Part shown: one piece after another, positions 1 through 47,561 of the stretch
How positions within the stretch are numbered: position 1 is the first letter of the stretch
How the letters are laid out: each line of letters begins with the position of its first letter
Virus record (IMG/VR): IMGVR_UViG_3300013212_000041
Span: 1-47,561 of that record
DNA from: a virus
Length of the DNA: 47,561 bases
Reading direction: 5' to 3' (one strand)
The notes under the pieces: model-generated
Told to the model about the DNA's origin: nothing
What the model saw: the letters and a program-made list of their open reading frames with translations, nothing else
The model's database searches: none
Made by a program: the position numbers and the translations under genes

Positions 1-1542
1 GCACAAAGAATCGAACCGCCAACAAAGCCTGTAAAGCAGAATAAGAAGAGTGAAAACTCTATTCTCAGAGCTATCAAACCACTCGCATTAGGAGCTGGTG
101 GATTAGGGCTGGCTGGTATCGTTGCATCTAACGCAATGGGTAATGGTAAGAAGTGGACTGAAGAATTATCAACCTTCATTAGTAAGAGTGTTTCAGAAAT
201 CTCGACTTGGATGTCCTCATTTGGCTCTTGGTTAAAAGAAGGTGTGTCCACTGTAGGTGGATGGATCGGTGATGGTGTAGAAGCCGTCGGAGATTTCGGC
301 GAAGCTGCTGGTATGGCTACCGGCGCAGTTCCAGCTCCATACGAAATGGTTGAGAATAGCATCGGTGCGTCAGCTCAGGATTGGGATGTTTATCGTAACA
401 CATTAGCTAAGATTGAATCAGGCGGCAAGTATAATCTCGCTGGTGGTTCGGGTAAGCATTATGACGGTCGTTATCAGATGGGTCGTGATGCGAAAGCAAC
501 TGCATCTCAGATTCTCAAAATAAGATTACCGCACGATGCCGCTTCTCGTAGCGCTTTCCGTAATAACCCCGCGCTACAAGAACAAGCATTTGCTGCATTC
601 ACAGCAGCGAACCATAGACAGTTAATTAAGAATCCAAAATACAAAGCAGCCGATACAAAGAAGAGACTTCAGATTCTAGGCTATGCTCATAACCAAGGAG
701 CAGGCGGAGCGAATAAATGGCTGAATACTGGTCGTGCTGGCTCTGACGCTTTCGGGACATCTGGTACGAAGTACTCACAAGCGCTAAGTTCAAACTTCAG
801 AAGCGATGCATATGCAGCCGGATCGACTTTTGGTGATACTGTAAATGACGTCGGCAATTTTGTAACTGGCGCATTTGGTAAAATGAAAGACCTTGTCGGT
901 AAGGCATTCACGCTTGGTGGTGGTATTACTGGTAACAAGCGCAACCTGATGAACTGGCATCCGAAGTTCGAAGCAGCCGTTGCAGGTGCCGTATCTGAGT
1001 ATAGCAGAGTTACAGGAAGAAAGCCAGTACTAACTTCTGGTTTTAGATATCCGGGTGACCAAGCTCGTATTAGTGGTAAGAACGGAATGAAAGCCGCATC
1101 GGGTAAGTCACGACACGAAAAGGGTCAAGCTGTTGACTTTAATGGCGCAGATGTTGACCAGATGGCTCGTATGGGTATCCTTGCGAAGTATGGATTAGTT
1201 CAGCCGTTCCCTAGTAGAGATAATGTTCACATTCAGATGAAGGGTGCTCCTCTTGGAGCTGCCAAGATTGACCCTCAATTTGCTGATGGTGAAGATAGAC
1301 CAAAACCAAAGCCAAAGAATCAGTTCTCACTCATCCCACCGAAAGCAATGGGTGGAGCTATCATCACTGGTGCAGCTGTAAAAGGTAAGAAGCCTGGAAC
1401 AGTGGTTGTTGTCACCAAGACTGGTGGTAGCAACAGAAACAATACCGGAGCTATTATTCAAGGTAAGGGCGGCAGTGCTAAACCAGCTAAAAATCCAGCA
1501 AATGCCAGAGATCACCATAAGTGGTATCATGGAGCCAAATAA
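1..1542 (+). CDS. Tail-associated peptidoglycan hydrolase, C-terminal part (5' truncated)
   Basis: The reading frame is open from base 1 through the first ATG at 136, so the gene starts left of the window. A hydrophobic Gly/Ala-rich segment lies just before residue 45. A lysozyme/transglycosylase-like region follows ('KIESGGKYN', 'GRYQMGRDA', about residues 140-240), then a peptidase M15-like region with 'SGFRYPGDQ', 'SRHEKGQAVDF' and 'VHIQMKG', the His/Asp pattern of D-Ala-D-Ala (VanY-type) carboxypeptidases. Inference: a virion-associated two-activity cell-wall hydrolase on a tail or baseplate protein. It is the only plus-strand gene here and converges on gp32. Confidence 0.75.
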   Translation, partial: AQRIEPPTKPVKQNKKSENSILRAIKPLALGAGGLGLAGIVASNAMGNGKKWTEELSTFISKSVSEISTWMSSFGSWLKEGVSTVGGWIGDGVEAVGDFGEAAGMATGAVPAPYEMVENSIGASAQDWDVYRNTLAKIESGGKYNLAGGSGKHYDGRYQMGRDAKATASQILKIRLPHDAASRSAFRNNPALQEQAFAAFTAANHRQLIKNPKYKAADTKKRLQILGYAHNQGAGGANKWLNTGRAGSDAFGTSGTKYSQALSSNFRSDAYAAGSTFGDTVNDVGNFVTGAFGKMKDLVGKAFTLGGGITGNKRNLMNWHPKFEAAVAGAVSEYSRVTGRKPVLTSGFRYPGDQARISGKNGMKAASGKSRHEKGQAVDFNGADVDQMARMGILAKYGLVQPFPSRDNVHIQMKGAPLGAAKIDPQFADGEDRPKPKPKNQFSLIPPKAMGGAIITGAAVKGKKPGTVVVVTKTGGSNRNNTGAIIQGKGGSAKPAKNPANARDHHKWYHGAK

Positions 1543-1543
1543 A

Positions 1544-1569
1544 GAGAGGGCCCGTTTCCAGTCCCTCTC
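1544..1569. terminator. Bidirectional terminator between convergent genes
   Basis: GAGAGGG (1544-1550) pairs with CCCTCTC (1563-1569) right after the TAA of the hydrolase and 22 bases before the gp32 stop. It can serve both convergent transcripts. There is no strong U tract, so the efficiency is uncertain. Confidence 0.6.
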
Positions 1570-1590
1570 ATAGTTACATATTGTATGTGA

Positions 1591-2511
1591 TTATTCTTCG
1601 TCAGCGAGATTCGAAAAGAATTCGAAATCCACATCATCGTCATCATCAGCGCCAGCCTTAGCAACAGGAACAGCTTTTGCTTCTACAGCTTTCTGCTTTG
1701 GTGCATCTGCCTGGAATGGTGGGGTATCGTCATCATCGCGAAGCTGTGACTGCTGTGTTCTTCCTGCGTCACCTGATAGTCCAAGTGCGCGATCCAGACG
1801 ACGCTTCAGTTCTTCGTACGAGCGGAAGTTCTTTGGGTCAACCAGTTCCTGCAATGAGTACTGAGTCTTCCAGATTGTTTCCAGCTTGTCGTCATCTGCT
1901 AGTGGAGCAGGTGAATCAAACTCTGACTTGTCGTAGTTGGAGTAACCATCTACCTTACGAATCTTAAGCTTGAAGTTAGCACCGGCCCAAAGGTCGAATG
2001 GGTTAACTGGCTTTTCATCTTCGAACTGTGGGTTCATCAAATCGTTGAGCTTATCAAAGATCTTTTTACCATAGCGGAAAAGGAATACCTTACCTTCGTT
2101 ATCAGGGTTAGCTGGGTCCTTCACAACATAGATGTTGGAGTAGAAGTTCAGCTGACGCTTCTGCTTACGAACGGTTTCTTTATCGGATTCAATACCTGAG
2201 TTCCATAGGCGAGTGTTTAGTTCACTGATAGGGTCCTGAGCACCGATAGTAGTTAGGGAGTTTTCAATGTACCAACCGCCAGGTCCTTTGAAACCATGAG
2301 TGAAGAGACGAATGAATGGAACATCTTCGCCCGCTGGAGCAGGAAGGAAACGAATGACAGCGTAGCCGTTACCAGCTTTATCAGTCTGGCAAGACCATAG
2401 ACGTTCATCACGTCCGCCTTGTTGTGGTGCATTGAGTTTTGTAAGCTCTTGGTTCAGCTTTGAAAAGCTATCTGAGGAACCGCGCTTGAGTTCGTTAAAT
2501 GAAAACGACAT
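1591..2511 (-). CDS. 32: Single-stranded DNA binding protein, T4 gp32-like
   Basis: 306 residues, close to T4 gp32 (301). The basic N-terminus, the core with 'DERLWSCQTDKAGNGYAVIRF' type sequence and 'FKGPGGWYIENS', and a very acidic C-terminal tail (runs of D, ending 'FFSNLADEE') are typical of gp32. The protein coats single-stranded DNA at the replication fork and recruits gp59, helicase and polymerase through the acidic tail. The next gene upstream of it is the gp59 homologue, the T4 order. ATG 2511 follows an AT-rich leader with GGAGAA. Confidence 0.95.
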   Translation of the reverse strand: MSFSFNELKRGSSDSFSKLNQELTKLNAPQQGGRDERLWSCQTDKAGNGYAVIRFLPAPAGEDVPFIRLFTHGFKGPGGWYIENSLTTIGAQDPISELNTRLWNSGIESDKETVRKQKRQLNFYSNIYVVKDPANPDNEGKVFLFRYGKKIFDKLNDLMNPQFEDEKPVNPFDLWAGANFKLKIRKVDGYSNYDKSEFDSPAPLADDDKLETIWKTQYSLQELVDPKNFRSYEELKRRLDRALGLSGDAGRTQQSQLRDDDDTPPFQADAPKQKAVEAKAVPVAKAGADDDDDVDFEFFSNLADEE

Positions 2512-2523
2512 AGTTTATTCTCC

Positions 2524-2567
2524 GTATTTGACGTATATTACGTATGTTGACATATTTTGCGTATTGC
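2524..2567 (-). promoter_or_regulatory. Repeated ATACG leader of gp32, possible translational operator
   Basis: The 60-base leader before the gp32 start contains four copies of an A(A/T)TACG-like unit in an AT-rich, weakly structured context. T4 gp32 represses its own mRNA by cooperative binding to an unstructured AT-rich leader; a similar role here is inference. Confidence 0.35.
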
Positions 2568-2581
2568 CCTATAAGGCATTA

Positions 2582-3172
2582 TTATTTAGCTCGATATTGA
2601 GCCATCACACCCCGAATCAACGACTTTATTTTCGGGGAATCATAATGAATAAATGGTCTGTACTTCAACGAGCGATCTCGAATCGTTGGCCAGAGTACAG
2701 TTTCAGAAATTTTACTATCCCAGAGGTCAAAGAACTTCAAATTGTCGTTGAGGATAGTAAAGGTTTCGAGTGTAATGGAATTACGCTTAAGTAATCCCAA
2801 TAGCGAAGGGTGCTGACCGTCTTTGACTTTGAAGTGCTCGATAAAGTCTTCTTCAATTGTTTGTAGGTCAAGACTGAATCGGTAGCTAAGGGACTGGTGC
2901 CTAGCAAGGTAGTCATTATAGAGTCCATCAGCCGTTTCTCCAAAGAAGTCGCCAATCCACTTGGGATTGGAACTGTCGATAAATTGAGCGACGAGATATC
3001 CCATTGGGTCTTTGTGCCGGCTAAGCTTAGCGAAGTAAAACTTATCTCTTCTTTTTTCGTACGTTTGTACTGATGCATTGGTCTTACCGTTGTATTTGAA
3101 ATAATCGTATGATGGTTGCGTGAAGTGCATCTTCAACGCCATGAACATCTTGTATGCTTCAAAAGGTGTCAT
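2582..3172 (-). CDS. 59: Helicase loader, T4 gp59-like
   Basis: 196 residues from ATG 3172 (starts 'MTPFEAYKMFMALKMHF', the usual gp59 N-terminus; a TTG eight codons upstream is less likely). T4 gp59 is 217 residues and loads the gp41 replicative helicase onto gp32-coated DNA at forks and D-loops. Position directly upstream of gp32 in the same transcript supports the call. It overlaps the preceding small gene by 14 bases. Confidence 0.9.
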   Translation of the reverse strand: MTPFEAYKMFMALKMHFTQPSYDYFKYNGKTNASVQTYEKRRDKFYFAKLSRHKDPMGYLVAQFIDSSNPKWIGDFFGETADGLYNDYLARHQSLSYRFSLDLQTIEEDFIEHFKVKDGQHPSLLGLLKRNSITLETFTILNDNLKFFDLWDSKISETVLWPTIRDRSLKYRPFIHYDSPKIKSLIRGVMAQYRAK

Positions 3173-3392
3173 CGAATAGCTCTTTGATTGACTCAATCAA
3201 AACGCCAAAGGAATCAGATTGAAGTGCAAATTCTGTTACCATAGTGCCTTCATAATCTTTAACCTGAATAGCAATAGCCTCTAGAGGCATTTGACCATCA
3301 GTATAAACATGACCAAAAGCGACAGTTACCTGCCCGCCATTTGGTGTAGGATTTTGAACGGCGGCGACGCTTATAAATTCATTCGCTGTCAT
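3159..3392 (-). CDS. Hypothetical protein, 77 aa
   Basis: Starts at ATG 3392 ('MTANEFISVAAVQNP'), overlapping the end of the upstream gene by 14 bases and the gp59 start by 14 bases, so it looks translationally coupled. Longer in-frame starts would lie inside the neighbour. No domain is recognised; beta-rich composition with a 'NGGQVTVAFGHV' core. Sits in the replication operon. Confidence 0.65.
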   Translation of the reverse strand: MTANEFISVAAVQNPTPNGGQVTVAFGHVYTDGQMPLEAIAIQVKDYEGTMVTEFALQSDSFGVLIESIKELFDDTF

Positions 3393-3591
3393 CTTCTTCT
3401 TCCTCATCATATTTCCAGAAACCATCTTCGTCTGTATACCCGTACTTCTGCAATAGCGCTGCAGCTTCTTCTGGGTCATCACCTTCTAGCAGACCGTTGA
3501 TAGCATATGCTAATGCATCACATTGGTCGCCTAAATCTGAGATGATTTTTAGGTTGGCCATTAAAATCTTTGATTCACGCTCACTGAACAT
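3379..3591 (-). CDS. Hypothetical acidic protein, 70 aa
   Basis: Starts 'MFSERESKILMANLK' and ends in a strongly acidic stretch (EEEEDDSE). It overlaps the upstream gene by 11 bases and the downstream one by 14. Helical, acidic, no recognised family. Short acidic proteins between gp59 and gp33 are common in T4-type replication operons, but no function can be given. Confidence 0.6.
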   Translation of the reverse strand: MFSERESKILMANLKIISDLGDQCDALAYAINGLLEGDDPEEAAALLQKYGYTDEDGFWKYDEEEEDDSE

Positions 3592-3937
3592 AATCTATCT
3601 CCACAAAATGTTTCCCGCTTTCAGGGTCTTCACTATCTCTAAAATCATATTCGCACCCACAAGCAGTCTGCATCAAAAGCCCGATTTGCTCTTCGAATGG
3701 TAATGCGTCGAAATTTTCAGGAAAGAACTCTGAGAACGAATATGGATTCATATTGTCTTTCAGATATTCTTCGAATTCTTCTTCCCAATTATCTTTGACC
3801 CATACATCAAACTCTGCTTTGGTCTGCTTACAGCTAGTACAGACATCACGCTTCAACATATTAAGAATATGGAACAGGTGGTCTGATGAAAACGTCCAAC
3901 CAGGAGAGGACATTTTATCTAGCGTGTAACGGGTCAT
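3581..3937 (-). CDS. Hypothetical protein with CxxC motif, 118 aa
   Basis: Acidic, soluble protein with a 'CTSCKQ' motif near residue 34 and a second pair of cysteines ('ACGCEY') near residue 93, which could bind one metal ion. Overlaps the upstream gp33-like gene by 4 bases (ATGA) and the downstream gene by 11. No family recognised. Confidence 0.65.
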   Translation of the reverse strand: MTRYTLDKMSSPGWTFSSDHLFHILNMLKRDVCTSCKQTKAEFDVWVKDNWEEEFEEYLKDNMNPYSFSEFFPENFDALPFEEQIGLLMQTACGCEYDFRDSEDPESGKHFVEIDYVQ

Positions 3938-4176
3938 ACTGGTAGCTTTGCAGTACGGGGGAGAAAATTCAATCCCTCCCCCTCTGTTTGGACGTGTGAT
4001 TTGATTCTACCATTACTTTTAATCATGGAAGCTGCAACTTCAATTTCGATATCATTCTTATTACAATAGTGCACTACAGCATCTATATATGAGATACCAT
4101 GATTGTTCACAAGATTTTCTACTTCTTTGTAGAACTTATCTGTGCTCATAATCTTTGCAATTTTCAAATCACTCAT
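3934..4176 (-). CDS. 33: Late transcription coactivator, gp33-like
   Basis: 80 residues. The central pattern 'VNNHGISYIDAVVHYCNKNDIEI' corresponds to the conserved core of T4 gp33, which binds the RNA polymerase beta flap and, through its C-terminus, the sliding clamp to activate late promoters. T4 gp33 (112 aa) lies beside gp59/gp32, as here. The C-terminus 'LNFLPRTAKLPV' would be the clamp-facing end. Similarity is by eye; a different small helical protein is possible. TATAAATA boxes elsewhere in the window fit gp33-dependent late transcription. Confidence 0.6.
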   Translation of the reverse strand: MSDLKIAKIMSTDKFYKEVENLVNNHGISYIDAVVHYCNKNDIEIEVAASMIKSNGRIKSHVQTEGEGLNFLPRTAKLPV

Positions 4177-4179
4177 ATT

Positions 4180-4671
4180 TTATCCTCTGTAGAATATATG
4201 ATCGCCAATTGTGGCGGTACGCTTAAATACTCGACCCCATGCAGGGCGCACGTAAGTAGCGTGAAAGAACAATGCGCCGTATGTAACGTCACCAGTGTTC
4301 CTATGATATACTAGTTCAGCAATTCTGCGTGACTCTTTGAATAACGCTGCATTACGAACCGTCTTTTTGCCTGAGCATACCCATGAAAACTGGCAAATGC
4401 CACGTGCTTTCTGAGTTACTACAGCGCAAGGTGTCTTAGGAAATCTCTTATCAGCTACGCGATTCATGACCACGTTCGTGACAGCGATTTTACCTTTTGT
4501 TGATTGATTGCCTGCTTCGAAGTAGACGTTCTTGGCTAAGCATTGTATTTGTTGTTCATCGTGTGAACTTGTTGTTGGCTTCTCAGCATAAACTGGAGAA
4601 GCAGTTGTACTCATCATTGCTAGACTTAAAAATACACCTAGCAACTTCCTCCCAATGACTTGTTTAGTCAT
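4180..4671 (-). CDS. Secreted SleB/CwlJ-type cell wall hydrolase
   Basis: 163 residues: an N-terminal hydrophobic signal segment (residues 8-29, ending 'SPVYA') followed by a Hydrolase_2 domain with 'LAKNVYFEAGNQSTKGKIAV' around the catalytic Glu, 'VMNRV' and the 'GICQFSW' block. The family cleaves peptidoglycan; a phage copy exported by Sec would be an endolysin or a lysis accessory. It ends 3 bases before the gp33-like start. Confidence 0.85.
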   Translation of the reverse strand: MTKQVIGRKLLGVFLSLAMMSTTASPVYAEKPTTSSHDEQQIQCLAKNVYFEAGNQSTKGKIAVTNVVMNRVADKRFPKTPCAVVTQKARGICQFSWVCSGKKTVRNAALFKESRRIAELVYHRNTGDVTYGALFFHATYVRPAWGRVFKRTATIGDHIFYRG

Positions 4672-4979
4672 ATAGTCTTCCTTATATTAACAACTTTGTC
4701 CTTTAATATCAACTACTAAATCAATAAAGTTTAGTTTGTGATAATAAAAGAAAAGAAAGAAGAATAATGAACAAACATTTATCTCTAGATTCTTTTTCCT
4801 CCCATCCCCCTCTTACATGCAGCAATCTAGTACTGCAGGAATGCAAATGTCATTTCGGTTATTGAAATGTAAGAGATCTTGACCTAGTCAAGAAAATGGC
4901 GCCAGTAGCGCCAATGGTGTACTTATATCAATAGAAAACGCGGCTTCTCGCGTTAAGTCTGAAGCCGCGTTCAATTTAA
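4672..4979. other. Intergenic region, about 300 bases
   Basis: Contains a hairpin GGCGC/GCGCC (4898-4912) followed on the minus strand by ATTTTCTT, and the stronger terminator listed at 4937-4971. A 32-codon plus-strand ORF at 4767 with a purine-rich leader is visible but has no other support. The rest is AT-rich and may hold the promoter of the wall hydrolase. Confidence 0.4.
4937..4971 (-). terminator. Rho-independent terminator
   Basis: An 11-bp perfect stem, AACGCGGCTTC (4937-4947) with GAAGCCGCGTT (4961-4971), starts 9 bases after the TAA of the secreted protein gene and is followed on the minus strand by TTTTC. Confidence 0.8.
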
Positions 4980-5369
4980 TTATCTAGTACATTCAACTCT
5001 GGTAACATAATTACCATAGGCATCACGTGAACGAACCTGATAACATTCACGAGGATTGTTATTACGGTGTGTCCAACGATAGTTGTAGTCATCGATTTCA
5101 CGCTGACGTTGTGACTCGTAACGATAGTCATAACTGTCATCATAATATCGCGACTGGTAGCAATCACGCTTTGTACCCAATACAATTCCACGCTCTGTAA
5201 TACAAATTGCTAGTTTGTTATTACCACGGTGATGTCGCTGGTCATAATGGCGCTGATTATAGCGATTATCCACTTGACCATAACGCACTTCACGTGGTTC
5301 GTGAGCCATTGCTGGGGCTGACATTGCTAAGGTCATAGCAACGATTGCAATTTTTGTTAGTGTCTTCAT
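4980..5369 (-). CDS. Secreted Tyr/Arg-rich protein, 129 aa
   Basis: Clear Sec signal peptide (residues 1-22, 'SAPAMA' cleavage site). The mature part is rich in Y, R, N, H and Q with four cysteines ('AICITERG', 'RDCYQS', 'RECYQV', 'VECTR'), suggesting two disulfides in the periplasm. No family recognised. It is a single-gene transcript ending at a strong terminator. Confidence 0.7.
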   Translation of the reverse strand: MKTLTKIAIVAMTLAMSAPAMAHEPREVRYGQVDNRYNQRHYDQRHHRGNNKLAICITERGIVLGTKRDCYQSRYYDDSYDYRYESQRQREIDDYNYRWTHRNNNPRECYQVRSRDAYGNYVTRVECTR

Positions 5370-5427
5370 AGTGGGTATCCTTTATAATTTATAATAGGCT
5401 AAAAACACTATTAAATCAACTGTTTAT

Positions 5428-6063
5428 TTACTTTACTTTTACAGTTAGGTCAATAGCAGCACCCGCTGTCGCATAAGCAACAGTGCTCTTAGCTAGGTCA
5501 GTATACATCATTGTACGATCCTGCTGGTTGTTCAGGTCGAAGTTACGCATTTTACCGGAAGATAGACCTGAAGCCGCAGTATAAGTTGATACGTCGAAGT
5601 TAGCGCCAAGGAAAATTACTTCCATCTTCTTATCTTCGAGTGACTTAACCTTTGACTTAATCTTCGCTTGCGTGTATTCTTTAGAGGCATTTTCATGACC
5701 ATCTGTCAGAATAACAACCACTGTACGCTTTGAATTGCGCTCAAGAGCGAGATCCATAACATGAGCAGCTGCATCATAAAGAGGGGTCATACCTGCTGGA
5801 AGAACATCTCCATTTGCTTTGAGTGTTTCGAAATATGCAATGCTCTGGCCTTCAACCATAGGTGTAAGACGTACGGTTTGACCACCGACGCCGTTTGTTG
5901 CATCAAATGCGATAACAGTTACTTCACCTTCAACCTTTTCAGCTTGAAGAGATTTGATATATTCATTTAGGGATTCAATTGCATTTGTCCATGGCTCGCC
6001 GTTCATTGAACCTGAACGGTCTAGCGCGACAAATACAGAAACAGAATTTTTATTTTTTGACAT
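5428..6063 (-). CDS. von Willebrand factor A domain protein
   Basis: 211 residues, nearly all one vWA domain. The MIDAS metal site is visible: D15-R-S-G-S, a Thr in 'GMTPLYD', and 'ILTDGHENAS' near residue 120. vWA proteins use the bound Mg2+ to contact a partner. It lies downstream of the TROVE gene, which carries its own vWA domain. Its start overlaps the end of the upstream 92-aa gene by 14 bases. Partner and role unknown. Confidence 0.85.
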   Translation of the reverse strand: MSKNKNSVSVFVALDRSGSMNGEPWTNAIESLNEYIKSLQAEKVEGEVTVIAFDATNGVGGQTVRLTPMVEGQSIAYFETLKANGDVLPAGMTPLYDAAAHVMDLALERNSKRTVVVILTDGHENASKEYTQAKIKSKVKSLEDKKMEVIFLGANFDVSTYTAASGLSSGKMRNFDLNNQQDRTMMYTDLAKSTVAYATAGAAIDLTVKVK

Positions 6064-6328
6064 TTAGTTTTTTCTCCTCGTCCTCTCGGATCCATTGATT
6101 AACATCACGTAAAGCTGCGTTAGCTTTGTCAGCATCGTATGGGTACACTTTAGGGTCAAGCGGCGGTTTGCCCCAAACCTGATTATGGTGTTCATCGAAC
6201 GGCGCTAACTCTTCAATTCTCTTCGCATAGTACTTTACATGACTCTGGTTCCAATAGACATCGAGCTTAAATCTACGCCAATGCTTCTTTGCAAGTCCCC
6301 ATATTACTTTTAGGTCGTACTTAGTCAT
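6050..6328 (-). CDS. Hypothetical protein, 92 aa
   Basis: Basic, Trp-rich N-terminal half ('WGLAKKHWRRFKLDVYWNQ') and a charged C-terminus. Overlaps the vWA gene start by 14 bases, so it is co-translated with it. No family recognised. Confidence 0.6.
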   Translation of the reverse strand: MTKYDLKVIWGLAKKHWRRFKLDVYWNQSHVKYYAKRIEELAPFDEHHNQVWGKPPLDPKVYPYDADKANAALRDVNQWIREDEEKKLNVKK

Positions 6329-6337
6329 ATGAATTCC

Positions 6338-6415
6338 TATGTGTGTATGTGTTGCCGGTTACGAGTCCGGCGCTAGGTATATCGTTCTAGCCGTCTCCCT
6401 AGGTGGGATGTGACA
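6338..6415 (-). other. Structured leader between TROVE and the vWA operon
   Basis: The 93-base gap holds consecutive hairpins on the minus strand: GGCTAG with CTAGC(G)CC, then GCCGG-ACTCGTAA-CCGGC, which resembles a tRNA anticodon arm with CGT but has an 8-base loop. No complete cloverleaf forms. It may be a tRNA remnant or a leader structure of the vWA operon. Confidence 0.3.
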
Positions 6416-6421
6416 CGGTTA

Positions 6422-7846
6422 TTAGAGTGCGTAACGATCGCTCATTACAGCCTTCATCATAACAGCTTCTGGTGTCATACCAGCCATGTCGGCAGCCAAG
6501 ACTGACTTCATGATTGCTGGAGAGAAACCAGATACTAATGCTGTACCCTTTTCGTCGAAACGAACTGGAACGTTTTCATTAGCATTAATGTTCCAGAAAA
6601 CAACATTTGGCATGTCGTAATCTGCATCGTTGTACTTACGACGAATCATCTGGATTGCACGGTCGTCATAACCTGTGCAGCAGTTGAACTGCATGTCCGA
6701 AAGGATCAAAAGAACCTTTGGCATATCTTCGTTCTTAACACGGTTCTGTACAGAAACGCGCAGGATTTCATCAAACGCTGCATGCAGGTTTGTTGACATT
6801 TCCCAGTTAGATGTTTCCATCTTCTTTACCTTCTCCGAAAGCGAACCTGTCACAGTTACGAACTTTGGCGAAGATGAGAATGTCAGGAAGACATCCTTGA
6901 ATGGACCTGTGTTCTTGTCTGCACAGTATAGACCAAGCGATACAGCAACGTCAAGACATGAGATGTCTGACTTTGACTGATGACCACCAGCCTTACAAGT
7001 CATCGAACCAGAAACGTCGACGATTGGAAGAATCATCGCATCACCGATAAAGTTTGGCAGAGCCTTCCACTGCTCATTCGCAAGAGACGCATCGCCACGG
7101 CGAACGTTCTTAACGATGTCATATGGATAAACTGCACCGGCATTTACCTTAGCAATCTTTGGGTCGCCCTTCTTCAGAGCTTCCTTATATGCAGTGAAGG
7201 CATCTGGAGCATTCTTACCGAATGCCTTCGAATAACGAGACATAGCAAGTGATGGAACATGCGAGAAGTTAATCGCGTCAAATTCCTTTGCACACATCTG
7301 TGTCTCAACGACCTTTGTAAGCTCAACTAAGCGCTTACGGTAGTACTTTGGCGACCAGCCAAGGAATGAACGTAGTTCAAGAGCCTTTGGACCCTTACGT
7401 GGCATCCACTTCGCACAAAGACCATCACCAGCTGCAAGAGCCTCGCGAATCATATTAAACGCAGCTGCCTTAACATCAGCGTTCTCAAAGATTAGAAGGT
7501 CATCCCAACGACCGATTTCAGCCACGTTCTTTAACAAACGTGAATGTACCAGCTCATCGCGATGGTTTGTTTCAAGATACTTTAGTACCTGACGGAAGAG
7601 CTCACGCTCACCAGCACCACCACGGACGTCACGAGCCCACTGAGCAACACGAAGTGCCATCTCACGGTTCTCAGCATACGCCTTTTCGAACTGTGGTGTA
7701 ATGTTCTTACCACGGCTTGCGCCAATCTTGAAGAACAGGTCAGTTGTGTTTGATAGAGACGACTTTAGAGCCTTCATACCATTTGTAGTACGGGCTACGT
7801 TTGCAGTCGATGCGTTAACGTTTAGAACAGCGTTCTTGAATGACAT
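6422..7846 (-). CDS. rsr: TROVE-domain Ro60-like RNA-binding protein
   Basis: 474 residues from ATG 7846, preceded by GGAGTAAATAAT. The N-terminal two thirds are helical repeats with 'WARDVRGGAGERELFRQV' (70-87) and 'IGRWDDLL' (111-118), the pattern of the TROVE/DUF2828 superfamily. The C-terminal third is a vWA domain with MIDAS D277-V-S-G-S. Ro60 forms a ring that binds Y RNAs on its outer surface and the ends of misfolded RNAs in its cavity; the bacterial homologue Rsr works with PNPase in RNA quality control. A Y-type RNA (8122-8290) and a promoter (8051-8090) lie upstream. DUF2828 is the alternative family name. Confidence 0.8.
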   Translation of the reverse strand: MSFKNAVLNVNASTANVARTTNGMKALKSSLSNTTDLFFKIGASRGKNITPQFEKAYAENREMALRVAQWARDVRGGAGERELFRQVLKYLETNHRDELVHSRLLKNVAEIGRWDDLLIFENADVKAAAFNMIREALAAGDGLCAKWMPRKGPKALELRSFLGWSPKYYRKRLVELTKVVETQMCAKEFDAINFSHVPSLAMSRYSKAFGKNAPDAFTAYKEALKKGDPKIAKVNAGAVYPYDIVKNVRRGDASLANEQWKALPNFIGDAMILPIVDVSGSMTCKAGGHQSKSDISCLDVAVSLGLYCADKNTGPFKDVFLTFSSSPKFVTVTGSLSEKVKKMETSNWEMSTNLHAAFDEILRVSVQNRVKNEDMPKVLLILSDMQFNCCTGYDDRAIQMIRRKYNDADYDMPNVVFWNINANENVPVRFDEKGTALVSGFSPAIMKSVLAADMAGMTPEAVMMKAVMSDRYAL

Positions 7847-8050
7847 ATTATTTACTCCATTATTATACAGGTTAAGTAAGACGCATAGCATTGTAGCTTG
7901 CGAATCGGCAACATGAGAGCATGCTACCTCGGGTGATTAAATGCTGATATTAACCTTTAATCAACGGGATCATTTCTTTTTTAGATTAAGAGTCTAAAGT
8001 TTTGAATGATTTGCGGAACTGATCCCAATTACTCAATATTCTCAATTGTT

Positions 8051-8090
8051 TATATCATAATATAGTATCTTTTTTGATATAATGCAACTG
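8051..8090 (-). promoter_or_regulatory. Promoter for the TROVE gene
   Basis: Shows the recurring phage box: GTTGCATTAT, a T/A-rich spacer, then TATATTATGATATA. It leaves a leader of about 200 bases before ATG 7846 and separates the Y RNA from the TROVE gene. Confidence 0.6.
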
Positions 8091-8121
8091 TTACTTTACT
8101 TATTTTTCAATTATTTACAAC

Positions 8122-8290
8122 GGGCTGTACTTTTACGCGCTCTACCACTGAGCTACACCCGCATCATGACCCAGTACCACAGCCGCCTTAAAGGGCGCCA
8201 CCGAGGTAATGAGTCATGGTGCGGGCGGCGGGATTCGAACACCGCGACCTCGACCATGTAAGGGTAAGTATTGTATGCTGTAAACAGCCC
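8122..8290 (-). ncRNA. Y RNA (YrlA type) with permuted tRNA mimic, 'Y1'
   Basis: Read on the minus strand: GGGCTGT (8290-8284) pairs with ACAGCCC (8128-8122). TTAC then pairs with GTAA, leaving a 4-base bulge (AAGT) on the 3' side; next comes AGCATACAA. Inside is a circularly permuted tRNA: T arm with loop TTCGAAT, acceptor 3' strand CGCCCGC plus ACCA, a 54-base hairpin insert (8163-8216), acceptor 5' strand GCGGGTG (7 pairs), and D arm GCTC-AGTGGTA-GAGC. The anticodon arm is replaced by the terminal stem. This is the architecture of bacterial YrlA Y RNAs, and the RNA lies upstream of the TROVE gene. Confidence 0.85.
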
Positions 8291-8297
8291 TAAACTT

Positions 8298-8663
8298 TTA
8301 TGCTGCTAACTTAAAAATACGGTTAGCATTTAATGTAGTTACGCGATATGTTGTGACAAGCTTTGTTTCATGCTGTGCCATAAGCTCATCGCGCAACTTT
8401 ACATATTCCGGTGAGTTCCATTTGAACCCAGCCTTGTAAAGAGGTGATAGGAAGTTTGGTGTATATTCTCCGGTTTCTTTCGAAAACCATCTATTTGAAT
8501 TTACTTCTACCTGTGCTTGAACACGCTTACCAACCATTCCAAGATATTTTCCTTTTGCAGTGCAGGTAGAACCTGTACAATGAGTAACGACAACTACTTC
8601 GTCACCCGGATTAATAACCTGTTCGTACCGATTGGTAAATGGTACTTCTTCACGTTTACTCAT
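8298..8663 (-). CDS. Hypothetical protein, 121 aa
   Basis: An SH3-like beta N-terminal half ('INPGDEVVVVTH', 'KGKYLGMVGKRVQAQVEV') followed by a basic helical C-terminus. Starts at ATG 8663 and ends 8 bases before Y1. Follows the PTH2-like gene by 4 bases. No family recognised. Confidence 0.65.
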   Translation of the reverse strand: MSKREEVPFTNRYEQVINPGDEVVVVTHCTGSTCTAKGKYLGMVGKRVQAQVEVNSNRWFSKETGEYTPNFLSPLYKAGFKWNSPEYVKLRDELMAQHETKLVTTYRVTTLNANRIFKLAA

Positions 8664-8667
8664 AATA

Positions 8668-9045
8668 TTATCCTTTTATTCTCAAAAGATTAAATGCCAT
8701 CAAAACATCGCGTTGGTTTTCCTCGATTGGATACACCGCGATTGAAGTAGCTTCACCGTCATTAAGGTCAGGCTCAACGAACTTCTCGTACTTGTACTTG
8801 AACTTCTGAAGGATGCGTTCAACGGCATTCAAAGCAGCCAAATCGCGTACACCAATCACAGTGAAATAAGTTTCATCTGGATTGATACCTTCATTGGCCA
8901 TATAGGGGACCGACGAATCGGCCTTCCCATCATCAAATATACGTTGCGAATTTACACCGAGTTTCAATGCAGCGTGAGCGGTCTGAACGACCTGTTGCTC
9001 TGGCGACATATCCTGTCGGGTAAAAAAGTATGAATAATATTTCAC
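8668..9045 (-). CDS. PTH2-like protein
   Basis: 125 residues from a GTG overlapping the upstream stop (GTGA). The layout resembles type II peptidyl-tRNA hydrolase: first strand 'YYSYFFTRQDM', helix 'PEQQVVQTAHAALKLG' with the family's 'Q-x-x-HA', and an 'FTVIGVRDLAAL' strand-helix. The usual catalytic Lys position and C-terminal 'GPxxxE' block are not evident, so it may be a divergent member that binds but does not cleave peptidyl-tRNA. A second, more typical Pth2 lies at 23825. Confidence 0.55.
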   Translation of the reverse strand: MKYYSYFFTRQDMSPEQQVVQTAHAALKLGVNSQRIFDDGKADSSVPYMANEGINPDETYFTVIGVRDLAALNAVERILQKFKYKYEKFVEPDLNDGEATSIAVYPIEENQRDVLMAFNLLRIKG

Positions 9046-9434
9046 TTGTTTGCATCCTTATATCCATAATTGCTGAGTGACGCATGAAGCTCACGGAATA
9101 GAGCTTCTTCTTCAGAATCTAGTAATTCTTCAATTGGCTGATCGAGAAGACGACCGTTACTCGTAATATGGTATTGAGTGCCATCCCAACGCTTCGATGG
9201 ACGCATCTGCCAGTTAAGGTCATGCTGCGCGTTAGAAACACATTGGTATGGATAATTTCTATGTTCACACACTTTACCTGGCGTGAACGACTTCTTTACG
9301 AAGTAATCGAGTATAGTTGCCTTATCCTCTGATTTGGCTTTAACTGTACGATAGATACACAGAGCGAGCATGTCGGCAGCTGTGAGAGTTTTTGAATGGG
9401 CTTTCGCCTTGAATGTTGTAATAAACTTAGTCAT
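9042..9434 (-). CDS. Hypothetical protein, 130 aa
   Basis: Basic N-terminus ('MTKFITTFKAKAHSKTL'), one CxxH-type pair ('VCEHRNYPYQC') and an acidic C-terminal helix. Overlaps the PTH2-like start by 4 bases. ATG 9434 has AAGGAAT upstream. No family recognised. Confidence 0.65.
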   Translation of the reverse strand: MTKFITTFKAKAHSKTLTAADMLALCIYRTVKAKSEDKATILDYFVKKSFTPGKVCEHRNYPYQCVSNAQHDLNWQMRPSKRWDGTQYHITSNGRLLDQPIEELLDSEEEALFRELHASLSNYGYKDANK

Positions 9435-9451
9435 AATAGGATTCCTTAATT

Positions 9452-9489
9452 TTAAAATAGATTAGATTTGTATTCTGAATCTATTTTAA
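9452..9489. terminator. Bidirectional terminator-like inverted repeat
   Basis: A perfect 12-bp inverted repeat: TTAAAATAGATT (9452-9463) and AATCTATTTTAA (9478-9489). A/T-rich with U tracts on both strands. It separates the DUF3307 gene from the 9434-8298 operon. Confidence 0.55.
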
Positions 9490-9555
9490 GGAGGTCCCCT
9501 AGAATAATTATAAGTCTACCAGCACTCTGCCTGATTGCTTTTCATTACATACTCC

Positions 9556-9918
9556 TTAATATACCATCACCAAAATAGCGATGTAAGTTAGCTGGTGTAC
9601 CAACTGGTCGAAACCAGTCAATTGCCAGAATTCATTGTGAGTTGTTGCTCCCCAACCCTTTGCTTTATTTATATTCATTTTCGCCCAATCTGTCATATAA
9701 TGAACGATAAATTCAAAGACAGGTGCGATAAAAAGAACTAAGCTAGTGATTGGTAGGAAGAATAATAATATTCCGAACGTTGTTACAGCATGAATACCAG
9801 AGTGAACAATACCACCCCAATGTCCAAAGGTTCCTTTATTTTGCCACATATATGGCGGTTGGTAATAAAAGTCCCATATGAAATGCTTAATTAAAAGCAA
9901 CGTCATCAATAATATCAT
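9556..9918 (-). CDS. DUF3307 membrane protein
   Basis: 120 residues with three to four membrane segments. The N-terminus 'LLIKHFIWDFYYQPPYMW' and 'HWGGIVHSGIHA' match the conserved histidine/aspartate pattern of DUF3307, a family of small inner-membrane proteins in phages and bacteria. Function unknown. The gene starts just downstream of the suppressor tRNA. Confidence 0.75.
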   Translation of the reverse strand: MILLMTLLLIKHFIWDFYYQPPYMWQNKGTFGHWGGIVHSGIHAVTTFGILLFFLPITSLVLFIAPVFEFIVHYMTDWAKMNINKAKGWGATTHNEFWQLTGFDQLVHQLTYIAILVMVY

Positions 9919-9934
9919 TCAACAACCTCAAAAT

Positions 9935-10009
9935 TGGCGCGCACTATGGGATTCGAACCCATGCTCATGATTTTAGAGATCACTGCTTTGGCCGCTAAGC
10001 TAAGCGCGC
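9935..10009 (-). tRNA. tRNA-Sup (anticodon CTA, reads amber UAG)
   Basis: 75 bases including CCA. Acceptor GCGCGCT/AGTGCGC, D arm with GG, anticodon stem GTGAT/ATCAT with loop CTCTAAA, T arm ATGGG-TTCGAAT-CCCAT, discriminator G. The loop equals that of tRNA-Trp (CTCCAAA) with C35 changed to T, as in the E. coli su7 suppressor, which is charged with Gln. The amino acid here is not decidable from sequence. Confidence 0.9.
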
Positions 10010-10020
10010 ATAATATCTAC

Positions 10021-10151
10021 AGGTTCCGCTTTTTGCGTCCGGCGCGTCTACCATTCCGCCATCTCCCGATAAATTGGCCAGGAGAGTGGGACTCGAACCC
10101 ACACATCTTTCGATACCAGTTTCCATGCGATTGTGATGCTGCAAGGAACCT
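10021..10151 (-). ncRNA. Y RNA (YrlA type) with permuted tRNA mimic, 'Y2'
   Basis: AGGTTCC (10151-10145) pairs with GGAACCT (10027-10021). TTGC pairs with GCAA, with a 3' bulge as in Y1, followed by AGCATCACAAT. The permuted tRNA has T arm GTGGG-TTCGAGT-CCCAC, acceptor 3' TCTCCTG then GCCA, a 6-base linker, acceptor 5' CGGGAGA, and a Leu-like D arm with GGTAGA. Both stems differ from Y1 by compensating changes, strong evidence for a conserved fold. It lies 11 bases upstream of the suppressor tRNA. Confidence 0.85.
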
Positions 10152-10163
10152 AAAAATTTCAAC

Positions 10164-10372
10164 GGGATGTTATTTGATTTCGGATCTTACCTCTTCTTCT
10201 TTTCGGAGAAGCCCTATCTCACTTTCAGGTGAACACCTACTCCTAGAATGCTAGGCCATCGTTAGATCTTGCATTTTGGTCACCGAAGTGCCAAAAGAGG
10301 CTCACTAACATCTGACATGTATCCGAAGATACGTTAAAGCCCGAAGGCGTGTTTGGTTGCTGAAACCATCCC
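10164..10372 (-). ncRNA. Large multi-hairpin Y-like RNA, 'Y6'
   Basis: A terminal stem GGGATG (10372-10367) with CATCCC (10169-10164) is followed by GTTTCAGCAACCAAACAC, the Y-family motif. The interior contains GCC-TTCG-GGC, GTATC-TTCG-GATAC, a TTTTGG.CAC-TTCG-GTG.CCAAAA hairpin, CCTAG-CATT-CTAGG, AGGTG-TT-CACCT and CTTCT/AGAAG. No tRNA-like module is obvious. Directly upstream of Y2. Confidence 0.65.
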
Positions 10373-10415
10373 TAATTCGTTATATACTTACTTATAGACT
10401 AAAAGGAGAAATTAA

Positions 10416-10628
10416 TCAACCCTTATCTATAAATCCTTTTAACTTATTTGCTTCTGTGATAATTGCATCGGCGTTCGGAAACTCAGGTACTTCAGTAAGA
10501 TAGGAAGCGTTTTCGTTAATCTCCGCTTTCTTGGCTGCTTGTTCCCACGAGTTATAAAACTTTTGATTGGCTTGATCTTGAGCCATTTTTAAGACCTCTA
10601 GACGGATCTCGTATGCTGATTTTGTCAT
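10416..10628 (-). CDS. Conserved small phage protein, 70 aa
   Basis: Starts at ATG 10628 ('MTKSAYEIRLEVLKMAQDQ') with AAGGAATACAAA upstream; a longer in-frame start lies over the leader. Helical, Lys/Glu-rich. Small proteins with this N-terminus are, to my knowledge, found in T4-type phages of marine and alphaproteobacterial hosts; function unknown. A TATAAATA late box lies 58 bases upstream. Confidence 0.7.
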   Translation of the reverse strand: MTKSAYEIRLEVLKMAQDQANQKFYNSWEQAAKKAEINENASYLTEVPEFPNADAIITEANKLKGFIDKG

Positions 10629-10685
10629 TTTGTATTCCTTGTGTAGTGTGTGTAATTGGTAGGCCGTTTCCAGCCTACCATACAC

Positions 10686-10693
10686 TATTTATA
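10686..10693 (-). promoter_or_regulatory. T4-type late promoter box
   Basis: Exact TATAAATA on the minus strand, 58 bases upstream of ATG 10628 and downstream of the stop of the Gly/Asn-rich secreted protein. Fits gp55/gp33-dependent late transcription. Confidence 0.6.
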
Positions 10694-10698
10694 AGGAA

Positions 10699-11781
10699 TT
10701 AATCTTTGCTACGGATAATTTCGCAAGGAGTTCCTGCTGCCTTCATAGCAACCTGAATTTCCTTATTCAGGCACATAACCTGAACAGCTGCTTCCTTGTA
10801 GCCCATCATGTCAAGCTGACGAGCATTCTTCAGGCGAGTACAGTTCTTATCAGTCCAAGTCGAACCAATTGAGATACCGAATCCAACGCCCTGCGCACCG
10901 GCAGTACTCGAACCCATGCAGGTATCGATACCAGATGTCAGCGAAGCAGCGTACGCAGTCGAAACCGGGTTACGAGCCTGTGCTTCATCACCTTCAACGG
11001 TTACATTCGAGTTGTTCGAATTGCTCGTTGACTGGCTTTGTGCTTGGTCTGAGTTGGATGTGGATGCGCCCGTTGAAACATTACCAACCGTGGAGTTTGA
11101 AGCTCCCGTCGATACATTTCCTACTGTTGCAGTCGAAGCACCTGTTGAAAGGTTGCCGACTGACGAGCTTGACTTAACATCACCAACAGACGAATTGCTG
11201 TCAGATGTGTTAGTATTACGAACGTCGTTGGTATTTACACCGACTGTTGAACTCGTATTCGTAAGTTTGTTATTGTTTTCTGACGAGTTAACACCGACAT
11301 TCGAATTGCGAACATCGTTGGTGTTACGAATATCACTGGTATTTACACCAATGTTAGCGTTGTTAACATCGTTGTTCAGAGTGTTCTTGGTGTCACCGAT
11401 GTAAGCTGAACCACCATTCGAAGTAGCGTTCCCACCTGTTGCGTTTGCACCAGCGAAAGCACCAGCATTTGCGTTTGAGTTCGACTTAGCGACTCCTACA
11501 CCAATCCCGATACCAGTACCATTTGCATTGGAGTTACCACCATTGCCACCGGAACCGCCATTACCACCTGAACCACCGTTTCCACCGTTTCCGCCAGGTG
11601 CAGGATTACTGCCATTACCATTACCAGGATTGCCGCTGCCAGAGCCGTCTCCGCAACCGTTGGTTTGCTGCCCATTACCGCATCCTCCGTTACCGTTTCC
11701 GTTATTACCGTTGGTTGCATTAACCGAGCCGATAAGACCACAAACCGCAACTGCGGTCAACATAATTTTACTCAACTTCAT
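10699..11781 (-). CDS. Secreted low-complexity Gly/Asn/Ser protein, 360 aa
   Basis: Starts at ATG 11781 ('MKLSKIMLTAVAVCGLIG', signal peptide ending 'SVNA'), with AAGGAATATAAA upstream. The mature N-terminal half is GN/GGNGG-rich. The middle carries Asn/Ser repeats of the type 'VGVNTxDxRNTN' and three near copies of 'VGNVSTGAS'. A compact C-terminal domain (about 280-360) has three cysteines and 'GISIGSTWTDKNCTRL'. It could be an exported surface or virion-fibre-like protein; no family assigned. Confidence 0.75.
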   Translation of the reverse strand: MKLSKIMLTAVAVCGLIGSVNATNGNNGNGNGGCGNGQQTNGCGDGSGSGNPGNGNGSNPAPGGNGGNGGSGGNGGSGGNGGNSNANGTGIGIGVGVAKSNSNANAGAFAGANATGGNATSNGGSAYIGDTKNTLNNDVNNANIGVNTSDIRNTNDVRNSNVGVNSSENNNKLTNTSSTVGVNTNDVRNTNTSDSNSSVGDVKSSSSVGNLSTGASTATVGNVSTGASNSTVGNVSTGASTSNSDQAQSQSTSNSNNSNVTVEGDEAQARNPVSTAYAASLTSGIDTCMGSSTAGAQGVGFGISIGSTWTDKNCTRLKNARQLDMMGYKEAAVQVMCLNKEIQVAMKAAGTPCEIIRSKD

Positions 11782-11884
11782 TTTATATTCCTTCACTGTT
11801 ACGCACCATTGCGTAACCTTATTATAGCGCACAAACCTTAAGATCTCATGAAATAAGATACTTAATGAAACTTTATTTTACCTT

Positions 11885-12172
11885 AAAAGAGCGCTGCAAG
11901 AAACTGAAGCCGCCTTAGGGACTTGAACCCACACCAGTTACTAAAGAAGCGGCAATATGACTTCACTGGTAAATGTTTCTACGCGCATCACAGCGCTCTT
12001 TTAAGTGGTGGGATTCTGTTGCCAAGCTCCCACCGAGCTCCTGATTTCTTAAGCGGCTAGCGCGTAAGCTCCATATGCGTTGTTATCGTTTGCATTTACG
12101 TTTTGTGGCACTTTGCCAGTCGATCTGTCTCGAACGTTCCTATTTTGCACCAGTCGATCCTAGTTCATCCCC
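11885..12172 (-). ncRNA. ssrA: tmRNA, coding piece (circularly permuted ssrA)
   Basis: 5' end GGGGATGAACTAGGATCGAC matches the tmRNA signature (GGGG.TGA...GGATTCGAC). The tag frame runs from the GCA at 12093 to TAA 12049 and encodes ANDNNAYGAYALAA, an alphaproteobacteria-like degradation tag ending ALAA. Downstream are a GGTGGG/CCCACC element, a probable H-type pseudoknot (ACCAGT with ACTGGT) and a 12-bp stem AAAAGAGCGCTG/CAGCGCTCTTTT that may end the transcript. The 3' limit of the mature piece is uncertain. The acceptor strand pairs with the separate upstream piece at 12317. Confidence 0.85.
12049..12093 (-). other. tmRNA tag reading frame
   Basis: GCA (resume codon) through TAA encodes A-N-D-N-N-A-Y-G-A-Y-A-L-A-A. 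The hydrophobic C-terminus is the usual ClpXP/ClpAP degron. The ANDNN start resembles rhizobial tags, a host clue. Confidence 0.85.
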
Positions 12173-12304
12173 ATCATTAAGAAACTCAACATTAATATTG
12201 AATGTTATTGAGCCGTCCAATTCCTCTCTTACATTTGTTCTGTAGAGATTAGCTTTACCTTCCTGTTGAAGTTTAATAGCCTCAGTAATTGTAACGGTTG
12301 TCAT
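12140..12304 (-). CDS. 54-aa protein encoded in the tmRNA spacer
   Basis: ATG 12304 is preceded by AGGAAAG. The product starts 'MTTVTITEAIKLQQEG' and ends at TAG 12140. It begins 13 bases after the CCA of the tmRNA acceptor piece and overlaps the first 33 bases of the coding piece, so its last 10 codons are also tmRNA sequence. Amphipathic and beta-like; no family recognised. Processing of the tmRNA precursor would cut this message. Confidence 0.55.
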   Translation of the reverse strand: MTTVTITEAIKLQQEGKANLYRTNVREELDGSITFNINVEFLNDGDELGSTGAK

Positions 12305-12316
12305 AATCTTTCCTAA

Positions 12317-12385
12317 TGGTGGAGATGGCGGGTACTGCCCCCGCGTCCTCGGTACTTTTATTGTCTGTCGTCAACGACGGATATC
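12317..12385 (-). ncRNA. ssrA: tmRNA, acceptor piece (circularly permuted ssrA)
   Basis: Ends in CATCTCC-A-CCA; the 7 bases before the A pair with GGGGATG at 12172-12166. T arm GCGGG-GGCAGTA-CCCGC, preceded by AGTACCGAGGAC as in E. coli tmRNA (AGTACCGAGGAT). The GGCAGTA T loop is, as I recall, typical of alphaproteobacterial two-piece tmRNA. The upstream end is set roughly, at a GTCGT/ACGAC hairpin. Order acceptor, spacer, coding piece is the permuted arrangement. Confidence 0.85.
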
Positions 12386-12394
12386 TTATTTATC

Positions 12395-12781
12395 TTAGTT
12401 ATGGTCCCACCAGCTCATCGGGCTACCATTCACAAATTTTGTAAATGATACGCTTTCACTGTAGTAACCGTTTGATTCGCCATAATAGCGAACAGTTACG
12501 TAACCCTTTACAGTTGCGATATTATAGAAGGTCCAAGTACATGACTCAGTCCATTCGCTCTTTCCATTGCCTTCGCTGACTGATTCAATAGCCTGCAAGA
12601 TAGGATGCCCTACCAAGTCATTCAAATCACCAGCAATGTCTTCAATATCGACACTCTCACAACAATCCTGCTCATGATACAATACGTAAGCTTCGTCATC
12701 TGAAACAACGAAAACTAATTTATCACTATCGACCTGGTAACACTTTGTTAAAGTCTTACCGATTAAATCTTTAAATTCCAT
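12395..12781 (-). CDS. DUF7448-like protein, 128 aa
   Basis: 'LIGKTLTKCYQVDSDKLVFV', 'YHEQDCCESVDIEDIAGDL' and 'GYVTVRYYGESNGYYSE' match a conserved small family of phage and bacterial proteins (DUF7448, by memory). Function unknown. Overlaps the upstream 72-aa gene by 11 bases, in a six-gene operon running down from 14039. Confidence 0.7.
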   Translation of the reverse strand: MEFKDLIGKTLTKCYQVDSDKLVFVVSDDEAYVLYHEQDCCESVDIEDIAGDLNDLVGHPILQAIESVSEGNGKSEWTESCTWTFYNIATVKGYVTVRYYGESNGYYSESVSFTKFVNGSPMSWWDHN

Positions 12782-12989
12782 TATCTCGCTCCTCTAAAGC
12801 TTTGTTATATTGAGCTACAACAAACTCAGCAATTTCTTTTGCTGTGTGCCCATCCCGAGTGTGGTCGTGCACAGTTATAACAGCATCATGCCTAGTATCA
12901 AGATTACCCTGCATACCTACGCGCCACGCATCATCTATAAAACGAGCTTCCCACCCCCAGCGATGAGACATTGGGTCTGGAATATTCAT
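12771..12989 (-). CDS. Hypothetical protein, 72 aa
   Basis: Starts 'MNIPDPMSHRWGWEARF' and contains a helix 'TAKEIAEFVVAQYNKAL'. Overlaps neighbours by 4 and 11 bases. No family recognised. Confidence 0.6.
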   Translation of the reverse strand: MNIPDPMSHRWGWEARFIDDAWRVGMQGNLDTRHDAVITVHDHTRDGHTAKEIAEFVVAQYNKALEERDNGI

Positions 12990-13372
12990 ACGTTATTATG
13001 ACCTTCAAACTTTGCCTTCAAACGAAGGTATTCAGCTTTGTCGCGGTTGTTGTAATCAGCTGTTTTCTTAGCTTCTTGCATCAAGCGAAAATCGTATTCG
13101 AGGTCTGTCTCGAGCCGCTCACCATAGACATAGTGGTTAGGTGAACAACTACAGTCATTATAGCAACCGCAATCCTCGACCTCTTCTAAACGAAGCTTAT
13201 CATACTCAGGGTATTCTTTTTGAATACTTTGAAGCTCTCTGATAAGAGAATCGATTGAAGTGTCAACATAAACAGTGCGGGTACCGACGATATTAACATA
13301 TTCACCTGTACCGCGCGGATACTTGCGTATCTCAGGCGTACCAACGCGAACCTTGATAACTTTCTTAGTCAT
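12986..13372 (-). CDS. Hypothetical protein with Cys cluster, 128 aa
   Basis: ATG 13372 overlaps the upstream stop (TAATG). The N-terminal half is beta-like; a 'DCGCYNDCSC' cluster (about residues 68-77) could bind a metal. The C-terminal 50 residues are charged and helical. No family recognised. Confidence 0.6.
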   Translation of the reverse strand: MTKKVIKVRVGTPEIRKYPRGTGEYVNIVGTRTVYVDTSIDSLIRELQSIQKEYPEYDKLRLEEVEDCGCYNDCSCSPNHYVYGERLETDLEYDFRLMQEAKKTADYNNRDKAEYLRLKAKFEGHNNV

Positions 13373-13641
13373 TACCATTCCTTACTACAGTTAATCTCTT
13401 CCTGTGTGAAAGCACCACCGCTTGTGTCGGGATTCAGCGTCCAGCTGATTTCAATATCGCGACGAAGACGCTCAGCGATTTCCTTCTTTTCCATATCAAC
13501 AACGGGAGCGAGGTCAGTTACTAAGCTCTTAAGAATCTTAGCGACTGCATCAATTTCAGAGCTCTTACCCTCATATGGTACGAGGCGTTCAAGCTGATAA
13601 TCGATAGCATCGAGTATGAGTTTGCTATAAACAGTTGTCAT
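13372..13641 (-). CDS. Hypothetical protein, 89 aa
   Basis: Starts 'MTTVYSKLILDAIDYQLERL'; helical, acidic. Overlaps its neighbours by 4 bases at the 5' side (ATGA) and 1 base at the 3' side. No family recognised. Confidence 0.6.
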   Translation of the reverse strand: MTTVYSKLILDAIDYQLERLVPYEGKSSEIDAVAKILKSLVTDLAPVVDMEKKEIAERLRRDIEISWTLNPDTSGGAFTQEEINCSKEW

Positions 13642-14039
13642 TCTGCATGCTCCTTGAGGAATGCTTTGAGGATACCGTAGCGAAGATCGTACGTGTATTC
13701 GAGGCGCTCAGCGCCATAAAACTTGAACTCGTCAAGTTCACCATCAGCATCAGCGATGATTTCAACAGCGTGATATACGCTGCAGTTAGCTACGAGAGCT
13801 TGAACAGACTCAATCTGGTCGTTAAAACGCTTCCAGTTTGCGGCTTGACGAATTTCGTCTTCGTCCTGCTTCTCACCGAGACGAGCAACGAGACGTTCGA
13901 ATTCAGCTTCGAATTCGTCCATCGACTCGAAAGTGATTCCACGAGGACGAAAACCATACACATCCTTGTGCAGGTCGGAAAAAACCGAACCGTCATGGGT
14001 TTTCGGAAACATTGAGTCGATATAACCAAGAGTAAGCAC
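13638..14039 (-). CDS. Hypothetical protein, 133 aa
   Basis: First gene after the promoter at 14063-14103; begins at GTG 14039 after GGAGATTTTATC. Contains 'DGSVFSDLHKDVYGFRPRG' and an acidic helix 'MDEFEAEFERLVARLGEKQDED'. The former motif recurs in small proteins of large phages, function unknown. Confidence 0.6.
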   Translation of the reverse strand: MLTLGYIDSMFPKTHDGSVFSDLHKDVYGFRPRGITFESMDEFEAEFERLVARLGEKQDEDEIRQAANWKRFNDQIESVQALVANCSVYHAVEIIADADGELDEFKFYGAERLEYTYDLRYGILKAFLKEHAE

Positions 14040-14062
14040 GATAAAATCTCCGTCTCTTCATT

Positions 14063-14103
14063 CTATATCTTACAATAGACTCTTTTTCATAATAATGCAA
14101 CTG
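14063..14103 (-). promoter_or_regulatory. Minus-strand promoter
   Basis: CAGTTGCATTATTATGAAAA spacer, then CTATTGTAAGATATA. Drives the 14039-12395 gene series. One of the best copies of the recurrent motif. Confidence 0.65.
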
Positions 14104-14127
14104 TTATTATGACGAAACGGAAATTAT

Positions 14128-14376
14128 TTAAAATGTGAATTGAGGCTTTGGATACCCATTATCTGTTTCTTCGATATCATCATCTGAATCAACATCGTTC
14201 ATACACTTATGCGTAAGCGAGCTTCTAAGAAAATCTTCAGGATGTGTCTCTTCGAATAGAATAGAGGCTTTACCCTTAGCTTCTGCGTCGCTAACTGCAG
14301 TAAAGTGACCAAGCTCAACCCGTGAGCTGCCGCCTTTTTGCTCGTAAACAAAACAGTATGCGTATAGATTAGCCAT
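14128..14376 (-). CDS. Hypothetical protein, 82 aa
   Basis: Beta-rich N-terminus ('MANLYAYCFVYEQKGGSSRVE') followed by a helix and a short acidic C-terminus. Its ATG overlaps the stop of the small membrane protein upstream (TAATG). No family recognised. Confidence 0.6.
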   Translation of the reverse strand: MANLYAYCFVYEQKGGSSRVELGHFTAVSDAEAKGKASILFEETHPEDFLRSSLTHKCMNDVDSDDDIEETDNGYPKPQFTF

Positions 14377-14516
14377 TATTCAGCTGCGACGACGATATCT
14401 TCAGATGTCTTTGTGGAAAACATTTCCTTCATAATCGTGTACTGCATAAACACTACAGCGGCAAGTAGTACAGATTGAAAACCTCTGTAAAGCCATACTT
14501 TTTGATTGTCTGTCAC
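14376..14516 (-). CDS. Small membrane protein, 46 aa
   Basis: GTG 14516 overlaps the upstream stop (GTGA), and its TAA overlaps the next ATG. One membrane segment around 'YRGFQSVLLAAVVFMQYTIM'. Tight coupling on both sides is the main support for this short gene. Confidence 0.55.
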   Translation of the reverse strand: MTDNQKVWLYRGFQSVLLAAVVFMQYTIMKEMFSTKTSEDIVVAAE

Positions 14517-15031
14517 AATTTATTTCCTTCAGTTCTAAGTGTCATAATTTCAACTGCTCTCTCATACATCTTATCACCGATGCCTAGAACAGTAAACCAA
14601 CCAGCGAAATACCGCGTTAGGTCATCGCTCGCCTCTAGAATGCCTTTGTTGTAAAGGTCAAAGTCTTTTCTGTTTTGAATTTTATCTGCGCGAAGCATAT
14701 CGTTCACAGCAGGTATTGGTGATGTCTGCGGGTAGAACGGGTCTGGTAGATTAAAAGGTCTCAGACCAAGGTTAGCAATATTACGATATTCCATAAGGAA
14801 CATAATCGTACGCGGACTAAAGCTACTAGACGCAATGCGTGACCAGTTCTGCTGTAGGTCTGATTCATGTTGAATCATTGGATGTAGATAGAAAGCTTCA
14901 ATAGCAGAGACATCCGCACAGATATAATCAAGCCATTCTACACCCTCGTAGATGTGATTGATTAAAGGAACACCAGACCTTGATGCTCTCTGAGTGCCAT
15001 AATATTCTTCAATGAGTACTTTAGCTCTCAT
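14513..15031 (-). CDS. HD-like conserved phage protein, 172 aa
   Basis: ATG 15031 with GGAGTGATT upstream; longer in-frame starts lie inside the tRNA-Leu gene. 'RSGVPLINHIYEGVEWLD' and 'AFYLHPMIQHESDL' suggest an HD-type helical metal-binding fold as in phage proteins of the MazG/HD neighbourhood. The catalytic set is not complete by eye, so the function stays open. Confidence 0.6.
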   Translation of the reverse strand: MRAKVLIEEYYGTQRASRSGVPLINHIYEGVEWLDYICADVSAIEAFYLHPMIQHESDLQQNWSRIASSSFSPRTIMFLMEYRNIANLGLRPFNLPDPFYPQTSPIPAVNDMLRADKIQNRKDFDLYNKGILEASDDLTRYFAGWFTVLGIGDKMYERAVEIMTLRTEGNKL

Positions 15032-15043
15032 AATCACTCCAAA

Positions 15044-15128
15044 TGGTAGGGATAACGGGACTCGAACCCGTACGACCGAAGCCACCAGATTTTAAGTCTG
15101 GCGCGGCTACCAATTACGCCATATCCCC
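15044..15128 (-). tRNA. tRNA-Leu (TAA)
   Basis: 85 bases with CCA. Acceptor GGGGATA/TATCCCT (G1-U72), anticodon arm CCAGA-CTTAAAA-TCTGG, long variable arm GGCTTCGGTC, T loop TTCGAGT. Starts the leader of the 172-aa gene. Confidence 0.95.
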
Positions 15129-15136
15129 ATATGTGG

Positions 15137-15604
15137 TCACTGATAGTTCTCCCAAGGGATAACACGACCACCAACATTATTTTTAACTTTGTACTGCCCG
15201 GCTTCGTAAATAGCCAAGGCGCGGTTACGGTTACGATGACCTGCACCGCTGTTCTTTTTAGCGGGGTGATTCATCTTATAACCAGCCTTACGGCAACCAG
15301 TACGAGGAATTGGGAGACCCAATTCAGCATAGTGACGAAGCTCAGCCTGACGCTTGTGCCAGCGTACACCGTAACCGTTGGTGATGAACTCGTCGCAGGT
15401 TACCTTGCGGCCGCGGTCATCGCGGACAATCCAGTCATAGTAGCTGGTGATGAAACCGTGCGAACGGAAATCGTAGAACGAGTGCTTGTGGTACTCGTGG
15501 AAACGACCGTACTTTTTGATGAACTGCTGAACAGCGTCGAAGCTGTAAAGAAGCTCAGTGTTACCGTTGCGGTGGGTTGCCACCAGTGGGTAAAGATATT
15601 CCAT
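15137..15604 (-). CDS. Conserved hypothetical basic protein, 155 aa
   Basis: Rich in Tyr, His, Arg. The C-terminal block 'AGHRNRNRALAIYEAGQYKVK' is strongly basic and suggests nucleic-acid binding. Ends 9 bases before tRNA-Leu. No family recognised. Confidence 0.65.
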   Translation of the reverse strand: MEYLYPLVATHRNGNTELLYSFDAVQQFIKKYGRFHEYHKHSFYDFRSHGFITSYYDWIVRDDRGRKVTCDEFITNGYGVRWHKRQAELRHYAELGLPIPRTGCRKAGYKMNHPAKKNSGAGHRNRNRALAIYEAGQYKVKNNVGGRVIPWENYQ

Positions 15605-15677
15605 TTTTCATTCTCCTTATGCCTAATTGCATAAGAGAATATCATATTCCTGGTAGTACATTGTTAATCCTTTAAAT

Positions 15678-15717
15678 TATATCTTACAGTAGCTTCTTTT
15701 TGAAAGAAAGGCAACTG
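15678..15717 (-). promoter_or_regulatory. Minus-strand promoter
   Basis: AGTTGCCTTTCTTTCAAAAA, then CTACTGTAAGATATAA. Lies about 75 bases upstream of ATG 15604. Confidence 0.6.
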
Positions 15718-15718
15718 T

Positions 15719-15991
15719 TTAAAATATTTCCCAGACATATTCTGAGTTACTACGAGTCTTAAAACGAACCATCGTCTCGGTCTCTTCTAGAATCTCAGTA
15801 ACTGGTGTTGTTGACCAATAATCCTGCGATGCGTATGATCTGCCGTTGATTGAACCAACGCGAATACCAGCGCCCAAACGAGGCTTTTGACCATGTTCAG
15901 TTTTTACTTCGCCATCTTCCATCCAGTAAATCATCGACATACCGCCTTCATCGCCAGCGCCGTCACTCTTACGTCTCAATGAATATGTCAT
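15719..15991 (-). CDS. Hypothetical protein, 90 aa
   Basis: Beta-rich ('MTYSLRRKSDGAGDEGG', 'GAGIRVGSINGRSYASQDYW'). The stop overlaps the next promoter's upstream edge. No family recognised; coding bias and spacing support it. Confidence 0.6.
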   Translation of the reverse strand: MTYSLRRKSDGAGDEGGMSMIYWMEDGEVKTEHGQKPRLGAGIRVGSINGRSYASQDYWSTTPVTEILEETETMVRFKTRSNSEYVWEIF

Positions 15992-16001
15992 AATATAATC
16001 C

Positions 16002-16175
16002 TCAGTGATAAAACGGATGCGTATAAGAAGGGTTCAGCTTCTCGTTTAGTTTTTTCTCAGCATCTTTAATGCTTTGCGGTGTTGGAATGAGATCTTCGAT
16101 ATAATCTTCACACAATTGACATTTAGTGCGATAGTCTAAGCATCGAGCACAAACCCAATTTCCATCCGTAATCAT
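16002..16175 (-). CDS. Small zinc-ribbon-like protein, 57 aa
   Basis: 'MITDGNWVCARCLDYRTKCQ' with C-x2-C and a second C-x2-C ('KCQLCEDY') suggests one zinc site. ATG 16175 after AGGATTATATT. Follows tRNA-Val directly. Confidence 0.6.
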   Translation of the reverse strand: MITDGNWVCARCLDYRTKCQLCEDYIEDLIPTPQSIKDAEKKLNEKLNPSYTHPFYH

Positions 16176-16189
16176 AATATAATCCTATA

Positions 16190-16264
16190 TGGTAGCCCTG
16201 ATAGGTTACGCTCCTACCACCTCTCGCGTGTCGGGCGAGCGCTCTACTACTGAGCTACAGGGCC
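16190..16264 (-). tRNA. tRNA-Val (GAC), unusual T loop and C33
   Basis: Acceptor GGCCCTG/CAGGGCT, D arm GCTC-AGTAGTA-GAGC, anticodon stem CTCGC/GCGAG with loop CCGACAC (position 33 is C, not U), T arm GTAGG-AGCGTAA-CCTAT. The T loop lacks T54-T55. CCA is encoded. The 5' part overlaps the end of the NADAR gene. Confidence 0.8.
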
Positions 16265-16705
16265 ATGTAAAACTTTTAATTCTTCACGTACGCTCATCAG
16301 CAAATTGCCTAGAACGTTTTGACCTTTTCCGTTACAAACTCCCCAGAACGTATCATTCCAGTAGTTCGTCTCTTCGAGGTATAAATCGGCTGTGTTATAC
16401 AGCTTCAATGATAGGTCATAATGAAAGGTAAACTTACTACGTAATAGCTTCTTCATTACATTGACGCGTATCGTATCCCAATCAGGTCGAAGGTCAACAT
16501 ATTTACCCATCTTCTTAGCTTGTCCGGGTGAAAATGCTTCACGTATTCTAGCCTGTTCTTCGACATCAAGCGTCTTAGCAGCTTGGTATGCGTGCTCTAA
16601 GGTAGGATACTCGATACCATCCATACGTACTACCGCGGGGTAGAAGTTAGACAGGAAGTCATATTCACCGTTAAAGCCAAATATACCATCGATTAAAACA
16701 CTCAT
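16247..16705 (-). CDS. NADAR-family N-glycosidase (YbiA/RibX)
   Basis: 152 residues with 'GEYDFLSNFYPAVVRMDG', 'YPTLEHAYQAAKT' and 'WNDTFWGVCNGKGQNVLG', the NADAR pattern. Known members hydrolyse early riboflavin intermediates, and others remove ADP-ribose from guanine in DNA or act on ADP-ribose products; a phage copy may neutralise an ADP-ribosylating or NAD-based defence. The last nine codons and the TAG stop lie inside the tRNA-Val gene, an extension beyond the usual family end. Confidence 0.85.
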   Translation of the reverse strand: MSVLIDGIFGFNGEYDFLSNFYPAVVRMDGIEYPTLEHAYQAAKTLDVEEQARIREAFSPGQAKKMGKYVDLRPDWDTIRVNVMKKLLRSKFTFHYDLSLKLYNTADLYLEETNYWNDTFWGVCNGKGQNVLGNLLMSVREELKVLHGPVAQ

Positions 16706-16737
16706 AACGTTATTGTCTTTCAGTGACTACATTCTTG

Positions 16738-16768
16738 ATTATAACGCTTATGCGAAATAGTGCAACTA
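16738..16768 (-). promoter_or_regulatory. Minus-strand promoter, weaker copy
   Basis: AGTTGCACTATTTCGCATAA then GCGTTATAATC; upstream of the NADAR gene by about 30 bases. Confidence 0.45.
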
Positions 16769-17173
16769 TTATTGTCGCGTATTATTATCTGTATGCCATT
16801 GGCCATACATGCAATGTGTAAACTCGTGCCCGATAAATTCAGGCTCGTAGATTGTATGCGGATCCATAACATGCACAATGCAAACAGGAACACCATCAAC
16901 CTCACCTGAATAACTAAACGCAGCGAGGTCAGGAACGTATGCCATTCCTTTTTCTTTCGCTGCTTGGCGTAGTTCTTCGCGTGTTTTGTGTACCTTCACA
17001 TAGGTGACAAATTGGTGCTGAACATATTCAGGGGACCCGAAAGAATAACCATCGGGTCCCGTATATCTTATTGTTTCAGGAGTAACCACTGCTGTAGGCT
17101 CTGGTTCAGGTGATGGATTATAGCATGAACCAACTACGAATGCACTTAATATGATTAGAGACTTTTTAAGCAT
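16769..17173 (-). CDS. Lipoprotein with HExxH-type metal motif
   Basis: 134 residues. The signal with lipobox 'AFVVGSC' (Cys near residue 17) predicts a lipid anchor. The C-terminus has 'IGHEFTHCMYGQWH', an HExxH-like H-E-F-T-H zinc-protease motif. Small phage lipoproteins of this type could be lysis (spanin-like) or superinfection factors; a small metalloprotease is the direct reading. No upstream partner evident. Confidence 0.65.
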   Translation of the reverse strand: MLKKSLIILSAFVVGSCYNPSPEPEPTAVVTPETIRYTGPDGYSFGSPEYVQHQFVTYVKVHKTREELRQAAKEKGMAYVPDLAAFSYSGEVDGVPVCIVHVMDPHTIYEPEFIGHEFTHCMYGQWHTDNNTRQ

Positions 17174-17190
17174 AGGTTTTCTCCTCTATG

Positions 17191-17742
17191 CTATTTATCA
17201 AACTTATCTGTCTCATTACCCCATACATCCCAACCATCGATAGCATTTGTACGTGAAAATAATTCAATTTTAGGAACATCTCCAACGAGTCTATCAATTA
17301 GCAATCGAAACTCATCAGGTTTCCTGCTATGCTCGCGACGTGGAAAGATTTGAGCATTCGGTATTGAGCGGTCTTTAATGAGACTTGCACCCTTACCGCG
17401 TACACCTATGAGGCAAACTTCGTTATTACTTCTCGTATAGGAACCGGCGCCTAATGCTATCTTACCCGATTTAGGATAAGTTTTAGTCCAACTGAAACCG
17501 AGTGTTTTGTATTTGAATCCCCATGACTCAATCACGTGATTCCATATAGGCATCAACGGAAATGTAACCCATACAAATAGCAAGCTTGGTGTGTCTGCTA
17601 TGTCTGCTACCGGCATATTGCATATATCATCGACCGACATAGTCGAATAATGCCGCAGAGAGCCGCCGCCGTGGTGCTTATCTGTATACGCCCACGGCGG
17701 GTCAGCGTAGATTACGCTGTATTTTTTATCTGGAAAGTTCAT
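17191..17742 (-). CDS. MT-A70 family adenine N6-methyltransferase
   Basis: 183 residues. Catalytic DPPW at residues 14-17, then 'MPVADIADTPSLLFVWVTF', 'WTKTYPKSGKIALGAGSYTR' and 'RREHSRKPDEF', the full MT-A70 series. The enzyme transfers methyl from SAM to N6 of adenine, in phages usually in DNA. No cognate restriction gene is adjacent, so a protective role against host restriction is likely. Confidence 0.9.
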   Translation of the reverse strand: MNFPDKKYSVIYADPPWAYTDKHHGGGSLRHYSTMSVDDICNMPVADIADTPSLLFVWVTFPLMPIWNHVIESWGFKYKTLGFSWTKTYPKSGKIALGAGSYTRSNNEVCLIGVRGKGASLIKDRSIPNAQIFPRREHSRKPDEFRLLIDRLVGDVPKIELFSRTNAIDGWDVWGNETDKFDK

Positions 17743-17906
17743 GTATTTTGAGTATGCTTGATGTAGATACTCGTTAAAAACGAACCAACGAAGCCAGCTG
17801 CAAAAAAATTAAATGCAGCACCTAAAGGTACCGAGTCTATATTCATAAAACCAATCAATAAATTGGCAAAGAATAAAAATACTAATACAGGTACAGGCAA
17901 TGTCAT
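17739..17906 (-). CDS. Small membrane protein, 55 aa
   Basis: Starts 'MTLPVPVLVFLFFANLLIGF'; two predicted membrane segments. Its TGA overlaps the methylase ATG (ATGA). No family recognised. Confidence 0.6.
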   Translation of the reverse strand: MTLPVPVLVFLFFANLLIGFMNIDSVPLGAAFNFFAAGFVGSFLTSIYIKHTQNT

Positions 17907-17915
17907 GATAAATCC

Positions 17916-18104
17916 TTAAACTACAAAAGTCATCCACAGATAAGCCGTAACGATGCAAATCGGAATAGCAGTCAAGAACGCAAGCAATGCAGTCTTTTCA
18001 TCTTGACGAGCTTCAGCAACGATTGCTTCAATCTCTTCAGGAGTCTTAACAGCGTCAAATTCGTCGTTGTCAGTCCAAACGTCTGAATCGAGTACTTTAG
18101 TCAT
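17916..18104 (-). CDS. Small C-terminal-anchored membrane protein, 62 aa
   Basis: Acidic N-terminal half ('TPEEIEAIVAEARQDEK') and a hydrophobic C-terminal segment 'FLTAIPICIVTAYLWMTFVV'. ATG overlaps the upstream short ORF stop. Confidence 0.6.
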   Translation of the reverse strand: MTKVLDSDVWTDNDEFDAVKTPEEIEAIVAEARQDEKTALLAFLTAIPICIVTAYLWMTFVV

Positions 18105-18196
18105 AATATAAAATCCCTAAAAACATCAACTTTGCCATTATATTCATATAAACCAAAACGGGTACCACACACAAACAGGTAACGAATCAGTTTCAT
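18101..18196 (-). CDS. Very small protein, 31 aa
   Basis: ATG 18196 after AAGGATTTC; the stop overlaps the next ATG (ATGA). 'MKLIRYLFVCGTRFGLYEYN'. Support is only the coupling and RBS. Confidence 0.4.
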   Translation of the reverse strand: MKLIRYLFVCGTRFGLYEYNGKVDVFRDFIL

Positions 18197-18211
18197 AATG
18201 AAATCCTTAAG

Positions 18212-18299
18212 TGGAGGCTGGTAGAAGCATCGAACTTCTGACCCTCACGGGGCACTCGACCTTTCCAGGGTCGTTGAGGAGCCAACCTCAGTACCAGCC
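18212..18299 (-). tRNA. tRNA-Ser (GGA)
   Basis: Acceptor GGCTGGT/ACCAGCC, anticodon CGACC-CTGGAAA-GGTCG, long variable arm, T arm AGAAG-TTCGATG-CTTCT, then TCCA. The pairing can extend to 9 bp with flanking bases. The D loop is only 6 bases (TTGGCT). Confidence 0.85.
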
Positions 18300-18308
18300 T
18301 CGAACTGT

Positions 18309-19106
18309 TTACTTAACGTTTACGATACCCTTGAAGTCGTAAGGAACAACGATGGTGTTAACCTTGCCTTCCTTAATGGCTTCAGCAATGGTAACAATCG
18401 CGGTTGCTTCCATGTACTTCGTAGCACCGGCGTTAGCATTCAATGCGCTAATACGCTCAGCTTCAAGCTTTGCAGTTTCAACTTCAACCTGCTTCTTCTT
18501 TTGCTCGTTCTGCGCTTGCACCAATGCGTTAGCAGAGTTAACGATTGCGGTTGCAGGCATAATCTGACGTACCAGAACCTGCGAGATGTTAATCGAACCG
18601 CCCAGCTTTTCCTTTTCAAGTTGCGCAACAACTTCCTGGCGAACCAACTGCTCAATTTCGGCGCGGTTATCGGCCATCTTCAGCGATTCGTACTTACGTG
18701 CAACCTTGTAAACAGCGTTGCGGCCGAGCTGACGAATGTAGTTGTACATCAAAAGTACGTCGCCATCGTCGTTCTCAGCGTGGAAACCACGGTTCTTGTT
18801 GATGTAGATTTCAGCAACTGAACCAGGGGTAACAGAATAGATAATCGACAAGTCGAAATCCTTGATGGTCGAGTTATCCGAGGCCAAAGGAGTCATATCG
18901 CTAATGCCGACTTCAACGTCCTTTACCGGGAAAGTCATAACGCTACCAAAGAAAGTCTGGTTCAACGAGCCTGGCTTCAATTCGTCTTTCTCGATTTGCT
19001 TATCCATAGCAACGCGAACACCAACTTCACCTGTTTCAATACGCGTACAAGCCGAAGCAGTAGCCATCAAAGCGGTAAGGGTAGCAATTTTCATAAACTT
19101 ATTCAT
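18309..19106 (-). CDS. SPFH/prohibitin-like lipoprotein
   Basis: 265 residues. A signal segment with 'ATASAC' lipobox precedes an SPFH (band 7) domain ('RIETGEVGVRVAM', 'FDLSIIYSVTPGSVAEIY') and a charged coiled-coil helix rich in E/K/Q ('NEQKKKQVEVETAKLEAERI'). SPFH proteins form ring assemblies on membranes and modulate proteases such as FtsH; phage copies are widespread but poorly understood. A larger flotillin-like SPFH gene is at 40872. Confidence 0.85.
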   Translation of the reverse strand: MNKFMKIATLTALMATASACTRIETGEVGVRVAMDKQIEKDELKPGSLNQTFFGSVMTFPVKDVEVGISDMTPLASDNSTIKDFDLSIIYSVTPGSVAEIYINKNRGFHAENDDGDVLLMYNYIRQLGRNAVYKVARKYESLKMADNRAEIEQLVRQEVVAQLEKEKLGGSINISQVLVRQIMPATAIVNSANALVQAQNEQKKKQVEVETAKLEAERISALNANAGATKYMEATAIVTIAEAIKEGKVNTIVVPYDFKGIVNVK

Positions 19107-19119
19107 AATATAATCCTTC

Positions 19120-19296
19120 TCAAAAACTAACGATAATAAATGTTGCTGCAGCTATTGTAGCTAGAATACACAGCAGTACTGTAGGCGCTCGATTTACAAA
19201 ACGTTCGAGTTCGACGTCATCCATGCCTGTAAAATATTTGTACCCACCAAAGATGAGTGCAAAAAGTAATACAAAGCCAAGAATTATCTTAATCAT
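19120..19296 (-). CDS. Small two-segment membrane protein, 58 aa
   Basis: 'MIKIILGFVLLFALIFGGYK' and a C-terminal 'VLLCILATIAAATFIIVSF' flank a short acidic loop. Precedes the SPFH gene by 13 bases and could be its membrane partner. Confidence 0.6.
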   Translation of the reverse strand: MIKIILGFVLLFALIFGGYKYFTGMDDVELERFVNRAPTVLLCILATIAAATFIIVSF

Positions 19297-19323
19297 AATA
19301 TACCTTTCACTTTAAATCAACTG

Positions 19324-19530
19324 TTAAATTTCCTTGTAAGGGTTTACGCCCTCAAAGCGATTTCGACCTACTAACCGAATACGAATATCATCGTTATCAG
19401 ATGCAGTTCGATACTTTTCAAAGCCTGCGCGCGCATTGAGCTCCTGAACGGTATACTCAGCTACGCGGCTGTTTTTATAATGGCGAAGTTTTTCATCAGG
19501 ATTCGCGCATTCGATTAGATACCAGTTCAT
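19324..19530 (-). CDS. Hypothetical protein, 68 aa
   Basis: 'MNWYLIECANPDEKLRHYKN'; mixed alpha/beta, basic. ATG overlaps the upstream TAA by 4 bases. No family recognised. Confidence 0.55.
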   Translation of the reverse strand: MNWYLIECANPDEKLRHYKNSRVAEYTVQELNARAGFEKYRTASDNDDIRIRLVGRNRFEGVNPYKEI

Positions 19531-19718
19531 TTACCGATCAAACCTTCTGCGTCTGCTTTAGCAATTTTTTCTGCGACGTTCAGCTCACCTGGTTGCAGGT
19601 CTTGAGTCCAAACAAAAGGACGGTCTTCAAACATTTTGAAGGTACCGGCAGGTAGCGTAATCTCTCTAAACTTACGGCCGTCCGAATCAGTCTTGTCAAA
19701 ATTAGGCAGCGATGTCAT
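19527..19718 (-). CDS. Hypothetical protein, 63 aa
   Basis: Starts at ATG 19718 ('MTSLPNFDKTDSDGRKFREI'), inside the end of the upstream gene (17-base overlap), with GGAATTTCGC upstream. No family recognised. Confidence 0.55.
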   Translation of the reverse strand: MTSLPNFDKTDSDGRKFREITLPAGTFKMFEDRPFVWTQDLQPGELNVAEKIAKADAEGLIGK

Positions 19719-19839
19719 TGCGAAATTCCTTAGAAACCTGATTGGAACGGACATAAGAGCCCTTGCCCTTTTTCGGCTTAAAGGCCTTAGCCTTATTAAA
19801 CTTCCAAGCGGCGCGAGCAACGTGATTACGAGTCTTCAT
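19702..19839 (-). CDS. Small basic protein, 45 aa (DUF7230-like)
   Basis: 'MKTRNHVARAAWKFNKAKAF' followed by Lys/Arg-rich sequence. The start 'MKTRNxVA' is shared by a family of tiny basic proteins in phages (DUF7230, by memory). ATG 19839 follows AAGGAGGAAGTA, a near-perfect RBS. Probably RNA- or DNA-binding. Confidence 0.6.
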   Translation of the reverse strand: MKTRNHVARAAWKFNKAKAFKPKKGKGSYVRSNQVSKEFRNDIAA

Positions 19840-19849
19840 TACTTCCTCC

Positions 19850-19893
19850 TTATATAACTTCTTATAAGGTCTTTTCGATAATAATGCAACTGT
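19850..19893 (-). promoter_or_regulatory. Minus-strand promoter
   Basis: CAGTTGCATTATTATCGAAA, then CCTTATAAGAAGTTATA, 10 bases upstream of the basic protein's RBS. Confidence 0.65.
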
Positions 19894-19898
19894 TAATT

Positions 19899-19990
19899 TG
19901 GAGGATGATGTGGGATTCGAACCCACGGAGCCCCTTTCGAGGCTCGACTAGTTAGCAACCAGCTCCCATAGGCCACTCGGGCAATCATCC
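19899..19990 (-). tRNA. tRNA-Ser (GCT)
   Basis: Acceptor GGATGAT/ATCATCC then TCCA. Anticodon loop TTGCTAA on a stem with two G-U pairs (GCTGG/CTAGT), long variable arm GAGCC...GGCTC, T arm GTGGG-TTCGAAT-CCCAC. Confidence 0.9.
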
Positions 19991-19997
19991 ATTAAAA

Positions 19998-20087
19998 TGG
20001 CGGAAGCGGTGGGATTCGAACCCACGGAGCCCTTTCGGGCTCGCTGGTTTTCAAGACCAGAGCCATCGACCACTCGGCCACACTTCC
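19998..20087 (-). tRNA. tRNA-Ser (TGA)
   Basis: Acceptor GGAAGTG/CGCTTCC with GCCA, anticodon CTGGT-CTTGAAA-ACCAG, variable arm GAGCCC/GGGCTC, T loop TTCGAAT. Canonical class II. Confidence 0.95.
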
Positions 20088-20182
20088 ATGAAATACTTAG
20101 GCTCTACCCATGTAGAATTAAGCCGCTTGATTGGCACCCTTTCGTAGGGAATGACCCCACCTTGGGCATTGCGCCCCACACT
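20088..20182 (-). other. Structured spacer between tRNAs
   Basis: No gene. On the minus strand it can form GGGC-GCAAT-GCCC, CCCT-ACGA-AGGG and a GGCT...AGCC hairpin with inner CTAC/GTAG. No tRNA arms fit. Confidence 0.3.
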
Positions 20183-20259
20183 TGGTAGCCTCACCGGGGG
20201 TCAAACCCGGTTCTCGACCTTGAGAGGGTCGTGTCCTAATCATCGTAGACGATGAGGCC
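20183..20259 (-). tRNA. tRNA-Glu (CTC)
   Basis: Acceptor GGCCTCA/TGAGGCT with ACCA, anticodon CGACC-CTCTCAA-GGTCG, T arm CCGGG-TTTGACC-CCCGG (T loop has T56 instead of C). Confidence 0.9.
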
Positions 20260-20264
20260 AAATA

Positions 20265-20471
20265 TTATGGACTAGTTGGTTTATCGTCACCAGACGAAGC
20301 AAGAATCAACGCAACCAAAACAGTTGCTGCTAAAATTGCTGCGATAACGCCAACATTGCTATTCTTTTTTGCTACTTTCTCAGTCTGAACAACCGAAAGC
20401 GATTGACCAAACGAGTTCAGTGGAGCGATAACCAAACCTAATGCTACGATAGCTGATAAAATCTTTTTCAC
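20265..20471 (-). CDS. Signal-peptide membrane protein, 68 aa
   Basis: GTG 20471 overlaps the upstream stop (GTGA). 'MKKILSAIVALGLVIAPLN' signal, then a membrane segment 'VGVIAAILAATVLVALILAS'. Ends 6 bases before tRNA-Glu. No family. Confidence 0.6.
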   Translation of the reverse strand: MKKILSAIVALGLVIAPLNSFGQSLSVVQTEKVAKKNSNVGVIAAILAATVLVALILASSGDDKPTSP

Positions 20472-20617
20472 TTGTAATCTCCAACACCGTATACTGAACT
20501 GTAATCAGCCAACTTGCTTAACTTTTGTACCTTGTACCTACGTACATAGATTAACCATTTCCATTTACCGTTTACTTTAACAGGATGCCAAGCAAACCAC
20601 TTTTCACTCTTAGACAT
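20468..20617 (-). CDS. Small basic Trp-rich protein, 49 aa
   Basis: ATG 20617 with AGAAAGATGTT upstream. 'MSKSEKWFAWHPVKVNGKWK'. Translational coupling to the next gene supports it. Confidence 0.55.
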   Translation of the reverse strand: MSKSEKWFAWHPVKVNGKWKWLIYVRRYKVQKLSKLADYSSVYGVGDYK

Positions 20618-20636
20618 GATAACATCTTTCTAAAAC

Positions 20637-20712
20637 TGGTGGACGATCTCGGACTCGAACCGAGGACCATGGGATTAAGAGTCCCGTGCTCTACCTACTG
20701 AGCTAAACGTCC
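20637..20712 (-). tRNA. tRNA-Lys (CTT)
   Basis: Acceptor GGACGTT/GATCGTCC region with ACCA, D arm GCTC...GAGC, loop CTCTTAA, T arm CTCGG-TTCGAGT-CCGAG. Confidence 0.95.
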
Positions 20713-21161
20713 TTAAAATACCGTGCACCCGGCACGAGGCCGGGTGACTCACTAGGTCACTGGAGATGGACGAACCACCCACTGCGATGCTTCTCAAGAC
20801 CTAACGCACCTCATCTGAATCTCTCGGAGAGGTTGCACGCCTCTCCTACCTTTACAGGCCAATGTGCATTTTGCCCGCAAAGAGTACCTTTGAATCTCGT
20901 GGTCAACTTGGGCTTCTTACCCCATCATATACTCAGCGCAACCACGTCTGAGGCTTAGTTTCTCACTTTACTTGTATGCATCAAACATAAAGTGTTGTAT
21001 AATATTACAGCCGAGGTATTGCGTTTCCTCTATTTATCACGTTTCGAACCGTGGAGGAATTTAGGATTATGCTTGCCATTTTGCATATGGCTGATCTATT
21101 CCACCGTAGTGTTTCGACTCGCTTTCCCTACTCCCGATTTTACGCTAACGACTGTAATTCC
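20713..21161 (-). ncRNA. Large non-coding region with strong hairpins
   Basis: About 450 bases without an ORF. Stems include CACCCGGC/GCCGGGTG, GGAGAGG/CCTCTCC (7-base loop), GCCAT/ATGGC, GTGGT/ACCAC enclosing TGGG/CCCA, and CACG-GTTCGAAA-CGTG, a T-arm-like hairpin. Not recognised as RNase P RNA, group I intron or GOLLD by eye. It sits between tRNA-Lys and a coding operon on the same strand, so it is probably a long structured RNA of the array. Confidence 0.45.
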
Positions 21162-21371
21162 TTAAACTTTATTAATGACCGGATTGTACGCAGCTAAATT
21201 ACATTCAGGAATGCGTGTGCGTTTTTTACGGCCTTTTTCTTTATATTCTATCCAAATCCACCTCGTATCAATGCTATGCTTAGCATTGTATTTTGGGTCA
21301 TCACAAATATCAAAAACGATACCGCTGAGATTACCATTGATAGTTATATGATCACCAATATTAGGGGTCAT
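21162..21371 (-). CDS. Hypothetical protein, 69 aa
   Basis: Small beta-barrel-like pattern ('IGDHITINGNLSGIVFDI', 'TRWIWIEYKEKGRKKRTRI') with a basic surface; could bind nucleic acid. Starts immediately after the next gene's stop. Confidence 0.6.
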   Translation of the reverse strand: MTPNIGDHITINGNLSGIVFDICDDPKYNAKHSIDTRWIWIEYKEKGRKKRTRIPECNLAAYNPVINKV

Positions 21372-21372
21372 A

Positions 21373-21594
21373 TTAATCTCTCAATGCCCTATCGAGCATA
21401 TCCTTGAATGCTTGTATGCGACGAGCTTCGCCGCGAAATATGAAAAGACTCGACCAAAAGGTTTTCTCTTCATAATAGTCAATATTATTGCGAACAGCTG
21501 CTTGACGAAGTTGGCCGCGTAGTAGCATACCAGCTTCACCTTTTAGCCTACCTTCGCCTGATTTAAGCGGGGCTACTGCTTCTGAACGAGTCAT
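21373..21594 (-). CDS. Hypothetical basic protein, 73 aa
   Basis: 'MTRSEAVAPLKSGEGRLKGE', Arg/Gly-rich N-terminus and 'FRGEARRIQAFKDMLDRAL' C-terminus. Overlaps the upstream gene by 4 bases. Confidence 0.6.
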   Translation of the reverse strand: MTRSEAVAPLKSGEGRLKGEAGMLLRGQLRQAAVRNNIDYYEEKTFWSSLFIFRGEARRIQAFKDMLDRALRD

Positions 21595-21953
21595 TGTACA
21601 ATTCCTTGCTCTTTGGCAGCTGCCAGAATGATTTCATCCATACGTTCATCCATAGGACGAGCAATACGGTCGAACATAATTTCCTGACGAGTCACCATAC
21701 GACCACGATAATCACGGTCATAACGAGTGCGCTTAAAATTGCTTGCAGCAAACTTAAACACGCCATAAAATTGCTTACCACGATTGCACAAACCGTTGTT
21801 GAAAACGTCATAATAAACGTTTGCAGCTTTACGCAGTCGTTCAAGCGCTTTATTATTTTTGCCATCGACTTCGCCTGAGATAGGAATCAGAGGACGCAGC
21901 TTGTCGTACAAATCTTGATATGTACCGCGGCTATTCCAATACGAATTTTCCAT
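21591..21953 (-). CDS. Hypothetical protein, 120 aa
   Basis: 'NSYWNSRGTYQDLYDKLRPLIP' and a basic stretch 'FKRTRYDRDYRGRMVTRQE'. The N-terminal 'G.YQ..YD.L..LIP..GE' pattern occurs in small phage proteins of unknown role. In the 23308-21162 operon. Confidence 0.65.
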   Translation of the reverse strand: MENSYWNSRGTYQDLYDKLRPLIPISGEVDGKNNKALERLRKAANVYYDVFNNGLCNRGKQFYGVFKFAASNFKRTRYDRDYRGRMVTRQEIMFDRIARPMDERMDEIILAAAKEQGIVQ

Positions 21954-21956
21954 GAT

Positions 21957-22124
21957 TCAATCCTCCAACTTAGCAAAGAACATATCAGCATCGACAATTT
22001 CGACAACTGAAAACTTAGCAATGCCGCCGAAAAACTCAGCGAAGAAAACGTCACCAGTATACTTTGCAGTACCTTGGACGACGTCCTTTTGGAAAAACTT
22101 CAGATAATTTAACATATCCAACAT
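21957..22124 (-). CDS. Small hydrophobic protein, 55 aa
   Basis: 'MLDMLNYLKFFQKDVVQGTA', Phe-rich; ends 3 bases before the next ATG. ATG 22124 after GGAAATAGGCA. Confidence 0.55.
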   Translation of the reverse strand: MLDMLNYLKFFQKDVVQGTAKYTGDVFFAEFFGGIAKFSVVEIVDADMFFAKLED

Positions 22125-22146
22125 TGCCTATTTCCTTTTTCTCATC

Positions 22147-22188
22147 TTATATCTTCTTATAAGCGATTTAGGGTAATAATGCAACTGT
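22147..22188 (-). promoter_or_regulatory. Minus-strand promoter
   Basis: CAGTTGCATTATTACCCTAA, then GCTTATAAGAAGATATAA, 23 bases before ATG 22124. Confidence 0.65.
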
Positions 22189-22428
22189 TAACCCGTCTAG
22201 AGCATCTTTTTTTGATAAAAAGACCTTATTGAATACAATGGGTTCATATAAACTGACATGAACGGTATTACTAAAACAACGAATTATACCAAAACCTGGG
22301 TATCTACCTGAGCCTGGAGCACGATTATTCCAGCGAGTACGTCGTGAGAACGTCCAAGGGAACGGTTCACACTCGTAAACCGTCCCTAAAATCTTTGCAC
22401 ATTCGTTGTAAAACTGTTCGTCAGTCAA
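22168..22428 (-). CDS. Hypothetical protein, 86 aa
   Basis: Best start is TTG 22428 in TTGACTGA, overlapping the GapR stop; an upstream start would lie deep in gapR. 'RTRWNNRAPGSGRYPGFGII' and 'TVHVSLYEPIVFNKVF' resemble a recurrent small phage family. Its last codons cover the promoter for the downstream operon. Confidence 0.6.
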   Translation of the reverse strand: MTDEQFYNECAKILGTVYECEPFPWTFSRRTRWNNRAPGSGRYPGFGIIRCFSNTVHVSLYEPIVFNKVFLSKKDALDGLTVALLP

Positions 22429-22660
22429 GCCCAAGTGCGGCCTTATATGTTTCAAGGACAGCTTCGAACGTTTGACGGTCGCTGGCGTCCATCTTACGAA
22501 GCTTAATAATCTGACGTACAATCTTGGTATCGAAACCTTGACTCTTCATTTCTGAATATACGTCACGGACATCATCGGAGATGCCCTTTTTCTCTTCTTC
22601 AAGGCGCTCTACGCGCTCAATGAACAGGCGAAGCTGTTCTGCAGATACATTCTCAGTCAT
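22421..22660 (-). CDS. GapR-like DUF2312 protein
   Basis: 79 residues with 'LRLFIERVERLEEEKKGISD' and 'FDTKIVRQIIKLRKMDASDR', the full GapR/DUF2312 pattern. GapR is an alphaproteobacterial nucleoid protein that encircles overtwisted DNA ahead of polymerases and stimulates topoisomerases. Its presence supports an alphaproteobacterial host; a phage copy may help replication or take over the host nucleoid. Confidence 0.9.
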   Translation of the reverse strand: MTENVSAEQLRLFIERVERLEEEKKGISDDVRDVYSEMKSQGFDTKIVRQIIKLRKMDASDRQTFEAVLETYKAALGLD

Positions 22661-22961
22661 TATATACTTCTTTCAATTTAGTGCGGTAGTGTTTACGAAG
22701 AGCAGCACGACGAATCTCTTTCTTTTCTCCTTGAGAAAGCTCATAACCACGTGTACTACGGATAGTACTGAAGTCAAAATCTCGAGGATATTCAATTATA
22801 GCAATGTCACGCGTTGCTTTGCGTTTAGTTTCACAAAAAGAACAGTCACAATCGCGCCATTCTCGTAATGTATGAAAGTGGGTTGCCTTAGGAAAAAGAT
22901 GTTCCATAAGGCCATCAGAAACTCGTCTTTCGACTTCCCGGAACATCTCAACCGTATTCAT
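22653..22961 (-). CDS. Hypothetical protein with CxxC, 102 aa
   Basis: 'WRDCDCSFCETKRKATRD' (about residues 35-52) may bind zinc; basic C-terminal helix. Overlaps neighbours by 8 and 1 bases, upstream of gapR. Confidence 0.6.
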   Translation of the reverse strand: MNTVEMFREVERRVSDGLMEHLFPKATHFHTLREWRDCDCSFCETKRKATRDIAIIEYPRDFDFSTIRSTRGYELSQGEKKEIRRAALRKHYRTKLKEVYND

Positions 22962-23308
22962 TACTTCAGCTCATACAACTTGGACATATCGCCCTTATCG
23001 ATGGCAAGGTCAAGAGCCTTTTCAAGCTTTTCAATTTGTTCGATAAGCTTTTTACGTTCGTCGAATTTTGCCTTGCTGTACAAAGTAGGCTTAGTTTCAG
23101 TACCATCTTCGGCAAATGCACCGCCAACATCTGGACGAATCTTACGCAGGTCATTTTGCAGACCACGAAGCTTATCCAAACCGCCAACGATTGCAGTTGA
23201 ACGCTTTTCCAGTTCAAGTGCTACGAGATGGTCGACGACCTTTTCATTAACTTTAGGTGAGATTTCAGCGATCTTTGCTGCTACTGCATCGGTAATCGAT
23301 TTAGTCAT
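22961..23308 (-). CDS. Hypothetical coiled-coil protein, 115 aa
   Basis: ATG 23308 ('MTKSITDAVAAKIAEISPKV'); a GTG three codons earlier is possible. Heptad-like helices 'KAKFDERKKLIEQIEKLEKA'. First gene of the gapR operon. Confidence 0.6.
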   Translation of the reverse strand: MTKSITDAVAAKIAEISPKVNEKVVDHLVALELEKRSTAIVGGLDKLRGLQNDLRKIRPDVGGAFAEDGTETKPTLYSKAKFDERKKLIEQIEKLEKALDLAIDKGDMSKLYELK

Positions 23309-23359
23309 ATTATTCACTTTCTATATCATATTGAATTAAAGGTACTACACGTTAAATTC

Positions 23360-23434
23360 TGGTGGCGCGGAGTGGATTCGAACCACTGACCAAAGGCGTA
23401 TGAGACCCCTACTCTACCACTGAGCTACCGCGCC
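23360..23434 (-). tRNA. tRNA with CAT anticodon (elongator Met or Ile2)
   Basis: Acceptor GGCGCGG/CCGCGCC with ACCA, D arm GCTC-AGTGGTA-GAGT, anticodon loop CTCATAC on a weak stem with two or three G-U pairs, T arm AGTGG-TTCGAAT-CCACT. Paired 1-72 excludes an initiator. Confidence 0.85.
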
Positions 23435-23439
23435 GAAAC

Positions 23440-23513
23440 TGGATTCCCTATAAGGATTCGAACCTTAATTGACAGATTCAAAGTCTGCGCTCTTACCATT
23501 AGAGGATAGGGAA
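23440..23513 (-). tRNA. tRNA-Gln (TTG)
   Basis: Acceptor TTCCCTA/TAGGGAA then TCCA, anticodon GCAGA-CTTTGAA-TCTGT, T arm TAAGG-TTCGAAT-CCTTA. Discriminator T is unusual for Gln. Confidence 0.9.
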
Positions 23514-23520
23514 ATAAACT

Positions 23521-23712
23521 TTAGTAATATGTATCATCATCTGCTTCAGGTGGCGCTAGTTCTGCACGACGTACAGCACAACAGCCAAAACTACAATAAA
23601 AATGATTATGCCATCTAACACCAGCGGTATACCGTGATCCGCAACCGCGACAAGTACAACTAACACCAGGGCATTGCCCTACGTGTCTTCCTCCGCATGT
23701 ATTACACGACAT
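23521..23712 (-). CDS. Cys-rich zinc-binding protein, 63 aa
   Basis: ATG 23712 ('MSCNTCGGRHVGQCPG'); the frame is open upstream through a tRNA-like element but that start is unlikely. Four CxxC-type pairs suggest two zinc sites. Ends 7 bases before tRNA-Gln. Confidence 0.65.
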   Translation of the reverse strand: MSCNTCGGRHVGQCPGVSCTCRGCGSRYTAGVRWHNHFYCSFGCCAVRRAELAPPEADDDTYY

Positions 23713-23735
23713 ACTCACATCTCCATCATATAAAT

Positions 23736-23804
23736 TGGTGGACATAGCGGGACTCGAACCCGGACTCACCTGGCGCCTTGCAGTGGTGGTAGCCCAACAT
23801 GCCC
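23736..23804 (-). tRNA. Truncated tRNA-like gene, anticodon unassigned
   Basis: 69 bases ending ACCA. Acceptor GGGCATG/TATGTCC (with G-U pairs) and T arm CCGGG-TTCGAGT-CCCG fit a tRNA, but only 34 bases lie between acceptor and T stem. No normal D arm forms; a CAC..CTG/CAG.GTG stem could be the anticodon arm. May be a pseudogene or an arm-deficient tRNA. Confidence 0.4.
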
Positions 23805-23824
23805 TATTAATTACTTATAGCGAC

Positions 23825-24211
23825 TTACAGAAAAGTTTTCAACTGTTTAATGTCATCGCCAATATATTCTTCTGAGATAGGACCAAGCCCTAAACAAGTC
23901 GTCGTTGGCTCATCGAATACCGTGAAACCAGCATCCGTTACCAAGCTCGTACCGCAAACATCCTTATATCGTTCCTGGATAGCTTTAAGCTCTTCTACAG
24001 TGTCAACGATAAGAGTAATCTTGAATACACGCTCGCTGTTGCGATATACCTGTGCCATATCTTCTTTGTTTGATTCATCTTCGCTATCGAACCACGCATC
24101 CCAAAACGCGTGTAGGTAAGCATGACCAGCTTGACTTGCGAGCTTACCACGATTACCGTTCATTTTCTTAACGCTCTCAAGAGCGAAGATACAATACATT
24201 TTATATTTCAT
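23825..24211 (-). CDS. pth2: Peptidyl-tRNA hydrolase type II (Pth2)
   Basis: 128 residues: 'NRGKLASQAGHAYLHAF' (catalytic Lys23 and Asn/His region), 'KITLIVDTVEELKAIQE' and the family-defining 'TDAGFTVFDEPTTTCLGLGP' with the catalytic Asp. Pth2 frees tRNA from abortive peptidyl-tRNA; mostly archaeal/eukaryotic, sporadic in bacteria and phages. Its presence in a tRNA array with tmRNA indicates ribosome-rescue capacity. An AGAAAGATTCGTT leader precedes the ATG. Confidence 0.9.
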   Translation of the reverse strand: MKYKMYCIFALESVKKMNGNRGKLASQAGHAYLHAFWDAWFDSEDESNKEDMAQVYRNSERVFKITLIVDTVEELKAIQERYKDVCGTSLVTDAGFTVFDEPTTTCLGLGPISEEYIGDDIKQLKTFL

Positions 24212-24223
24212 AACGAATCTTTC

Positions 24224-24300
24224 TATGTGACGCTCCTGAGGATTCTTACCCCTATGTTGTAGATACTACCGGACCGTCTCCCGCAATAGCATAACTTTCT
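24224..24300 (-). other. Degenerate tRNA-like leader of pth2
   Basis: Contains GGGG-TAAGAAT-CCTC, similar to the odd T arms elsewhere, a D-loop-like CCGGTAG and GTAG-TAT-CTAC, but no acceptor stem. Possibly a decayed tRNA now in the pth2 leader. Confidence 0.25.
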
Positions 24301-24311
24301 TTCCAGGAAAC

Positions 24312-24385
24312 TGGATCCCCCGACTGGATTCGAACCAATGTTAACAGAGTCAGAGTCTGTGGTATTGCCGCTATACGACAGGGGA
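24312..24385 (-). tRNA. tRNA-Gln (CTG)
   Basis: Acceptor TCCCCTG/CGGGGGA then TCCA, anticodon ACAGA-CTCTGAC-TCTGT, T arm with TTCGAAT. Same T73 as the other tRNA-Gln. Confidence 0.9.
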
Positions 24386-24396
24386 ATAAAATCGAC

Positions 24397-24493
24397 GGGT
24401 TGCCGTTTTTGTTGCCACCGTTGGCACTTCCCATAAATGGCGGGAAGTATTGGAATCGAACCAATCATTTTGTTTGTTTGCTGTAAACAACCC
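24397..24493 (-). ncRNA. Y RNA with permuted tRNA mimic, 'Y3'
   Basis: GGGTTGT (24493-24487) pairs with GCAACCC (24403-24397), then TTACAGCAAACAAACAAA. The first 14 bases differ from Y1 at one position. Permuted tRNA module: T arm ATTGG-TTCGATT-CCAAT, acceptor 3' ACTTCCC plus GCCA, a 5-base linker, acceptor 5' GGGAAGT (7 perfect pairs) and a short D arm GCCAACGGTGGC. The second stem seen in Y1 and Y2 is weak here. Confidence 0.8.
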
Positions 24494-24498
24494 TAATA

Positions 24499-24573
24499 TG
24501 GTAGCCCCGAGGAGTTTCGATCTCCCTTCTCCGCCTTGAAAGGGCGGCGTCCTAGCCAGTAGACGACGGGGCC
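24499..24573 (-). tRNA. tRNA-Glu (TTC)
   Basis: Acceptor GGCCCCG/CGGGGCT with ACCA, anticodon CCGCC-CTTTCAA-GGCGG, T arm GGGAG-ATCGAAA-CTCCT (A54 instead of T54). Confidence 0.9.
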
Positions 24574-24583
24574 ATTATAACTT

Positions 24584-24727
24584 AGAGAACTCGTCACATG
24601 GGACTCGAACCCATAACAACATAGTGAGTGTTATTACCTATGTCAATCGGCTATAGGGTATCAATAACTTTCCCCGCACCAACTCTGTCTACCATTCTCA
24701 GCAGTGACAAATTCTCTAAATCATAAT
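24584..24727 (-). ncRNA. tRNA-like RNA with extended closed acceptor
   Basis: AGAGAA.TTTGTCAC and GTGACGA.TTCTCT form a terminal helix of about 13 pairs. Inside are a Leu-like D arm (GAGAATGGTAGAC) and T arm TATGGG-TTCGAGT-CCCAT. The anticodon region is replaced by hairpins such as ACATAG/CTATGT. No CCA is encoded and the end is paired, so it cannot be an aminoacylated tRNA as encoded. Confidence 0.5.
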
Positions 24728-24847
24728 GGGCACTATGGTGGACTTTAACCACATCCGGCTTCGTCGCCCGCAGCCCGTCGACTGCATGTATCAACCACTT
24801 TCATATCAACCCCGCTAAGGGCTTTTTAAGCTACCAAGTGCATAAAC
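24728..24847 (-). other. Structured spacer with T-arm-like hairpin
   Basis: No ORF. GTGG-TTAAAGT-CCAC resembles a T arm and GTCG/CGAC encloses a G-rich loop; a partial GGGC/GCCC acceptor is possible but the element is too short for a tRNA. Looks like a decayed tRNA plus linker. Confidence 0.3.
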
Positions 24848-24922
24848 TGGAGCGGGTAAAGAGATTCGAACTCTCGACCTGTTCGTTGGCAACGAACTGC
24901 TCTACCGCTGAGCTATACCCGC
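24848..24922 (-). tRNA. tRNA-Gly (GCC)
   Basis: Acceptor GCGGGTA/TACCCGC with TCCA, anticodon GTTCG-TTGCCAA-CGAAC, T arm AGAG-TTCGAAT-CTCT. T73 as expected for Gly. Confidence 0.95.
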
Positions 24923-24923
24923 A

Positions 24924-25085
24924 TTACTTTTTGTAGAAGAACTCTCTGAAGTATTCTTCTGACACATCGTAACGATTATACATGTATTCTTTCTTAGCAA
25001 TCTCAGGAAGGTTATCGTACCATTCCCAAAAAGCAGCTTTGAAAACCGGGTCGTCTTCAGTTGCAACCGTTTTATACTTTAGCAT
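24924..25085 (-). CDS. Hypothetical protein, 53 aa
   Basis: 'MLKYKTVATEDDPVFKAAFW', aromatic-rich helical protein. Fills the gap between tRNA-Cys and tRNA-Gly; ATG 25085 after AGGTAACAATT. Confidence 0.6.
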   Translation of the reverse strand: MLKYKTVATEDDPVFKAAFWEWYDNLPEIAKKEYMYNRYDVSEEYFREFFYKK

Positions 25086-25099
25086 AATTGTTACCTAAA

Positions 25100-25175
25100 T
25101 GGAGATCCGCACCGGACTTGAACCGGTATCTCAACGCTTTGCAGGCGTGCGTCTTAGCCATTGGACTAACGGACC
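25100..25175 (-). tRNA. tRNA-Cys (GCA)
   Basis: Acceptor GGTCCGT/GCGGATC then TCCA, anticodon loop CTGCAAA on ACGC/GCGT, T arm ACCGG-TTCAAGT-CCGGT, T73 as usual for Cys. Confidence 0.9.
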
Positions 25176-25180
25176 ATTAT

Positions 25181-25432
25181 TTAAATACTGTTACTATCTT
25201 TATTCATTTCCATTTGAATCAGTGCGTGGCGCTCTTTCTTAAGGCGCGCATCTTTCATCGCAGGAGTCTCAATTGTCTTTTCACTATGAGCAATACGCTC
25301 TTCGTGAGTCATATTCATTATAATATCTGCTACAATACCAGCAAAGCGGTTTGCTTCAGATGAATTAGGAAAATACCTTTGCACAGAACCAAAACGATTC
25401 TCAGCCATAGTCAAATAATCAGAACTAGTCAT
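25181..25432 (-). CDS. Hypothetical protein, 83 aa
   Basis: Helical; 'MTSSDYLTMAENRFGSVQRY' and 'KDARLKKERHALIQMEMN'. ATG 25432 after AAGGAATATAC. No family recognised. Confidence 0.6.
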   Translation of the reverse strand: MTSSDYLTMAENRFGSVQRYFPNSSEANRFAGIVADIIMNMTHEERIAHSEKTIETPAMKDARLKKERHALIQMEMNKDSNSI

Positions 25433-25462
25433 GTATATTCCTTTATTATATAATTATGCGCA

Positions 25463-25642
25463 TTACAATCTAGCGGATAATTTACCATGTAACTTTTTAA
25501 GGTGTTGCTTTTCTTTATAGACGTCACCCGTCATGTGAGCATTTGGATGGTCAGTGTCAAGTTGTTTCATGCGGTGATGTACTGCATTAACTAACACTTC
25601 ATGCTCTGCTCTTGTATCGGCAAACTCACTAAACTTTTGCAT
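25463..25642 (-). CDS. Small His-rich helical protein, 59 aa
   Basis: 'MQKFSEFADTRAEHEVLVNA' and 'VYKEKQHLKKLHGKLSARL'. ATG 25642 with AGGAG upstream, 24 bases from a TATAAATA late box. Resembles small DUF465-like helical hairpins. Confidence 0.55.
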   Translation of the reverse strand: MQKFSEFADTRAEHEVLVNAVHHRMKQLDTDHPNAHMTGDVYKEKQHLKKLHGKLSARL

Positions 25643-25665
25643 ATAAACTCCTATTGATAATAGGT

Positions 25666-25673
25666 TATTTATA
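25666..25673 (-). promoter_or_regulatory. T4-type late promoter box
   Basis: Exact TATAAATA, 24 bases upstream of ATG 25642 of the 59-aa gene, with a good RBS between. Confidence 0.6.
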
Positions 25674-25674
25674 C

Positions 25675-25836
25675 TTAGTCGTTAATCGACTTAATATCTT
25701 CAGTGATGAACTGTGCAGCTTCAGCCATTGGCTTTACTACAGCGTTCGTAAGATCAACTGCGACTTCAATCGGTGCAGTAGCAACCTTAACTACATTCGT
25801 AGTGAGTTCTGCAAGACTATCAAACAATCCAAACAT
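25675..25836 (-). CDS. Small protein, 53 aa
   Basis: 'MFGLFDSLAELTTNVVKVAT', amphipathic helices without a clear membrane segment; phage 'MFG' proteins of this type are frequent and uncharacterised. AGGAGAAGAAT upstream. Confidence 0.6.
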   Translation of the reverse strand: MFGLFDSLAELTTNVVKVATAPIEVAVDLTNAVVKPMAEAAQFITEDIKSIND

Positions 25837-25854
25837 ATTCTCTTCTCCTAAAAA

Positions 25855-25928
25855 TGGTACCCACGAGAGGTAACGCTCCCCTGTCTCCGAGTTATCAGCT
25901 CGTTGCTCTGCTCTTGAGCTACGCGGGC
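25855..25928 (-). tRNA. tRNA-Ile (GAT), unusual T loop
   Basis: Acceptor GCCCGCG/CGTGGGT with ACCA, D arm GCTC...GAGC, anticodon ACGAG-CTGATAA-CTCGG, T arm AGGGG-AGCGTTA-CCTCT. T54/T55 are replaced by A-G. Confidence 0.9.
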
Positions 25929-26330
25929 TTAAAGTTTTTCAAATTGATATATGCTACGCACTTTTTCAATTTGTTTATTCTTTGCATCTATACAACGAAA
26001 GTATATAGCACCTTTAATAGGTAAATCACATATAGGAACTAAGAAACATTCTTCAGTGTCCTGAAGGTATATTCCAAAGTAATCGATGCTTTCAACAGTA
26101 TAATCATTACGATTTGAAGCTGTTGAAGTAAGCTGAATACTTACTGCACCGCTTTTTTCGATTGCACGATACTTAACTTGAACTCGTTTAGGGCCTGAAC
26201 CATCTCTACGGTCAATGACCATATCGTAAGGGCAATCCTGAGGCATCTTAGCAAACCACCAACCTTTTTTGACAACGGCTAGTATAAATGCAGCTTCCCC
26301 GATGTCTCCTTTCTGATTCGAAATACCCAA
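25929..26330 (-). CDS. PD-(D/E)XK nuclease family protein
   Basis: 133 residues. 'NQKGDIGEAAFILAVVKKGW' (Glu), 'CPYDMVIDRR' (Asp) and 'RVQVKYRA' (Q-x-K) give the fold's E-D-(Q/E)xK order, as in intron-type and free-standing homing endonucleases. No intron is visible nearby; it lies between tRNA-Ile and a membrane protein. Could be a homing enzyme targeting tRNA loci or a DNA repair nuclease. Confidence 0.7.
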   Translation of the reverse strand: MGISNQKGDIGEAAFILAVVKKGWWFAKMPQDCPYDMVIDRRDGSGPKRVQVKYRAIEKSGAVSIQLTSTASNRNDYTVESIDYFGIYLQDTEECFLVPICDLPIKGAIYFRCIDAKNKQIEKVRSIYQFEKL

Positions 26331-26340
26331 ACGTGTTACC

Positions 26341-26517
26341 TTAAAAACCTAACGGAATACCTAAACGTTGAAGAACAACGACAGCAGCGATAACGAAGAC
26401 TGCAATCTTTGCAATCATGTTAGGCGTGCCGGGTAGTGTCTCATCGATAATACGTACTGCAATATAAACGCAGATTGCGACGACGAGGAATAATACTAAA
26501 AGTGATACTAGGCCCAT
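26341..26517 (-). CDS. Small two-segment membrane protein, 58 aa
   Basis: 'MGLVSLLVLFLVVAICVYIA' and 'MIAKIAVFVIAAVVVLQRLG' around a short loop. Holin-like layout, but also typical of unknown phage membrane proteins. AAGGAATCCCAC upstream. Confidence 0.6.
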   Translation of the reverse strand: MGLVSLLVLFLVVAICVYIAVRIIDETLPGTPNMIAKIAVFVIAAVVVLQRLGIPLGF

Positions 26518-26539
26518 GTGGGATTCCTTTATGTTATAA

Positions 26540-26615
26540 TGGGGTGGTCGGCGGGTAACGATCCCGTTCCTCCGGATTCACAGTCCAGTATGCATCCATC
26601 AACACCTCGACCACC
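26540..26615 (-). tRNA. tRNA-His (GTG), with encoded G-1
   Basis: Eight-pair acceptor GGTGGTCG/CGACCACC directly followed by CCA, so G-1 pairs C73, the His identity. Anticodon CTGGA-CTGTGAA-TCCGG. T loop ATCGTTA, non-canonical. Confidence 0.9.
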
Positions 26616-26647
26616 ATAATTTCACATTAACATAATCACTTCAAAAT

Positions 26648-26756
26648 TGGCTGCAGCGATAGGAGTTGCACCTACATTATCTATCGATACAGACGGCATT
26701 TCCTCCGAAAGTATCTTACTATTACCTATCTGATCAGAGCTTAGGCAAACACCGCA
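26648..26756 (-). tRNA. Large tRNA-like gene, anticodon unclear
   Basis: Acceptor TGCGGTG/CGCTGCA with GCCA and T arm GTAGG-TGCAACT-CCTAT. The 109-base length exceeds class II tRNAs; the middle folds as GATAC/GTATC around TTTC-GGAG-GAAA, and no 7-base anticodon loop is clear. A tRNA-like RNA or decayed class II tRNA. Confidence 0.4.
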
Positions 26757-26762
26757 ATAAAC

Positions 26763-26838
26763 TGGAGGACCCGGTCGGGTTCGAACCGACGACTTTAGGC
26801 TTAAAAGGCCCACACTCTACCTACTGAGTTACGGGTCC
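26763..26838 (-). tRNA. tRNA-Lys (TTT)
   Basis: Acceptor GGACCCG/CGGGTCC then TCCA, anticodon TGGGC-CTTTTAA-GCCTA, T arm GTCGG-TTCGAAC-CCGAC. Confidence 0.95.
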
Positions 26839-26886
26839 GTAAAACTCTCAGCTTCGGCTGTAGTCTGAACTAAATCAGACGTAATC

Positions 26887-26963
26887 TGGCTCTCCTAGAA
26901 GGATTCGAACCTACAACACCGTGGTTAACAGCCACGTGCCCCTGCCAATAGGGCCCTAGGAGA
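26887..26963 (-). tRNA. tRNA-Asn (GTT)
   Basis: Acceptor TCTCCTA/TAGGAGA with GCCA, anticodon CGTGG-CTGTTAA-CCACG, T loop TTCGAAT; G73 as usual for Asn. Confidence 0.95.
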
Positions 26964-26987
26964 ATAAACTCTTAATTAATATATAGC

Positions 26988-27212
26988 TTAATTCTTAATA
27001 ATATCAACTATTTTCTTAGGCGACACTATCTCGCATTGAGCTTCTATCTCTTTTTGACGACGTATTGGTATATCATAATGATTCTTATGAAACCAGCAAC
27101 GCTTTATATTCAATTGTCGCGCCATTTCGTGAAGGTTCTCTATCGAATAGGGAACACATACGAGATGTCTTTTACCGTCTGTAACATACTTCATAATATT
27201 AGTCTCTGGCAT
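26988..27212 (-). CDS. DUF4031-like protein, 74 aa
   Basis: 'MKYVTDGKRHLVCVPYSIENL' then 'EMARQLNIKRCWFHKNHYDI' fits DUF4031 (small proteins with conserved His/Trp). ATG 27212 has GGAGCACA upstream; ATG 27194 (at MKYV) is an alternative. Function unknown. Confidence 0.7.
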   Translation of the reverse strand: MPETNIMKYVTDGKRHLVCVPYSIENLHEMARQLNIKRCWFHKNHYDIPIRRQKEIEAQCEIVSPKKIVDIIKN

Positions 27213-27231
27213 TTGATATGTGCTCCAAATG

Positions 27232-27306
27232 GCTAGCAGGGAATCGAACCCTGATATCAATCTTTTGCAACCCGTGTACTTTGAGTTGACTTACTATCCA
27301 CCGGTT
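27232..27306 (-). tRNA. Degenerate tRNA-like sequence
   Basis: T arm CAGGG-TTCGATT-CCCTG is perfect and TGGATAG/CTAGCCA makes an acceptor with one A-G mismatch. D and anticodon arms are not convincing and no CCA follows (ends TTTGG). Probably a pseudo-tRNA in the leader of the DUF4031 gene. Confidence 0.3.
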
Positions 27307-27322
27307 CGGACCAGAGATATTC

Positions 27323-27556
27323 TTATTTCTTACCGATAAGCAGTATCCAACGTTCTGTTGTAGTACCGCCCGTCTTCGCCCTCCATGTGCCTAAAAGGCC
27401 TGCATTTTGTAGCGCTTCGTTGATTGTTAATACCATGGGAGTGAGAATGCGTTCATTCTCTGCTTTCACATGCGGCAAATCAACGGTTGCAATACGACCC
27501 GGTACAGTGATTTCACACTCAATACCGATGTCTCTCATAATGCTTACGAGGGTCAT
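27323..27556 (-). CDS. Hypothetical protein, 77 aa
   Basis: 'MTLVSIMRDIGIECEITVPG' and 'LGTWRAKTGGTTTERWILLIG'; alpha/beta. First gene after promoter 27575-27615. Confidence 0.6.
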   Translation of the reverse strand: MTLVSIMRDIGIECEITVPGRIATVDLPHVKAENERILTPMVLTINEALQNAGLLGTWRAKTGGTTTERWILLIGKK

Positions 27557-27574
27557 AATAAAAGCCTTTTCAAT

Positions 27575-27615
27575 CTATATCTTACTATAGACCCATTTCG
27601 GATGAAAGGCAACGT
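27575..27615 (-). promoter_or_regulatory. Minus-strand promoter
   Basis: ACGTTGCCTTTCATCCGAAA, then CTATAGTAAGATATA, about 20 bases upstream of the ATG at 27556. Confidence 0.6.
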
Positions 27616-27619
27616 TTAA

Positions 27620-27735
27620 TTTGATAGTTCGGACGTAGACCCGAATCGCCAGCGGCGTGACAAGCAAGGGTTCCCGACTCACGCACTTTGTAGCAACCTT
27701 AAATACTGTTCCATGACTACATGGACTCTATCAAA
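27620..27735 (-). ncRNA. Structured RNA closed by an 8-bp stem
   Basis: TTTGATAG (27735-27728) pairs with CTATCAAA (27627-27620). Inside: CATG-TAGT-CATG, GCGTGA/TCACGC with an 18-base loop, and TTCGG/CCGAA. Lacks the CAGCA motif of the Y-like RNAs. Lies between tRNA-Val and a promoter. Confidence 0.45.
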
Positions 27736-27737
27736 AC

Positions 27738-27812
27738 TGGTAGTCGATGACGGGATTGAACCGCCGACCTTCTCCGTGTAAAGGAGTTGCTCTACCGCTG
27801 AGCTAATCGACC
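27738..27812 (-). tRNA. tRNA-Val (TAC)
   Basis: Acceptor GGTCGAT/ATCGACT with ACCA, D arm GCTC-AGCGGTA-GAGC, loop TTTACAC, T loop TTCAATC. Its first bases overlap the end of the 126-aa CDS. Confidence 0.9.
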
Positions 27813-28183
27813 ATGATATCGGGTTGACTATACATAAACGCACCAGTAAGTTTGTAATTTCTCACAGTACCATCTACGATATTACCCGTACCGCTAATAA
27901 CTATTCGTAATGATTCGCATCCTTCAGATAACATTCCGTCTACGACGCCACCCATTGGGGTTTGACGTGTATTGAGCTCAGCGGTAATAACATTACCGTC
28001 AAACTCAGGGTTAACTAATTTACCCACTACACGACCAAACGAGGGTGTTATCGTTGGTTCTTGAAGGTAAACAAAAAAATGTTCACTTGTTTTTATAATT
28101 TCAAGAATATCTTCAATCTGCTGTTGGCTATAAGTATAACCCTTACCCTCAGCATGTCGATGATCAAATACAACGTATCTCAT
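27803..28183 (-). CDS. Hypothetical protein, 126 aa
   Basis: ATG 28183 ('MRYVVFDHRHAEGKGYTY'). Contains 'FGRVVGKLVNPEFDGNVITA' and a C-terminal beta region; resembles small phage prohead-protease-like folds ('GRVVGxL') only loosely. The TAG stop lies at positions 8-10 of the tRNA-Val gene. Confidence 0.6.
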   Translation of the reverse strand: MRYVVFDHRHAEGKGYTYSQQQIEDILEIIKTSEHFFVYLQEPTITPSFGRVVGKLVNPEFDGNVITAELNTRQTPMGGVVDGMLSEGCESLRIVISGTGNIVDGTVRNYKLTGAFMYSQPDIMVD

Positions 28184-28184
28184 A

Positions 28185-28286
28185 TTAAAACTCTTGTGGA
28201 TCAGTTGACCAGCCTTCAGGCCATTCAAACTGAGATTCGAATTCGAGCGATTCTGCTACGAGTTCGTCACTATATAAATCTTCCAT
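28185..28286 (-). CDS. Small acidic protein, 33 aa
   Basis: 'MEDLYSDELVAESLEFESQF', very acidic; ends 1 base before the next ATG. ATG 28286 after AAGGTATTCGAA. Confidence 0.45.
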   Translation of the reverse strand: MEDLYSDELVAESLEFESQFEWPEGWSTDPQEF

Positions 28287-28296
28287 TTCGAATACC

Positions 28297-28566
28297 TTAA
28301 CGTTCGAGAACGACGTATTCACCAAAGTACTTATCGAAAGTTTCGACAAGGTTTTCATAATCTCCAGACTTCATCTCTTCCATGATTGCTTCCGCATCAA
28401 GGTCGAGCTGGTCTGCGTATCCTTTGGCGAGTCCAAGCAGGCAAAATGCATTGCCCTGTGGTCCTGTGAGATCAATTACAATCTCATCCTGCATACGTTT
28501 ACGACGAATTACCATTTCAAGTATCCCATGTTCTAAGATTTTCACGTGAGGCATTCCACGCTTCAC
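28297..28566 (-). CDS. Conserved phage protein, 89 aa
   Basis: 'DLTGPQGNAFCLLGLAKGYA' and 'AIMEEMKSGDYENLVETFDK' form a pattern I recall from many phage genomes, function unknown. Start is GTG 28566 or ATG 28554; it overlaps the 50-aa gene. Confidence 0.7.
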   Translation of the reverse strand: MKRGMPHVKILEHGILEMVIRRKRMQDEIVIDLTGPQGNAFCLLGLAKGYADQLDLDAEAIMEEMKSGDYENLVETFDKYFGEYVVLER

Positions 28567-28669
28567 GCGCTACCAAATATTGGTACATAGCATCCGTATT
28601 CTCAACTATTTCCTTAAAGGACACGTGATAGGTAGCTTCGTACCATTCATCAAAATTAAGCTGTGGCAT
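28517..28669 (-). CDS. Hypothetical protein, 50 aa
   Basis: ATG 28669 ('MPQLNFDEWYEATYHVSFKE') with GGATGGAAAAAGT upstream. Acidic, helical. Overlaps both neighbours. Confidence 0.55.
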   Translation of the reverse strand: MPQLNFDEWYEATYHVSFKEIVENTDAMYQYLVAREAWNASRENLRTWDT

Positions 28670-28841
28670 ACTTTTTCCATCCTGAGATAGGTGAGTAAGT
28701 AGCGAACAACGAACCATCCAAAAGAACAGTCGTTTCAAAACCAGCCCATACAGCCTTATCCATTGCTTCCTCTTTCGAAGTTCCTGTGTAAATTTCACCG
28801 TTGAAATTCGTAAGAATCACTTGATAAATCTCTGGCAACAT
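28656..28841 (-). CDS. Hypothetical protein, 61 aa
   Basis: ATG 28841 ('MLPEIYQVILTNFNGEIYTG') after GGAGATAATC, 16 bases below promoter 28857-28896. Two-layer alpha/beta pattern. Confidence 0.6.
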   Translation of the reverse strand: MLPEIYQVILTNFNGEIYTGTSKEEAMDKAVWAGFETTVLLDGSLFATYSPISGWKKYATA

Positions 28842-28856
28842 GATTATCTCCATTCG

Positions 28857-28896
28857 TTATATCTTCTTATAACTACTTTTTGATAATAAGTCAAGC
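28857..28896 (-). promoter_or_regulatory. Minus-strand promoter
   Basis: GCTTGACTTATTATCAAAAA, then AGTTATAAGAAGATATAA. Confidence 0.65.
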
Positions 28897-28897
28897 T

Positions 28898-29104
28898 TTA
28901 TTTTTCACAAACTGGATGCTCACCTGCGGCAATCTTTTCCATGGTTTGCATGTCCATTGTCATCCAAATCTCAAGCGGGCTGCAGTTAAGCATATTACCT
29001 GCTAAGATAGCTGCATTGGTCCAAGTTAGCTTAAAACCTGAGTCTTTGCAGACCCGAATAAACACGTCTTGCTTTAGCTTGCGTGCGGTGGCTTCCTCGG
29101 TCAT
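28898..29104 (-). CDS. Hypothetical protein, 68 aa
   Basis: Helical, basic N-terminus ('MTEEATARKLKQDVFIRVCK'). ATG 29104 after GGAGATATT. Confidence 0.6.
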   Translation of the reverse strand: MTEEATARKLKQDVFIRVCKDSGFKLTWTNAAILAGNMLNCSPLEIWMTMDMQTMEKIAAGEHPVCEK

Positions 29105-29118
29105 AATATCTCCATTCC

Positions 29119-29159
29119 TTATATCTTACGATAGACTCTTTTTGAAAAGAAGTCAACTG
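29119..29159 (-). promoter_or_regulatory. Minus-strand promoter
   Basis: AGTTGACTTCTTTTCAAAAA, then TCTATCGTAAGATATAAGG, 15 bases before ATG 29104. Confidence 0.65.
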
Positions 29160-29180
29160 ATATAAGGAATGGAGCTTAAT

Positions 29181-29645
29181 TTAATGTAAATGTCTTACAG
29201 CGTGGTCAGCGGCGTGCGTAGCAGCCCATGATTGTGGCTTAATCTTCGCATCTAGACCCAGAGAACCACGTACCCAACCTAACGCTTCCTTAACGGCAAC
29301 GTTTGACTTGTGCTTTGGATTTGGGTTAACGTCAATGTGAATTTCAAAGTGACGGTCGCCAACTGTATCCATGATATCAAGAGCAGTCTGAACAGCAAGC
29401 TGAACTTCTGTTAACAAACGCTGCTTCATGTTACCATAGTCAGGCATATCAATCGAAGTATGGAACAACTTGGAACCATGTCTCGAATTCTTGTGAACGA
29501 TAATAACTGTGGAGTACTTAGCGTACCACATATCCTTCTTCTTGAATCGAATAGAGTCACAACCTACATAGACCGAGCTCTCTGGACTTGAATTCAAGAT
29601 TTCTTCTTTTGCGTCATCTGTCCAAAGACGATTACTAATAGTCAT
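29181..29645 (-). CDS. YkuK-like RNase H-fold protein
   Basis: 154 residues. 'SVYVGCDSIRFKKKD' (Asp), 'KYSTVIIVHKNSRHGSKLF', 'IHIDVNPNPKHKSNVAVKE' and a C-terminal 'ATHAADHAVRHLH' fit the YkuK/DUF458 family, predicted RNase H-like nucleases. Substrate unknown; RNA processing within the tRNA array is plausible. Confidence 0.75.
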   Translation of the reverse strand: MTISNRLWTDDAKEEILNSSPESSVYVGCDSIRFKKKDMWYAKYSTVIIVHKNSRHGSKLFHTSIDMPDYGNMKQRLLTEVQLAVQTALDIMDTVGDRHFEIHIDVNPNPKHKSNVAVKEALGWVRGSLGLDAKIKPQSWAATHAADHAVRHLH

Positions 29646-29648
29646 AAC

Positions 29649-29975
29649 TCATCCTTTCATAATTTTTTGAATCCACCAATCAGGTAAGTTTGGATCTTCG
29701 TAAAGTTCCTCTAACCAGAGCGTGTGATTCAAGTCTTCTTTCCACATTGTTATGGAAATATCCATCATCATTTTACCGTATGCAAACCCATTATTAGATT
29801 TGACCTTTTTGGCACCATGTGTTTCGTATTCATACATAGCAAAGAGAGCGACGTCGCTCCAATCTAAACCAGTACACCCTCGACCAAAATAACGGTATAA
29901 GGGAATTATCTTTTTGAAGTTCTTTCCGAGCTTCCTGCTTCCTGCATTGTCATATGCAACCTCCTGAAATGGCAT
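29649..29975 (-). CDS. Hypothetical protein, 108 aa
   Basis: The only in-frame early ATG (29975) lies in the tRNA-Trp 3' end. A strong AGGAGG just inside the frame instead faces an out-of-frame ATG of a 15-codon ORF. The body ('IIPLYRYFGRGCTGLDWSDV', 'YGKMMMDISITMW') looks coding. Start uncertain. Confidence 0.55.
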   Translation of the reverse strand: MPFQEVAYDNAGSRKLGKNFKKIIPLYRYFGRGCTGLDWSDVALFAMYEYETHGAKKVKSNNGFAYGKMMMDISITMWKEDLNHTLWLEELYEDPNLPDWWIQKIMKG

Positions 29976-30043
29976 CCCGTGTAGGAGTCGAACCCACGCT
30001 AACTGGGTTGGAACCAGTCGTGCTACCGTAACACTTACGAGAT
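29970..30043 (-). tRNA. tRNA-Trp (CCA)
   Basis: Acceptor ATCTCGT/ACGGGAT with GCCA, anticodon ACTGG-TTCCAAC-CCAGT, T arm GTGGG-TTCGACT-CCTAC; G73 fits Trp. Confidence 0.9.
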
Positions 30044-30132
30044 ATAAAACTGTAAGGCGTTGTTTTTTTCAGAAACTGTTCGCCATAAAACTGAAACCTG
30101 TATTATACCCAAGCAGCTTGGATGCATGCTAT

Positions 30133-30243
30133 CTATTGTCCGGCTTGCCGACATTTCGATTCTGATTTGCGAAGATATTCCATTGTTTTTGGAAACCTCT
30201 TCATGATATCTTTATAAAACTCTTTTACATTTACACGTTTCAT
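30133..30243 (-). CDS. Small basic protein, 36 aa
   Basis: 'MKRVNVKEFYKDIMKRFPKT', ends with TAG. ATG 30243 after AGGATATCGAT. Amber readthrough would add only nine residues. Confidence 0.45.
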   Translation of the reverse strand: MKRVNVKEFYKDIMKRFPKTMEYLRKSESKCRQAGQ

Positions 30244-30258
30244 ATCGATATCCTAAAC

Positions 30259-30332
30259 TGGTCGCGACGCCGGGATTTGAACCCGGGACTACAGCACCAC
30301 AAGCTGTCGTGTTACCCCTACACTACGCCGTC
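30259..30332 (-). tRNA. Second tRNA-His (GTG), imperfect acceptor
   Basis: Anticodon ACAGC-TTGTGGT-GCTGT, D arm GTGT-AGGGGTA-ACAC, T arm CCGGG-TTCAAAT-CCCGG, ACCA. In GACGGCG/CGTCGCG the first two pairs (G-G, A-C) are mismatched and G-1 is absent. May be decaying or non-standard. Confidence 0.75.
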
Positions 30333-30342
30333 TCAAAAAAGT

Positions 30343-30390
30343 GGCGTCGTATTCAGCTCAACATGCTGATTTGAACTTACTAGCGACGCC
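30343..30390 (-). terminator. Terminator-like hairpin upstream of tRNA-His
   Basis: GGCGTCG and CGACGCC (7 pairs) enclose about 34 bases, followed on the minus strand by ACTTTTTTG. The same GGCGTCG strand can instead pair with CGACGCC at 30549-30555, so it could switch. Confidence 0.5.
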
Positions 30391-30567
30391 TTTCATACTG
30401 CGCTTTGCTTGGAGTATGAAATTGGTTGGAGTAGTCTGAATAGGAGTCAATCCATGTTGCTCTTGCACAGACGAATGTAGGCTCATGAGACCCATCATTC
30501 CATGTCACCCTAGGTTATCCATTGCAGGATAACTTATCTAGCATTCGGGCGTCGTATACTCCGAAAA
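30384..30567 (-). ncRNA. Structured non-coding RNA region
   Basis: CGACGCC (30555-30549) can close with GGCGTCG (30390-30384). Inside are GTTATCC-TGCAAT-GGATAAC, GAATG/CATTC and the 9-bp TTTCATACT/AGTATGAAA. No ORF and no tRNA arms. Confidence 0.4.
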
Positions 30568-30645
30568 TGGTCGGGAATATAGGATTCGAACCTATGACCC
30601 CCTGCTCCCAAAGCAGGTGCGCTAACCAGACTGCGCTAATCCCCG
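30568..30645 (-). tRNA. tRNA-Pro (TGG)
   Basis: Acceptor CGGGGAT/ATTCCCG with ACCA (C1-G72, A73 as in Pro), anticodon CCTGC-TTTGGGA-GCAGG, T loop TTCGAAT. The 5' part overlaps the 53-aa CDS. Confidence 0.95.
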
Positions 30646-30783
30646 TAAACTGGTAATAAGATAATCAGCGACTTCATTCGCGATATCTATATCATTATGT
30701 ACAACGTTTACCAATTTAAGTTGCCCATTTTCATGTGCGACAAATATTATTTTGCCATCCTCAAATTGGTAAACAGTTGTCAT
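30622..30783 (-). CDS. Hypothetical protein ending in tRNA-Pro, 53 aa
   Basis: 'MTTVYQFEDGKIIFVAHENG'; the last eight codons and the TAG are tRNA-Pro sequence. ATG 30783 after AGAGAATTT. The N-terminal MTTV start resembles other short genes here. Confidence 0.55.
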   Translation of the reverse strand: MTTVYQFEDGKIIFVAHENGQLKLVNVVHNDIDIANEVADYLITSLRGLAQSG

Positions 30784-30796
30784 AAATTCTCTCTAA

Positions 30797-31033
30797 TTAT
30801 GCGCCAGCTGTTGGAATAATTGCTGGAGCGATTTCTTCAGTAGCGCGAACGCGGAAGTAAATTCCTAGTACACCTACCATAGCAAGAACTAGTTCGTTGA
30901 GTGTTGCAACGTCAAGGCCGAACGGAAGATCAAGACCTAGGAACTGAAGACCTGCGTAAACAGATGCAATAATACCGGTCCAAACACCGCCAGACTTCCA
31001 CCAGCCTTTTTGCTTATAGAATGGTTCTGTCAT
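30797..31033 (-). CDS. Holin-like membrane protein, 78 aa
   Basis: 'FYKQKGWWKSGGVWTGIIAS' leads into two membrane segments with a short turn ('GLDLPFGLD'), and a soluble C-terminus. The layout is common in phage holins and related small membrane proteins; lysis function is inference. AAGGAAATCCAT upstream. Confidence 0.6.
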   Translation of the reverse strand: MTEPFYKQKGWWKSGGVWTGIIASVYAGLQFLGLDLPFGLDVATLNELVLAMVGVLGIYFRVRATEEIAPAIIPTAGA

Positions 31034-31097
31034 ATGGATTTCCTTAAATAGTAGTCCGAATTGACTACCTGCTATTTAGCAAATTAAGGAATATAAA

Positions 31098-31188
31098 TGG
31101 TGCGCCCTAATGGATTTGAACCATTATCGACCCCTAATCTGGGCTCCGGGATATAAATCCGGCCGTTTTACCGTTAAACTAAAGGCGC
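31098..31188 (-). tRNA. Class II tRNA with TAT anticodon (AUA codon)
   Basis: Acceptor GCGCCTT/AGGGCGC with ACCA, D arm GTTT-AACGGTA-AAAC, stem CCGGA/CCCGG (31-39 is A-C) and loop TTTATAT giving TAT. A long variable arm CCC-AGATTA-GGG is abnormal for Ile. T arm AATGG-TTCAAAT-CCATT. The amino acid may not be Ile. Confidence 0.7.
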
Positions 31189-31195
31189 GTTAAAC

Positions 31196-31277
31196 TGGAG
31201 CCCCAGACAGGATTCGAACCTGCATTTTCAATCCAGTTACCTGACTCACCGTTCGTAGCGGCGGGGGTTACTGAGGC
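31196..31277 (-). tRNA. D-armless tRNA-Arg (ACG) with long variable arm
   Basis: Acceptor GCCTCAG/CTGGGGC then TCCA; anticodon arm CGCCG-CTACGAA-CGGTG (ACG); T arm GCAGG-TTCGAAT-CCTGT. Only 7 bases lie between acceptor and anticodon stem, so no D arm; a variable hairpin CAG-GTAA-CTG follows instead. Confidence 0.65.
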
Positions 31278-31284
31278 ATTAAAC

Positions 31285-31860
31285 TTAGTGGTTACCTAAA
31301 GCAACCTTCGTGTGCCAATCTCCACCAATCTTACGTTGGTAGAAGTGATGCTTTAACTCAGGATGTCTGACTACTTCAGGGTCATCGTGAGGAGCTTTTC
31401 GTATCTCATCATCAGGCATACGAGCTTTAACTTGGTCGTGCGTAAGAGCAAACTTCTTGACATCGCCATGAACCTTTTTATGAAAGTTAAGTGATGGTCC
31501 TGAGGTCTCTACATACGCTCTCTTATTCTTCAGGTCGTGCTTGACAATATGCGAAAGACCTCTTTTGCCTTCGTGCGTACCGTCCGTAGCAACAGCTACG
31601 CGTTTCATTGCACCATCTTTATGTTTATAAAGACCTACTGCGCGTACTTTACCTTCATGGTCCTTATGCAACTTCCATGTGTGGATGTTTTTGACCATAT
31701 CGTGATGGTCTTTGAATCCTGAACCATGGATACCACCAATCGAGTGGTAAGCCTTTTGAACCATATCATAGACATGCTTAGAATGCTTTTGTTTTTCGTC
31801 ACCATTCTCGGCGTGTAAAATACTAAAACCTTCTATGAGAAAATCGTTAAACGATTTCAT
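31285..31860 (-). CDS. Conserved phage protein with capsid-targeting-like N-terminus, 191 aa
   Basis: Starts 'MKSFNDFLIEGFSILHAENG', reminiscent of T4 internal proteins (MKTYQEFIAEA-type capsid targeting sequence). The rest is His/Lys-rich with 'WKLHKDHEGKVRAVGLYKHK'. Could be packaged and ejected with DNA (inference). Overlaps the esterase stop by 1 base. Confidence 0.55.
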   Translation of the reverse strand: MKSFNDFLIEGFSILHAENGDEKQKHSKHVYDMVQKAYHSIGGIHGSGFKDHHDMVKNIHTWKLHKDHEGKVRAVGLYKHKDGAMKRVAVATDGTHEGKRGLSHIVKHDLKNKRAYVETSGPSLNFHKKVHGDVKKFALTHDQVKARMPDDEIRKAPHDDPEVVRHPELKHHFYQRKIGGDWHTKVALGNH

Positions 31861-32408
31861 TATTGATGCTCCGGATTATTTCCGATCATCGCTTGAATCA
31901 TTTTAACAACTGGACTAAGATCTTTCAATCTATGGCCCTCATCCTTCAGCACGACTGGATTTTTATAATGTGTAGTAACTAACTTCATCGGTACAACATC
32001 ATCTTTATCACCAGCAAATGCTACCATGTGATGGCGATGATGCGACTTAACAAACTTTTCAATCTCTGCATATTCTTTGTAGAACGAAGCAGGTAGATTA
32101 TACTTTTTAAAATTCGTCGAAGGGTGTAACGAAGGGTTAATAAGAACGGTTTTGATACCGTACACAGAACCGACATAATCGGCCCAGAACCCACCTGCGC
32201 TAGAACCTACTATAACAGCATCGTGACGATTCATAAGACTCTTACCTAATGCATCCATCTGAGCTTGAGTCACTTTAGGACTCGTATCATGATGATCTGC
32301 TCTAGGACACATAAACGTTTCATTCGGAAACGCGTCCTTAATCTTATTAGCTGTTTCACTTTGTGGCGAGCTGCCCCAACCGGGTATATATACTATTAAA
32401 CTTTTCAT
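31860..32408 (-). CDS. UPF0227/YqiA-like alpha/beta hydrolase
   Basis: 182 residues. 'IVYIPGWGSSPQSETANKI' oxyanion region, nucleophile motif 'VGSSAGGFWADYVG', Asp in 'AGDKDDVV' and His in 'LKDEGHRLKD' complete a serine hydrolase triad of the YqiA/YcfP esterase type. Substrate unknown. First gene after a weak promoter. Confidence 0.75.
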   Translation of the reverse strand: MKSLIVYIPGWGSSPQSETANKIKDAFPNETFMCPRADHHDTSPKVTQAQMDALGKSLMNRHDAVIVGSSAGGFWADYVGSVYGIKTVLINPSLHPSTNFKKYNLPASFYKEYAEIEKFVKSHHRHHMVAFAGDKDDVVPMKLVTTHYKNPVVLKDEGHRLKDLSPVVKMIQAMIGNNPEHQ

Positions 32409-32445
32409 ATCTTTGTATACGCTCGTCCCGTAAAGTAATCAACTA
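32408..32445 (-). promoter_or_regulatory. Possible minus-strand promoter, weak copy
   Basis: AGTTGATTACTTTACGGGAC, then GTATACAAAGATATG; overlaps the esterase start codon. Confidence 0.4.
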
Positions 32446-32571
32446 TTAAATGTCAATCTTACCATATTTCTCGCGAGCTGCAATCACTTCAGGATCCTCT
32501 GCAGGAACGGAAAAGTAAACAACTGCAGCAATTACGGCCACAACACCTATTACAATCAAAATATCAAACAT
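32446..32571 (-). CDS. Single-span membrane protein, 41 aa
   Basis: 'MFDILIVIGVVAVIAAVVYF' then a short charged tail. ATG 32571 after AGGTAATATT. Confidence 0.5.
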   Translation of the reverse strand: MFDILIVIGVVAVIAAVVYFSVPAEDPEVIAAREKYGKIDI

Positions 32572-32598
32572 AATATTACCTTTCACTTCACATAAAAC

Positions 32599-32674
32599 TG
32601 GTTGCGGAGGACGGATTTGAACCGACGTACTTCTGGTTATGAGCCAGACGAGATAACCACTCCTCTACCCCGCG
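32599..32674 (-). tRNA. Initiator tRNA-fMet (CAT)
   Basis: CGCGGGG/CTCCGCA has the initiator C1-A72 mismatch; anticodon TCTGG-CTCATAA-CCAGA; T arm GTCGG-TTCAAAT-CCGTC; ACCA. Nearly follows E. coli fMet base by base. The three G-C pairs of the anticodon stem are reduced to two. Confidence 0.9.
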
Positions 32675-32688
32675 TCAAACTGTAATAT

Positions 32689-32767
32689 TGGAGGCAGAGG
32701 CTGGATTCGAACCAGCGATTTCCAGCTTATGAAACTGGCGAGGACGACCAGGCTCCTCTACTCCGCA
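32689..32767 (-). tRNA. Second Met-type tRNA (CAT), initiator-like
   Basis: TGCGGAG/CTCTGCC with T1-C72 mismatch, 5-bp D stem GAGGA/TCCTC as in fMet, anticodon CCAGT-TTCATAA-GCTGG, T loop TTCGAAT, TCCA. Initiator-like, but could be a decayed elongator. Confidence 0.8.
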
Positions 32768-32781
32768 CTAAACTTTAAAAC

Positions 32782-32858
32782 TGGAGCGGCCAACGAGATT
32801 CGAACTCGTACCATCAGCTTGGAAGGCTGTTATGCTAGCCGTTAAACACCATGGCCGC
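32782..32858 (-). tRNA. tRNA-Gly (TCC)
   Basis: Acceptor GCGGCCA/TGGCCGC then TCCA, anticodon CAGC-CTTCCAA-GCTG, T arm ACGAG-TTCGAAT-CTCGT. Confidence 0.95.
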
Positions 32859-32867
32859 TCATACTCT

Positions 32868-32875
32868 TATTTATA
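32868..32875 (-). promoter_or_regulatory. T4-type late promoter box inside the tRNA array
   Basis: Exact TATAAATA between tRNA-Tyr and tRNA-Gly; would transcribe tRNA-Gly, both CAT tRNAs and genes below late in infection. Confidence 0.5.
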
Positions 32876-32876
32876 C

Positions 32877-32966
32877 TGGTCCGCCGAGTAGGTAACGCTC
32901 CTACACAGACTTACTTTTACGCGGGTGATTTACAGTCACTTGAGCTCACTTATGCTCAGCCGGCGG
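32877..32966 (-). tRNA. tRNA-Tyr (GTA), unusual T loop
   Basis: Acceptor CCGCCGG/TCGGCGG with ACCA, loop CTGTAAA, class II variable arm, T arm GTAGG-AGCGTTA-CCTAC (A54 G55). Confidence 0.9.
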
Positions 32967-33138
32967 ACATTAACTTAAATTTCCAATAGAGCTTTGTAAG
33001 ACCTACTGGTTCCAATGGACATGCAGGGTGAACGTATTCACTACTACCGTCATCATATTGTACAAGAACAGTTTGATCAGGCGCACCACATCCTTCGGTC
33101 TTTTTATTACCGCAACGTTTGCACTTCCATCCAATCAT
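32956..33138 (-). CDS. Small zinc-finger protein, 60 aa
   Basis: ATG 33138 ('MIGWKCKRCGNKKTEGCG') after AGGAGTAGTT; C-x2-C plus a distal Cys/His ('YVHPACPLEP'). Its TGA stop lies in tRNA-Tyr. Upstream in-frame sequence is tRNA, not coding. Confidence 0.65.
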   Translation of the reverse strand: MIGWKCKRCGNKKTEGCGAPDQTVLVQYDDGSSEYVHPACPLEPVGLTKLYWKFKLMSAG

Positions 33139-33153
33139 AACTACTCCTAAAAA

Positions 33154-33236
33154 TGGTGGGCCTGGAGAGACTCGAACTCTCACTCCGAAGAACTGGATTC
33201 TAAGTCCAGCGCGGCTACCAATTACACCACAGGCCC
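33154..33236 (-). tRNA. tRNA-Leu (TAG)
   Basis: Acceptor GGGCCTG/CAGGCCC with ACCA, anticodon CTGGA-CTTAGAA-TCCAG, variable arm with TTCG loop, T arm GAGAG-TTCGAGT-CTCTC. Confidence 0.95.
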
Positions 33237-33239
33237 ATT

Positions 33240-33315
33240 GTGTAGGATTCACATTTACTAGCACATTGCGCGCTACCCGAAGGCTGTGTTGATACGTTTC
33301 CGTTCCTACTTCATC
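33240..33315 (-). other. Structured spacer between tRNA-Leu and tRNA-Phe
   Basis: GTAGGA and TCCTAC close a segment with CC-TTCG-GG and GCGC elements. No ORF or tRNA arms. Confidence 0.3.
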
Positions 33316-33320
33316 AAAAC

Positions 33321-33396
33321 TGGTGCACCTGGACGGGCTCGAACCGCCGACGCCCAGATCTTCAATCTGGCGCTCTACCAACTGAGCTACAAGTGC
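33321..33396 (-). tRNA. tRNA-Phe (GAA)
   Basis: Acceptor GCACTTG/CAGGTGC with ACCA, D arm GCTC-AGTTGGTA-GAGC, anticodon CCAGA-TTGAAGA-TCTGG, T loop TTCGAGC. Confidence 0.95.
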
Positions 33397-33475
33397 ATTT
33401 ACTAACATCACGTATGGTTAGTGTTAGATTCTACGTGCGTCTGGAACTAATATCCAGTAGCCTCATCCTTTAATC

Positions 33476-33550
33476 TGGTGCGCCTGCGAGGACTCGAACC
33501 CCGATAAACCGGTAATCGGCCGGTTGCCTTAGCCATTAGACGACAAGCGC
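33476..33550 (-). tRNA. tRNA-Ile (GAT) with C33
   Basis: Acceptor GCGCTTG/CAGGCGC with ACCA, anticodon ACCGG-CCGATTA-CCGGT (C33 instead of U33), T loop TTCGAGT. A second GAT tRNA besides 25855. Confidence 0.85.
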
Positions 33551-33559
33551 ATTTAAATC

Positions 33560-33633
33560 TGGTGGACCGACGGGGAATCGAACCCCGATCAGAGGCTTGC
33601 AAAGCCACTGTAATCCCGTTATACTATCAGCCC
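33560..33633 (-). tRNA. tRNA-Ala (TGC)
   Basis: GGGCTGA/TCGGTCC contains the Ala identity pair G3-U70. Loop TTTGCAA, one T-T mismatch in the anticodon stem, T loop TTCGATT, ACCA. Confidence 0.9.
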
Positions 33634-33645
33634 GGAATATGAGTG

Positions 33646-33754
33646 GCTCCCTAAGTGTACCTTGATTCTTTACGCTGCAGCGCTGAATCTTCCCAGATAG
33701 TGATTCCTGTTGCAACAGTTCTCTCTATCCCTTCACGGGTTCAGTATAGGAAGC
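33646..33754 (-). ncRNA. Structured spacer closed by GGCTTCC/GGGAGCC
   Basis: Seven pairs (one G-U) close about 95 bases containing CTGTTGCAACAG and GCGCTGCAGC palindromes. No ORF. Confidence 0.35.
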
Positions 33755-33886
33755 CTATTTTAATACTTTTATATGTGCCTCAGCATAAGCTTTACCGCCT
33801 GTTGCTTTATCGGCTAATATTGTTACTCTCCAAGTATCACCCCAAGCAGTAACAAAATCATAACTTTCAAGTTTGAACAATTTCAT
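33755..33886 (-). CDS. Hypothetical protein, 43 aa
   Basis: 'MKLFKLESYDFVTAWGDTWR', beta-like; ends with TAG. ATG 33886 after AGAGATTTAT. Confidence 0.5.
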   Translation of the reverse strand: MKLFKLESYDFVTAWGDTWRVTILADKATGGKAYAEAHIKVLK

Positions 33887-33895
33887 ATAAATCTC

Positions 33896-33971
33896 TGGTG
33901 CCGGCACGAGGAATCGAACCCCGGGCATCCACTTTACAAGAGTGGCGCTCTACCATCTGAGCTATACCGGC
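33896..33971 (-). tRNA. tRNA-Thr (TGT)
   Basis: Acceptor GCCGGTA/TGCCGGC with ACCA, D arm GCTC-AGATGGTA-GAGC, anticodon CCACT-CTTGTAA-AGTGG, T loop TTCGATT. Confidence 0.95.
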
Positions 33972-33979
33972 AAAAAACT

Positions 33980-34270
33980 TTATTCTCCGTGATACTGCCA
34001 TAAGACAGCATTGCACTTAGCATGTACTGCACCTATCGTCATTCCTGTACAGCGACAGTGATGAAGGTGAACAGGATGGTCTAAGAATCCTTTCGGAAAT
34101 AGACTCATCTTTATGCTTTTATTCTCAATATGCGCTGCTGGTTTAGATTCAATATCTGAACCGCAATGCGAACATTTCCAATCTTGTAACTTAATATATC
34201 GCTCTCTCACTGCACGTCTCTGCGCAGGTGTGAGTGTATCATACTTAGCTGGAATTGTCAATTTAGTCAT
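33980..34270 (-). CDS. HNH endonuclease
   Basis: 96 residues. 'LTPAQRRAVRERYIKLQDWK', zinc pair 'CSHCGSDI', 'HLHHCRCTGMTIGAVHAKCN' gives the HNH beta-beta-alpha core with the second zinc Cys. Free-standing mobile endonuclease inserted among tRNAs. Confidence 0.8.
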   Translation of the reverse strand: MTKLTIPAKYDTLTPAQRRAVRERYIKLQDWKCSHCGSDIESKPAAHIENKSIKMSLFPKGFLDHPVHLHHCRCTGMTIGAVHAKCNAVLWQYHGE

Positions 34271-34339
34271 AATAAATCTCTACAGGCTTGTCTTGTTGTT
34301 ATATCAAAACATTGGAATGCTGAATCAAGCCTTAAACTG

Positions 34340-34416
34340 TTTAGATGAGTATTGTCCGGAGACGTGAAGCCGTATCAAGGTGATGTTGCTCGAATTACCA
34401 GCAATACTCATCTAAA
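34340..34416 (-). ncRNA. Long-stem RNA, 15-bp terminal helix
   Basis: TTTAGATGAGTATTG (34340-34354) and its exact complement (34402-34416) enclose 47 bases with TTGCT/AGCAA. Starts right after a tRNA-like element on the minus strand. Function unknown. Confidence 0.5.
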
Positions 34417-34425
34417 AAGTCGTAA

Positions 34426-34495
34426 CCTTCGTATGGGATTTGAACCCATGTTTCCCTCTGCACGAGGGTGTCCTGCCGGGCTAGACGAACGAAGC
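34426..34495 (-). tRNA. CCA-less tRNA-like gene
   Basis: GCTTCGT/ACGAAGG (1-72 is G-G), Asp/Glu-like D arm, stem CCCT/AGGG with loop CGTGCAG (no U33) or CCCTC/GAGGG with a 5-base loop, T arm ATGGG-TTCAAAT-CCCAT. No CCA. Probably a pseudo-tRNA or mimic. Confidence 0.45.
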
Positions 34496-34577
34496 AATGA
34501 GTGTGCCATTTTGGGGTAATTACTCCCTATCCACACACTCATTGGGACCTTAAGGCCGGGTAATTACTCCGAACCTT
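34495..34577 (-). repeat. Two hairpins with the same palindromic loop GTAATTAC
   Basis: Hairpin 1: CAATGAGTGTG/CACACTCATTG (11 bp). Hairpin 2: AAGG.CGG/CCG.CCTT (34552-34577). Both present GGGTAATTACTCC, whose 8-base core is self-complementary. Confidence 0.6.
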
Positions 34578-34592
34578 AATGCTTTATCTACT

Positions 34593-34691
34593 GGAACGTT
34601 TGTTTTGGACGGGAATTGAACCCGCACTGTCTGATTAGAAGTCAGATGCTCTACCGTTGAGCGACCATAAGGTTTTTTGCTGAACCGTTCC
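34593..34691 (-). ncRNA. Y-like RNA enclosing a CCA-less tRNA-Arg (TCT) cloverleaf, 'Y5'
   Basis: GGAACG (34691-34686) pairs with CGTTCC (34598-34593), followed by GTTCAGCAAAAAACC, the Y-family motif. Inside is an unpermuted cloverleaf (34601-34671): D arm GCTC-AACGGTA-GAGC, anticodon TCTGA-CTTCTAA-TCAGA (TCT), T arm GCGGG-TTCAATT-CCCGT. Its acceptor TTATGG/CCAAAA has a mismatch and no CCA. It may instead be a true tRNA-Arg whose CCA is added after processing. Confidence 0.6.
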
Positions 34692-34706
34692 AAAATCGTA
34701 TTCTAC

Positions 34707-34771
34707 AGAGTTGCTTTTGTCCGCTAAGACATCCATTGTTTAAGCGTTTTGTGTTTTGCTGTAACAACTCT
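34707..34771 (-). ncRNA. Minimal Y-like RNA, 'Y4'
   Basis: 65 bases: AGAGTTG (34771-34765) pairs with CAACTCT (34713-34707). TTACAGCAAAACACAAA is almost identical to Y3. The loop has only a CGCT/AGCG hairpin and no tRNA module. Confidence 0.65.
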
Positions 34772-34835
34772 AAAACTGTGACCGTGCTGCATCCGGCGAT
34801 TAAACCTTTGCTTTGCCGGCGGTCTTCGGCTAAAA

Positions 34836-34912
34836 TGGCGACCTCGAAGGGACTCGAACCCTCAACATCTTCCTGGACAGGGAAGCGCTCTAGCCAATTG
34901 AACTACGAGGCC
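34836..34912 (-). tRNA. tRNA-Asp (GTC)
   Basis: Acceptor GGCCTCG/CGAGGTC with GCCA, anticodon CTTCC-CTGTCCA-GGAAG, T arm GAGGG-TTCGAGT-CCCTT; G73 fits Asp. Confidence 0.95.
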
Positions 34913-34919
34913 ATGAAAC

Positions 34920-34984
34920 TGGTCCCTACCGGATGGGGGCTCTTACGCTGTAAGACCCACGCTTGAATCTAGGCTCCAGTAGGG
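34920..34984 (-). tRNA. tRNA-like minigene with long central hairpin
   Basis: CCCTACT/GGTAGGG with ACCA forms an acceptor, but the 47-base interior is mostly one hairpin GGG.TCTTAC-AGC-GTAAGA.CCC. No T or D arm. Could be charged or CCA-processed but not decode normally. Confidence 0.35.
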
Positions 34985-35126
34985 CTGACCTAGACGTGCT
35001 TTCTCGCAGCCGCTCTCATCGATACCGAGCATCGCGATAGTAACTGTGACGGTATACTTATTTGGTATCCTCCAAGGGCTGCCGCCAGCCAAATCAGGAA
35101 TGGTTTAATAACCATTAAAATTATAG
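34985..35126 (-). other. Non-coding spacer, structured
   Basis: No ORF. CTAGGTC/GACCTAG-type and CGATGCTCGG/ATCG elements are possible. Nothing identifiable. Confidence 0.25.
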
Positions 35127-35217
35127 GGGGACAGTAAGGATTCGAACCTTATCAACCCAGCTGTCACTGGTGTACTAAGCTGACAGACTTAGTACTGCTG
35201 AGCCCATGCCCATCCCC
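35127..35217 (-). ncRNA. Pseudoknotted tRNA-like RNA
   Basis: GGGGATG/TGTCCCC closes the element; T arm TAAGG-TTCGAAT-CCTTA is perfect. The centre has GTACTAAG-TCTGTCAG-CTTAGTAC, whose loop CTGTCA pairs with the downstream TGACAG (H-type pseudoknot). No CCA and no anticodon. Confidence 0.5.
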
Positions 35218-35230
35218 GGTTTCTGCCGGC

Positions 35231-35752
35231 TTACCGTGTGTTGCACGCGCGGAGTAACTCTATGATATCTGCATCTGACATTTCGTCAAGATCAATAGGA
35301 GACTGAAAGCCTCTACCAACGATACTAACCAAATGCTTACCTGCATCATCATTGTCGCCAATTGCGATTATGTTCCAAGTCTGGCGCATAATCTTAAACC
35401 ATGGCTTCATTCGCTTTGGTGTAGAAGTTAACACCGCAATCGCATTATATCCTAATCGATGTAATACAGCTGCTTTGAAGATACCTTCTACAACATAGAT
35501 AGTTCTATCAGCAGGATTCAAAATTTCCAGACCGAATACACCATCTTTTTCCCTCAAGCGAGAAAAATAACGAGACAACTTTGGGTTGTTAGTCTTTTTA
35601 CTCGTCTTATCAGGACGATAACGCTGATAACCAACCATCTCTCCAGAAAGGTTCCAGAGGTAGAATGTGATACAGTTCGAAGAATAATTCCTTGCGAAAT
35701 TATAAAGCTTCGGGTTCATACCACGTTCTTCAAGATGCTTAATTAACTTCAT
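35231..35752 (-). CDS. Toprim-domain primase-like protein
   Basis: 173 residues. 'RTIYVVEGIFKAAVLHRLGY' (catalytic Glu) and 'IIAIGDNDDAGKH' (DxD) define a Toprim domain after a short N-terminal region similar to DnaG-like bifunctional proteins. No zinc finger or helicase domain. ATG 35752 lies at the expected transcription start of the upstream promoter, so the mRNA may be leaderless, or translation starts at ATG 35719 ('MNPKLYNFARN'). Confidence 0.8.
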   Translation of the reverse strand: MKLIKHLEERGMNPKLYNFARNYSSNCITFYLWNLSGEMVGYQRYRPDKTSKKTNNPKLSRYFSRLREKDGVFGLEILNPADRTIYVVEGIFKAAVLHRLGYNAIAVLTSTPKRMKPWFKIMRQTWNIIAIGDNDDAGKHLVSIVGRGFQSPIDLDEMSDADIIELLRACNTR

Positions 35753-35788
35753 ATCTTCTTATAGGCACATTTAAGATTAAATGCAACT
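35751..35788 (-). promoter_or_regulatory. Minus-strand promoter
   Basis: AGTTGCATTTAATCTTAAAT, then CCTATAAGAAGATATG. The -10 region runs into the Toprim ATG. Confidence 0.65.
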
Positions 35789-35795
35789 ATTAAAT

Positions 35796-35872
35796 TGGTC
35801 TAGGTGGAGGGACTTGAACCCCCATGATGTCCTGGCTCCAGACCAGACGACTTACCATTAGTCCACACCTAG
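35796..35872 (-). tRNA. tRNA-Pro (TGG) with C33
   Basis: Acceptor CTAGGTG/CACCTAG with ACCA (C1-G72, A73), anticodon TCTGG-TCTGGAG-CCAGG; reading TGG puts C at position 33. T arm GGGGG-TTCAAGT-CCCTC. Confidence 0.8.
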
Positions 35873-35877
35873 TTAAA

Positions 35878-36001
35878 TCTCTTTAAGAAAATGCACGCCA
35901 AACAGTACTTGTTCAGTACCTAGGAATTCCAGCCCTCAAGAGTGTATCAGTCACTCCCTATGCCACCCGTGCTGATGCTTGGATGCATTTACTTAAAGAG
36001 A
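35878..36001 (-). ncRNA. Long-stem RNA LS1
   Basis: TCTCTTTAAG.AAATGCA (35878-35895) pairs with its complement 35984-36001 (17 pairs, one A-A mismatch), enclosing about 88 bases with AGTACT and CCTAGG elements. Shares its upstream strand with LS2. Confidence 0.6.
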
Positions 36002-36140
36002 CTTTTTAGTAAAGCGTACTGCCTTGCCGACTATATCACAATTGTACACGGAGCCTCGGAGTTCAACCGTCACGCGGGACTTACACCCCACTGCTAAGCA
36101 CTAGCTTCACCGCACAATACGCTTTACTAAAAAGTCTCTT
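35996..36140 (-). ncRNA. Long-stem RNA LS2, perfect 23-bp terminal helix
   Basis: The 23-base segment 35996-36018 is perfectly complementary to 36118-36140. The 99-base loop contains CGG-TTGAACT-CCG (T-arm-like) and GGGG...CCC. It is close downstream of promoter 36229-36265. AAGAGA (35996-36001) belongs to both LS1 and LS2 stems. Confidence 0.65.
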
Positions 36141-36149
36141 ATGGCGGGA

Positions 36150-36180
36150 GCTCCGAAGAACGTCCCGCCATTAAGATCTC
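36150..36180 (-). terminator. Strong GC hairpin
   Basis: GGCGGGA/TCCCGCC (7 bp) with an extended GC/GC closing pair and an AAGAA-type loop, near the start of the 36.2-kb ncRNA transcript. No clear U tract; may be a leader or stability hairpin. Confidence 0.4.
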
Positions 36181-36228
36181 TATCTAACAATGTCAAAGAG
36201 CGAGTTTCAGATTTCTCATCCACCCTAT

Positions 36229-36265
36229 CCCTTCTTATAGACACATTTTAAATTAAATGCAACTG
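36229..36265 (-). promoter_or_regulatory. Minus-strand promoter of the ncRNA/tRNA transcript
   Basis: AGTTGCATTTAATTTAAAAT, then GTCTATAAGAAGGGATAG. First product would be LS2, LS1 and tRNA-Pro. Confidence 0.65.
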
Positions 36266-36330
36266 TAAAAAGAAATTATTTTTCCCATTTCTGAGAAAAG
36301 TATAAGGCCGCATTACTGCCGCCCTATAGA

Positions 36331-36366
36331 TTAATATATAGCTTTATTTACGAGATAAAGCAACTG
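36331..36366 (-). promoter_or_regulatory. Second promoter-like copy upstream of the ncRNA region
   Basis: AGTTGCTTTATCTCGTAAAT, then GCTATATATTAATC, 100 bases above the previous promoter. Confidence 0.5.
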
Positions 36367-36394
36367 ATTTTTTAAAAAAAGTTATAATATTATT

Positions 36395-36598
36395 TTATAG
36401 GTGGAATATTTCTCCACTTTCGCTAATTATTACCAAAGCTTTTTCTCCATCATCACCACATACGCATTTCGCGAGTGTGTAAGCTTCATCTTCGTCCCTC
36501 GTCGTAAACGTAAGGAAGAATAAACTGTCCTTCTCTCCCGGTTCTGGGTATCCGAAGGCGCATGGGATGGCATAAAGCACTTTGGTTTTTTGTTCCAT
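36395..36598 (-). CDS. Hypothetical protein, 67 aa
   Basis: 'MEQKTKVLYAIPCAFGYPEP' and 'AYTLAKCVCGDDGEKALVII'; small alpha/beta protein. Follows NAMPT; a TATAAATA box is 5 bases before its ATG. Confidence 0.6.
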   Translation of the reverse strand: MEQKTKVLYAIPCAFGYPEPGEKDSLFFLTFTTRDEDEAYTLAKCVCGDDGEKALVIISESGEIFHL

Positions 36599-36602
36599 AC
36601 AT

Positions 36603-36610
36603 TATTTATA
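36603..36610 (-). promoter_or_regulatory. T4-type late promoter box
   Basis: Exact TATAAATA; the ATG of the 67-aa gene follows after 5 bases, so a late transcript starting here would be nearly leaderless. Confidence 0.5.
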
Positions 36611-36634
36611 TGCCATCCCAATCATGATTGAGAT

Positions 36635-38032
36635 TTATTTTATCTCTGCGTTCGCTCGGACCTCATCAAACGTCATAAAGTTGAGCTGTGCTCCGTTCTT
36701 ATAAACAGTGCGTAAAACATCCTTAATTGGTTGCCCGTTTGTATAGCACTTCGATGCGAAATCGCGTGTGATTGTTCTGTAACCAAGTAGTGGACCTTGA
36801 TAATCAAGGAACAGGAGTCCTTTTTTCGAGCGCTTACCGCTGTCAGTAATAGGGTCTTTGAAAACATCAACCCATTTACCATCGATGAAAGCAGCACTAC
36901 ATTTCATTGCAAACTTCTGGTCGTCGCGATTGACGATTTGAAGCAATGCACCACCCTGACCGAAGACAACGTTATCGGCGCTGTAATTCCACGCTTCGAG
37001 TGCTTTCAGAATTTCTGTGATAGAATCGATATTGACGCCGTCACCTTGAAGTACGCGAACGTTATTGAGAACCATGTATCCCTTTTCGTTTGTAGTCGTG
37101 CCGAAATACGATGCTAGAATAGCAACACATTTTAGTACAACCTCAGCAGGATAGCCGCTATCCGGACGAACTACGAGAGTTGCGCCAGAATCAAGAACGT
37201 CTTGCTTGAGCTCAGTTCCCCAAAGCTTGCACGCTTCGTAGATATCATAACTGTCAGATACAGCCGAAACAATACCACCAGGTTTACCGTTCTGCTTAAC
37301 CATGTTACGATACGAATCAACTTCGCGCTCGCGGCCCCAGCTGGTTACAGTACTGTGCTCCATGGCAGGTACACTAAAACCAGCCATATTGGCATCATAA
37401 TAGCGACGAGCAAAAAGCAACGCCTCAACCGTATCAGTACCCATAAAGTTGACGAGGTGGGCTGCTCCCCCAATGCCAGCACTCTCAAGGCTAGATACAC
37501 CACGAGCACCAAAATCGTGTAACTTAAAGTTAATGTCAGCAGGGCTTCCTGTACGTGTGAGAGCATCTAAAACCACCTTTTTAATTTCGCGACTGTTTGT
37601 TGCAACCGTAGTAGGATACCAGATTGCACGAAGCAACGGCGTTTCTAGGAACGATGTCAACCAATAACATTTAGGATCAGTATTTACAATCGTCGCGAGT
37701 ACATTTTGAAACGGTACAACAGTACCTTCTGGAACAGCTTTAATTTCAACCGGAAGGTAACCTTCGTGTGCTCGGAGAATATATTCCCAACCAGCGCGAT
37801 TGAATGGTTCACCATGCGCTGTAATAATCAGCTCAGCTTCATCAATCATTTCCTTCGTGATTGGTGTAGTCAGATATTCCTTAATAAACGCCTGCAAGCC
37901 AAAGAATACAGTTTCATCATATTTGCCACCACGGCTTTCAATATAACTGTAGATGTATTCCGTACGAGGCGGATATTGATTGAACTGACTGTATTTGTAG
38001 CTGTCCGAATTTAATATAATATTCTTAGTCAT
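36635..38032 (-). CDS. nadV: Nicotinamide phosphoribosyltransferase (NAMPT/NadV)
   Basis: 465 residues, full family length. 'LHDFGARGVSS' (about 170-180), 'VPAMEHSTVTSWG' (catalytic His), 'VVRPDSGYPAE' and 'LQGDGVN' are NAMPT active-site blocks. It makes NMN from nicotinamide and PRPP. With the NMN adenylyltransferase at 39664 it gives a two-step NAD+ rebuilding route known in phages (NARP2 type), which counters NAD+-depleting immunity. Good RBS and ATG 38032. Confidence 0.95.
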   Translation of the reverse strand: MTKNIILNSDSYKYSQFNQYPPRTEYIYSYIESRGGKYDETVFFGLQAFIKEYLTTPITKEMIDEAELIITAHGEPFNRAGWEYILRAHEGYLPVEIKAVPEGTVVPFQNVLATIVNTDPKCYWLTSFLETPLLRAIWYPTTVATNSREIKKVVLDALTRTGSPADINFKLHDFGARGVSSLESAGIGGAAHLVNFMGTDTVEALLFARRYYDANMAGFSVPAMEHSTVTSWGREREVDSYRNMVKQNGKPGGIVSAVSDSYDIYEACKLWGTELKQDVLDSGATLVVRPDSGYPAEVVLKCVAILASYFGTTTNEKGYMVLNNVRVLQGDGVNIDSITEILKALEAWNYSADNVVFGQGGALLQIVNRDDQKFAMKCSAAFIDGKWVDVFKDPITDSGKRSKKGLLFLDYQGPLLGYRTITRDFASKCYTNGQPIKDVLRTVYKNGAQLNFMTFDEVRANAEIK

Positions 38033-38053
38033 AATAGAACTCCTCTATTTGTT

Positions 38054-38272
38054 TTATGCCTCTGAGTCTATCTCTTTGGCTGTTGATTCATTGTAGTATT
38101 GTTTTGGAGTATAATCAACTACTTTTACAACTGTATGTGGTTTCATATTTTTGTAAATTAGCTGTTTACAAACCCTTTCATCCAACGGGTTATATGGTAC
38201 AAAGTAACCGCAGGTTCCATCCTGGGAATACCCCCAGCGCTGACATTTTATAATGCATTTACACTCAGGCAT
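38054..38272 (-). CDS. Hypothetical Cys-rich protein, 72 aa
   Basis: 'MPECKCIIKCQRWGYSQDGT' with five cysteines in the first 35 residues, perhaps zinc-binding. Overlaps the macro gene stop by 8 bases, lies in the NAD operon. Confidence 0.6.
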   Translation of the reverse strand: MPECKCIIKCQRWGYSQDGTCGYFVPYNPLDERVCKQLIYKNMKPHTVVKVVDYTPKQYYNESTAKEIDSEA

Positions 38273-38762
38273 TGAACTCTACCAACGTAACAGTGCCACC
38301 TCTTTTTGTGACTTGCTCAGCGAACTTTATGAGAAGCCCCATAATGCGTTCCTTATCTCCACCAGCAAGTCCCATACCAATATATGGGAAACCGATATTT
38401 TTATCACCATATACTTCTAGTAACTTACGTAGAATCACCTTGAAGCTATCATACTCAAAATGGTCCTTACCACGCGGCATGTAATTAAGTTGTGTATAAG
38501 CATTCACGATGATAAATGGTTTTAGTGGATAACGGTAATCAGTTTGTACCCAACTATAATTACCAAGTTTCATCACCGGCTCAGTACGGGTTGAAAAGTT
38601 ATGGTCAGCCAAATAAGCGCCCAAGTGACGCTCTTTAATCTCTTTGGCAATACCAGAGCCCATTGTGTTTAGACAATTGCAGCCGTGAACGATAACGTCA
38701 AAGAGACCGTTCTCAGCCATGTCAAGAAGATTACCCCTCGCGTGTTGCAGCATCTCGAACAT
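38265..38762 (-). CDS. Macro-domain ADP-ribose hydrolase/phosphatase
   Basis: 165 residues, a single macro domain: 'FDVIVHGCNCLNTMGSGIAK' (adenosine/ribose loop), 'MKLGNYSW' and 'IGFPYIGMGLAGGDKERI' (phosphate loop). Members bind ADP-ribose and remove it from phosphates, proteins or DNA (DarG type). In an operon with NAMPT and NMNAT-Nudix, it suggests recycling or removal of ADP-ribose. Confidence 0.85.
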   Translation of the reverse strand: MFEMLQHARGNLLDMAENGLFDVIVHGCNCLNTMGSGIAKEIKERHLGAYLADHNFSTRTEPVMKLGNYSWVQTDYRYPLKPFIIVNAYTQLNYMPRGKDHFEYDSFKVILRKLLEVYGDKNIGFPYIGMGLAGGDKERIMGLLIKFAEQVTKRGGTVTLVEFNA

Positions 38763-39042
38763 CCTTATCCCATTTTTTAAACTTTTCAGTCTTATACTCT
38801 CGTTGGTCTAAAACAAGGCCGAGCTCATCCATCGAGAAGTTCTTTTCAAGGAAAAAGTCCATAGCAGCGTAAACGTCGCCGGTTTCTTCAATAAACTTCT
38901 CTCTGAGGTCATATGACCAATGTGATGTGCTTCCTTCAGAACCGATAAGTTTACCGCAAACCTGCTGTAGTTCACCAAGCTCTTCAATAAGCTTTGAAAG
39001 GCCGTTCCATTCATCAGAACCTATGCAATATGGTTTAGTCAT
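38731..39042 (-). CDS. MazG-like NTP pyrophosphohydrolase
   Basis: ATG 39042 ('MTKPYCIGSDEWNGLSKLI') in ATGA overlap with the upstream stop. 'LIEELGELQQV' and 'EKFIEETGDVYAAMDFF' give the EExxE/ExxD metal site of all-alpha NTP-PPases. Phage MazG enzymes hydrolyse dNTPs or (p)ppGpp-type nucleotides. Overlaps the macro start by 32 bases. Confidence 0.75.
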   Translation of the reverse strand: MTKPYCIGSDEWNGLSKLIEELGELQQVCGKLIGSEGSTSHWSYDLREKFIEETGDVYAAMDFFLEKNFSMDELGLVLDQREYKTEKFKKWDKDVRDAATREG

Positions 39043-39194
39043 CAAACGTTCCTTCCAAGACTCTTTTGAATCTCTTTCCAGCGCTCTTCAGCAGATGCAA
39101 CGATGTAATTAAACTCAGAACCATACGGGGTTGTGTAATTACCGTTGCGAACGAATGCAATTACAAATTCTGTCATAAACTGTTCTTTAGTCAT
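39042..39194 (-). CDS. Hypothetical protein, 50 aa
   Basis: 'MTKEQFMTEFVIAFVRNGNY', helical; coupled to the MazG-like gene. ATG 39194 overlaps the upstream gene's end region. Confidence 0.55.
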   Translation of the reverse strand: MTKEQFMTEFVIAFVRNGNYTTPYGSEFNYIVASAEERWKEIQKSLGRNV

Positions 39195-39195
39195 A

Positions 39196-39387
39196 TCAAT
39201 AACCCTTCACGATAACTTTTTTGCTGCAATCAGGACAGTCAATGTAATATTCCATCCACGTATCACCACTGTAATCACCCGCTTGATACGATTTAATCTC
39301 AGAGAGTTTATACTCGAGAATACTCGCGCAACTGCGACACGTGACTCGCTTTACAGCTGATTCGTCTCTTCCAACAACTTTAACCAT
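39196..39387 (-). CDS. Zinc-ribbon protein, 63 aa
   Basis: ATG 39387 ('MVKVVGRDESAVKRVTCRSC'). CRSC and CPDC pairs separated by about 35 residues form a classic two-CxxC zinc ribbon. Confidence 0.65.
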   Translation of the reverse strand: MVKVVGRDESAVKRVTCRSCASILEYKLSEIKSYQAGDYSGDTWMEYYIDCPDCSKKVIVKGY

Positions 39388-39661
39388 GGTCAAGTACTCC
39401 TAATGCTGCACGCTCATCTGGCGTAAGTTTAGCAAGTGCAGATTTATATGCAGCCTTACGTCTCGCTTCAACAATTTCCTCTAAGTCATCATAGATTGTG
39501 ATTGTTTTTGGACCAGATGGCATATACAGATATTTGTCTTTATCAGCATATGCTTTAGCGAGTGCAGCGCTACTGAAACAAGCAGCAACAGATGGTAGAT
39601 TTCCAGCACCGCTCATCATGTCAGCATGAAACACTTCATAATATTCAATTATAGTAGCCAT
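39380..39661 (-). CDS. Hypothetical protein, 93 aa
   Basis: ATG 39661 ('MATIIEYYEVFHADMMSGAG' after the first Met-Ile-Met alternatives). Helical C-terminus 'EARRKAAYKSALAKLTPDER'. In the NAD operon, no family recognised. Confidence 0.55.
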   Translation of the reverse strand: MATIIEYYEVFHADMMSGAGNLPSVAACFSSAALAKAYADKDKYLYMPSGPKTITIYDDLEEIVEARRKAAYKSALAKLTPDERAALGVLDHG

Positions 39662-39663
39662 GA

Positions 39664-40749
39664 TCAAATCCCCAAGAAGTATTGAATGATGTGGTAGTGG
39701 TCGTCGAAGAAAGCATCCTCTTGAAGATCACTAATAGGTACCCACTTTGCTTTGATAGCATCATCAGCACCCTTTACCTTTGGTAATTCGCGTGCATCAG
39801 GTAGCTTAATAAAAGCAGCATAAGTCACTACACGTCCAATGGTCGAACGATGCGGGTCATCGAACATGCGCGATTCAACAACGTTACCGCGTAGAACCGG
39901 GTCAGGAATCTTGAGAAGTGTTTCTTCACGAAGCTCACGAATAACACCATCCATTAGCGGTTCGTCGATGTTAAGGTGACCACCAGGGATAGCCCACAGA
40001 CCCTTTCCAGGCTCAGCTTTACGCTTTACGAGAAGGATGTGACCACTCTGAACAACTACAGCATCGACGGTTAAGTGCTTAACTGGATAGGGTGCAGCTT
40101 CCCATTGCTTTTTGTAGTTACGAACGAATTTCAGTTCAGCCGATAGGTTCTGAAATTCAACCAAATCCTTAAAGCGTTCCATGAAGTTGGCCACGCTCTC
40201 AGGTACCAGCGAATTATCAATTTCACCGCTTTCAAGGTAGCGCTCACGAACTTCCGTCGCGTGCATTACGTTGTGTAATGGGACGTCAACCGAATCGAAT
40301 TGCGGGAACATTTTGAGGTAATACGAGGTGTGGTCTTTGGCCATGCCAATTAGACCGATTTTAGCATCATTGAGACCAGATGCTTGAAACCCGTTGTTAT
40401 TTACGGCTCGTAGCGATGCTTCCTTGACAATGCTTTGCACTTGATTAATCCAAGCAGCATCATTATAAGTTTTATCGAATAGGGGTTTAATTGAGAGGCG
40501 AAGGTCGATGGTACGGTCATATGCGCCGTCATCCATGCCTGCTTGATTGAGATTATAACTATCTCGAATCATCTGAGTGCGCTCTTGAAATGTAAATGGG
40601 TTTCGTATGGTGCGGGCCTTGCCAGCGCTACCAACAAGTACTAGAACGTACTTTGCTTTTTCGAGAGCGGTATCGATGATACGTTTGTGCTCAACGTGGA
40701 ACGGTTGAAACCGACCAATAAAGACCAATAGGTCAAACTCTTTTTCCAT
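39664..40749 (-). CDS. nadM: Bifunctional NMN adenylyltransferase / Nudix hydrolase
   Basis: 361 residues. The N-terminal nucleotidyltransferase has 'FIGRFQPFHVEHKRIID' (HxGH-type) and an ISSTxxR-like block; it adds AMP to NMN to form NAD+. The C-terminal Nudix domain has the box 'GGHLNIDEPLMDGVIRELRE' and acts on ADP-ribose in known fusions. Partner of NAMPT in the same operon. Confidence 0.95.
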   Translation of the reverse strand: MEKEFDLLVFIGRFQPFHVEHKRIIDTALEKAKYVLVLVGSAGKARTIRNPFTFQERTQMIRDSYNLNQAGMDDGAYDRTIDLRLSIKPLFDKTYNDAAWINQVQSIVKEASLRAVNNNGFQASGLNDAKIGLIGMAKDHTSYYLKMFPQFDSVDVPLHNVMHATEVRERYLESGEIDNSLVPESVANFMERFKDLVEFQNLSAELKFVRNYKKQWEAAPYPVKHLTVDAVVVQSGHILLVKRKAEPGKGLWAIPGGHLNIDEPLMDGVIRELREETLLKIPDPVLRGNVVESRMFDDPHRSTIGRVVTYAAFIKLPDARELPKVKGADDAIKAKWVPISDLQEDAFFDDHYHIIQYFLGI

Positions 40750-40833
40750 TGCCCAAAACTCCTTTGTGGCTATATTAATACAAGTCTATCTTGTACATAC
40801 ATTATATATAATGCCTTCTCTGAATAAGGCAAG

Positions 40834-40861
40834 AAAAAAGGGCGACCTGTTACAGTCGCCC
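40834..40861 (-). terminator. Rho-independent terminator
   Basis: GGGCGAC/GTCGCCC with 8-base loop, followed on the minus strand by TTTTTTC, 11 bases after the flotillin-like gene. Confidence 0.85.
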
Positions 40862-40871
40862 CTCATTTAAT

Positions 40872-42302
40872 TTAAGCTGGCTTTTTAGTTCGCACAGCCT
40901 TTGTAGCGCCCGGGTCGCCAATTGGGCCCATCGGGGAACCTGTAGTTGGGCTCAACTTAGCAGTAACACCGTTAATCAAAGCCTTACCTTGATCAGTTTG
41001 GCCTAGCGCTTCGAGCATCCCTGCAATCGAAGTACCACCTGCTGGAGTGAAAATATCACCCAGCGAAGCAACGCCACCCTGTACAGTACCCGAGTTAGCA
41101 ATAACCTTCAGGTCAGCATTAGACATGGCAACAGCCATTTCCTTACCAACTGTTTCAGTTGCTTCAACTCGACGAATTTCGATAAGATAGGTCTGATAAC
41201 CTTGGTTCTCACCGATTTCCTTAGCCAACGTCATCTGAGCGTTAACAGGTGCAAGCAACATGGCTTTCTCTGCTTCAGCCTTAGCATTACCAACCACGGC
41301 AATACCTTCAGCGTCCTTTTTCGTAGCATCGAGCTTACCAGTAGCAATTAGTGTGGTAGACTCACGCTCAGCGTCGGCGTTAACAACCTGAACGGACTTA
41401 TCCTGCTCAGCCTTAACAACGGCAACATCGCGTGCGATTTCAGCCGCCTTTACTTCCTCAACCTTTTTAACTTCAGCGAGGCGTTCAGCTGTAATTTTGG
41501 CTTCAGTCTGAACTTCCTGGTTTGCCTTTTCCTTAGCAATACCAACTGACTGTTCCATCTCAGCGTTACGAATACCAACCTGTTGCTCTGCTTCAGTGCG
41601 CGACAATGCAATCTGACGCTTTGCTTGGATTTCCTTTTCCTCAGCTTCACGAATGTTATCAGCAACGGTTACGCGGCTTTCCTTTTCGATGCGTGACTTT
41701 TCCTTGGCCATCATATTCTGAATAACCAGCGAACCAGCAGAGTCACGGATATCCATGAACTCAATCATCTTAGCTGTGGTAACACCCCACTCTTGCAGCT
41801 GCGAGTTAACTTCAGCAGTAAACTTCTCACCGAGAGTCGAACGGTCTTGCATGATATTTTCCAAACGGTCATTACCAAGAATACCACGAACAGCACCCTG
41901 CAGAACTCCCATCAACTGACCCTGCAGTTCTGTAAAGTTTGCAACACGCTGAGCAGCAATCTGACTGTCAGCAATGCGAAAGAATGCCTTAATGTCGACT
42001 ACGAATGGCAAACGACCCGTGTCATATGCTTCGTAATCCTTCAGCGAGATGTCGAAAATTGATTCTGGAAACTGAGTGACAGTAACACCGAAGATTGGGA
42101 TGAATGATGGAATGGCGTAATAGGTGTTACCCGCTTCACGACCACGACCGTAGGATACGGTATTTTTTGACGACTGAACAATGTGCACCATATTGGTTGG
42201 TACAACACGGCGCCATACAAACGCCATTGCAAGCGCGGCACCAAGAACACCAAGGGTGACAAAAATACCCATGGCATACAACGGACTAAATGACTCGAAC
42301 AT
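40872..42302 (-). CDS. Flotillin-like SPFH membrane protein
   Basis: 476 residues from ATG 42302. An N-terminal membrane segment ('LYAMGIFVTLGVLGAALAMA'), SPFH domain ('DIKAFFRIADSQIAAQRVAN') and a long Glu/Ala/Lys coiled coil (about 200-350), then a glycine-rich tail. The order matches flotillin/YqiK. Flotillins scaffold membrane microdomains; in phages the role is unknown, perhaps protecting from proteases or abortive systems. Confidence 0.9.
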   Translation of the reverse strand: MFESFSPLYAMGIFVTLGVLGAALAMAFVWRRVVPTNMVHIVQSSKNTVSYGRGREAGNTYYAIPSFIPIFGVTVTQFPESIFDISLKDYEAYDTGRLPFVVDIKAFFRIADSQIAAQRVANFTELQGQLMGVLQGAVRGILGNDRLENIMQDRSTLGEKFTAEVNSQLQEWGVTTAKMIEFMDIRDSAGSLVIQNMMAKEKSRIEKESRVTVADNIREAEEKEIQAKRQIALSRTEAEQQVGIRNAEMEQSVGIAKEKANQEVQTEAKITAERLAEVKKVEEVKAAEIARDVAVVKAEQDKSVQVVNADAERESTTLIATGKLDATKKDAEGIAVVGNAKAEAEKAMLLAPVNAQMTLAKEIGENQGYQTYLIEIRRVEATETVGKEMAVAMSNADLKVIANSGTVQGGVASLGDIFTPAGGTSIAGMLEALGQTDQGKALINGVTAKLSPTTGSPMGPIGDPGATKAVRTKKPA

Positions 42303-42374
42303 AATAAACTTACCTTTCAATACATGTTTGTAGTGTGTTTTACGCTACATTCTCATTATAATAATTAACTCAAC

Positions 42375-42635
42375 TTAATCAACTGTTTTCTTAGCAGCTG
42401 CTTTTGCTCTACGTTTTGCGCCGAGCTTGTAGATTAAAATGAACGGCGCAAGTACTACAGCAATAACAAGTACGAGTGGCCAAAATACTCCAACACCGCC
42501 AAACGTAGTTAAAATTTCAAAATCGTTTTTGAATAGGTCGTTCATAGGACCTTTTTCGTTTTCGTCAAAACGACCAGCGAGGTAAAAACCAACTGCCCAA
42601 GTAACCACTAAACCAATCAGATAAATTCCAAACAC
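42375..42635 (-). CDS. Two-segment membrane protein, 86 aa
   Basis: 'MFGIYLIGLVVTWAVGFYLA' and 'WPLVLVIAVVLAPFILIYKL' with a basic tail. Precedes the flotillin-like gene and resembles the 76-aa protein at 44620 ('FWPLVLPGYGIYKLG'). Confidence 0.65.
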   Translation of the reverse strand: MFGIYLIGLVVTWAVGFYLAGRFDENEKGPMNDLFKNDFEILTTFGGVGVFWPLVLVIAVVLAPFILIYKLGAKRRAKAAAKKTVD

Positions 42636-42636
42636 T

Positions 42637-43173
42637 TTACTTTCCTCTCACTTCATTCAAAATTTTAATAGCATCACGTAACAACTTTGCGTGACTCGCG
42701 TTGAAAACTGCTTCACGTTGTTCAGTTGATTGCACTGTTTCAAACGTCGTAGCTGCAACTTCAAGATCAAAAATAATCAGCGCAAGCTCTGTGCTTTTCT
42801 TTTGCGGTAACTTTTTAGCAATCTCATAGTTATTCAGAGCCGCTTCAGCCTTGCTATTGATATGAGCTTCCTCAGTTGTTTCAGCGATATATTGCAACCC
42901 ATCAATGAGAATGTCGACTGGCGTTCCTTTGCTCGGATTGAACATTGAAATCGCTTTAAACGCATCAATTCCAACCTCAGCGATTGCTTCGTGTACAGCT
43001 GATGTAATAGCGTCGAGCATACGCTGCTCGTCTTCGAGTGACATTTTGTCCTGGAGCTCTACATAGATGTCACCTTCACCGTGGCAGGCATCACACGGAC
43101 GAGCCCAACCACCGATATTTTCAGCAACACCAGTACCATTGCATTCAGTGCATTCGATTTTATATTTGTTCAT
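42637..43173 (-). CDS. DnaJ-type zinc-finger protein, 178 aa
   Basis: N-terminal 'CTECNGTGVAENIGGWARPC' and 'CDACHGEGDI' contain two CxxCxGxG repeats as in DnaJ. The rest is helical. Could be a chaperone-like or RNA-binding adaptor. Confidence 0.7.
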   Translation of the reverse strand: MNKYKIECTECNGTGVAENIGGWARPCDACHGEGDIYVELQDKMSLEDEQRMLDAITSAVHEAIAEVGIDAFKAISMFNPSKGTPVDILIDGLQYIAETTEEAHINSKAEAALNNYEIAKKLPQKKSTELALIIFDLEVAATTFETVQSTEQREAVFNASHAKLLRDAIKILNEVRGK

Positions 43174-43175
43174 AA

Positions 43176-43367
43176 TTAATTCCTTCCAAAATCACACGTA
43201 AGGTTTGCAATCGGAGCATCACCAATCGGGTACGTGTAAAATTGAATTACACCACGTTGCTTGATATTTTCAACAACACGCTCAGCTTCAGCTAGGTCTT
43301 GACTGATGTGATAGTCCCACTCCAAAACCTGTTCAGTTTTACGCCAAGTTGTAATAAAACGATTCAT
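43176..43367 (-). CDS. Hypothetical protein, 63 aa
   Basis: 'MNRFITTWRKTEQVLEWDYH'; small, overlaps the next upstream gene by 4 bases. Confidence 0.55.
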   Translation of the reverse strand: MNRFITTWRKTEQVLEWDYHISQDLAEAERVVENIKQRGVIQFYTYPIGDAPIANLTCDFGRN

Positions 43368-43552
43368 GGTTTTACTCCTGGAATTTTACGCAGCTCAGCA
43401 CGGTCTTCCATAATGAGATTGATAACATAACCGAGCTGGTCATATGCTTCTTGGTGTTTACCCTCTTTACGAAGGCGAAATGCACCAAGCATAATCTCAG
43501 AGAAGCCGTCTTCAAACAACTGCTCAGTGGTTTTTTTACGAACGGAAGTCAT
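43364..43552 (-). CDS. Hypothetical protein, 62 aa
   Basis: Helical, 'KKTTEQLFEDGFSEIMLGAF' with TPR-like 'EGKHQEAYDQLGYVI'. ATG in ATGA overlap with the upstream gene. Confidence 0.55.
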   Translation of the reverse strand: MTSVRKKTTEQLFEDGFSEIMLGAFRLRKEGKHQEAYDQLGYVINLIMEDRAELRKIPGVKP

Positions 43553-43707
43553 CAGAGATACGTACCAAAATCAATGGTAGATGGAACCTCAGTCATAATA
43601 CACGAATCAACAGACCCCTGTTCGCGTGCTTTATCTATGAGTGACTCAATCCATTCGAGTGTTGACTGATCTATATCATCAACGTGGATAACCATAGTTA
43701 GTTTCAT
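43552..43707 (-). CDS. Hypothetical protein, 51 aa
   Basis: 'MKLTMVIHVDDIDQSTLEWI'; acidic alpha/beta. ATG 43707 after AAGGTATTTTATT. Confidence 0.55.
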   Translation of the reverse strand: MKLTMVIHVDDIDQSTLEWIESLIDKAREQGSVDSCIMTEVPSTIDFGTYL

Positions 43708-43719
43708 AATAAAATACCT

Positions 43720-43983
43720 TTACCAAAATTTCCAAAACGGCTTTGCATCATGAATAGGCGGATACAAAATACGACCCTCAAACGTTTCCTTGGCTTCAAG
43801 ATAGTTAGCTTGCTTCACCGCAGATTTGTACGTTTTATGAGTTTGCCAATTCCACCATTCCTGCTCAACATGAGCATCTGTACTATTGGGGTACTTTTCC
43901 TTTACATAAGGTAAGTACGAGCGGGATTCAACAGCCCACTCGCCGTTAACGAGCTCTCTGATTCGCCATTCACTCTTCCTCAT
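43720..43983 (-). CDS. Hypothetical protein, 87 aa
   Basis: ATG 43983 ('MRKSEWRIRELVNGEWAVES') with GGAG placed at the end of the overlapping upstream gene. Trp-rich. No family recognised. Confidence 0.6.
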   Translation of the reverse strand: MRKSEWRIRELVNGEWAVESRSYLPYVKEKYPNSTDAHVEQEWWNWQTHKTYKSAVKQANYLEAKETFEGRILYPPIHDAKPFWKFW

Positions 43984-44137
43984 CTGGAATCTCCGCATAT
44001 ACTATTCGTTTTACTCTCGACTTATGAACGCCGCGGTTATATAACTTAATGTTACCCGAAGCTTCGTCATAAAAACGCCACTCAGGGTCATCGTCCCAAC
44101 CAACGTTTTCATCGATTAGATAACCAATCTTAAGCAT
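43970..44137 (-). CDS. Hypothetical protein, 55 aa
   Basis: 'MLKIGYLIDENVGWDDDPEW'; overlaps neighbours by 8 and 14 bases, which supports a coupled series. Confidence 0.55.
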   Translation of the reverse strand: MLKIGYLIDENVGWDDDPEWRFYDEASGNIKLYNRGVHKSRVKRIVYAEIPDEEE

Positions 44138-44615
44138 CTTTAATTGCCTTATTCAGTTGTTCTACGATTGTTTTACCAACCTCAAGTGCACGCTTTGCAT
44201 CAGGAGAATCGCCGCCGTTTGACAGGTCCTCAATCATCTTTGCAAAACGCTCAGTTGGGTTCGCATCTTTACCTGCACCAAGGTCTTTGAACGTTTTAAA
44301 CAACGGTGCAAAGCTCTCAGGGATACTGAAGTAGAAGTATGCGTAGGTGCAATCGAAATCATCATCCTCATCGCGAATGAAATTCGGATGTTCCTGCATG
44401 GTACTATTCCATGGGCCATCTTCATTCTCATCGTTGAATTCTTCATACACTTCGCGGTTACCGCCACCTGTACGCGTATAGATAACGAGCTGGTTTTCTT
44501 CAGCGTCGAAATACGCGTCACGTAGGCGTGGAATCTGGTCCTGCGAAAAATTAAGCGCTGATAAAACAGTACCAGCAAGCGGGTTAACCCCGAACAACAT
44601 ATTATACATGCTCAT
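44130..44615 (-). CDS. Conserved hypothetical acidic protein, 161 aa
   Basis: ATG 44615 ('MSMYNMLFGVNPLAGTVLSA') after AAGGGTTAATATT. 'QIPRLRDAYFDAEENQLVIY' and 'TRTGGGNREVYE' form a block I recall in other phage genomes. Function unknown. Confidence 0.65.
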   Translation of the reverse strand: MSMYNMLFGVNPLAGTVLSALNFSQDQIPRLRDAYFDAEENQLVIYTRTGGGNREVYEEFNDENEDGPWNSTMQEHPNFIRDEDDDFDCTYAYFYFSIPESFAPLFKTFKDLGAGKDANPTERFAKMIEDLSNGGDSPDAKRALEVGKTIVEQLNKAIKDA

Positions 44616-44619
44616 AATA

Positions 44620-44850
44620 TTAACCCTTCTTTTTGAAATGCTTGCCGAGCTTGTAAATGCCATAACCGGGCAATACAAGTGGCCAAAATATTGTTGCAGC
44701 AAAGGTCCATGCAGCATACGGCATTACCTTATCCATATCAATTCTATCTTCGCGATAGTAAGACTGATTCGTACCATATGTAAAATCAGTTTGACCAGCC
44801 ATAAACAGACGATACACCAAAACGGTGAGAGCACCACCTAAATAAATCAT
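44620..44850 (-). CDS. Two-segment membrane protein, 76 aa
   Basis: 'MIYLGGALTVLVYRLFMAGQ' and 'FAATIFWPLVLPGYGIYKLG'; GAGGAATT upstream. Similar layout to the 86-aa protein near the flotillin gene. Confidence 0.6.
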   Translation of the reverse strand: MIYLGGALTVLVYRLFMAGQTDFTYGTNQSYYREDRIDMDKVMPYAAWTFAATIFWPLVLPGYGIYKLGKHFKKKG

Positions 44851-44859
44851 AATTCCTCC

Positions 44860-45051
44860 TCAAAACTTTGCGCGCATGATTAAATCTTCAACGATATCGA
44901 ATAACATATCAATATCTTTCGACTTTTTTGCAGTGCGAACAAGTAGTAACAAATTTTGCTGCTTGTGATGAGCAAGAGACTCCATTACACTACAGCAATT
45001 CTTTTCGCGATACGCTTTCACTTGCTCAGTGGTATAATGTACAGGCAGCAT
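44860..45051 (-). CDS. Hypothetical protein, 63 aa
   Basis: Helical, basic: 'MLPVHYTTEQVKAYREKNCC'. GAGGAAGTTCA upstream. No family recognised. Confidence 0.55.
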   Translation of the reverse strand: MLPVHYTTEQVKAYREKNCCSVMESLAHHKQQNLLLLVRTAKKSKDIDMLFDIVEDLIMRAKF

Positions 45052-45070
45052 TGAACTTCCTCAAGAGTAA

Positions 45071-45090
45071 GGGGCCACCGAAGCAGCCCC
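45071..45090 (-). terminator. Terminator after the DUF932 gene
   Basis: GGGGC/GCCCC with an extended loop, 9 bases after the stop, followed by TTACTC. No long U tract. Confidence 0.5.
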
Positions 45091-45098
45091 TCTGTTTC

Positions 45099-46067
45099 TT
45101 ACGCGTCAGCCATTTCGACTGCGATTTCAAGAGCCTTTGTCTTAAGGTTCTTGTTAGCACCGTACCATGCCGAAGTCAGACGACTATCAGCGCTACGACC
45201 GATGATGTGGTCGGTCATATAGGTAACAGTGTTAAATGCCTGCCACCATGTACCTTCGCCCAGCTCAGCACCTGGCTGTTCGTTCAGAGCTTCATCAAGC
45301 GCGTACGATGCGCTCTTTGAAAGTTCCTTACGTGCAGCATCCTTCGATGTAAGCACAGGGAATACGCGAGCGAAATACTCAACGATTGATTCGTTGGTGT
45401 AGCGCTTTTTCGACAGATGCTCTGCCATCTCCTTGTATTGCGAAAGCTTGTGCTTAGCAACACCCAGCGTTTCCTTTACGAGGTCACCATCAAACTCACG
45501 ACGGTGCGAGACCTTAACCATGTTCTTTGACTTCGTATTTAAAGAAAGGGTCAATGTGTTATTGCAAACAACGCGAATTGGGGTAAAGCGAACGTCGATT
45601 GACGAACCGTACTTATGTGGGTTGGTGAAGTGGAGATAAGCATCAACCTTATCGCGACCGTTGAAAAGTTCGAACGAATCTTGAACCTTTGCAAGAGCCC
45701 AGACGATTGAGCCATCCTTAAGCGAGCCTGCAGTTTCCATCGACATATCGCCTGCAGCAACAAAGTCGTTGAAGAACTCAAAAGCATCGTGATTCTGCAT
45801 TGGATTCCAGTCGTTAGTAATAACGTCAAGAACCTTATTATCGGTGCTACGAACGAGTGCAGAGTGACCCGTTTCAAGCTTAGCTTGACCGTCGCCTAGA
45901 TCAGCGAACAATGGAACAGTATCTACTGTCCAATCGAGACCAGCTGCTTTAAGCATTTGGTCAGGGGTGAGGTCGTTTGAAACCTTAACGCCTAGACCGT
46001 GCCAAGGGACATCTCCTGCGTATGCCATCGAAGCTTGACCGTCTACCATTTCTAACATATGTGCCAT
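45099..46067 (-). CDS. DUF932 (TIGR03299) phage/plasmid protein
   Basis: 322 residues. 'SMAYAGDVPWHGLGVKVSND', 'NPMQNHDAFEFFNDFV', 'VRFTPIRVVCNNTLTLSL' are signatures of DUF932/DUF945 family proteins encoded by phages and plasmids. Structure-based function unknown; often highly expressed and linked to replication. Confidence 0.9.
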   Translation of the reverse strand: MAHMLEMVDGQASMAYAGDVPWHGLGVKVSNDLTPDQMLKAAGLDWTVDTVPLFADLGDGQAKLETGHSALVRSTDNKVLDVITNDWNPMQNHDAFEFFNDFVAAGDMSMETAGSLKDGSIVWALAKVQDSFELFNGRDKVDAYLHFTNPHKYGSSIDVRFTPIRVVCNNTLTLSLNTKSKNMVKVSHRREFDGDLVKETLGVAKHKLSQYKEMAEHLSKKRYTNESIVEYFARVFPVLTSKDAARKELSKSASYALDEALNEQPGAELGEGTWWQAFNTVTYMTDHIIGRSADSRLTSAWYGANKNLKTKALEIAVEMADA

Positions 46068-46098
46068 AATGTATTGTACCTTTCACTGTTTAATAATT

Positions 46099-46131
46099 TG
46101 TTATAACGTCTTTTTGATAATAATGCAACTC
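46099..46131 (-). promoter_or_regulatory. Minus-strand promoter
   Basis: AGTTGCATTATTATCAAAAA, then GACGTTATAACAAATT, 30 bases above the DUF932 ATG. Confidence 0.65.
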
Positions 46132-46133
46132 TT

Positions 46134-46352
46134 TTAGGGATTATAACCCCACACTTCAAGATCTGCGTCTGTGTCAAAACCATATGATAACAATAATGTA
46201 CCATCATCGGAATCAACAGGGAGAGCTTCTTCGGTTATATGAAACCAGACCACATCGTGACCTGCTTCCATAAAATAATCAGTATCCAAACCTTCATCAT
46301 AATATTTTGATAAGATTTCAAGACCTGCGAGGAAATTACGTATGTTTTTCAT
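46134..46352 (-). CDS. Hypothetical protein, 72 aa
   Basis: ATG 46352 ('MKNIRNFLAGLEILSKYYDE'); acidic. AAGGTTTGGAT upstream. No family recognised. Confidence 0.6.
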   Translation of the reverse strand: MKNIRNFLAGLEILSKYYDEGLDTDYFMEAGHDVVWFHITEEALPVDSDDGTLLLSYGFDTDADLEVWGYNP

Positions 46353-46362
46353 ATCCAAACCT

Positions 46363-46698
46363 TCATACTATACGAACATAAAGGTCCCATTCGTTTTCGG
46401 TATAACCGAACGAAAGGCCATCACTTTGAATACCAAACCCGTAATTGCACATTTGGTCATCGGTTACATTTTCTTCACCGCCGAGCAACTCAACGATTTC
46501 CTCAAAAGAAGGAATTTCAATGGTATCAACTTCACCCATATAACGAGTTTCAGTGATTGTTTCGTTATTATCGTTTTCGATTTTGTATGAGAGTTTATAT
46601 ACGCCTGGTTCTTTGAAGAACATTACAGGTGCATGCATTTCAATTTGAGCCCATCCAGCGGAGAACGCTGGTAGGTCAGAGACGTTAAAAGTCAACAT
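46363..46698 (-). CDS. Hypothetical protein, 111 aa
   Basis: Beta-rich then acidic: 'MLTFNVSDLPAFSAGWAQIE' and 'DTIEIPSFEEIVELLGGEEN'. AAAAGGATTTACT upstream. No family recognised. Confidence 0.6.
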   Translation of the reverse strand: MLTFNVSDLPAFSAGWAQIEMHAPVMFFKEPGVYKLSYKIENDNNETITETRYMGEVDTIEIPSFEEIVELLGGEENVTDDQMCNYGFGIQSDGLSFGYTENEWDLYVRIV

Positions 46699-46724
46699 AG
46701 TAAATCCTTTTCAGTAACAAAAAA

Positions 46725-46753
46725 CGCGTACCTCAGTCTTGCAAAGGTACGCG
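46725..46753 (-). terminator. Rho-independent terminator overlapping a stop codon
   Basis: CGCGTACC/GGTACGCG (8 bp) followed by TTTTTTG on the minus strand; its upstream arm is the last codons of the 46733 gene. Confidence 0.8.
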
Positions 46754-47020
46754 AATGATGAACGAGTCGCAGGTATAACCGTTTGAAGGATAGTTGATAG
46801 TGCGATATGTCGCAGTAAAACCTTCCGATTTTGCATATTCGTTGATGGCGTTGCGAAGCGTATTCTTCAACACTTCGTCAATAACCTTGTACGAACCCTT
46901 AACGAACGGGCCGTAAATTTTTACGGTGCGGCACTTCTTATACTTGTTGGTAAACATGCGATCTGCACGCAAACCATGAGCTTTAAGAATTTGGCGAATT
47001 TCAGTGGTATAAAGTTTCAT
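46733..47020 (-). CDS. Paralogue B of a tandem pair, 95 aa
   Basis: ATG 47020 ('MKLYTTEIRQILKAHGLRAD'). Shares with 47062 the blocks 'IRxIL', 'RMxTNKYxxCRTVKxY' and 'SFIIRVPxQD'. Small alpha/beta protein, basic. Clear tandem duplicate. Confidence 0.7.
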   Translation of the reverse strand: MKLYTTEIRQILKAHGLRADRMFTNKYKKCRTVKIYGPFVKGSYKVIDEVLKNTLRNAINEYAKSEGFTATYRTINYPSNGYTCDSFIIRVPLQD

Positions 47021-47044
47021 AATAAAATCCTTTTCAAAAACAAA

Positions 47045-47084
47045 AAAGCGCACCTAAAGGATTAGAGATCCTGCTTAGGTACGC
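47045..47084 (-). terminator. Rho-independent terminator overlapping a stop codon
   Basis: GCGTACCTAA/TTAGGTGCGC with TTTTTTG; overlaps the last codons of paralogue A exactly as the downstream copy does. Confidence 0.8.
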
Positions 47085-47352
47085 GTACGATGAATGAGCT
47101 GAGCATGAACCACGAGTTCGAACGATCTCTGAGCTTTACGTCAAATTCGATGTTATTCAGCTTGCAGTAAATGAAAATACGCTCTGCAGCGAGAGCAAGC
47201 TTTTTACCGTCGAGTTCTTTGTATGTGCCATCAGAATAAGGTGCATAAGCTTTTACGGTGCGACAATTGTCGTACTTATTCGTCCACATGCGATTAGGTT
47301 TAAAGCCCGTTTCGCGAAGGATTTTGCGAATGTCAGCGGTATAACTTTTCAT
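47062..47352 (-). CDS. Paralogue A of a tandem pair, 96 aa
   Basis: ATG 47352 ('MKSYTADIRKILRETGFKPN') after AAAAGGACAATTTTT. Same blocks as paralogue B. No family recognised. Confidence 0.7.
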   Translation of the reverse strand: MKSYTADIRKILRETGFKPNRMWTNKYDNCRTVKAYAPYSDGTYKELDGKKLALAAERIFIYCKLNNIEFDVKLRDRSNSWFMLSSFIVRVPKQDL

Positions 47353-47373
47353 AAAAATTGTCCTTTTCTTCAT

Positions 47374-47416
47374 TCTATATCTTACAATAGACTCTTTTTC
47401 GTAAAAAGGCAACCGT
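47374..47416 (-). promoter_or_regulatory. Minus-strand promoter
   Basis: CGGTTGCCTTTTTACGAAAA, then CTATTGTAAGATATAGAATG; drives the paralogue pair. Confidence 0.65.
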
Positions 47417-47427
47417 TATTATGATTA

Positions 47428-47561
47428 TTACCCACTCATTTTCGAAATATCTTCAGCATCTTCCTGCTTGAACACAGGGACCATATTGGACTTATGCATG
47501 GTTGCAATACCCATAAGCTTATCGCCTGTATAGACTTTCTCGTCTTTTTTCGAATCAGCTA
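47428..47561 (-). CDS. Conserved phage protein, C-terminal part (truncated at window edge)
   Basis: 44 codons ending TAA at 47428. 'KVYTGDKLMGIATMHKSNMV' and 'FKQEDAEDISKM' form a C-terminal block I recall from many small phage proteins of unknown role. The start lies beyond the window. Confidence 0.65.
   Translation of the reverse strand, partial: ADSKKDEKVYTGDKLMGIATMHKSNMVPVFKQEDAEDISKMSG

What the first reader, a model, noticed from the sequence alone, without database searches (positions are those of the whole stretch)
6422..8290. Ro60 (TROVE) protein with a neighbouring tRNA-mimicking Y RNA
Y1 has the YrlA plan: a bulged terminal stem plus a permuted tRNA module (T arm, acceptor, D arm), next to a TROVE-vWA gene. 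Bacterial Ro-YrlA complexes gate PNPase; a phage copy could retune RNA decay or protect/salvage the phage tRNA pool.
Basis: partly seen in the sequence, partly recalled or inferred. Interest (0 to 1): 0.88.

Follow-up and report, generated by a model that had tools for sequence, protein, structure and literature searches.

The report
Phage Ro60 protein with tRNA-mimic RNAs
A phage gene for a Ro60-type RNA-binding ring protein comes with at least eight small RNAs that share one closing stem and carry different pieces of tRNAs; the same stem turned up beside most Ro genes examined in phages, bacteria and archaea, which suggests a large and mostly unrecognised class of Ro partner RNAs.

Summary
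The protein (ORF 7891..6422; start probably 7846) folds like Ro60: the ten best solved matches are all Ro/TROVE structures, one from a Thermus phage. Y1 (8290..8122) is a tRNA without anticodon arm, permuted to T arm, acceptor, D arm, inside a closed terminal stem, as in bacterial YrlA.

New here: the window holds at least eight such RNAs with one signature: a 7-bp closing helix, exactly 3 nt, then CAGCA, a variable module, and G after the helix. Beside 80 other viral Ro genes it occurs 226 times on the Ro strand against 14 on the other; beside 80 bacterial and archaeal Ro genes, 160 against 15. CAGCA is the top pentamer in both sets without being asked for.

Many modules are pieces of tRNA: permuted tRNAs, anticodon arms alone, tRNAs with a broken acceptor stem. 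One often sits just before the Ro start; in two phages the stem encloses the start codon.

Ro in phages and Y RNAs in mycobacteriophages were known. The signature, arrays and non-YrlA modules I did not find described. Ro binding and function are inferred.

The parts
6422..7846 (-). Ro60-family protein (ORF open from 7891; likely start codon at 7846)
   Evidence: Pfam DUF2828/DUF7788, PHROG 850 RNA-binding protein, VIA-align top ten all Ro/TROVE, homologues start at MSFKNAV
7869..7956 (-). Y-type RNA in the Ro leader: AGGTTAA TAT CAGCA ... TTAACCT, ends 22 nt before the likely Ro start codon
   Evidence: signature; fold z -2.6
7966..8026 (-). Y-type RNA with an anticodon arm only: GGGATCA GTT CCGCA ... 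TTAGA CTCTTAA TCTAA (Lys CUU loop) ... TGATCCC; carries the variant CCGCA
   Evidence: fold z -2.4; counterparts in L002/L003 (Lys UUU) and L112 (Thr UGU)
8122..8290 (-). Y1: CAGCA-type closing stem with permuted tRNA module (T arm, acceptor strand + ACCA, long hairpin extension, acceptor strand, D arm)
   Evidence: orthologues L002, L003, L112
10021..10151 (-). Second permuted-tRNA Y RNA (Leu-like): AGGTTCC TTG CAGCA ... TCTCCTG GCCA ... CGGGAGA ... GGAACCT
   Evidence: found by module without the stem and by the stem
10164..10372 (-). Large Y-type RNA, 209 nt, several hairpins: GGGATG GTTT CAGCA ... CATCCC (6-bp helix, 4-nt gap)
   Evidence: shorter counterpart in L002 601-729 and L003 365-493
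24397..24493 (-). Y-type RNA with T arm and acceptor-like hairpin: GGGTTGT TTA CAGCA ... GCAACCC
   Evidence: fold z -2.0; similar L115 7800-7890
34592..34692 (-). Y-type RNA holding an unpermuted tRNA-Arg(UCU)-like body with a poor acceptor stem: TGGAACG GTT CAGCA ... CGTTCCA
   Evidence: fold z -2.9; ARAGORN calls the inside tRNA-Arg; similar L115 7577-7672 and L123 325-424
34707..34771 (-). Short Y-type RNA: AGAGTTG TTA CAGCA ... CAACTCT
   Evidence: fold z -1.8; look-alike L152 7042

Best explanation
The locus encodes a Ro60-family ring protein and a set of Y RNAs for it. Each RNA has a common handle, a 7-bp closing helix with an unpaired NNNCAGCA on the 5' side and A-rich sequence on the 3' side, which is the likely Ro-binding site. 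Above the handle sits an exchangeable module, in many cases a piece of tRNA. Proposed working: Ro holds many handles, and the modules display tRNA surfaces (T/acceptor/D body, or anticodon arm) to proteins that read tRNA. In this tRNA-rich phage the most likely use is to occupy or recruit tRNA-acting enzymes, host RNases and anticodon nucleases among them, so that the phage tRNA pool survives. A handle in the Ro leader lets Ro limit its own synthesis. Shown here: the Ro60 fold, the shared signature, its link to Ro genes, the tRNA parts and the leader position. Inferred: Ro binding, display, decoy or recruitment, autoregulation. Identity as Ro partner RNAs about 0.9; the decoy or recruitment use about 0.35; the score below is for the whole statement.
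For: Ro fold. Signature in 80 independent viral Ro loci 226 on the Ro strand against 14, 76 loci; CAGCA is the top pentamer; exact 3-nt spacing. Bacterial and archaeal Ro loci 160 against 15, 69 of 80 loci. Permuted modules found without the stem: 40 of 47 short-tip ones have it, 0 of 13 chance-like ones. T arms 34 against 0.1 expected, anticodon arms 41 against 2.5. Leader position in 59 of 78 loci, start codon enclosed in L152 and L161. RNA-ligase-family match at E<=0.001 in 15 of 17 named Ro phages, 10 over the curated cut-off. YrlA precedent: basal stem holds Rsr, tRNA-like part is the effector (PMC8394870); possible nuclease inhibition by YrlA proposed in PMC7790460.
Against: No binding or expression data. 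About 100 of 164 RNAs carry modules with no tRNA likeness by my tests. The same RNAs occur in bacteria with almost no tRNA genes near Ro, so protecting a phage tRNA pool cannot be the whole story. In Salmonella YrlA was not cut by the anticodon nuclease (PMC7790460). RNA ligase was not compared with Ro-less phages, and none lies in this fragment.
Confidence: 0.6

Rival explanations
1. RYPER-like RNA degradation: the Y RNAs tether Ro to the host PNPase (or a phage nuclease) and gate entry of structured RNA, changing turnover of host rRNA, tRNA or mRNA. The modules only vary the tether.
For: Known activity of Rsr with Y RNA in Deinococcus (PMC7790460; PMC8394870). Ro fold and YrlA layout. Works for bacteria as well as phages.
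Against: Does not explain anticodon arms alone, broken tRNAs, or several different modules in one phage.
Confidence: 0.25
2. RNA repair platform: Ro and the Y RNAs hold cleaved tRNAs or present them to phage RNA ligases; modules act as guides or competitors for tRNA halves.
For: RNA-ligase-family matches in 15 of 17 named Ro phages, gene next to Ro in GAP32 and PHA46, RtcB near Ro in Listeria AG20; Salmonella rsr-yrlBA-rtcBA operon induced by cut tRNAs (PMC7790460); a repair platform is suggested for jumbo phages (PMC7824862).
Against: Large phages often have RNA ligases anyway and no Ro-less set was compared. RtcB in only 2 of 17. No ligase in this fragment.
Confidence: 0.1
3. Leftover tRNA genes: the RNAs are decayed or permuted tRNA genes in a tRNA-rich region, and the stem is a processing signal unrelated to Ro.
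For: They lie among tRNA genes and contain tRNA parts; ARAGORN calls one of them a tRNA.
Against: Invariant CAGCA at exactly 3 nt, strand bias tied to Ro, presence beside Ro where almost no tRNA genes lie nearby, and near absence in the T4 and T5 regions that have tRNA clusters and no Ro: 0 hits, and 1 outside the T5 tRNA cluster.
Confidence: 0.04

Closest known systems
YrlA, bacterial Y RNA (Rfam RF02553), with Rsr
   Same: Closing stem by the two ends, permuted tRNA module (T arm, acceptor, D arm), gene beside Ro
   Different: Different closing-stem sequence (YrlA consensus acggCgaAUGCu.../..AaAcUuGucGccgu against CAGCA); all hits below the gathering score (best 44.9 of 69); arrays; modules that are not the YrlA module
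Deinococcus radiodurans Rsr (2nvo) and animal Ro60 (1yvr, 9nen)
   Same: Predicted fold over HEAT-like ring and vWA domain, Z 13.4 to 15.0 over about 370-394 residues
   Different: No useful sequence match (profile E 0.31); Pfam places the phage protein in DUF2828/DUF7788
Ro60 of Thermus phage phiLo (9l5y)
   Same: Phage Ro60; second-best structural match, Z 17.2
   Different: Y RNAs of that phage were not looked at here
Putative Y RNAs and Rsr of Listeria phage CKA15 (PMC12282133)
   Same: The authors suspected Rsr plus Y RNAs; Ro (CKA15_055) was found in purified particles with 20 peptides
   Different: Their abundant non-coding region 26,236-26,727 holds no CAGCA stem; three CAGCA RNAs lie at 25,290-25,552, just upstream of Ro
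Vertebrate Y RNAs
   Same: Small RNAs with paired ends bound by Ro60
   Different: No tRNA module and a different stem sequence (general knowledge; not compared here)

Membership tests
Ro60/TROVE protein family | HEAT-repeat ring joined to a vWA domain | tested here: met
   Ten best solved matches are Ro/TROVE, Z 12.7 to 18.5 over 366-398 residues, above lone vWA domains (10.8 and less); model pLDDT 73.6
Ro60/TROVE protein family | Sequence match to the Pfam TROVE model | tested here: inconclusive
   Only DUF2828 and DUF7788 reach threshold; the sequence profile's best PDB hits are Ro60 and TROVE proteins but weak, E 0.31-0.47
Ro60/TROVE protein family | Metal-site motif DxSxS...T...D of the vWA domain | tested here: met
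   D292, S294, S296, T367, D399 invariant in 11 homologues
Ro60/TROVE protein family | Binds Y RNA | not testable with these tools
   Needs biochemistry
YrlA (RF02553) | Permuted tRNA module: T arm, acceptor, D arm | tested here: met
   Y1 and 10021-10151; 40 modules in relatives
YrlA (RF02553) | Score above Rfam gathering threshold, 69 bits | tested here: not met
   Y1 21.3 bits; best phage hit 44.9
YrlA (RF02553) | YrlA consensus sequence of the Rsr-binding closing stem | tested here: not met
   Closing helix of the phage RNA is shifted against and unlike the YrlA consensus
YrlA (RF02553) | Gene close to a Ro gene | tested here: met
   Y1 lies 276 nt upstream of the likely Ro start; 76 of 80 viral and 69 of 80 genomic Ro loci have CAGCA RNAs
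RYPER (Rsr, Y RNA, PNPase complex) | Physical complex with PNPase | not testable with these tools
   Needs biochemistry

The most novel reading that the evidence does not exclude
Ro proteins of the DUF2828 type have a general, modular RNA class that displays fragments of tRNAs (whole bodies, anticodon arms, broken tRNAs). In phages these RNAs work as a set of decoys or baits that defeat tRNA-cutting immunity, with Ro limiting its own level through a handle in its mRNA leader.
Probability: 0.25. Interest if true: 0.93.

Novelty: new variant of a known kind. Interest (0 to 1): 0.82.

Why it matters
Bacterial Y RNAs have been known as one or two RNAs per Ro gene (my own knowledge of the field), and their tRNA-like domain has had no agreed purpose. 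Here one short, testable signature picks out candidate Ro partner RNAs beside most Ro genes examined in phages, bacteria and archaea, in arrays whose modules are often different tRNA pieces. That turns 'why does a Y RNA mimic tRNA' into a direct experiment. It gives candidate partners to phage Ro proteins (681 phage records hold one) and explains some odd tRNA calls in phage genomes. Handles in the Ro leader, enclosing the start codon in two cases, make autoregulation testable too.

Tried and rejected
Rfam YrlA as a detector: below threshold everywhere, and low-scoring hits mix with ordinary tRNAs, also in the controls, so I used a signature of my own.

Chance: a loose helix+CAGCA search alone is weak (9 found against 1.1 expected in the window; whole phage genomes with one G-U pair allowed are near background in total). 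The strict form, the strand comparison and independent sets were needed.

Listeria CKA15 abundant ncRNA as a Y RNA: its published coordinates hold no CAGCA stem.

In-frame stop in L164 Ro as recoding: it lies upstream of the start.

T4 and T5 stable RNAs of unknown function as Y RNAs: no signature there.

Foldseek's own E-value ranking listed vWA domains first and nothing under 0.001; the Ro match came from realigning its candidates.

Cleavage of Y1 into two pieces at its CCA (as in permuted tmRNA): many modules have tetraloop tips without CCA, so not claimed.

Papers: Chen 2014 on YrlA is not held; no held paper on phage Y RNA arrays was found.

Full report
What was checked. The window is a whole 47,561-base virus record of a T4-like phage: gp32, gp59, some 35 tRNA genes and a permuted alpha-type tmRNA.

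The protein. Pfam gives DUF2828 and DUF7788, not TROVE. A phage homologue had been called Ro sixty-related by HHpred. I predicted the structure from 33 aligned homologues (mean pLDDT 73.6). Among solved structures the ten best alignments are all Ro60 or TROVE: 9kop Z 18.5, 9l5y (Ro60 of Thermus phage phiLo) 17.2, human Ro60 15.0, 1yvr 14.3, Deinococcus Rsr 13.4, followed by lone vWA domains at 10.8 or less. The metal-site residues of the vWA domain are invariant in 11 homologues. Homologues begin at MSFKNAV, so the start is probably 7846, and the first codons of the ORF overlap a leader RNA. The protein is widespread: 681 of 50,697 phage records hold it.

Y1. The minus-strand RNA 8290..8122 folds far better than its shuffles (z -4.3). 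It has a T arm, an acceptor strand followed by ACCA, a long hairpin extension, the other acceptor strand and a D arm, all inside a closing stem. This is the YrlA topology; Rfam finds the tRNA module at 21 bits but not the stem. Two relatives (L002, L003; Ro 86% identical) have the orthologue with a wholly different, still paired acceptor stem and a short tip. A third (L112, 74%) keeps the long extension with paired changes. The acceptor and D part of window Y1 equals the phage's own tRNA-Gly(GCC) at 22 of 25 positions.

A shared handle. Comparing Y1 with its surroundings showed other RNAs with the same 5' design: a 7-bp helix, three bases, then CAGCA. In the window there are eight: 8122-8290, 7966-8026, 7869-7956, 10021-10151, 10164-10372, 24397-24493, 34592-34692 and 34707-34771. 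Two are variants: 7966-8026 has CCGCA, and 10164-10372 has a 6-bp helix with a 4-base gap. In nine named phages plus the window the strict signature is 17 times denser within 6 kb of Ro than elsewhere (25 in 130 kb against 11 in 993 kb).

Independent tests. (1) In 80 further viral Ro loci, fetched by protein only, the signature occurs 226 times on the Ro strand and 14 times on the other, in 76 loci. Over all pentamers at that place CAGCA ranks first, 204 against 19, while helices as such are equally frequent on both strands. The spacing is exactly three bases: 251 against 19, other spacings near background. (2) In 80 Ro loci of bacterial and archaeal genomes (many Ruminococcus, also bins named Lokiarchaeota and Woesearchaeota) the counts are 160 against 15, in 69 loci, and CAGCA is again first. 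(3) Permuted tRNA modules searched without regard to the closing stem: 40 of 47 with short tips have the handle, 0 of 13 with long, chance-like tips; 39 different acceptor stems occur (first seen). (4) A DNA pattern of CAGCA followed by a T arm, searched in all viral contigs without reference to Ro, gave 39 places, 20 of them with a closing helix. (5) Two 50-kb controls with tRNA clusters and no Ro (T4, T5) gave 0 hits and 1 hit, the latter outside the tRNA cluster.

Modules. Among 164 non-redundant RNAs of the viral set, T arms occur in 34 (0.1 expected from shuffles). Anticodon-type hairpins (7-nt loop, U33, purine 37) occur in 41 (2.5 expected). Types: permuted tRNA; anticodon arm alone (window Lys CUU; L002 Lys UUU; L112, L116, L124, L126 Thr UGU; others Asn and Ile); unpermuted tRNA with a poor acceptor stem (window 34592-34692, L115, L123); T arm plus acceptor hairpin; and about 100 with other hairpins. 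In five loci searched with Rfam, the large RNAs of L139 and L150 matched no family. Bacterial loci show the same mixture (26 T arms and 26 anticodon arms among 170). Anticodon arms lean to U36, 30 of 41 against 265 of 740 tRNAs in the same loci (Fisher p 3e-6); relatedness may inflate this.

Leader position. In 59 of 78 viral loci a Y-type RNA ends less than 200 nt before Ro, often just before the Shine-Dalgarno. In L152 and L161 the stem encloses Shine-Dalgarno and start codon. I read this as a sign of autoregulation, not as proof.

Mechanism. Shown: fold, signature, its link to Ro, tRNA parts, leader placement. Inferred: that the handle is the Ro-binding site, by analogy with YrlA, where the basal stem holds Rsr and the tRNA-like part is the effector (PMC8394870). 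The known activity is in Deinococcus, where Y RNA tethers Rsr to PNPase (PMC7790460). The variety of modules points beyond one tether. I favour display of tRNA surfaces to tRNA-acting proteins, with decoy or recruitment of RNases as the phage benefit. Support is circumstantial: tRNA-rich neighbourhoods, RNA-ligase-family matches in 15 of 17 named Ro phages, 10 of them over the curated cut-off, and the Salmonella rsr-yrlBA-rtcBA operon that responds to cut tRNAs, whose authors also suggest that YrlA might inhibit the nuclease (PMC7790460). The presence of the same RNAs in bacteria with few tRNA genes nearby argues for a broader role.

What is known already. Ro proteins in phages are annotated and one is solved (9l5y). 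Y RNAs in mycobacteriophages are cited from Chen 2014 in PMC12282133; a TROVE protein in jumbo phages is noted in PMC7824862. The Listeria phage CKA15 study found its Ro in purified particles and suspected Y RNAs, but its abundant region 26,236-26,727 has no CAGCA stem, while three CAGCA RNAs sit at 25,290-25,552. I found no description of the signature, the arrays, or the anticodon-arm and broken-tRNA modules in the papers I could search; most subscription journals are not held.

Limits. One fragment from a metagenome; no expression data for it; related sequences counted as separate; the detector requires pairing, so only the module-first and strand tests are free of circularity; genome bins may hold phage contigs; the structure model is of medium confidence.

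Noticed in passing
11958-12416: Permuted tmRNA of the alphaproteobacterial type, tag ANDNNAYGAYALAA, in a phage.
   Followed up: no
9935-10009: tRNA with anticodon CTA (amber), called tRNA-Pyl by ARAGORN; conserved next to the Y RNAs in L002 and L003. It may be an amber suppressor.
   Followed up: no
36635-40749: Nicotinamide phosphoribosyltransferase and cytidylyltransferase-NUDIX proteins, an NAD-salvage pair; possibly anti-defence.
   Followed up: no
5428-6063: A second, free-standing vWA protein lies two genes downstream of Ro.
   Followed up: no
6330-6425: Structured stretch downstream of Ro with two hairpins, one like an anticodon arm (fold z -2.7); no CAGCA stem.
   Followed up: partly
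34601-34671: The tRNA-Arg(TCT) called by ARAGORN and Rfam lies inside a Y-type closing stem and has a poor acceptor stem, so phage tRNA counts may include Y RNAs.
   Followed up: partly
L232 3237-3728 (OR088597 26236-26727): Very abundant non-coding region of Listeria phage CKA15 (PMC12282133); strongly folded in part, no CAGCA stem; still unidentified.
   Followed up: partly
L231 10285-10645 and L111 30909-31172: T5 and T4 stable RNAs of unknown function in tRNA clusters of phages without Ro; no CAGCA signature.
   Followed up: partly
L002 1448-1462: GTTGATATAAATA directly after the Y1 stem resembles a T4 late promoter (TATAAATA, own knowledge); the same follows the large Y RNA of L002.
   Followed up: no
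L112-L191, anticodon-arm RNAs: Anticodon arms in Y RNAs favour U36 with A37 A38, the tRNA class that carries t6A37 (own knowledge); 30 of 41 against 265 of 740 tRNAs.
   Followed up: partly

Follow-up and report, generated by a model that had tools for sequence, protein, structure and literature searches.

Comparison with known Y RNAs

The closest described relatives are the bacterial Y RNAs, including YrlA (RF02553). These RNAs are closed by a stem, are linked to Ro proteins and contain tRNA-like D and T arms with no free CCA end. The tRNA-like part of YrlA is permuted and runs from the T arm through a looped acceptor to the D arm, the stem for Ro is on the anticodon side and the anticodon end is hidden; the YrlA features compared here are largely from Rfam and reviews. 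YrlA has been proposed to be a competitive inhibitor of an anticodon nuclease (PMC7790460). In Deinococcus the Y RNA docks PNPase onto Ro (PMC8394870, PMC7790460), and the D. radiodurans Y RNA-Rsr-PNPase complex (RYPER) is, by the literature, a Ro protein with an RNA that has an effector module. The rtcBA repair operons of some bacteria include the genes for Rsr and Y RNA (PMC7790460). Another related system is formed by phage tRNAs that weaken tRNA-targeting defences (PMC10264068, PMC11555353), where the phage provides, or is proposed to provide, functional and nuclease-insensitive tRNAs.

The element described here is at 34591-34693(-) of the window, by which we mean the whole 47,561-nucleotide viral sequence that was analysed (IMG/VR record IMGVR_UViG_3300013212_000041). 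It shares the closing stem, the Ro linkage, the D and T arms and the lack of a free CCA with the Y RNAs. It differs from YrlA in that its tRNA is in the normal order and is hung by the acceptor with the anticodon loop exposed, so that the permuted order with a Ro stem on the anticodon side is absent. The YrlA model of Rfam has no match over positions 30000-36500 at E-values up to 5. The element is like RYPER in combining a Ro protein with an RNA carrying an effector module, but the PNPase link belongs to RYPER and the payload here is a full tRNA shape. Like the defence-blunting tRNAs it is a phage RNA that may meet anticodon nucleases, but the end that charging requires is missing from it. The open-access literature searched contains no description of a Y RNA that is straight and bears an anticodon; this is weak evidence, as key YrlA papers are outside that coverage, that the element is a previously undescribed form among phage and bacterial Y RNAs.

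Structure of the element

The first-pass annotation had proposed a whole tRNA-Arg (TCT) cloverleaf at this locus, enclosed by a GGAACG/CGTTCC stem with a Y motif and lacking CCA. ARAGORN and Rfam both identify 34601-34671(-) as tRNA-Arg(UCU), with a score of 61.1 bits, and the enclosing stem lengthens to eight pairs, formed by 34686-34693 with 34591-34598. The motif CAGCAA (34677-34682(-)) lies three nucleotides inside this outer stem. On the minus strand, from 34693 to 34591, the order is UUGGAACG-GUU-CAGCAAAAAACC-[tRNA-like]-AAACAAA-CGUUCCAG. The whole element scores 106.6 bits with R1, the covariance model for elements of the straight type. Its predicted fold has an energy of -28.3 kcal/mol (z -2.9), which was equalled by none of 200 shuffled sequences.

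Within the cloverleaf the arms follow in the order D, anticodon and T, with the outer stem on the acceptor side. These three arms are perfectly or nearly perfectly paired, and the anticodon UCU lies in the loop CUUCUAA. The acceptor is CUUAUGG/CCAAAAC, mismatches at 1-72 and 4-69 leave about three contiguous pairs where a canonical tRNA-Arg has a stem of seven. CCA is not encoded, in agreement with the first-pass annotation's remark that the locus is exceptional in this respect: 33 of the 35 tRNAs found by ARAGORN in the window encode CCA, the two exceptions being this cloverleaf and its neighbour at 34425-34491(-). The D-loop also lacks A20, which by the E. coli rule we take to be an identity base of tRNA-Arg.

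The neighbouring CCA-less tRNA-like sequence is called as tRNA-Ala and looks derived from tRNA-Glu. Its CUUCGU/ACGAAG acceptor and GUUACGAC tail are conserved, its anticodon arm is highly variable, and about nine other viral contigs have it as well. Between it and the Arg element are two hairpins (34490-34585(-)) tipped with GGAGTAATTA(A)CC, these are conserved in comparison sequences L009, L014 and L016 and partly in L117. A type II tRNA-like shape with a T arm and no CCA, missed by ARAGORN and seen by eye, is present at 35120-35212(-).

Homologues of the straight form

The first-pass annotation had advised looking for the same arrangement in relatives. Of 79 other records, 27 have an R1 match of at least 68 bits, and the next best score is 55; the records compared are fragments. 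The non-coding block is also present, with substitutions, in relatives that have the neighbouring NAMPT gene, and two of these carry the anticodon UCA. Other relatives with the NAMPT gene have a circularly permuted tRNA at the same place, within a similar stem.

A pattern of CAGCAA followed by a D arm gave 28 distinct matches in viral contigs, of which 23 are enclosed by a stem of at least six Watson-Crick pairs. A similar, slightly stricter pattern gave seven matches in bacterial and archaeal genomes totalling 257 Gb, all of them ordinary tRNAs or unrelated sequence, and none had a seven-pair stem around a cloverleaf. The straight form therefore looks phage-borne within the collections searched. 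No straight-type element scored above 60 bits with R1 in 13 cultured phages, 12 of which were chosen for their Ro gene, and phiM12 has only a divergent analogue. An exact 36-nucleotide query from the anticodon and T arms of the element had zero matches in viral contigs. The matches from a distant DNA search of cultured phages were rejected, as they reflected ordinary tRNA similarity only.

The structure is maintained among 26 aligned homologues. Paired cells make up 94% of the alignment positions expected to pair, compared to 74% after shuffling, double changes are found at 19 of 25 pairs (11.9 shuffled), and covariation is 0.50 (0.14 shuffled). The straight structure is thus not due to chance; as the homologues are related to one another and were partly found by pattern, the p-values in this work are optimistic. 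Double changes affect seven of the eight outer stem pairs, all five anticodon stem pairs and four of the five T stem pairs; the D stem is fixed by the search pattern, so selection on it cannot be judged. Covariation is strong in the outer, anticodon and T stems. The acceptor of the homologues has a median of three contiguous pairs. CAGCAA is invariant in all 26, this is partly set by the search pattern, and the motif is also present in elements found without it.

Other Y modules in the window

The outer stem and motif belong to an RNA module of the form stem-NNN-CAGCA...stem-UG, of which the window has about seven copies, every one on the minus strand. As automatic stem scanning gives an appreciable number of chance matches (37 in the reversed window), copies were accepted only if they had CAGCA, the spacing, a non-coding position and the tail. 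Next to the Arg element is a hairpin type with an ACGCU...AGCG payload (34706-34772(-)); its core 17-mer is common to 31 IMG/VR stretches, mostly within this module. A short module is found at 34284-34332(-) and a further one at 7869-7956(-), immediately before the point where the Ro gene probably starts.

Three modules contain permuted tRNAs. The one at 24397-24493(-) has the YrlA-like order of T arm, acceptor closed by a GCCA loop and D arm, and has no anticodon arm; a permissive Rfam scan of it gave no YrlA match. The module at 10020-10152(-) also has GCCA in its acceptor-closing loop. The third, at 8122-8290(-), was read from the sequence and has a long acceptor-closing loop with ACCA, it is close upstream of the Ro gene. 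Permuted relatives score 23-44 bits against the YrlA model, below its gathering score of 69 bits, and sub-threshold YrlA matches lie inside the Y module in L116 (two), L108 and L127.

The N73-CCA in the acceptor-closing loops of the three permuted modules in the window is like that of permuted tmRNA precursors, and permuted Y modules with such a loop are also present in L002, L116, L127, L137 and L147. The window itself encodes a permuted (alpha-type) tmRNA at 11958-12416(-) with the tag ANDNNAYGAYALAA, which suggests a host with a two-piece tmRNA. A tRNA with the amber suppressor-like anticodon CTA and an encoded CCA is found at 9935-10009(-).

Genomic association with Ro-like proteins

The window encodes a Ro-like protein of 489 amino acids (6422-7891(-), probable true start M16 at about 7846), which contains DUF2828 and DUF7788/vWA. 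Pfam TROVE (PF05731) has no match in the window, the protein falling in DUF2828/DUF7788, and a sequence profile search of solved structures with the protein found no match. The top three PDB matches of its structural model by Foldseek are TROVE (9kop), Deinococcus Rsr (2nvo) and human Ro60 (9nen). With a pLDDT of 68.7 and TM-scores of 0.34-0.54, the model gives moderate support for a Ro60 fold, a helical-repeat ring with a vWA domain.

DUF2828 is present in 21 of the 27 records with an R1 match and in 11 of the 52 without one (p 1.9e-6). Six R1-positive records, two of them longer than 100 kb, have no DUF2828, all of these may be fragments. In the 22 element-Ro pairs both are always on the same strand, and 14 are within 2 kb of each other (combined p 2e-7). 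In the window the Arg element is 26.7 kb from the Ro gene, and two other Y modules are directly upstream of that gene.

The module is also found near Ro in cultured phages. Up to a distance of 1.5 kb from the Ro gene, 17 cultured Ro phages have 33 modules on the strand of Ro, compared to 3.5 in reversed controls and three on the opposite strand, and at least one such module is present in 11 of these phages. Listeria phage AG20 has three copies immediately upstream of Ro. The related phage CKA15 has three regions of high transcription upstream of its Ro-like gene, at less than 2 kb from it, which have been proposed to be Y RNAs, and the Ro-like protein was detected in purified particles (PMC12282133). 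Linkage to Ro genes and a stem module common to the RNAs that flank them support placing the element in the wider Y RNA class.

Two further phages have tRNAs whose anticodon arm contains a Y-like insert (L128 6869-7111, Cronobacter phage S13, and L129 6870-7098, Citrobacter phage Ci1). These are just downstream of Ro and most end in CCA.

The anticodon arm

The anticodon stem is fully paired (5/5) in 24 of the 27 elements, U33 is present in 24 and A37 in 26, and there are 13 distinct sequences for the 5' side of the stem. The anticodons are UCA (7), UCU (7), UCC (3) and ten others, which include CUU. UCN is found in 17 of the 27 elements, compared to 38 of 679 ordinary CCA tRNAs from the same loci (p 5e-14), and in 12 of the 22 distinct anticodon arms. 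The element displays, as a decoy for an anticodon nuclease should, a conserved and exposed anticodon stem-loop.

Hairpins like anticodon stem-loops also occur in 17 T-less modules, compared to 0.56 expected from shuffling; a few of the 17 represent other arms, and 14 were distinct on a later count. Their loops include CUGUUAA, CUUGUAA and CUUUUAA. Modules with a bare anticodon stem-loop adjoin Ro in L224 (2634-2710) and L125 (7837-7897), both Lys UUU, and in L191 (3814-3877), Ile GAU. The kept arm, the UCN bias and the modules that carry just an anticodon stem-loop make it more likely that the anticodon loop is what is recognised, and hence favour a role as bait or in docking.

Possible functions of the element

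We propose, with a probability of roughly 0.6, that the element is a Y RNA whose outer stem is held by a Ro-like protein and whose tRNA mimic presents its anticodon loop to a tRNA-recognising protein. The outer stem and the CAGCAA motif would form the handle gripped by the phage Ro-like (DUF2828) protein. The payload would be a tRNA mimic on a shortened acceptor, with the elbow and the anticodon loop facing outwards. As CCA is absent and there are only about three acceptor pairs, the element would not be matured to a tRNA and would remain a Y RNA; charging is unlikely with neither a CCA end nor a proper acceptor. A tRNA-recognising protein, quite possibly a host anticodon nuclease, would then bind the Ro RNP rather than the working tRNAs.

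The first-pass annotation is partly supported by these results. Its suggestion of a tRNA carried on Ro has good support from the genomic context, that is the shared module, the co-occurrence, strand and closeness of the genes and the Ro-fold protein, from which we infer binding to Ro. Its other suggestion, a decoy with an intact anticodon, fits the kept anticodon arm, the anticodon bias and the modules with only an anticodon stem-loop, but the docking of a tRNA-binding effector fits much of the same evidence. A broader idea is that the Ro particles of phages serve to display anticodon loops, and that their Y RNAs, bearing whole tRNAs or bare stem-loops, UCN foremost, soak up host anticodon nucleases and offer no working tRNA. 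We regard this as tentative, and the analysis identified no anticodon nuclease that prefers UCN. Acting as an anticodon decoy cannot be a function common to all modules of the family, because in many the anticodon end is hidden by permutation or there is no tRNA part.

The docking explanation is the strongest rival, a possibility that we hold to be real if rather doubtful. Here the tRNA mimic tethers a tRNA-binding effector, PNPase or a tRNA enzyme, onto Ro, and the anticodon arm is kept for a grip on the whole L-shape. Such tethering is a known role of Y RNA (PMC8394870, PMC7790460), and what the straight and permuted types share is the D and T arms, but tethering alone leaves unexplained both the UCN bias and the modules with only an anticodon stem-loop.

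A role in RNA repair, in which Ro and the Y-tRNA hand cleaved tRNAs to a ligase, is less favoured than bait or docking and seems very unlikely. It would recall the bacterial rtcBA operons that contain rsr and Y RNA genes (PMC7790460), and downstream of Ro in Listeria phage AG20 there is a tRNA-splicing ligase. However, RtcB is found in none of 31 Y/Ro records compared to 4 of 22 control phages, and RNA_ligase (PF09414) in 1 of 31 compared to 13 of 22, in a comparison limited to these two families, where the Y/Ro records may be fragments and the controls are longer contigs picked by a shared gene. It is equally improbable that this is a working or near-working tRNA-Arg(UCU) gene with CCA added after processing and an incidental outer stem: the cloverleaf scores well and is the only Arg tRNA found in the fragment, but the acceptor is mismatched here and about 3 bp long in homologues, homologue anticodons shift (UCA, UCC, CUU and others) while the outer stem covaries, nearly all tRNAs here encode CCA and the presumed identity base A20 is missing.

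The preferred reading, a Y RNA presenting a tRNA mimic, bears on the wider family. The YrlA mimic has been proposed to inhibit an anticodon nuclease and has no exposed anticodon; a recurrent Y RNA with a complete, variable and selected anticodon arm makes this question testable. Some annotated phage 'tRNAs', this tRNA-Arg included, may not be tRNAs.
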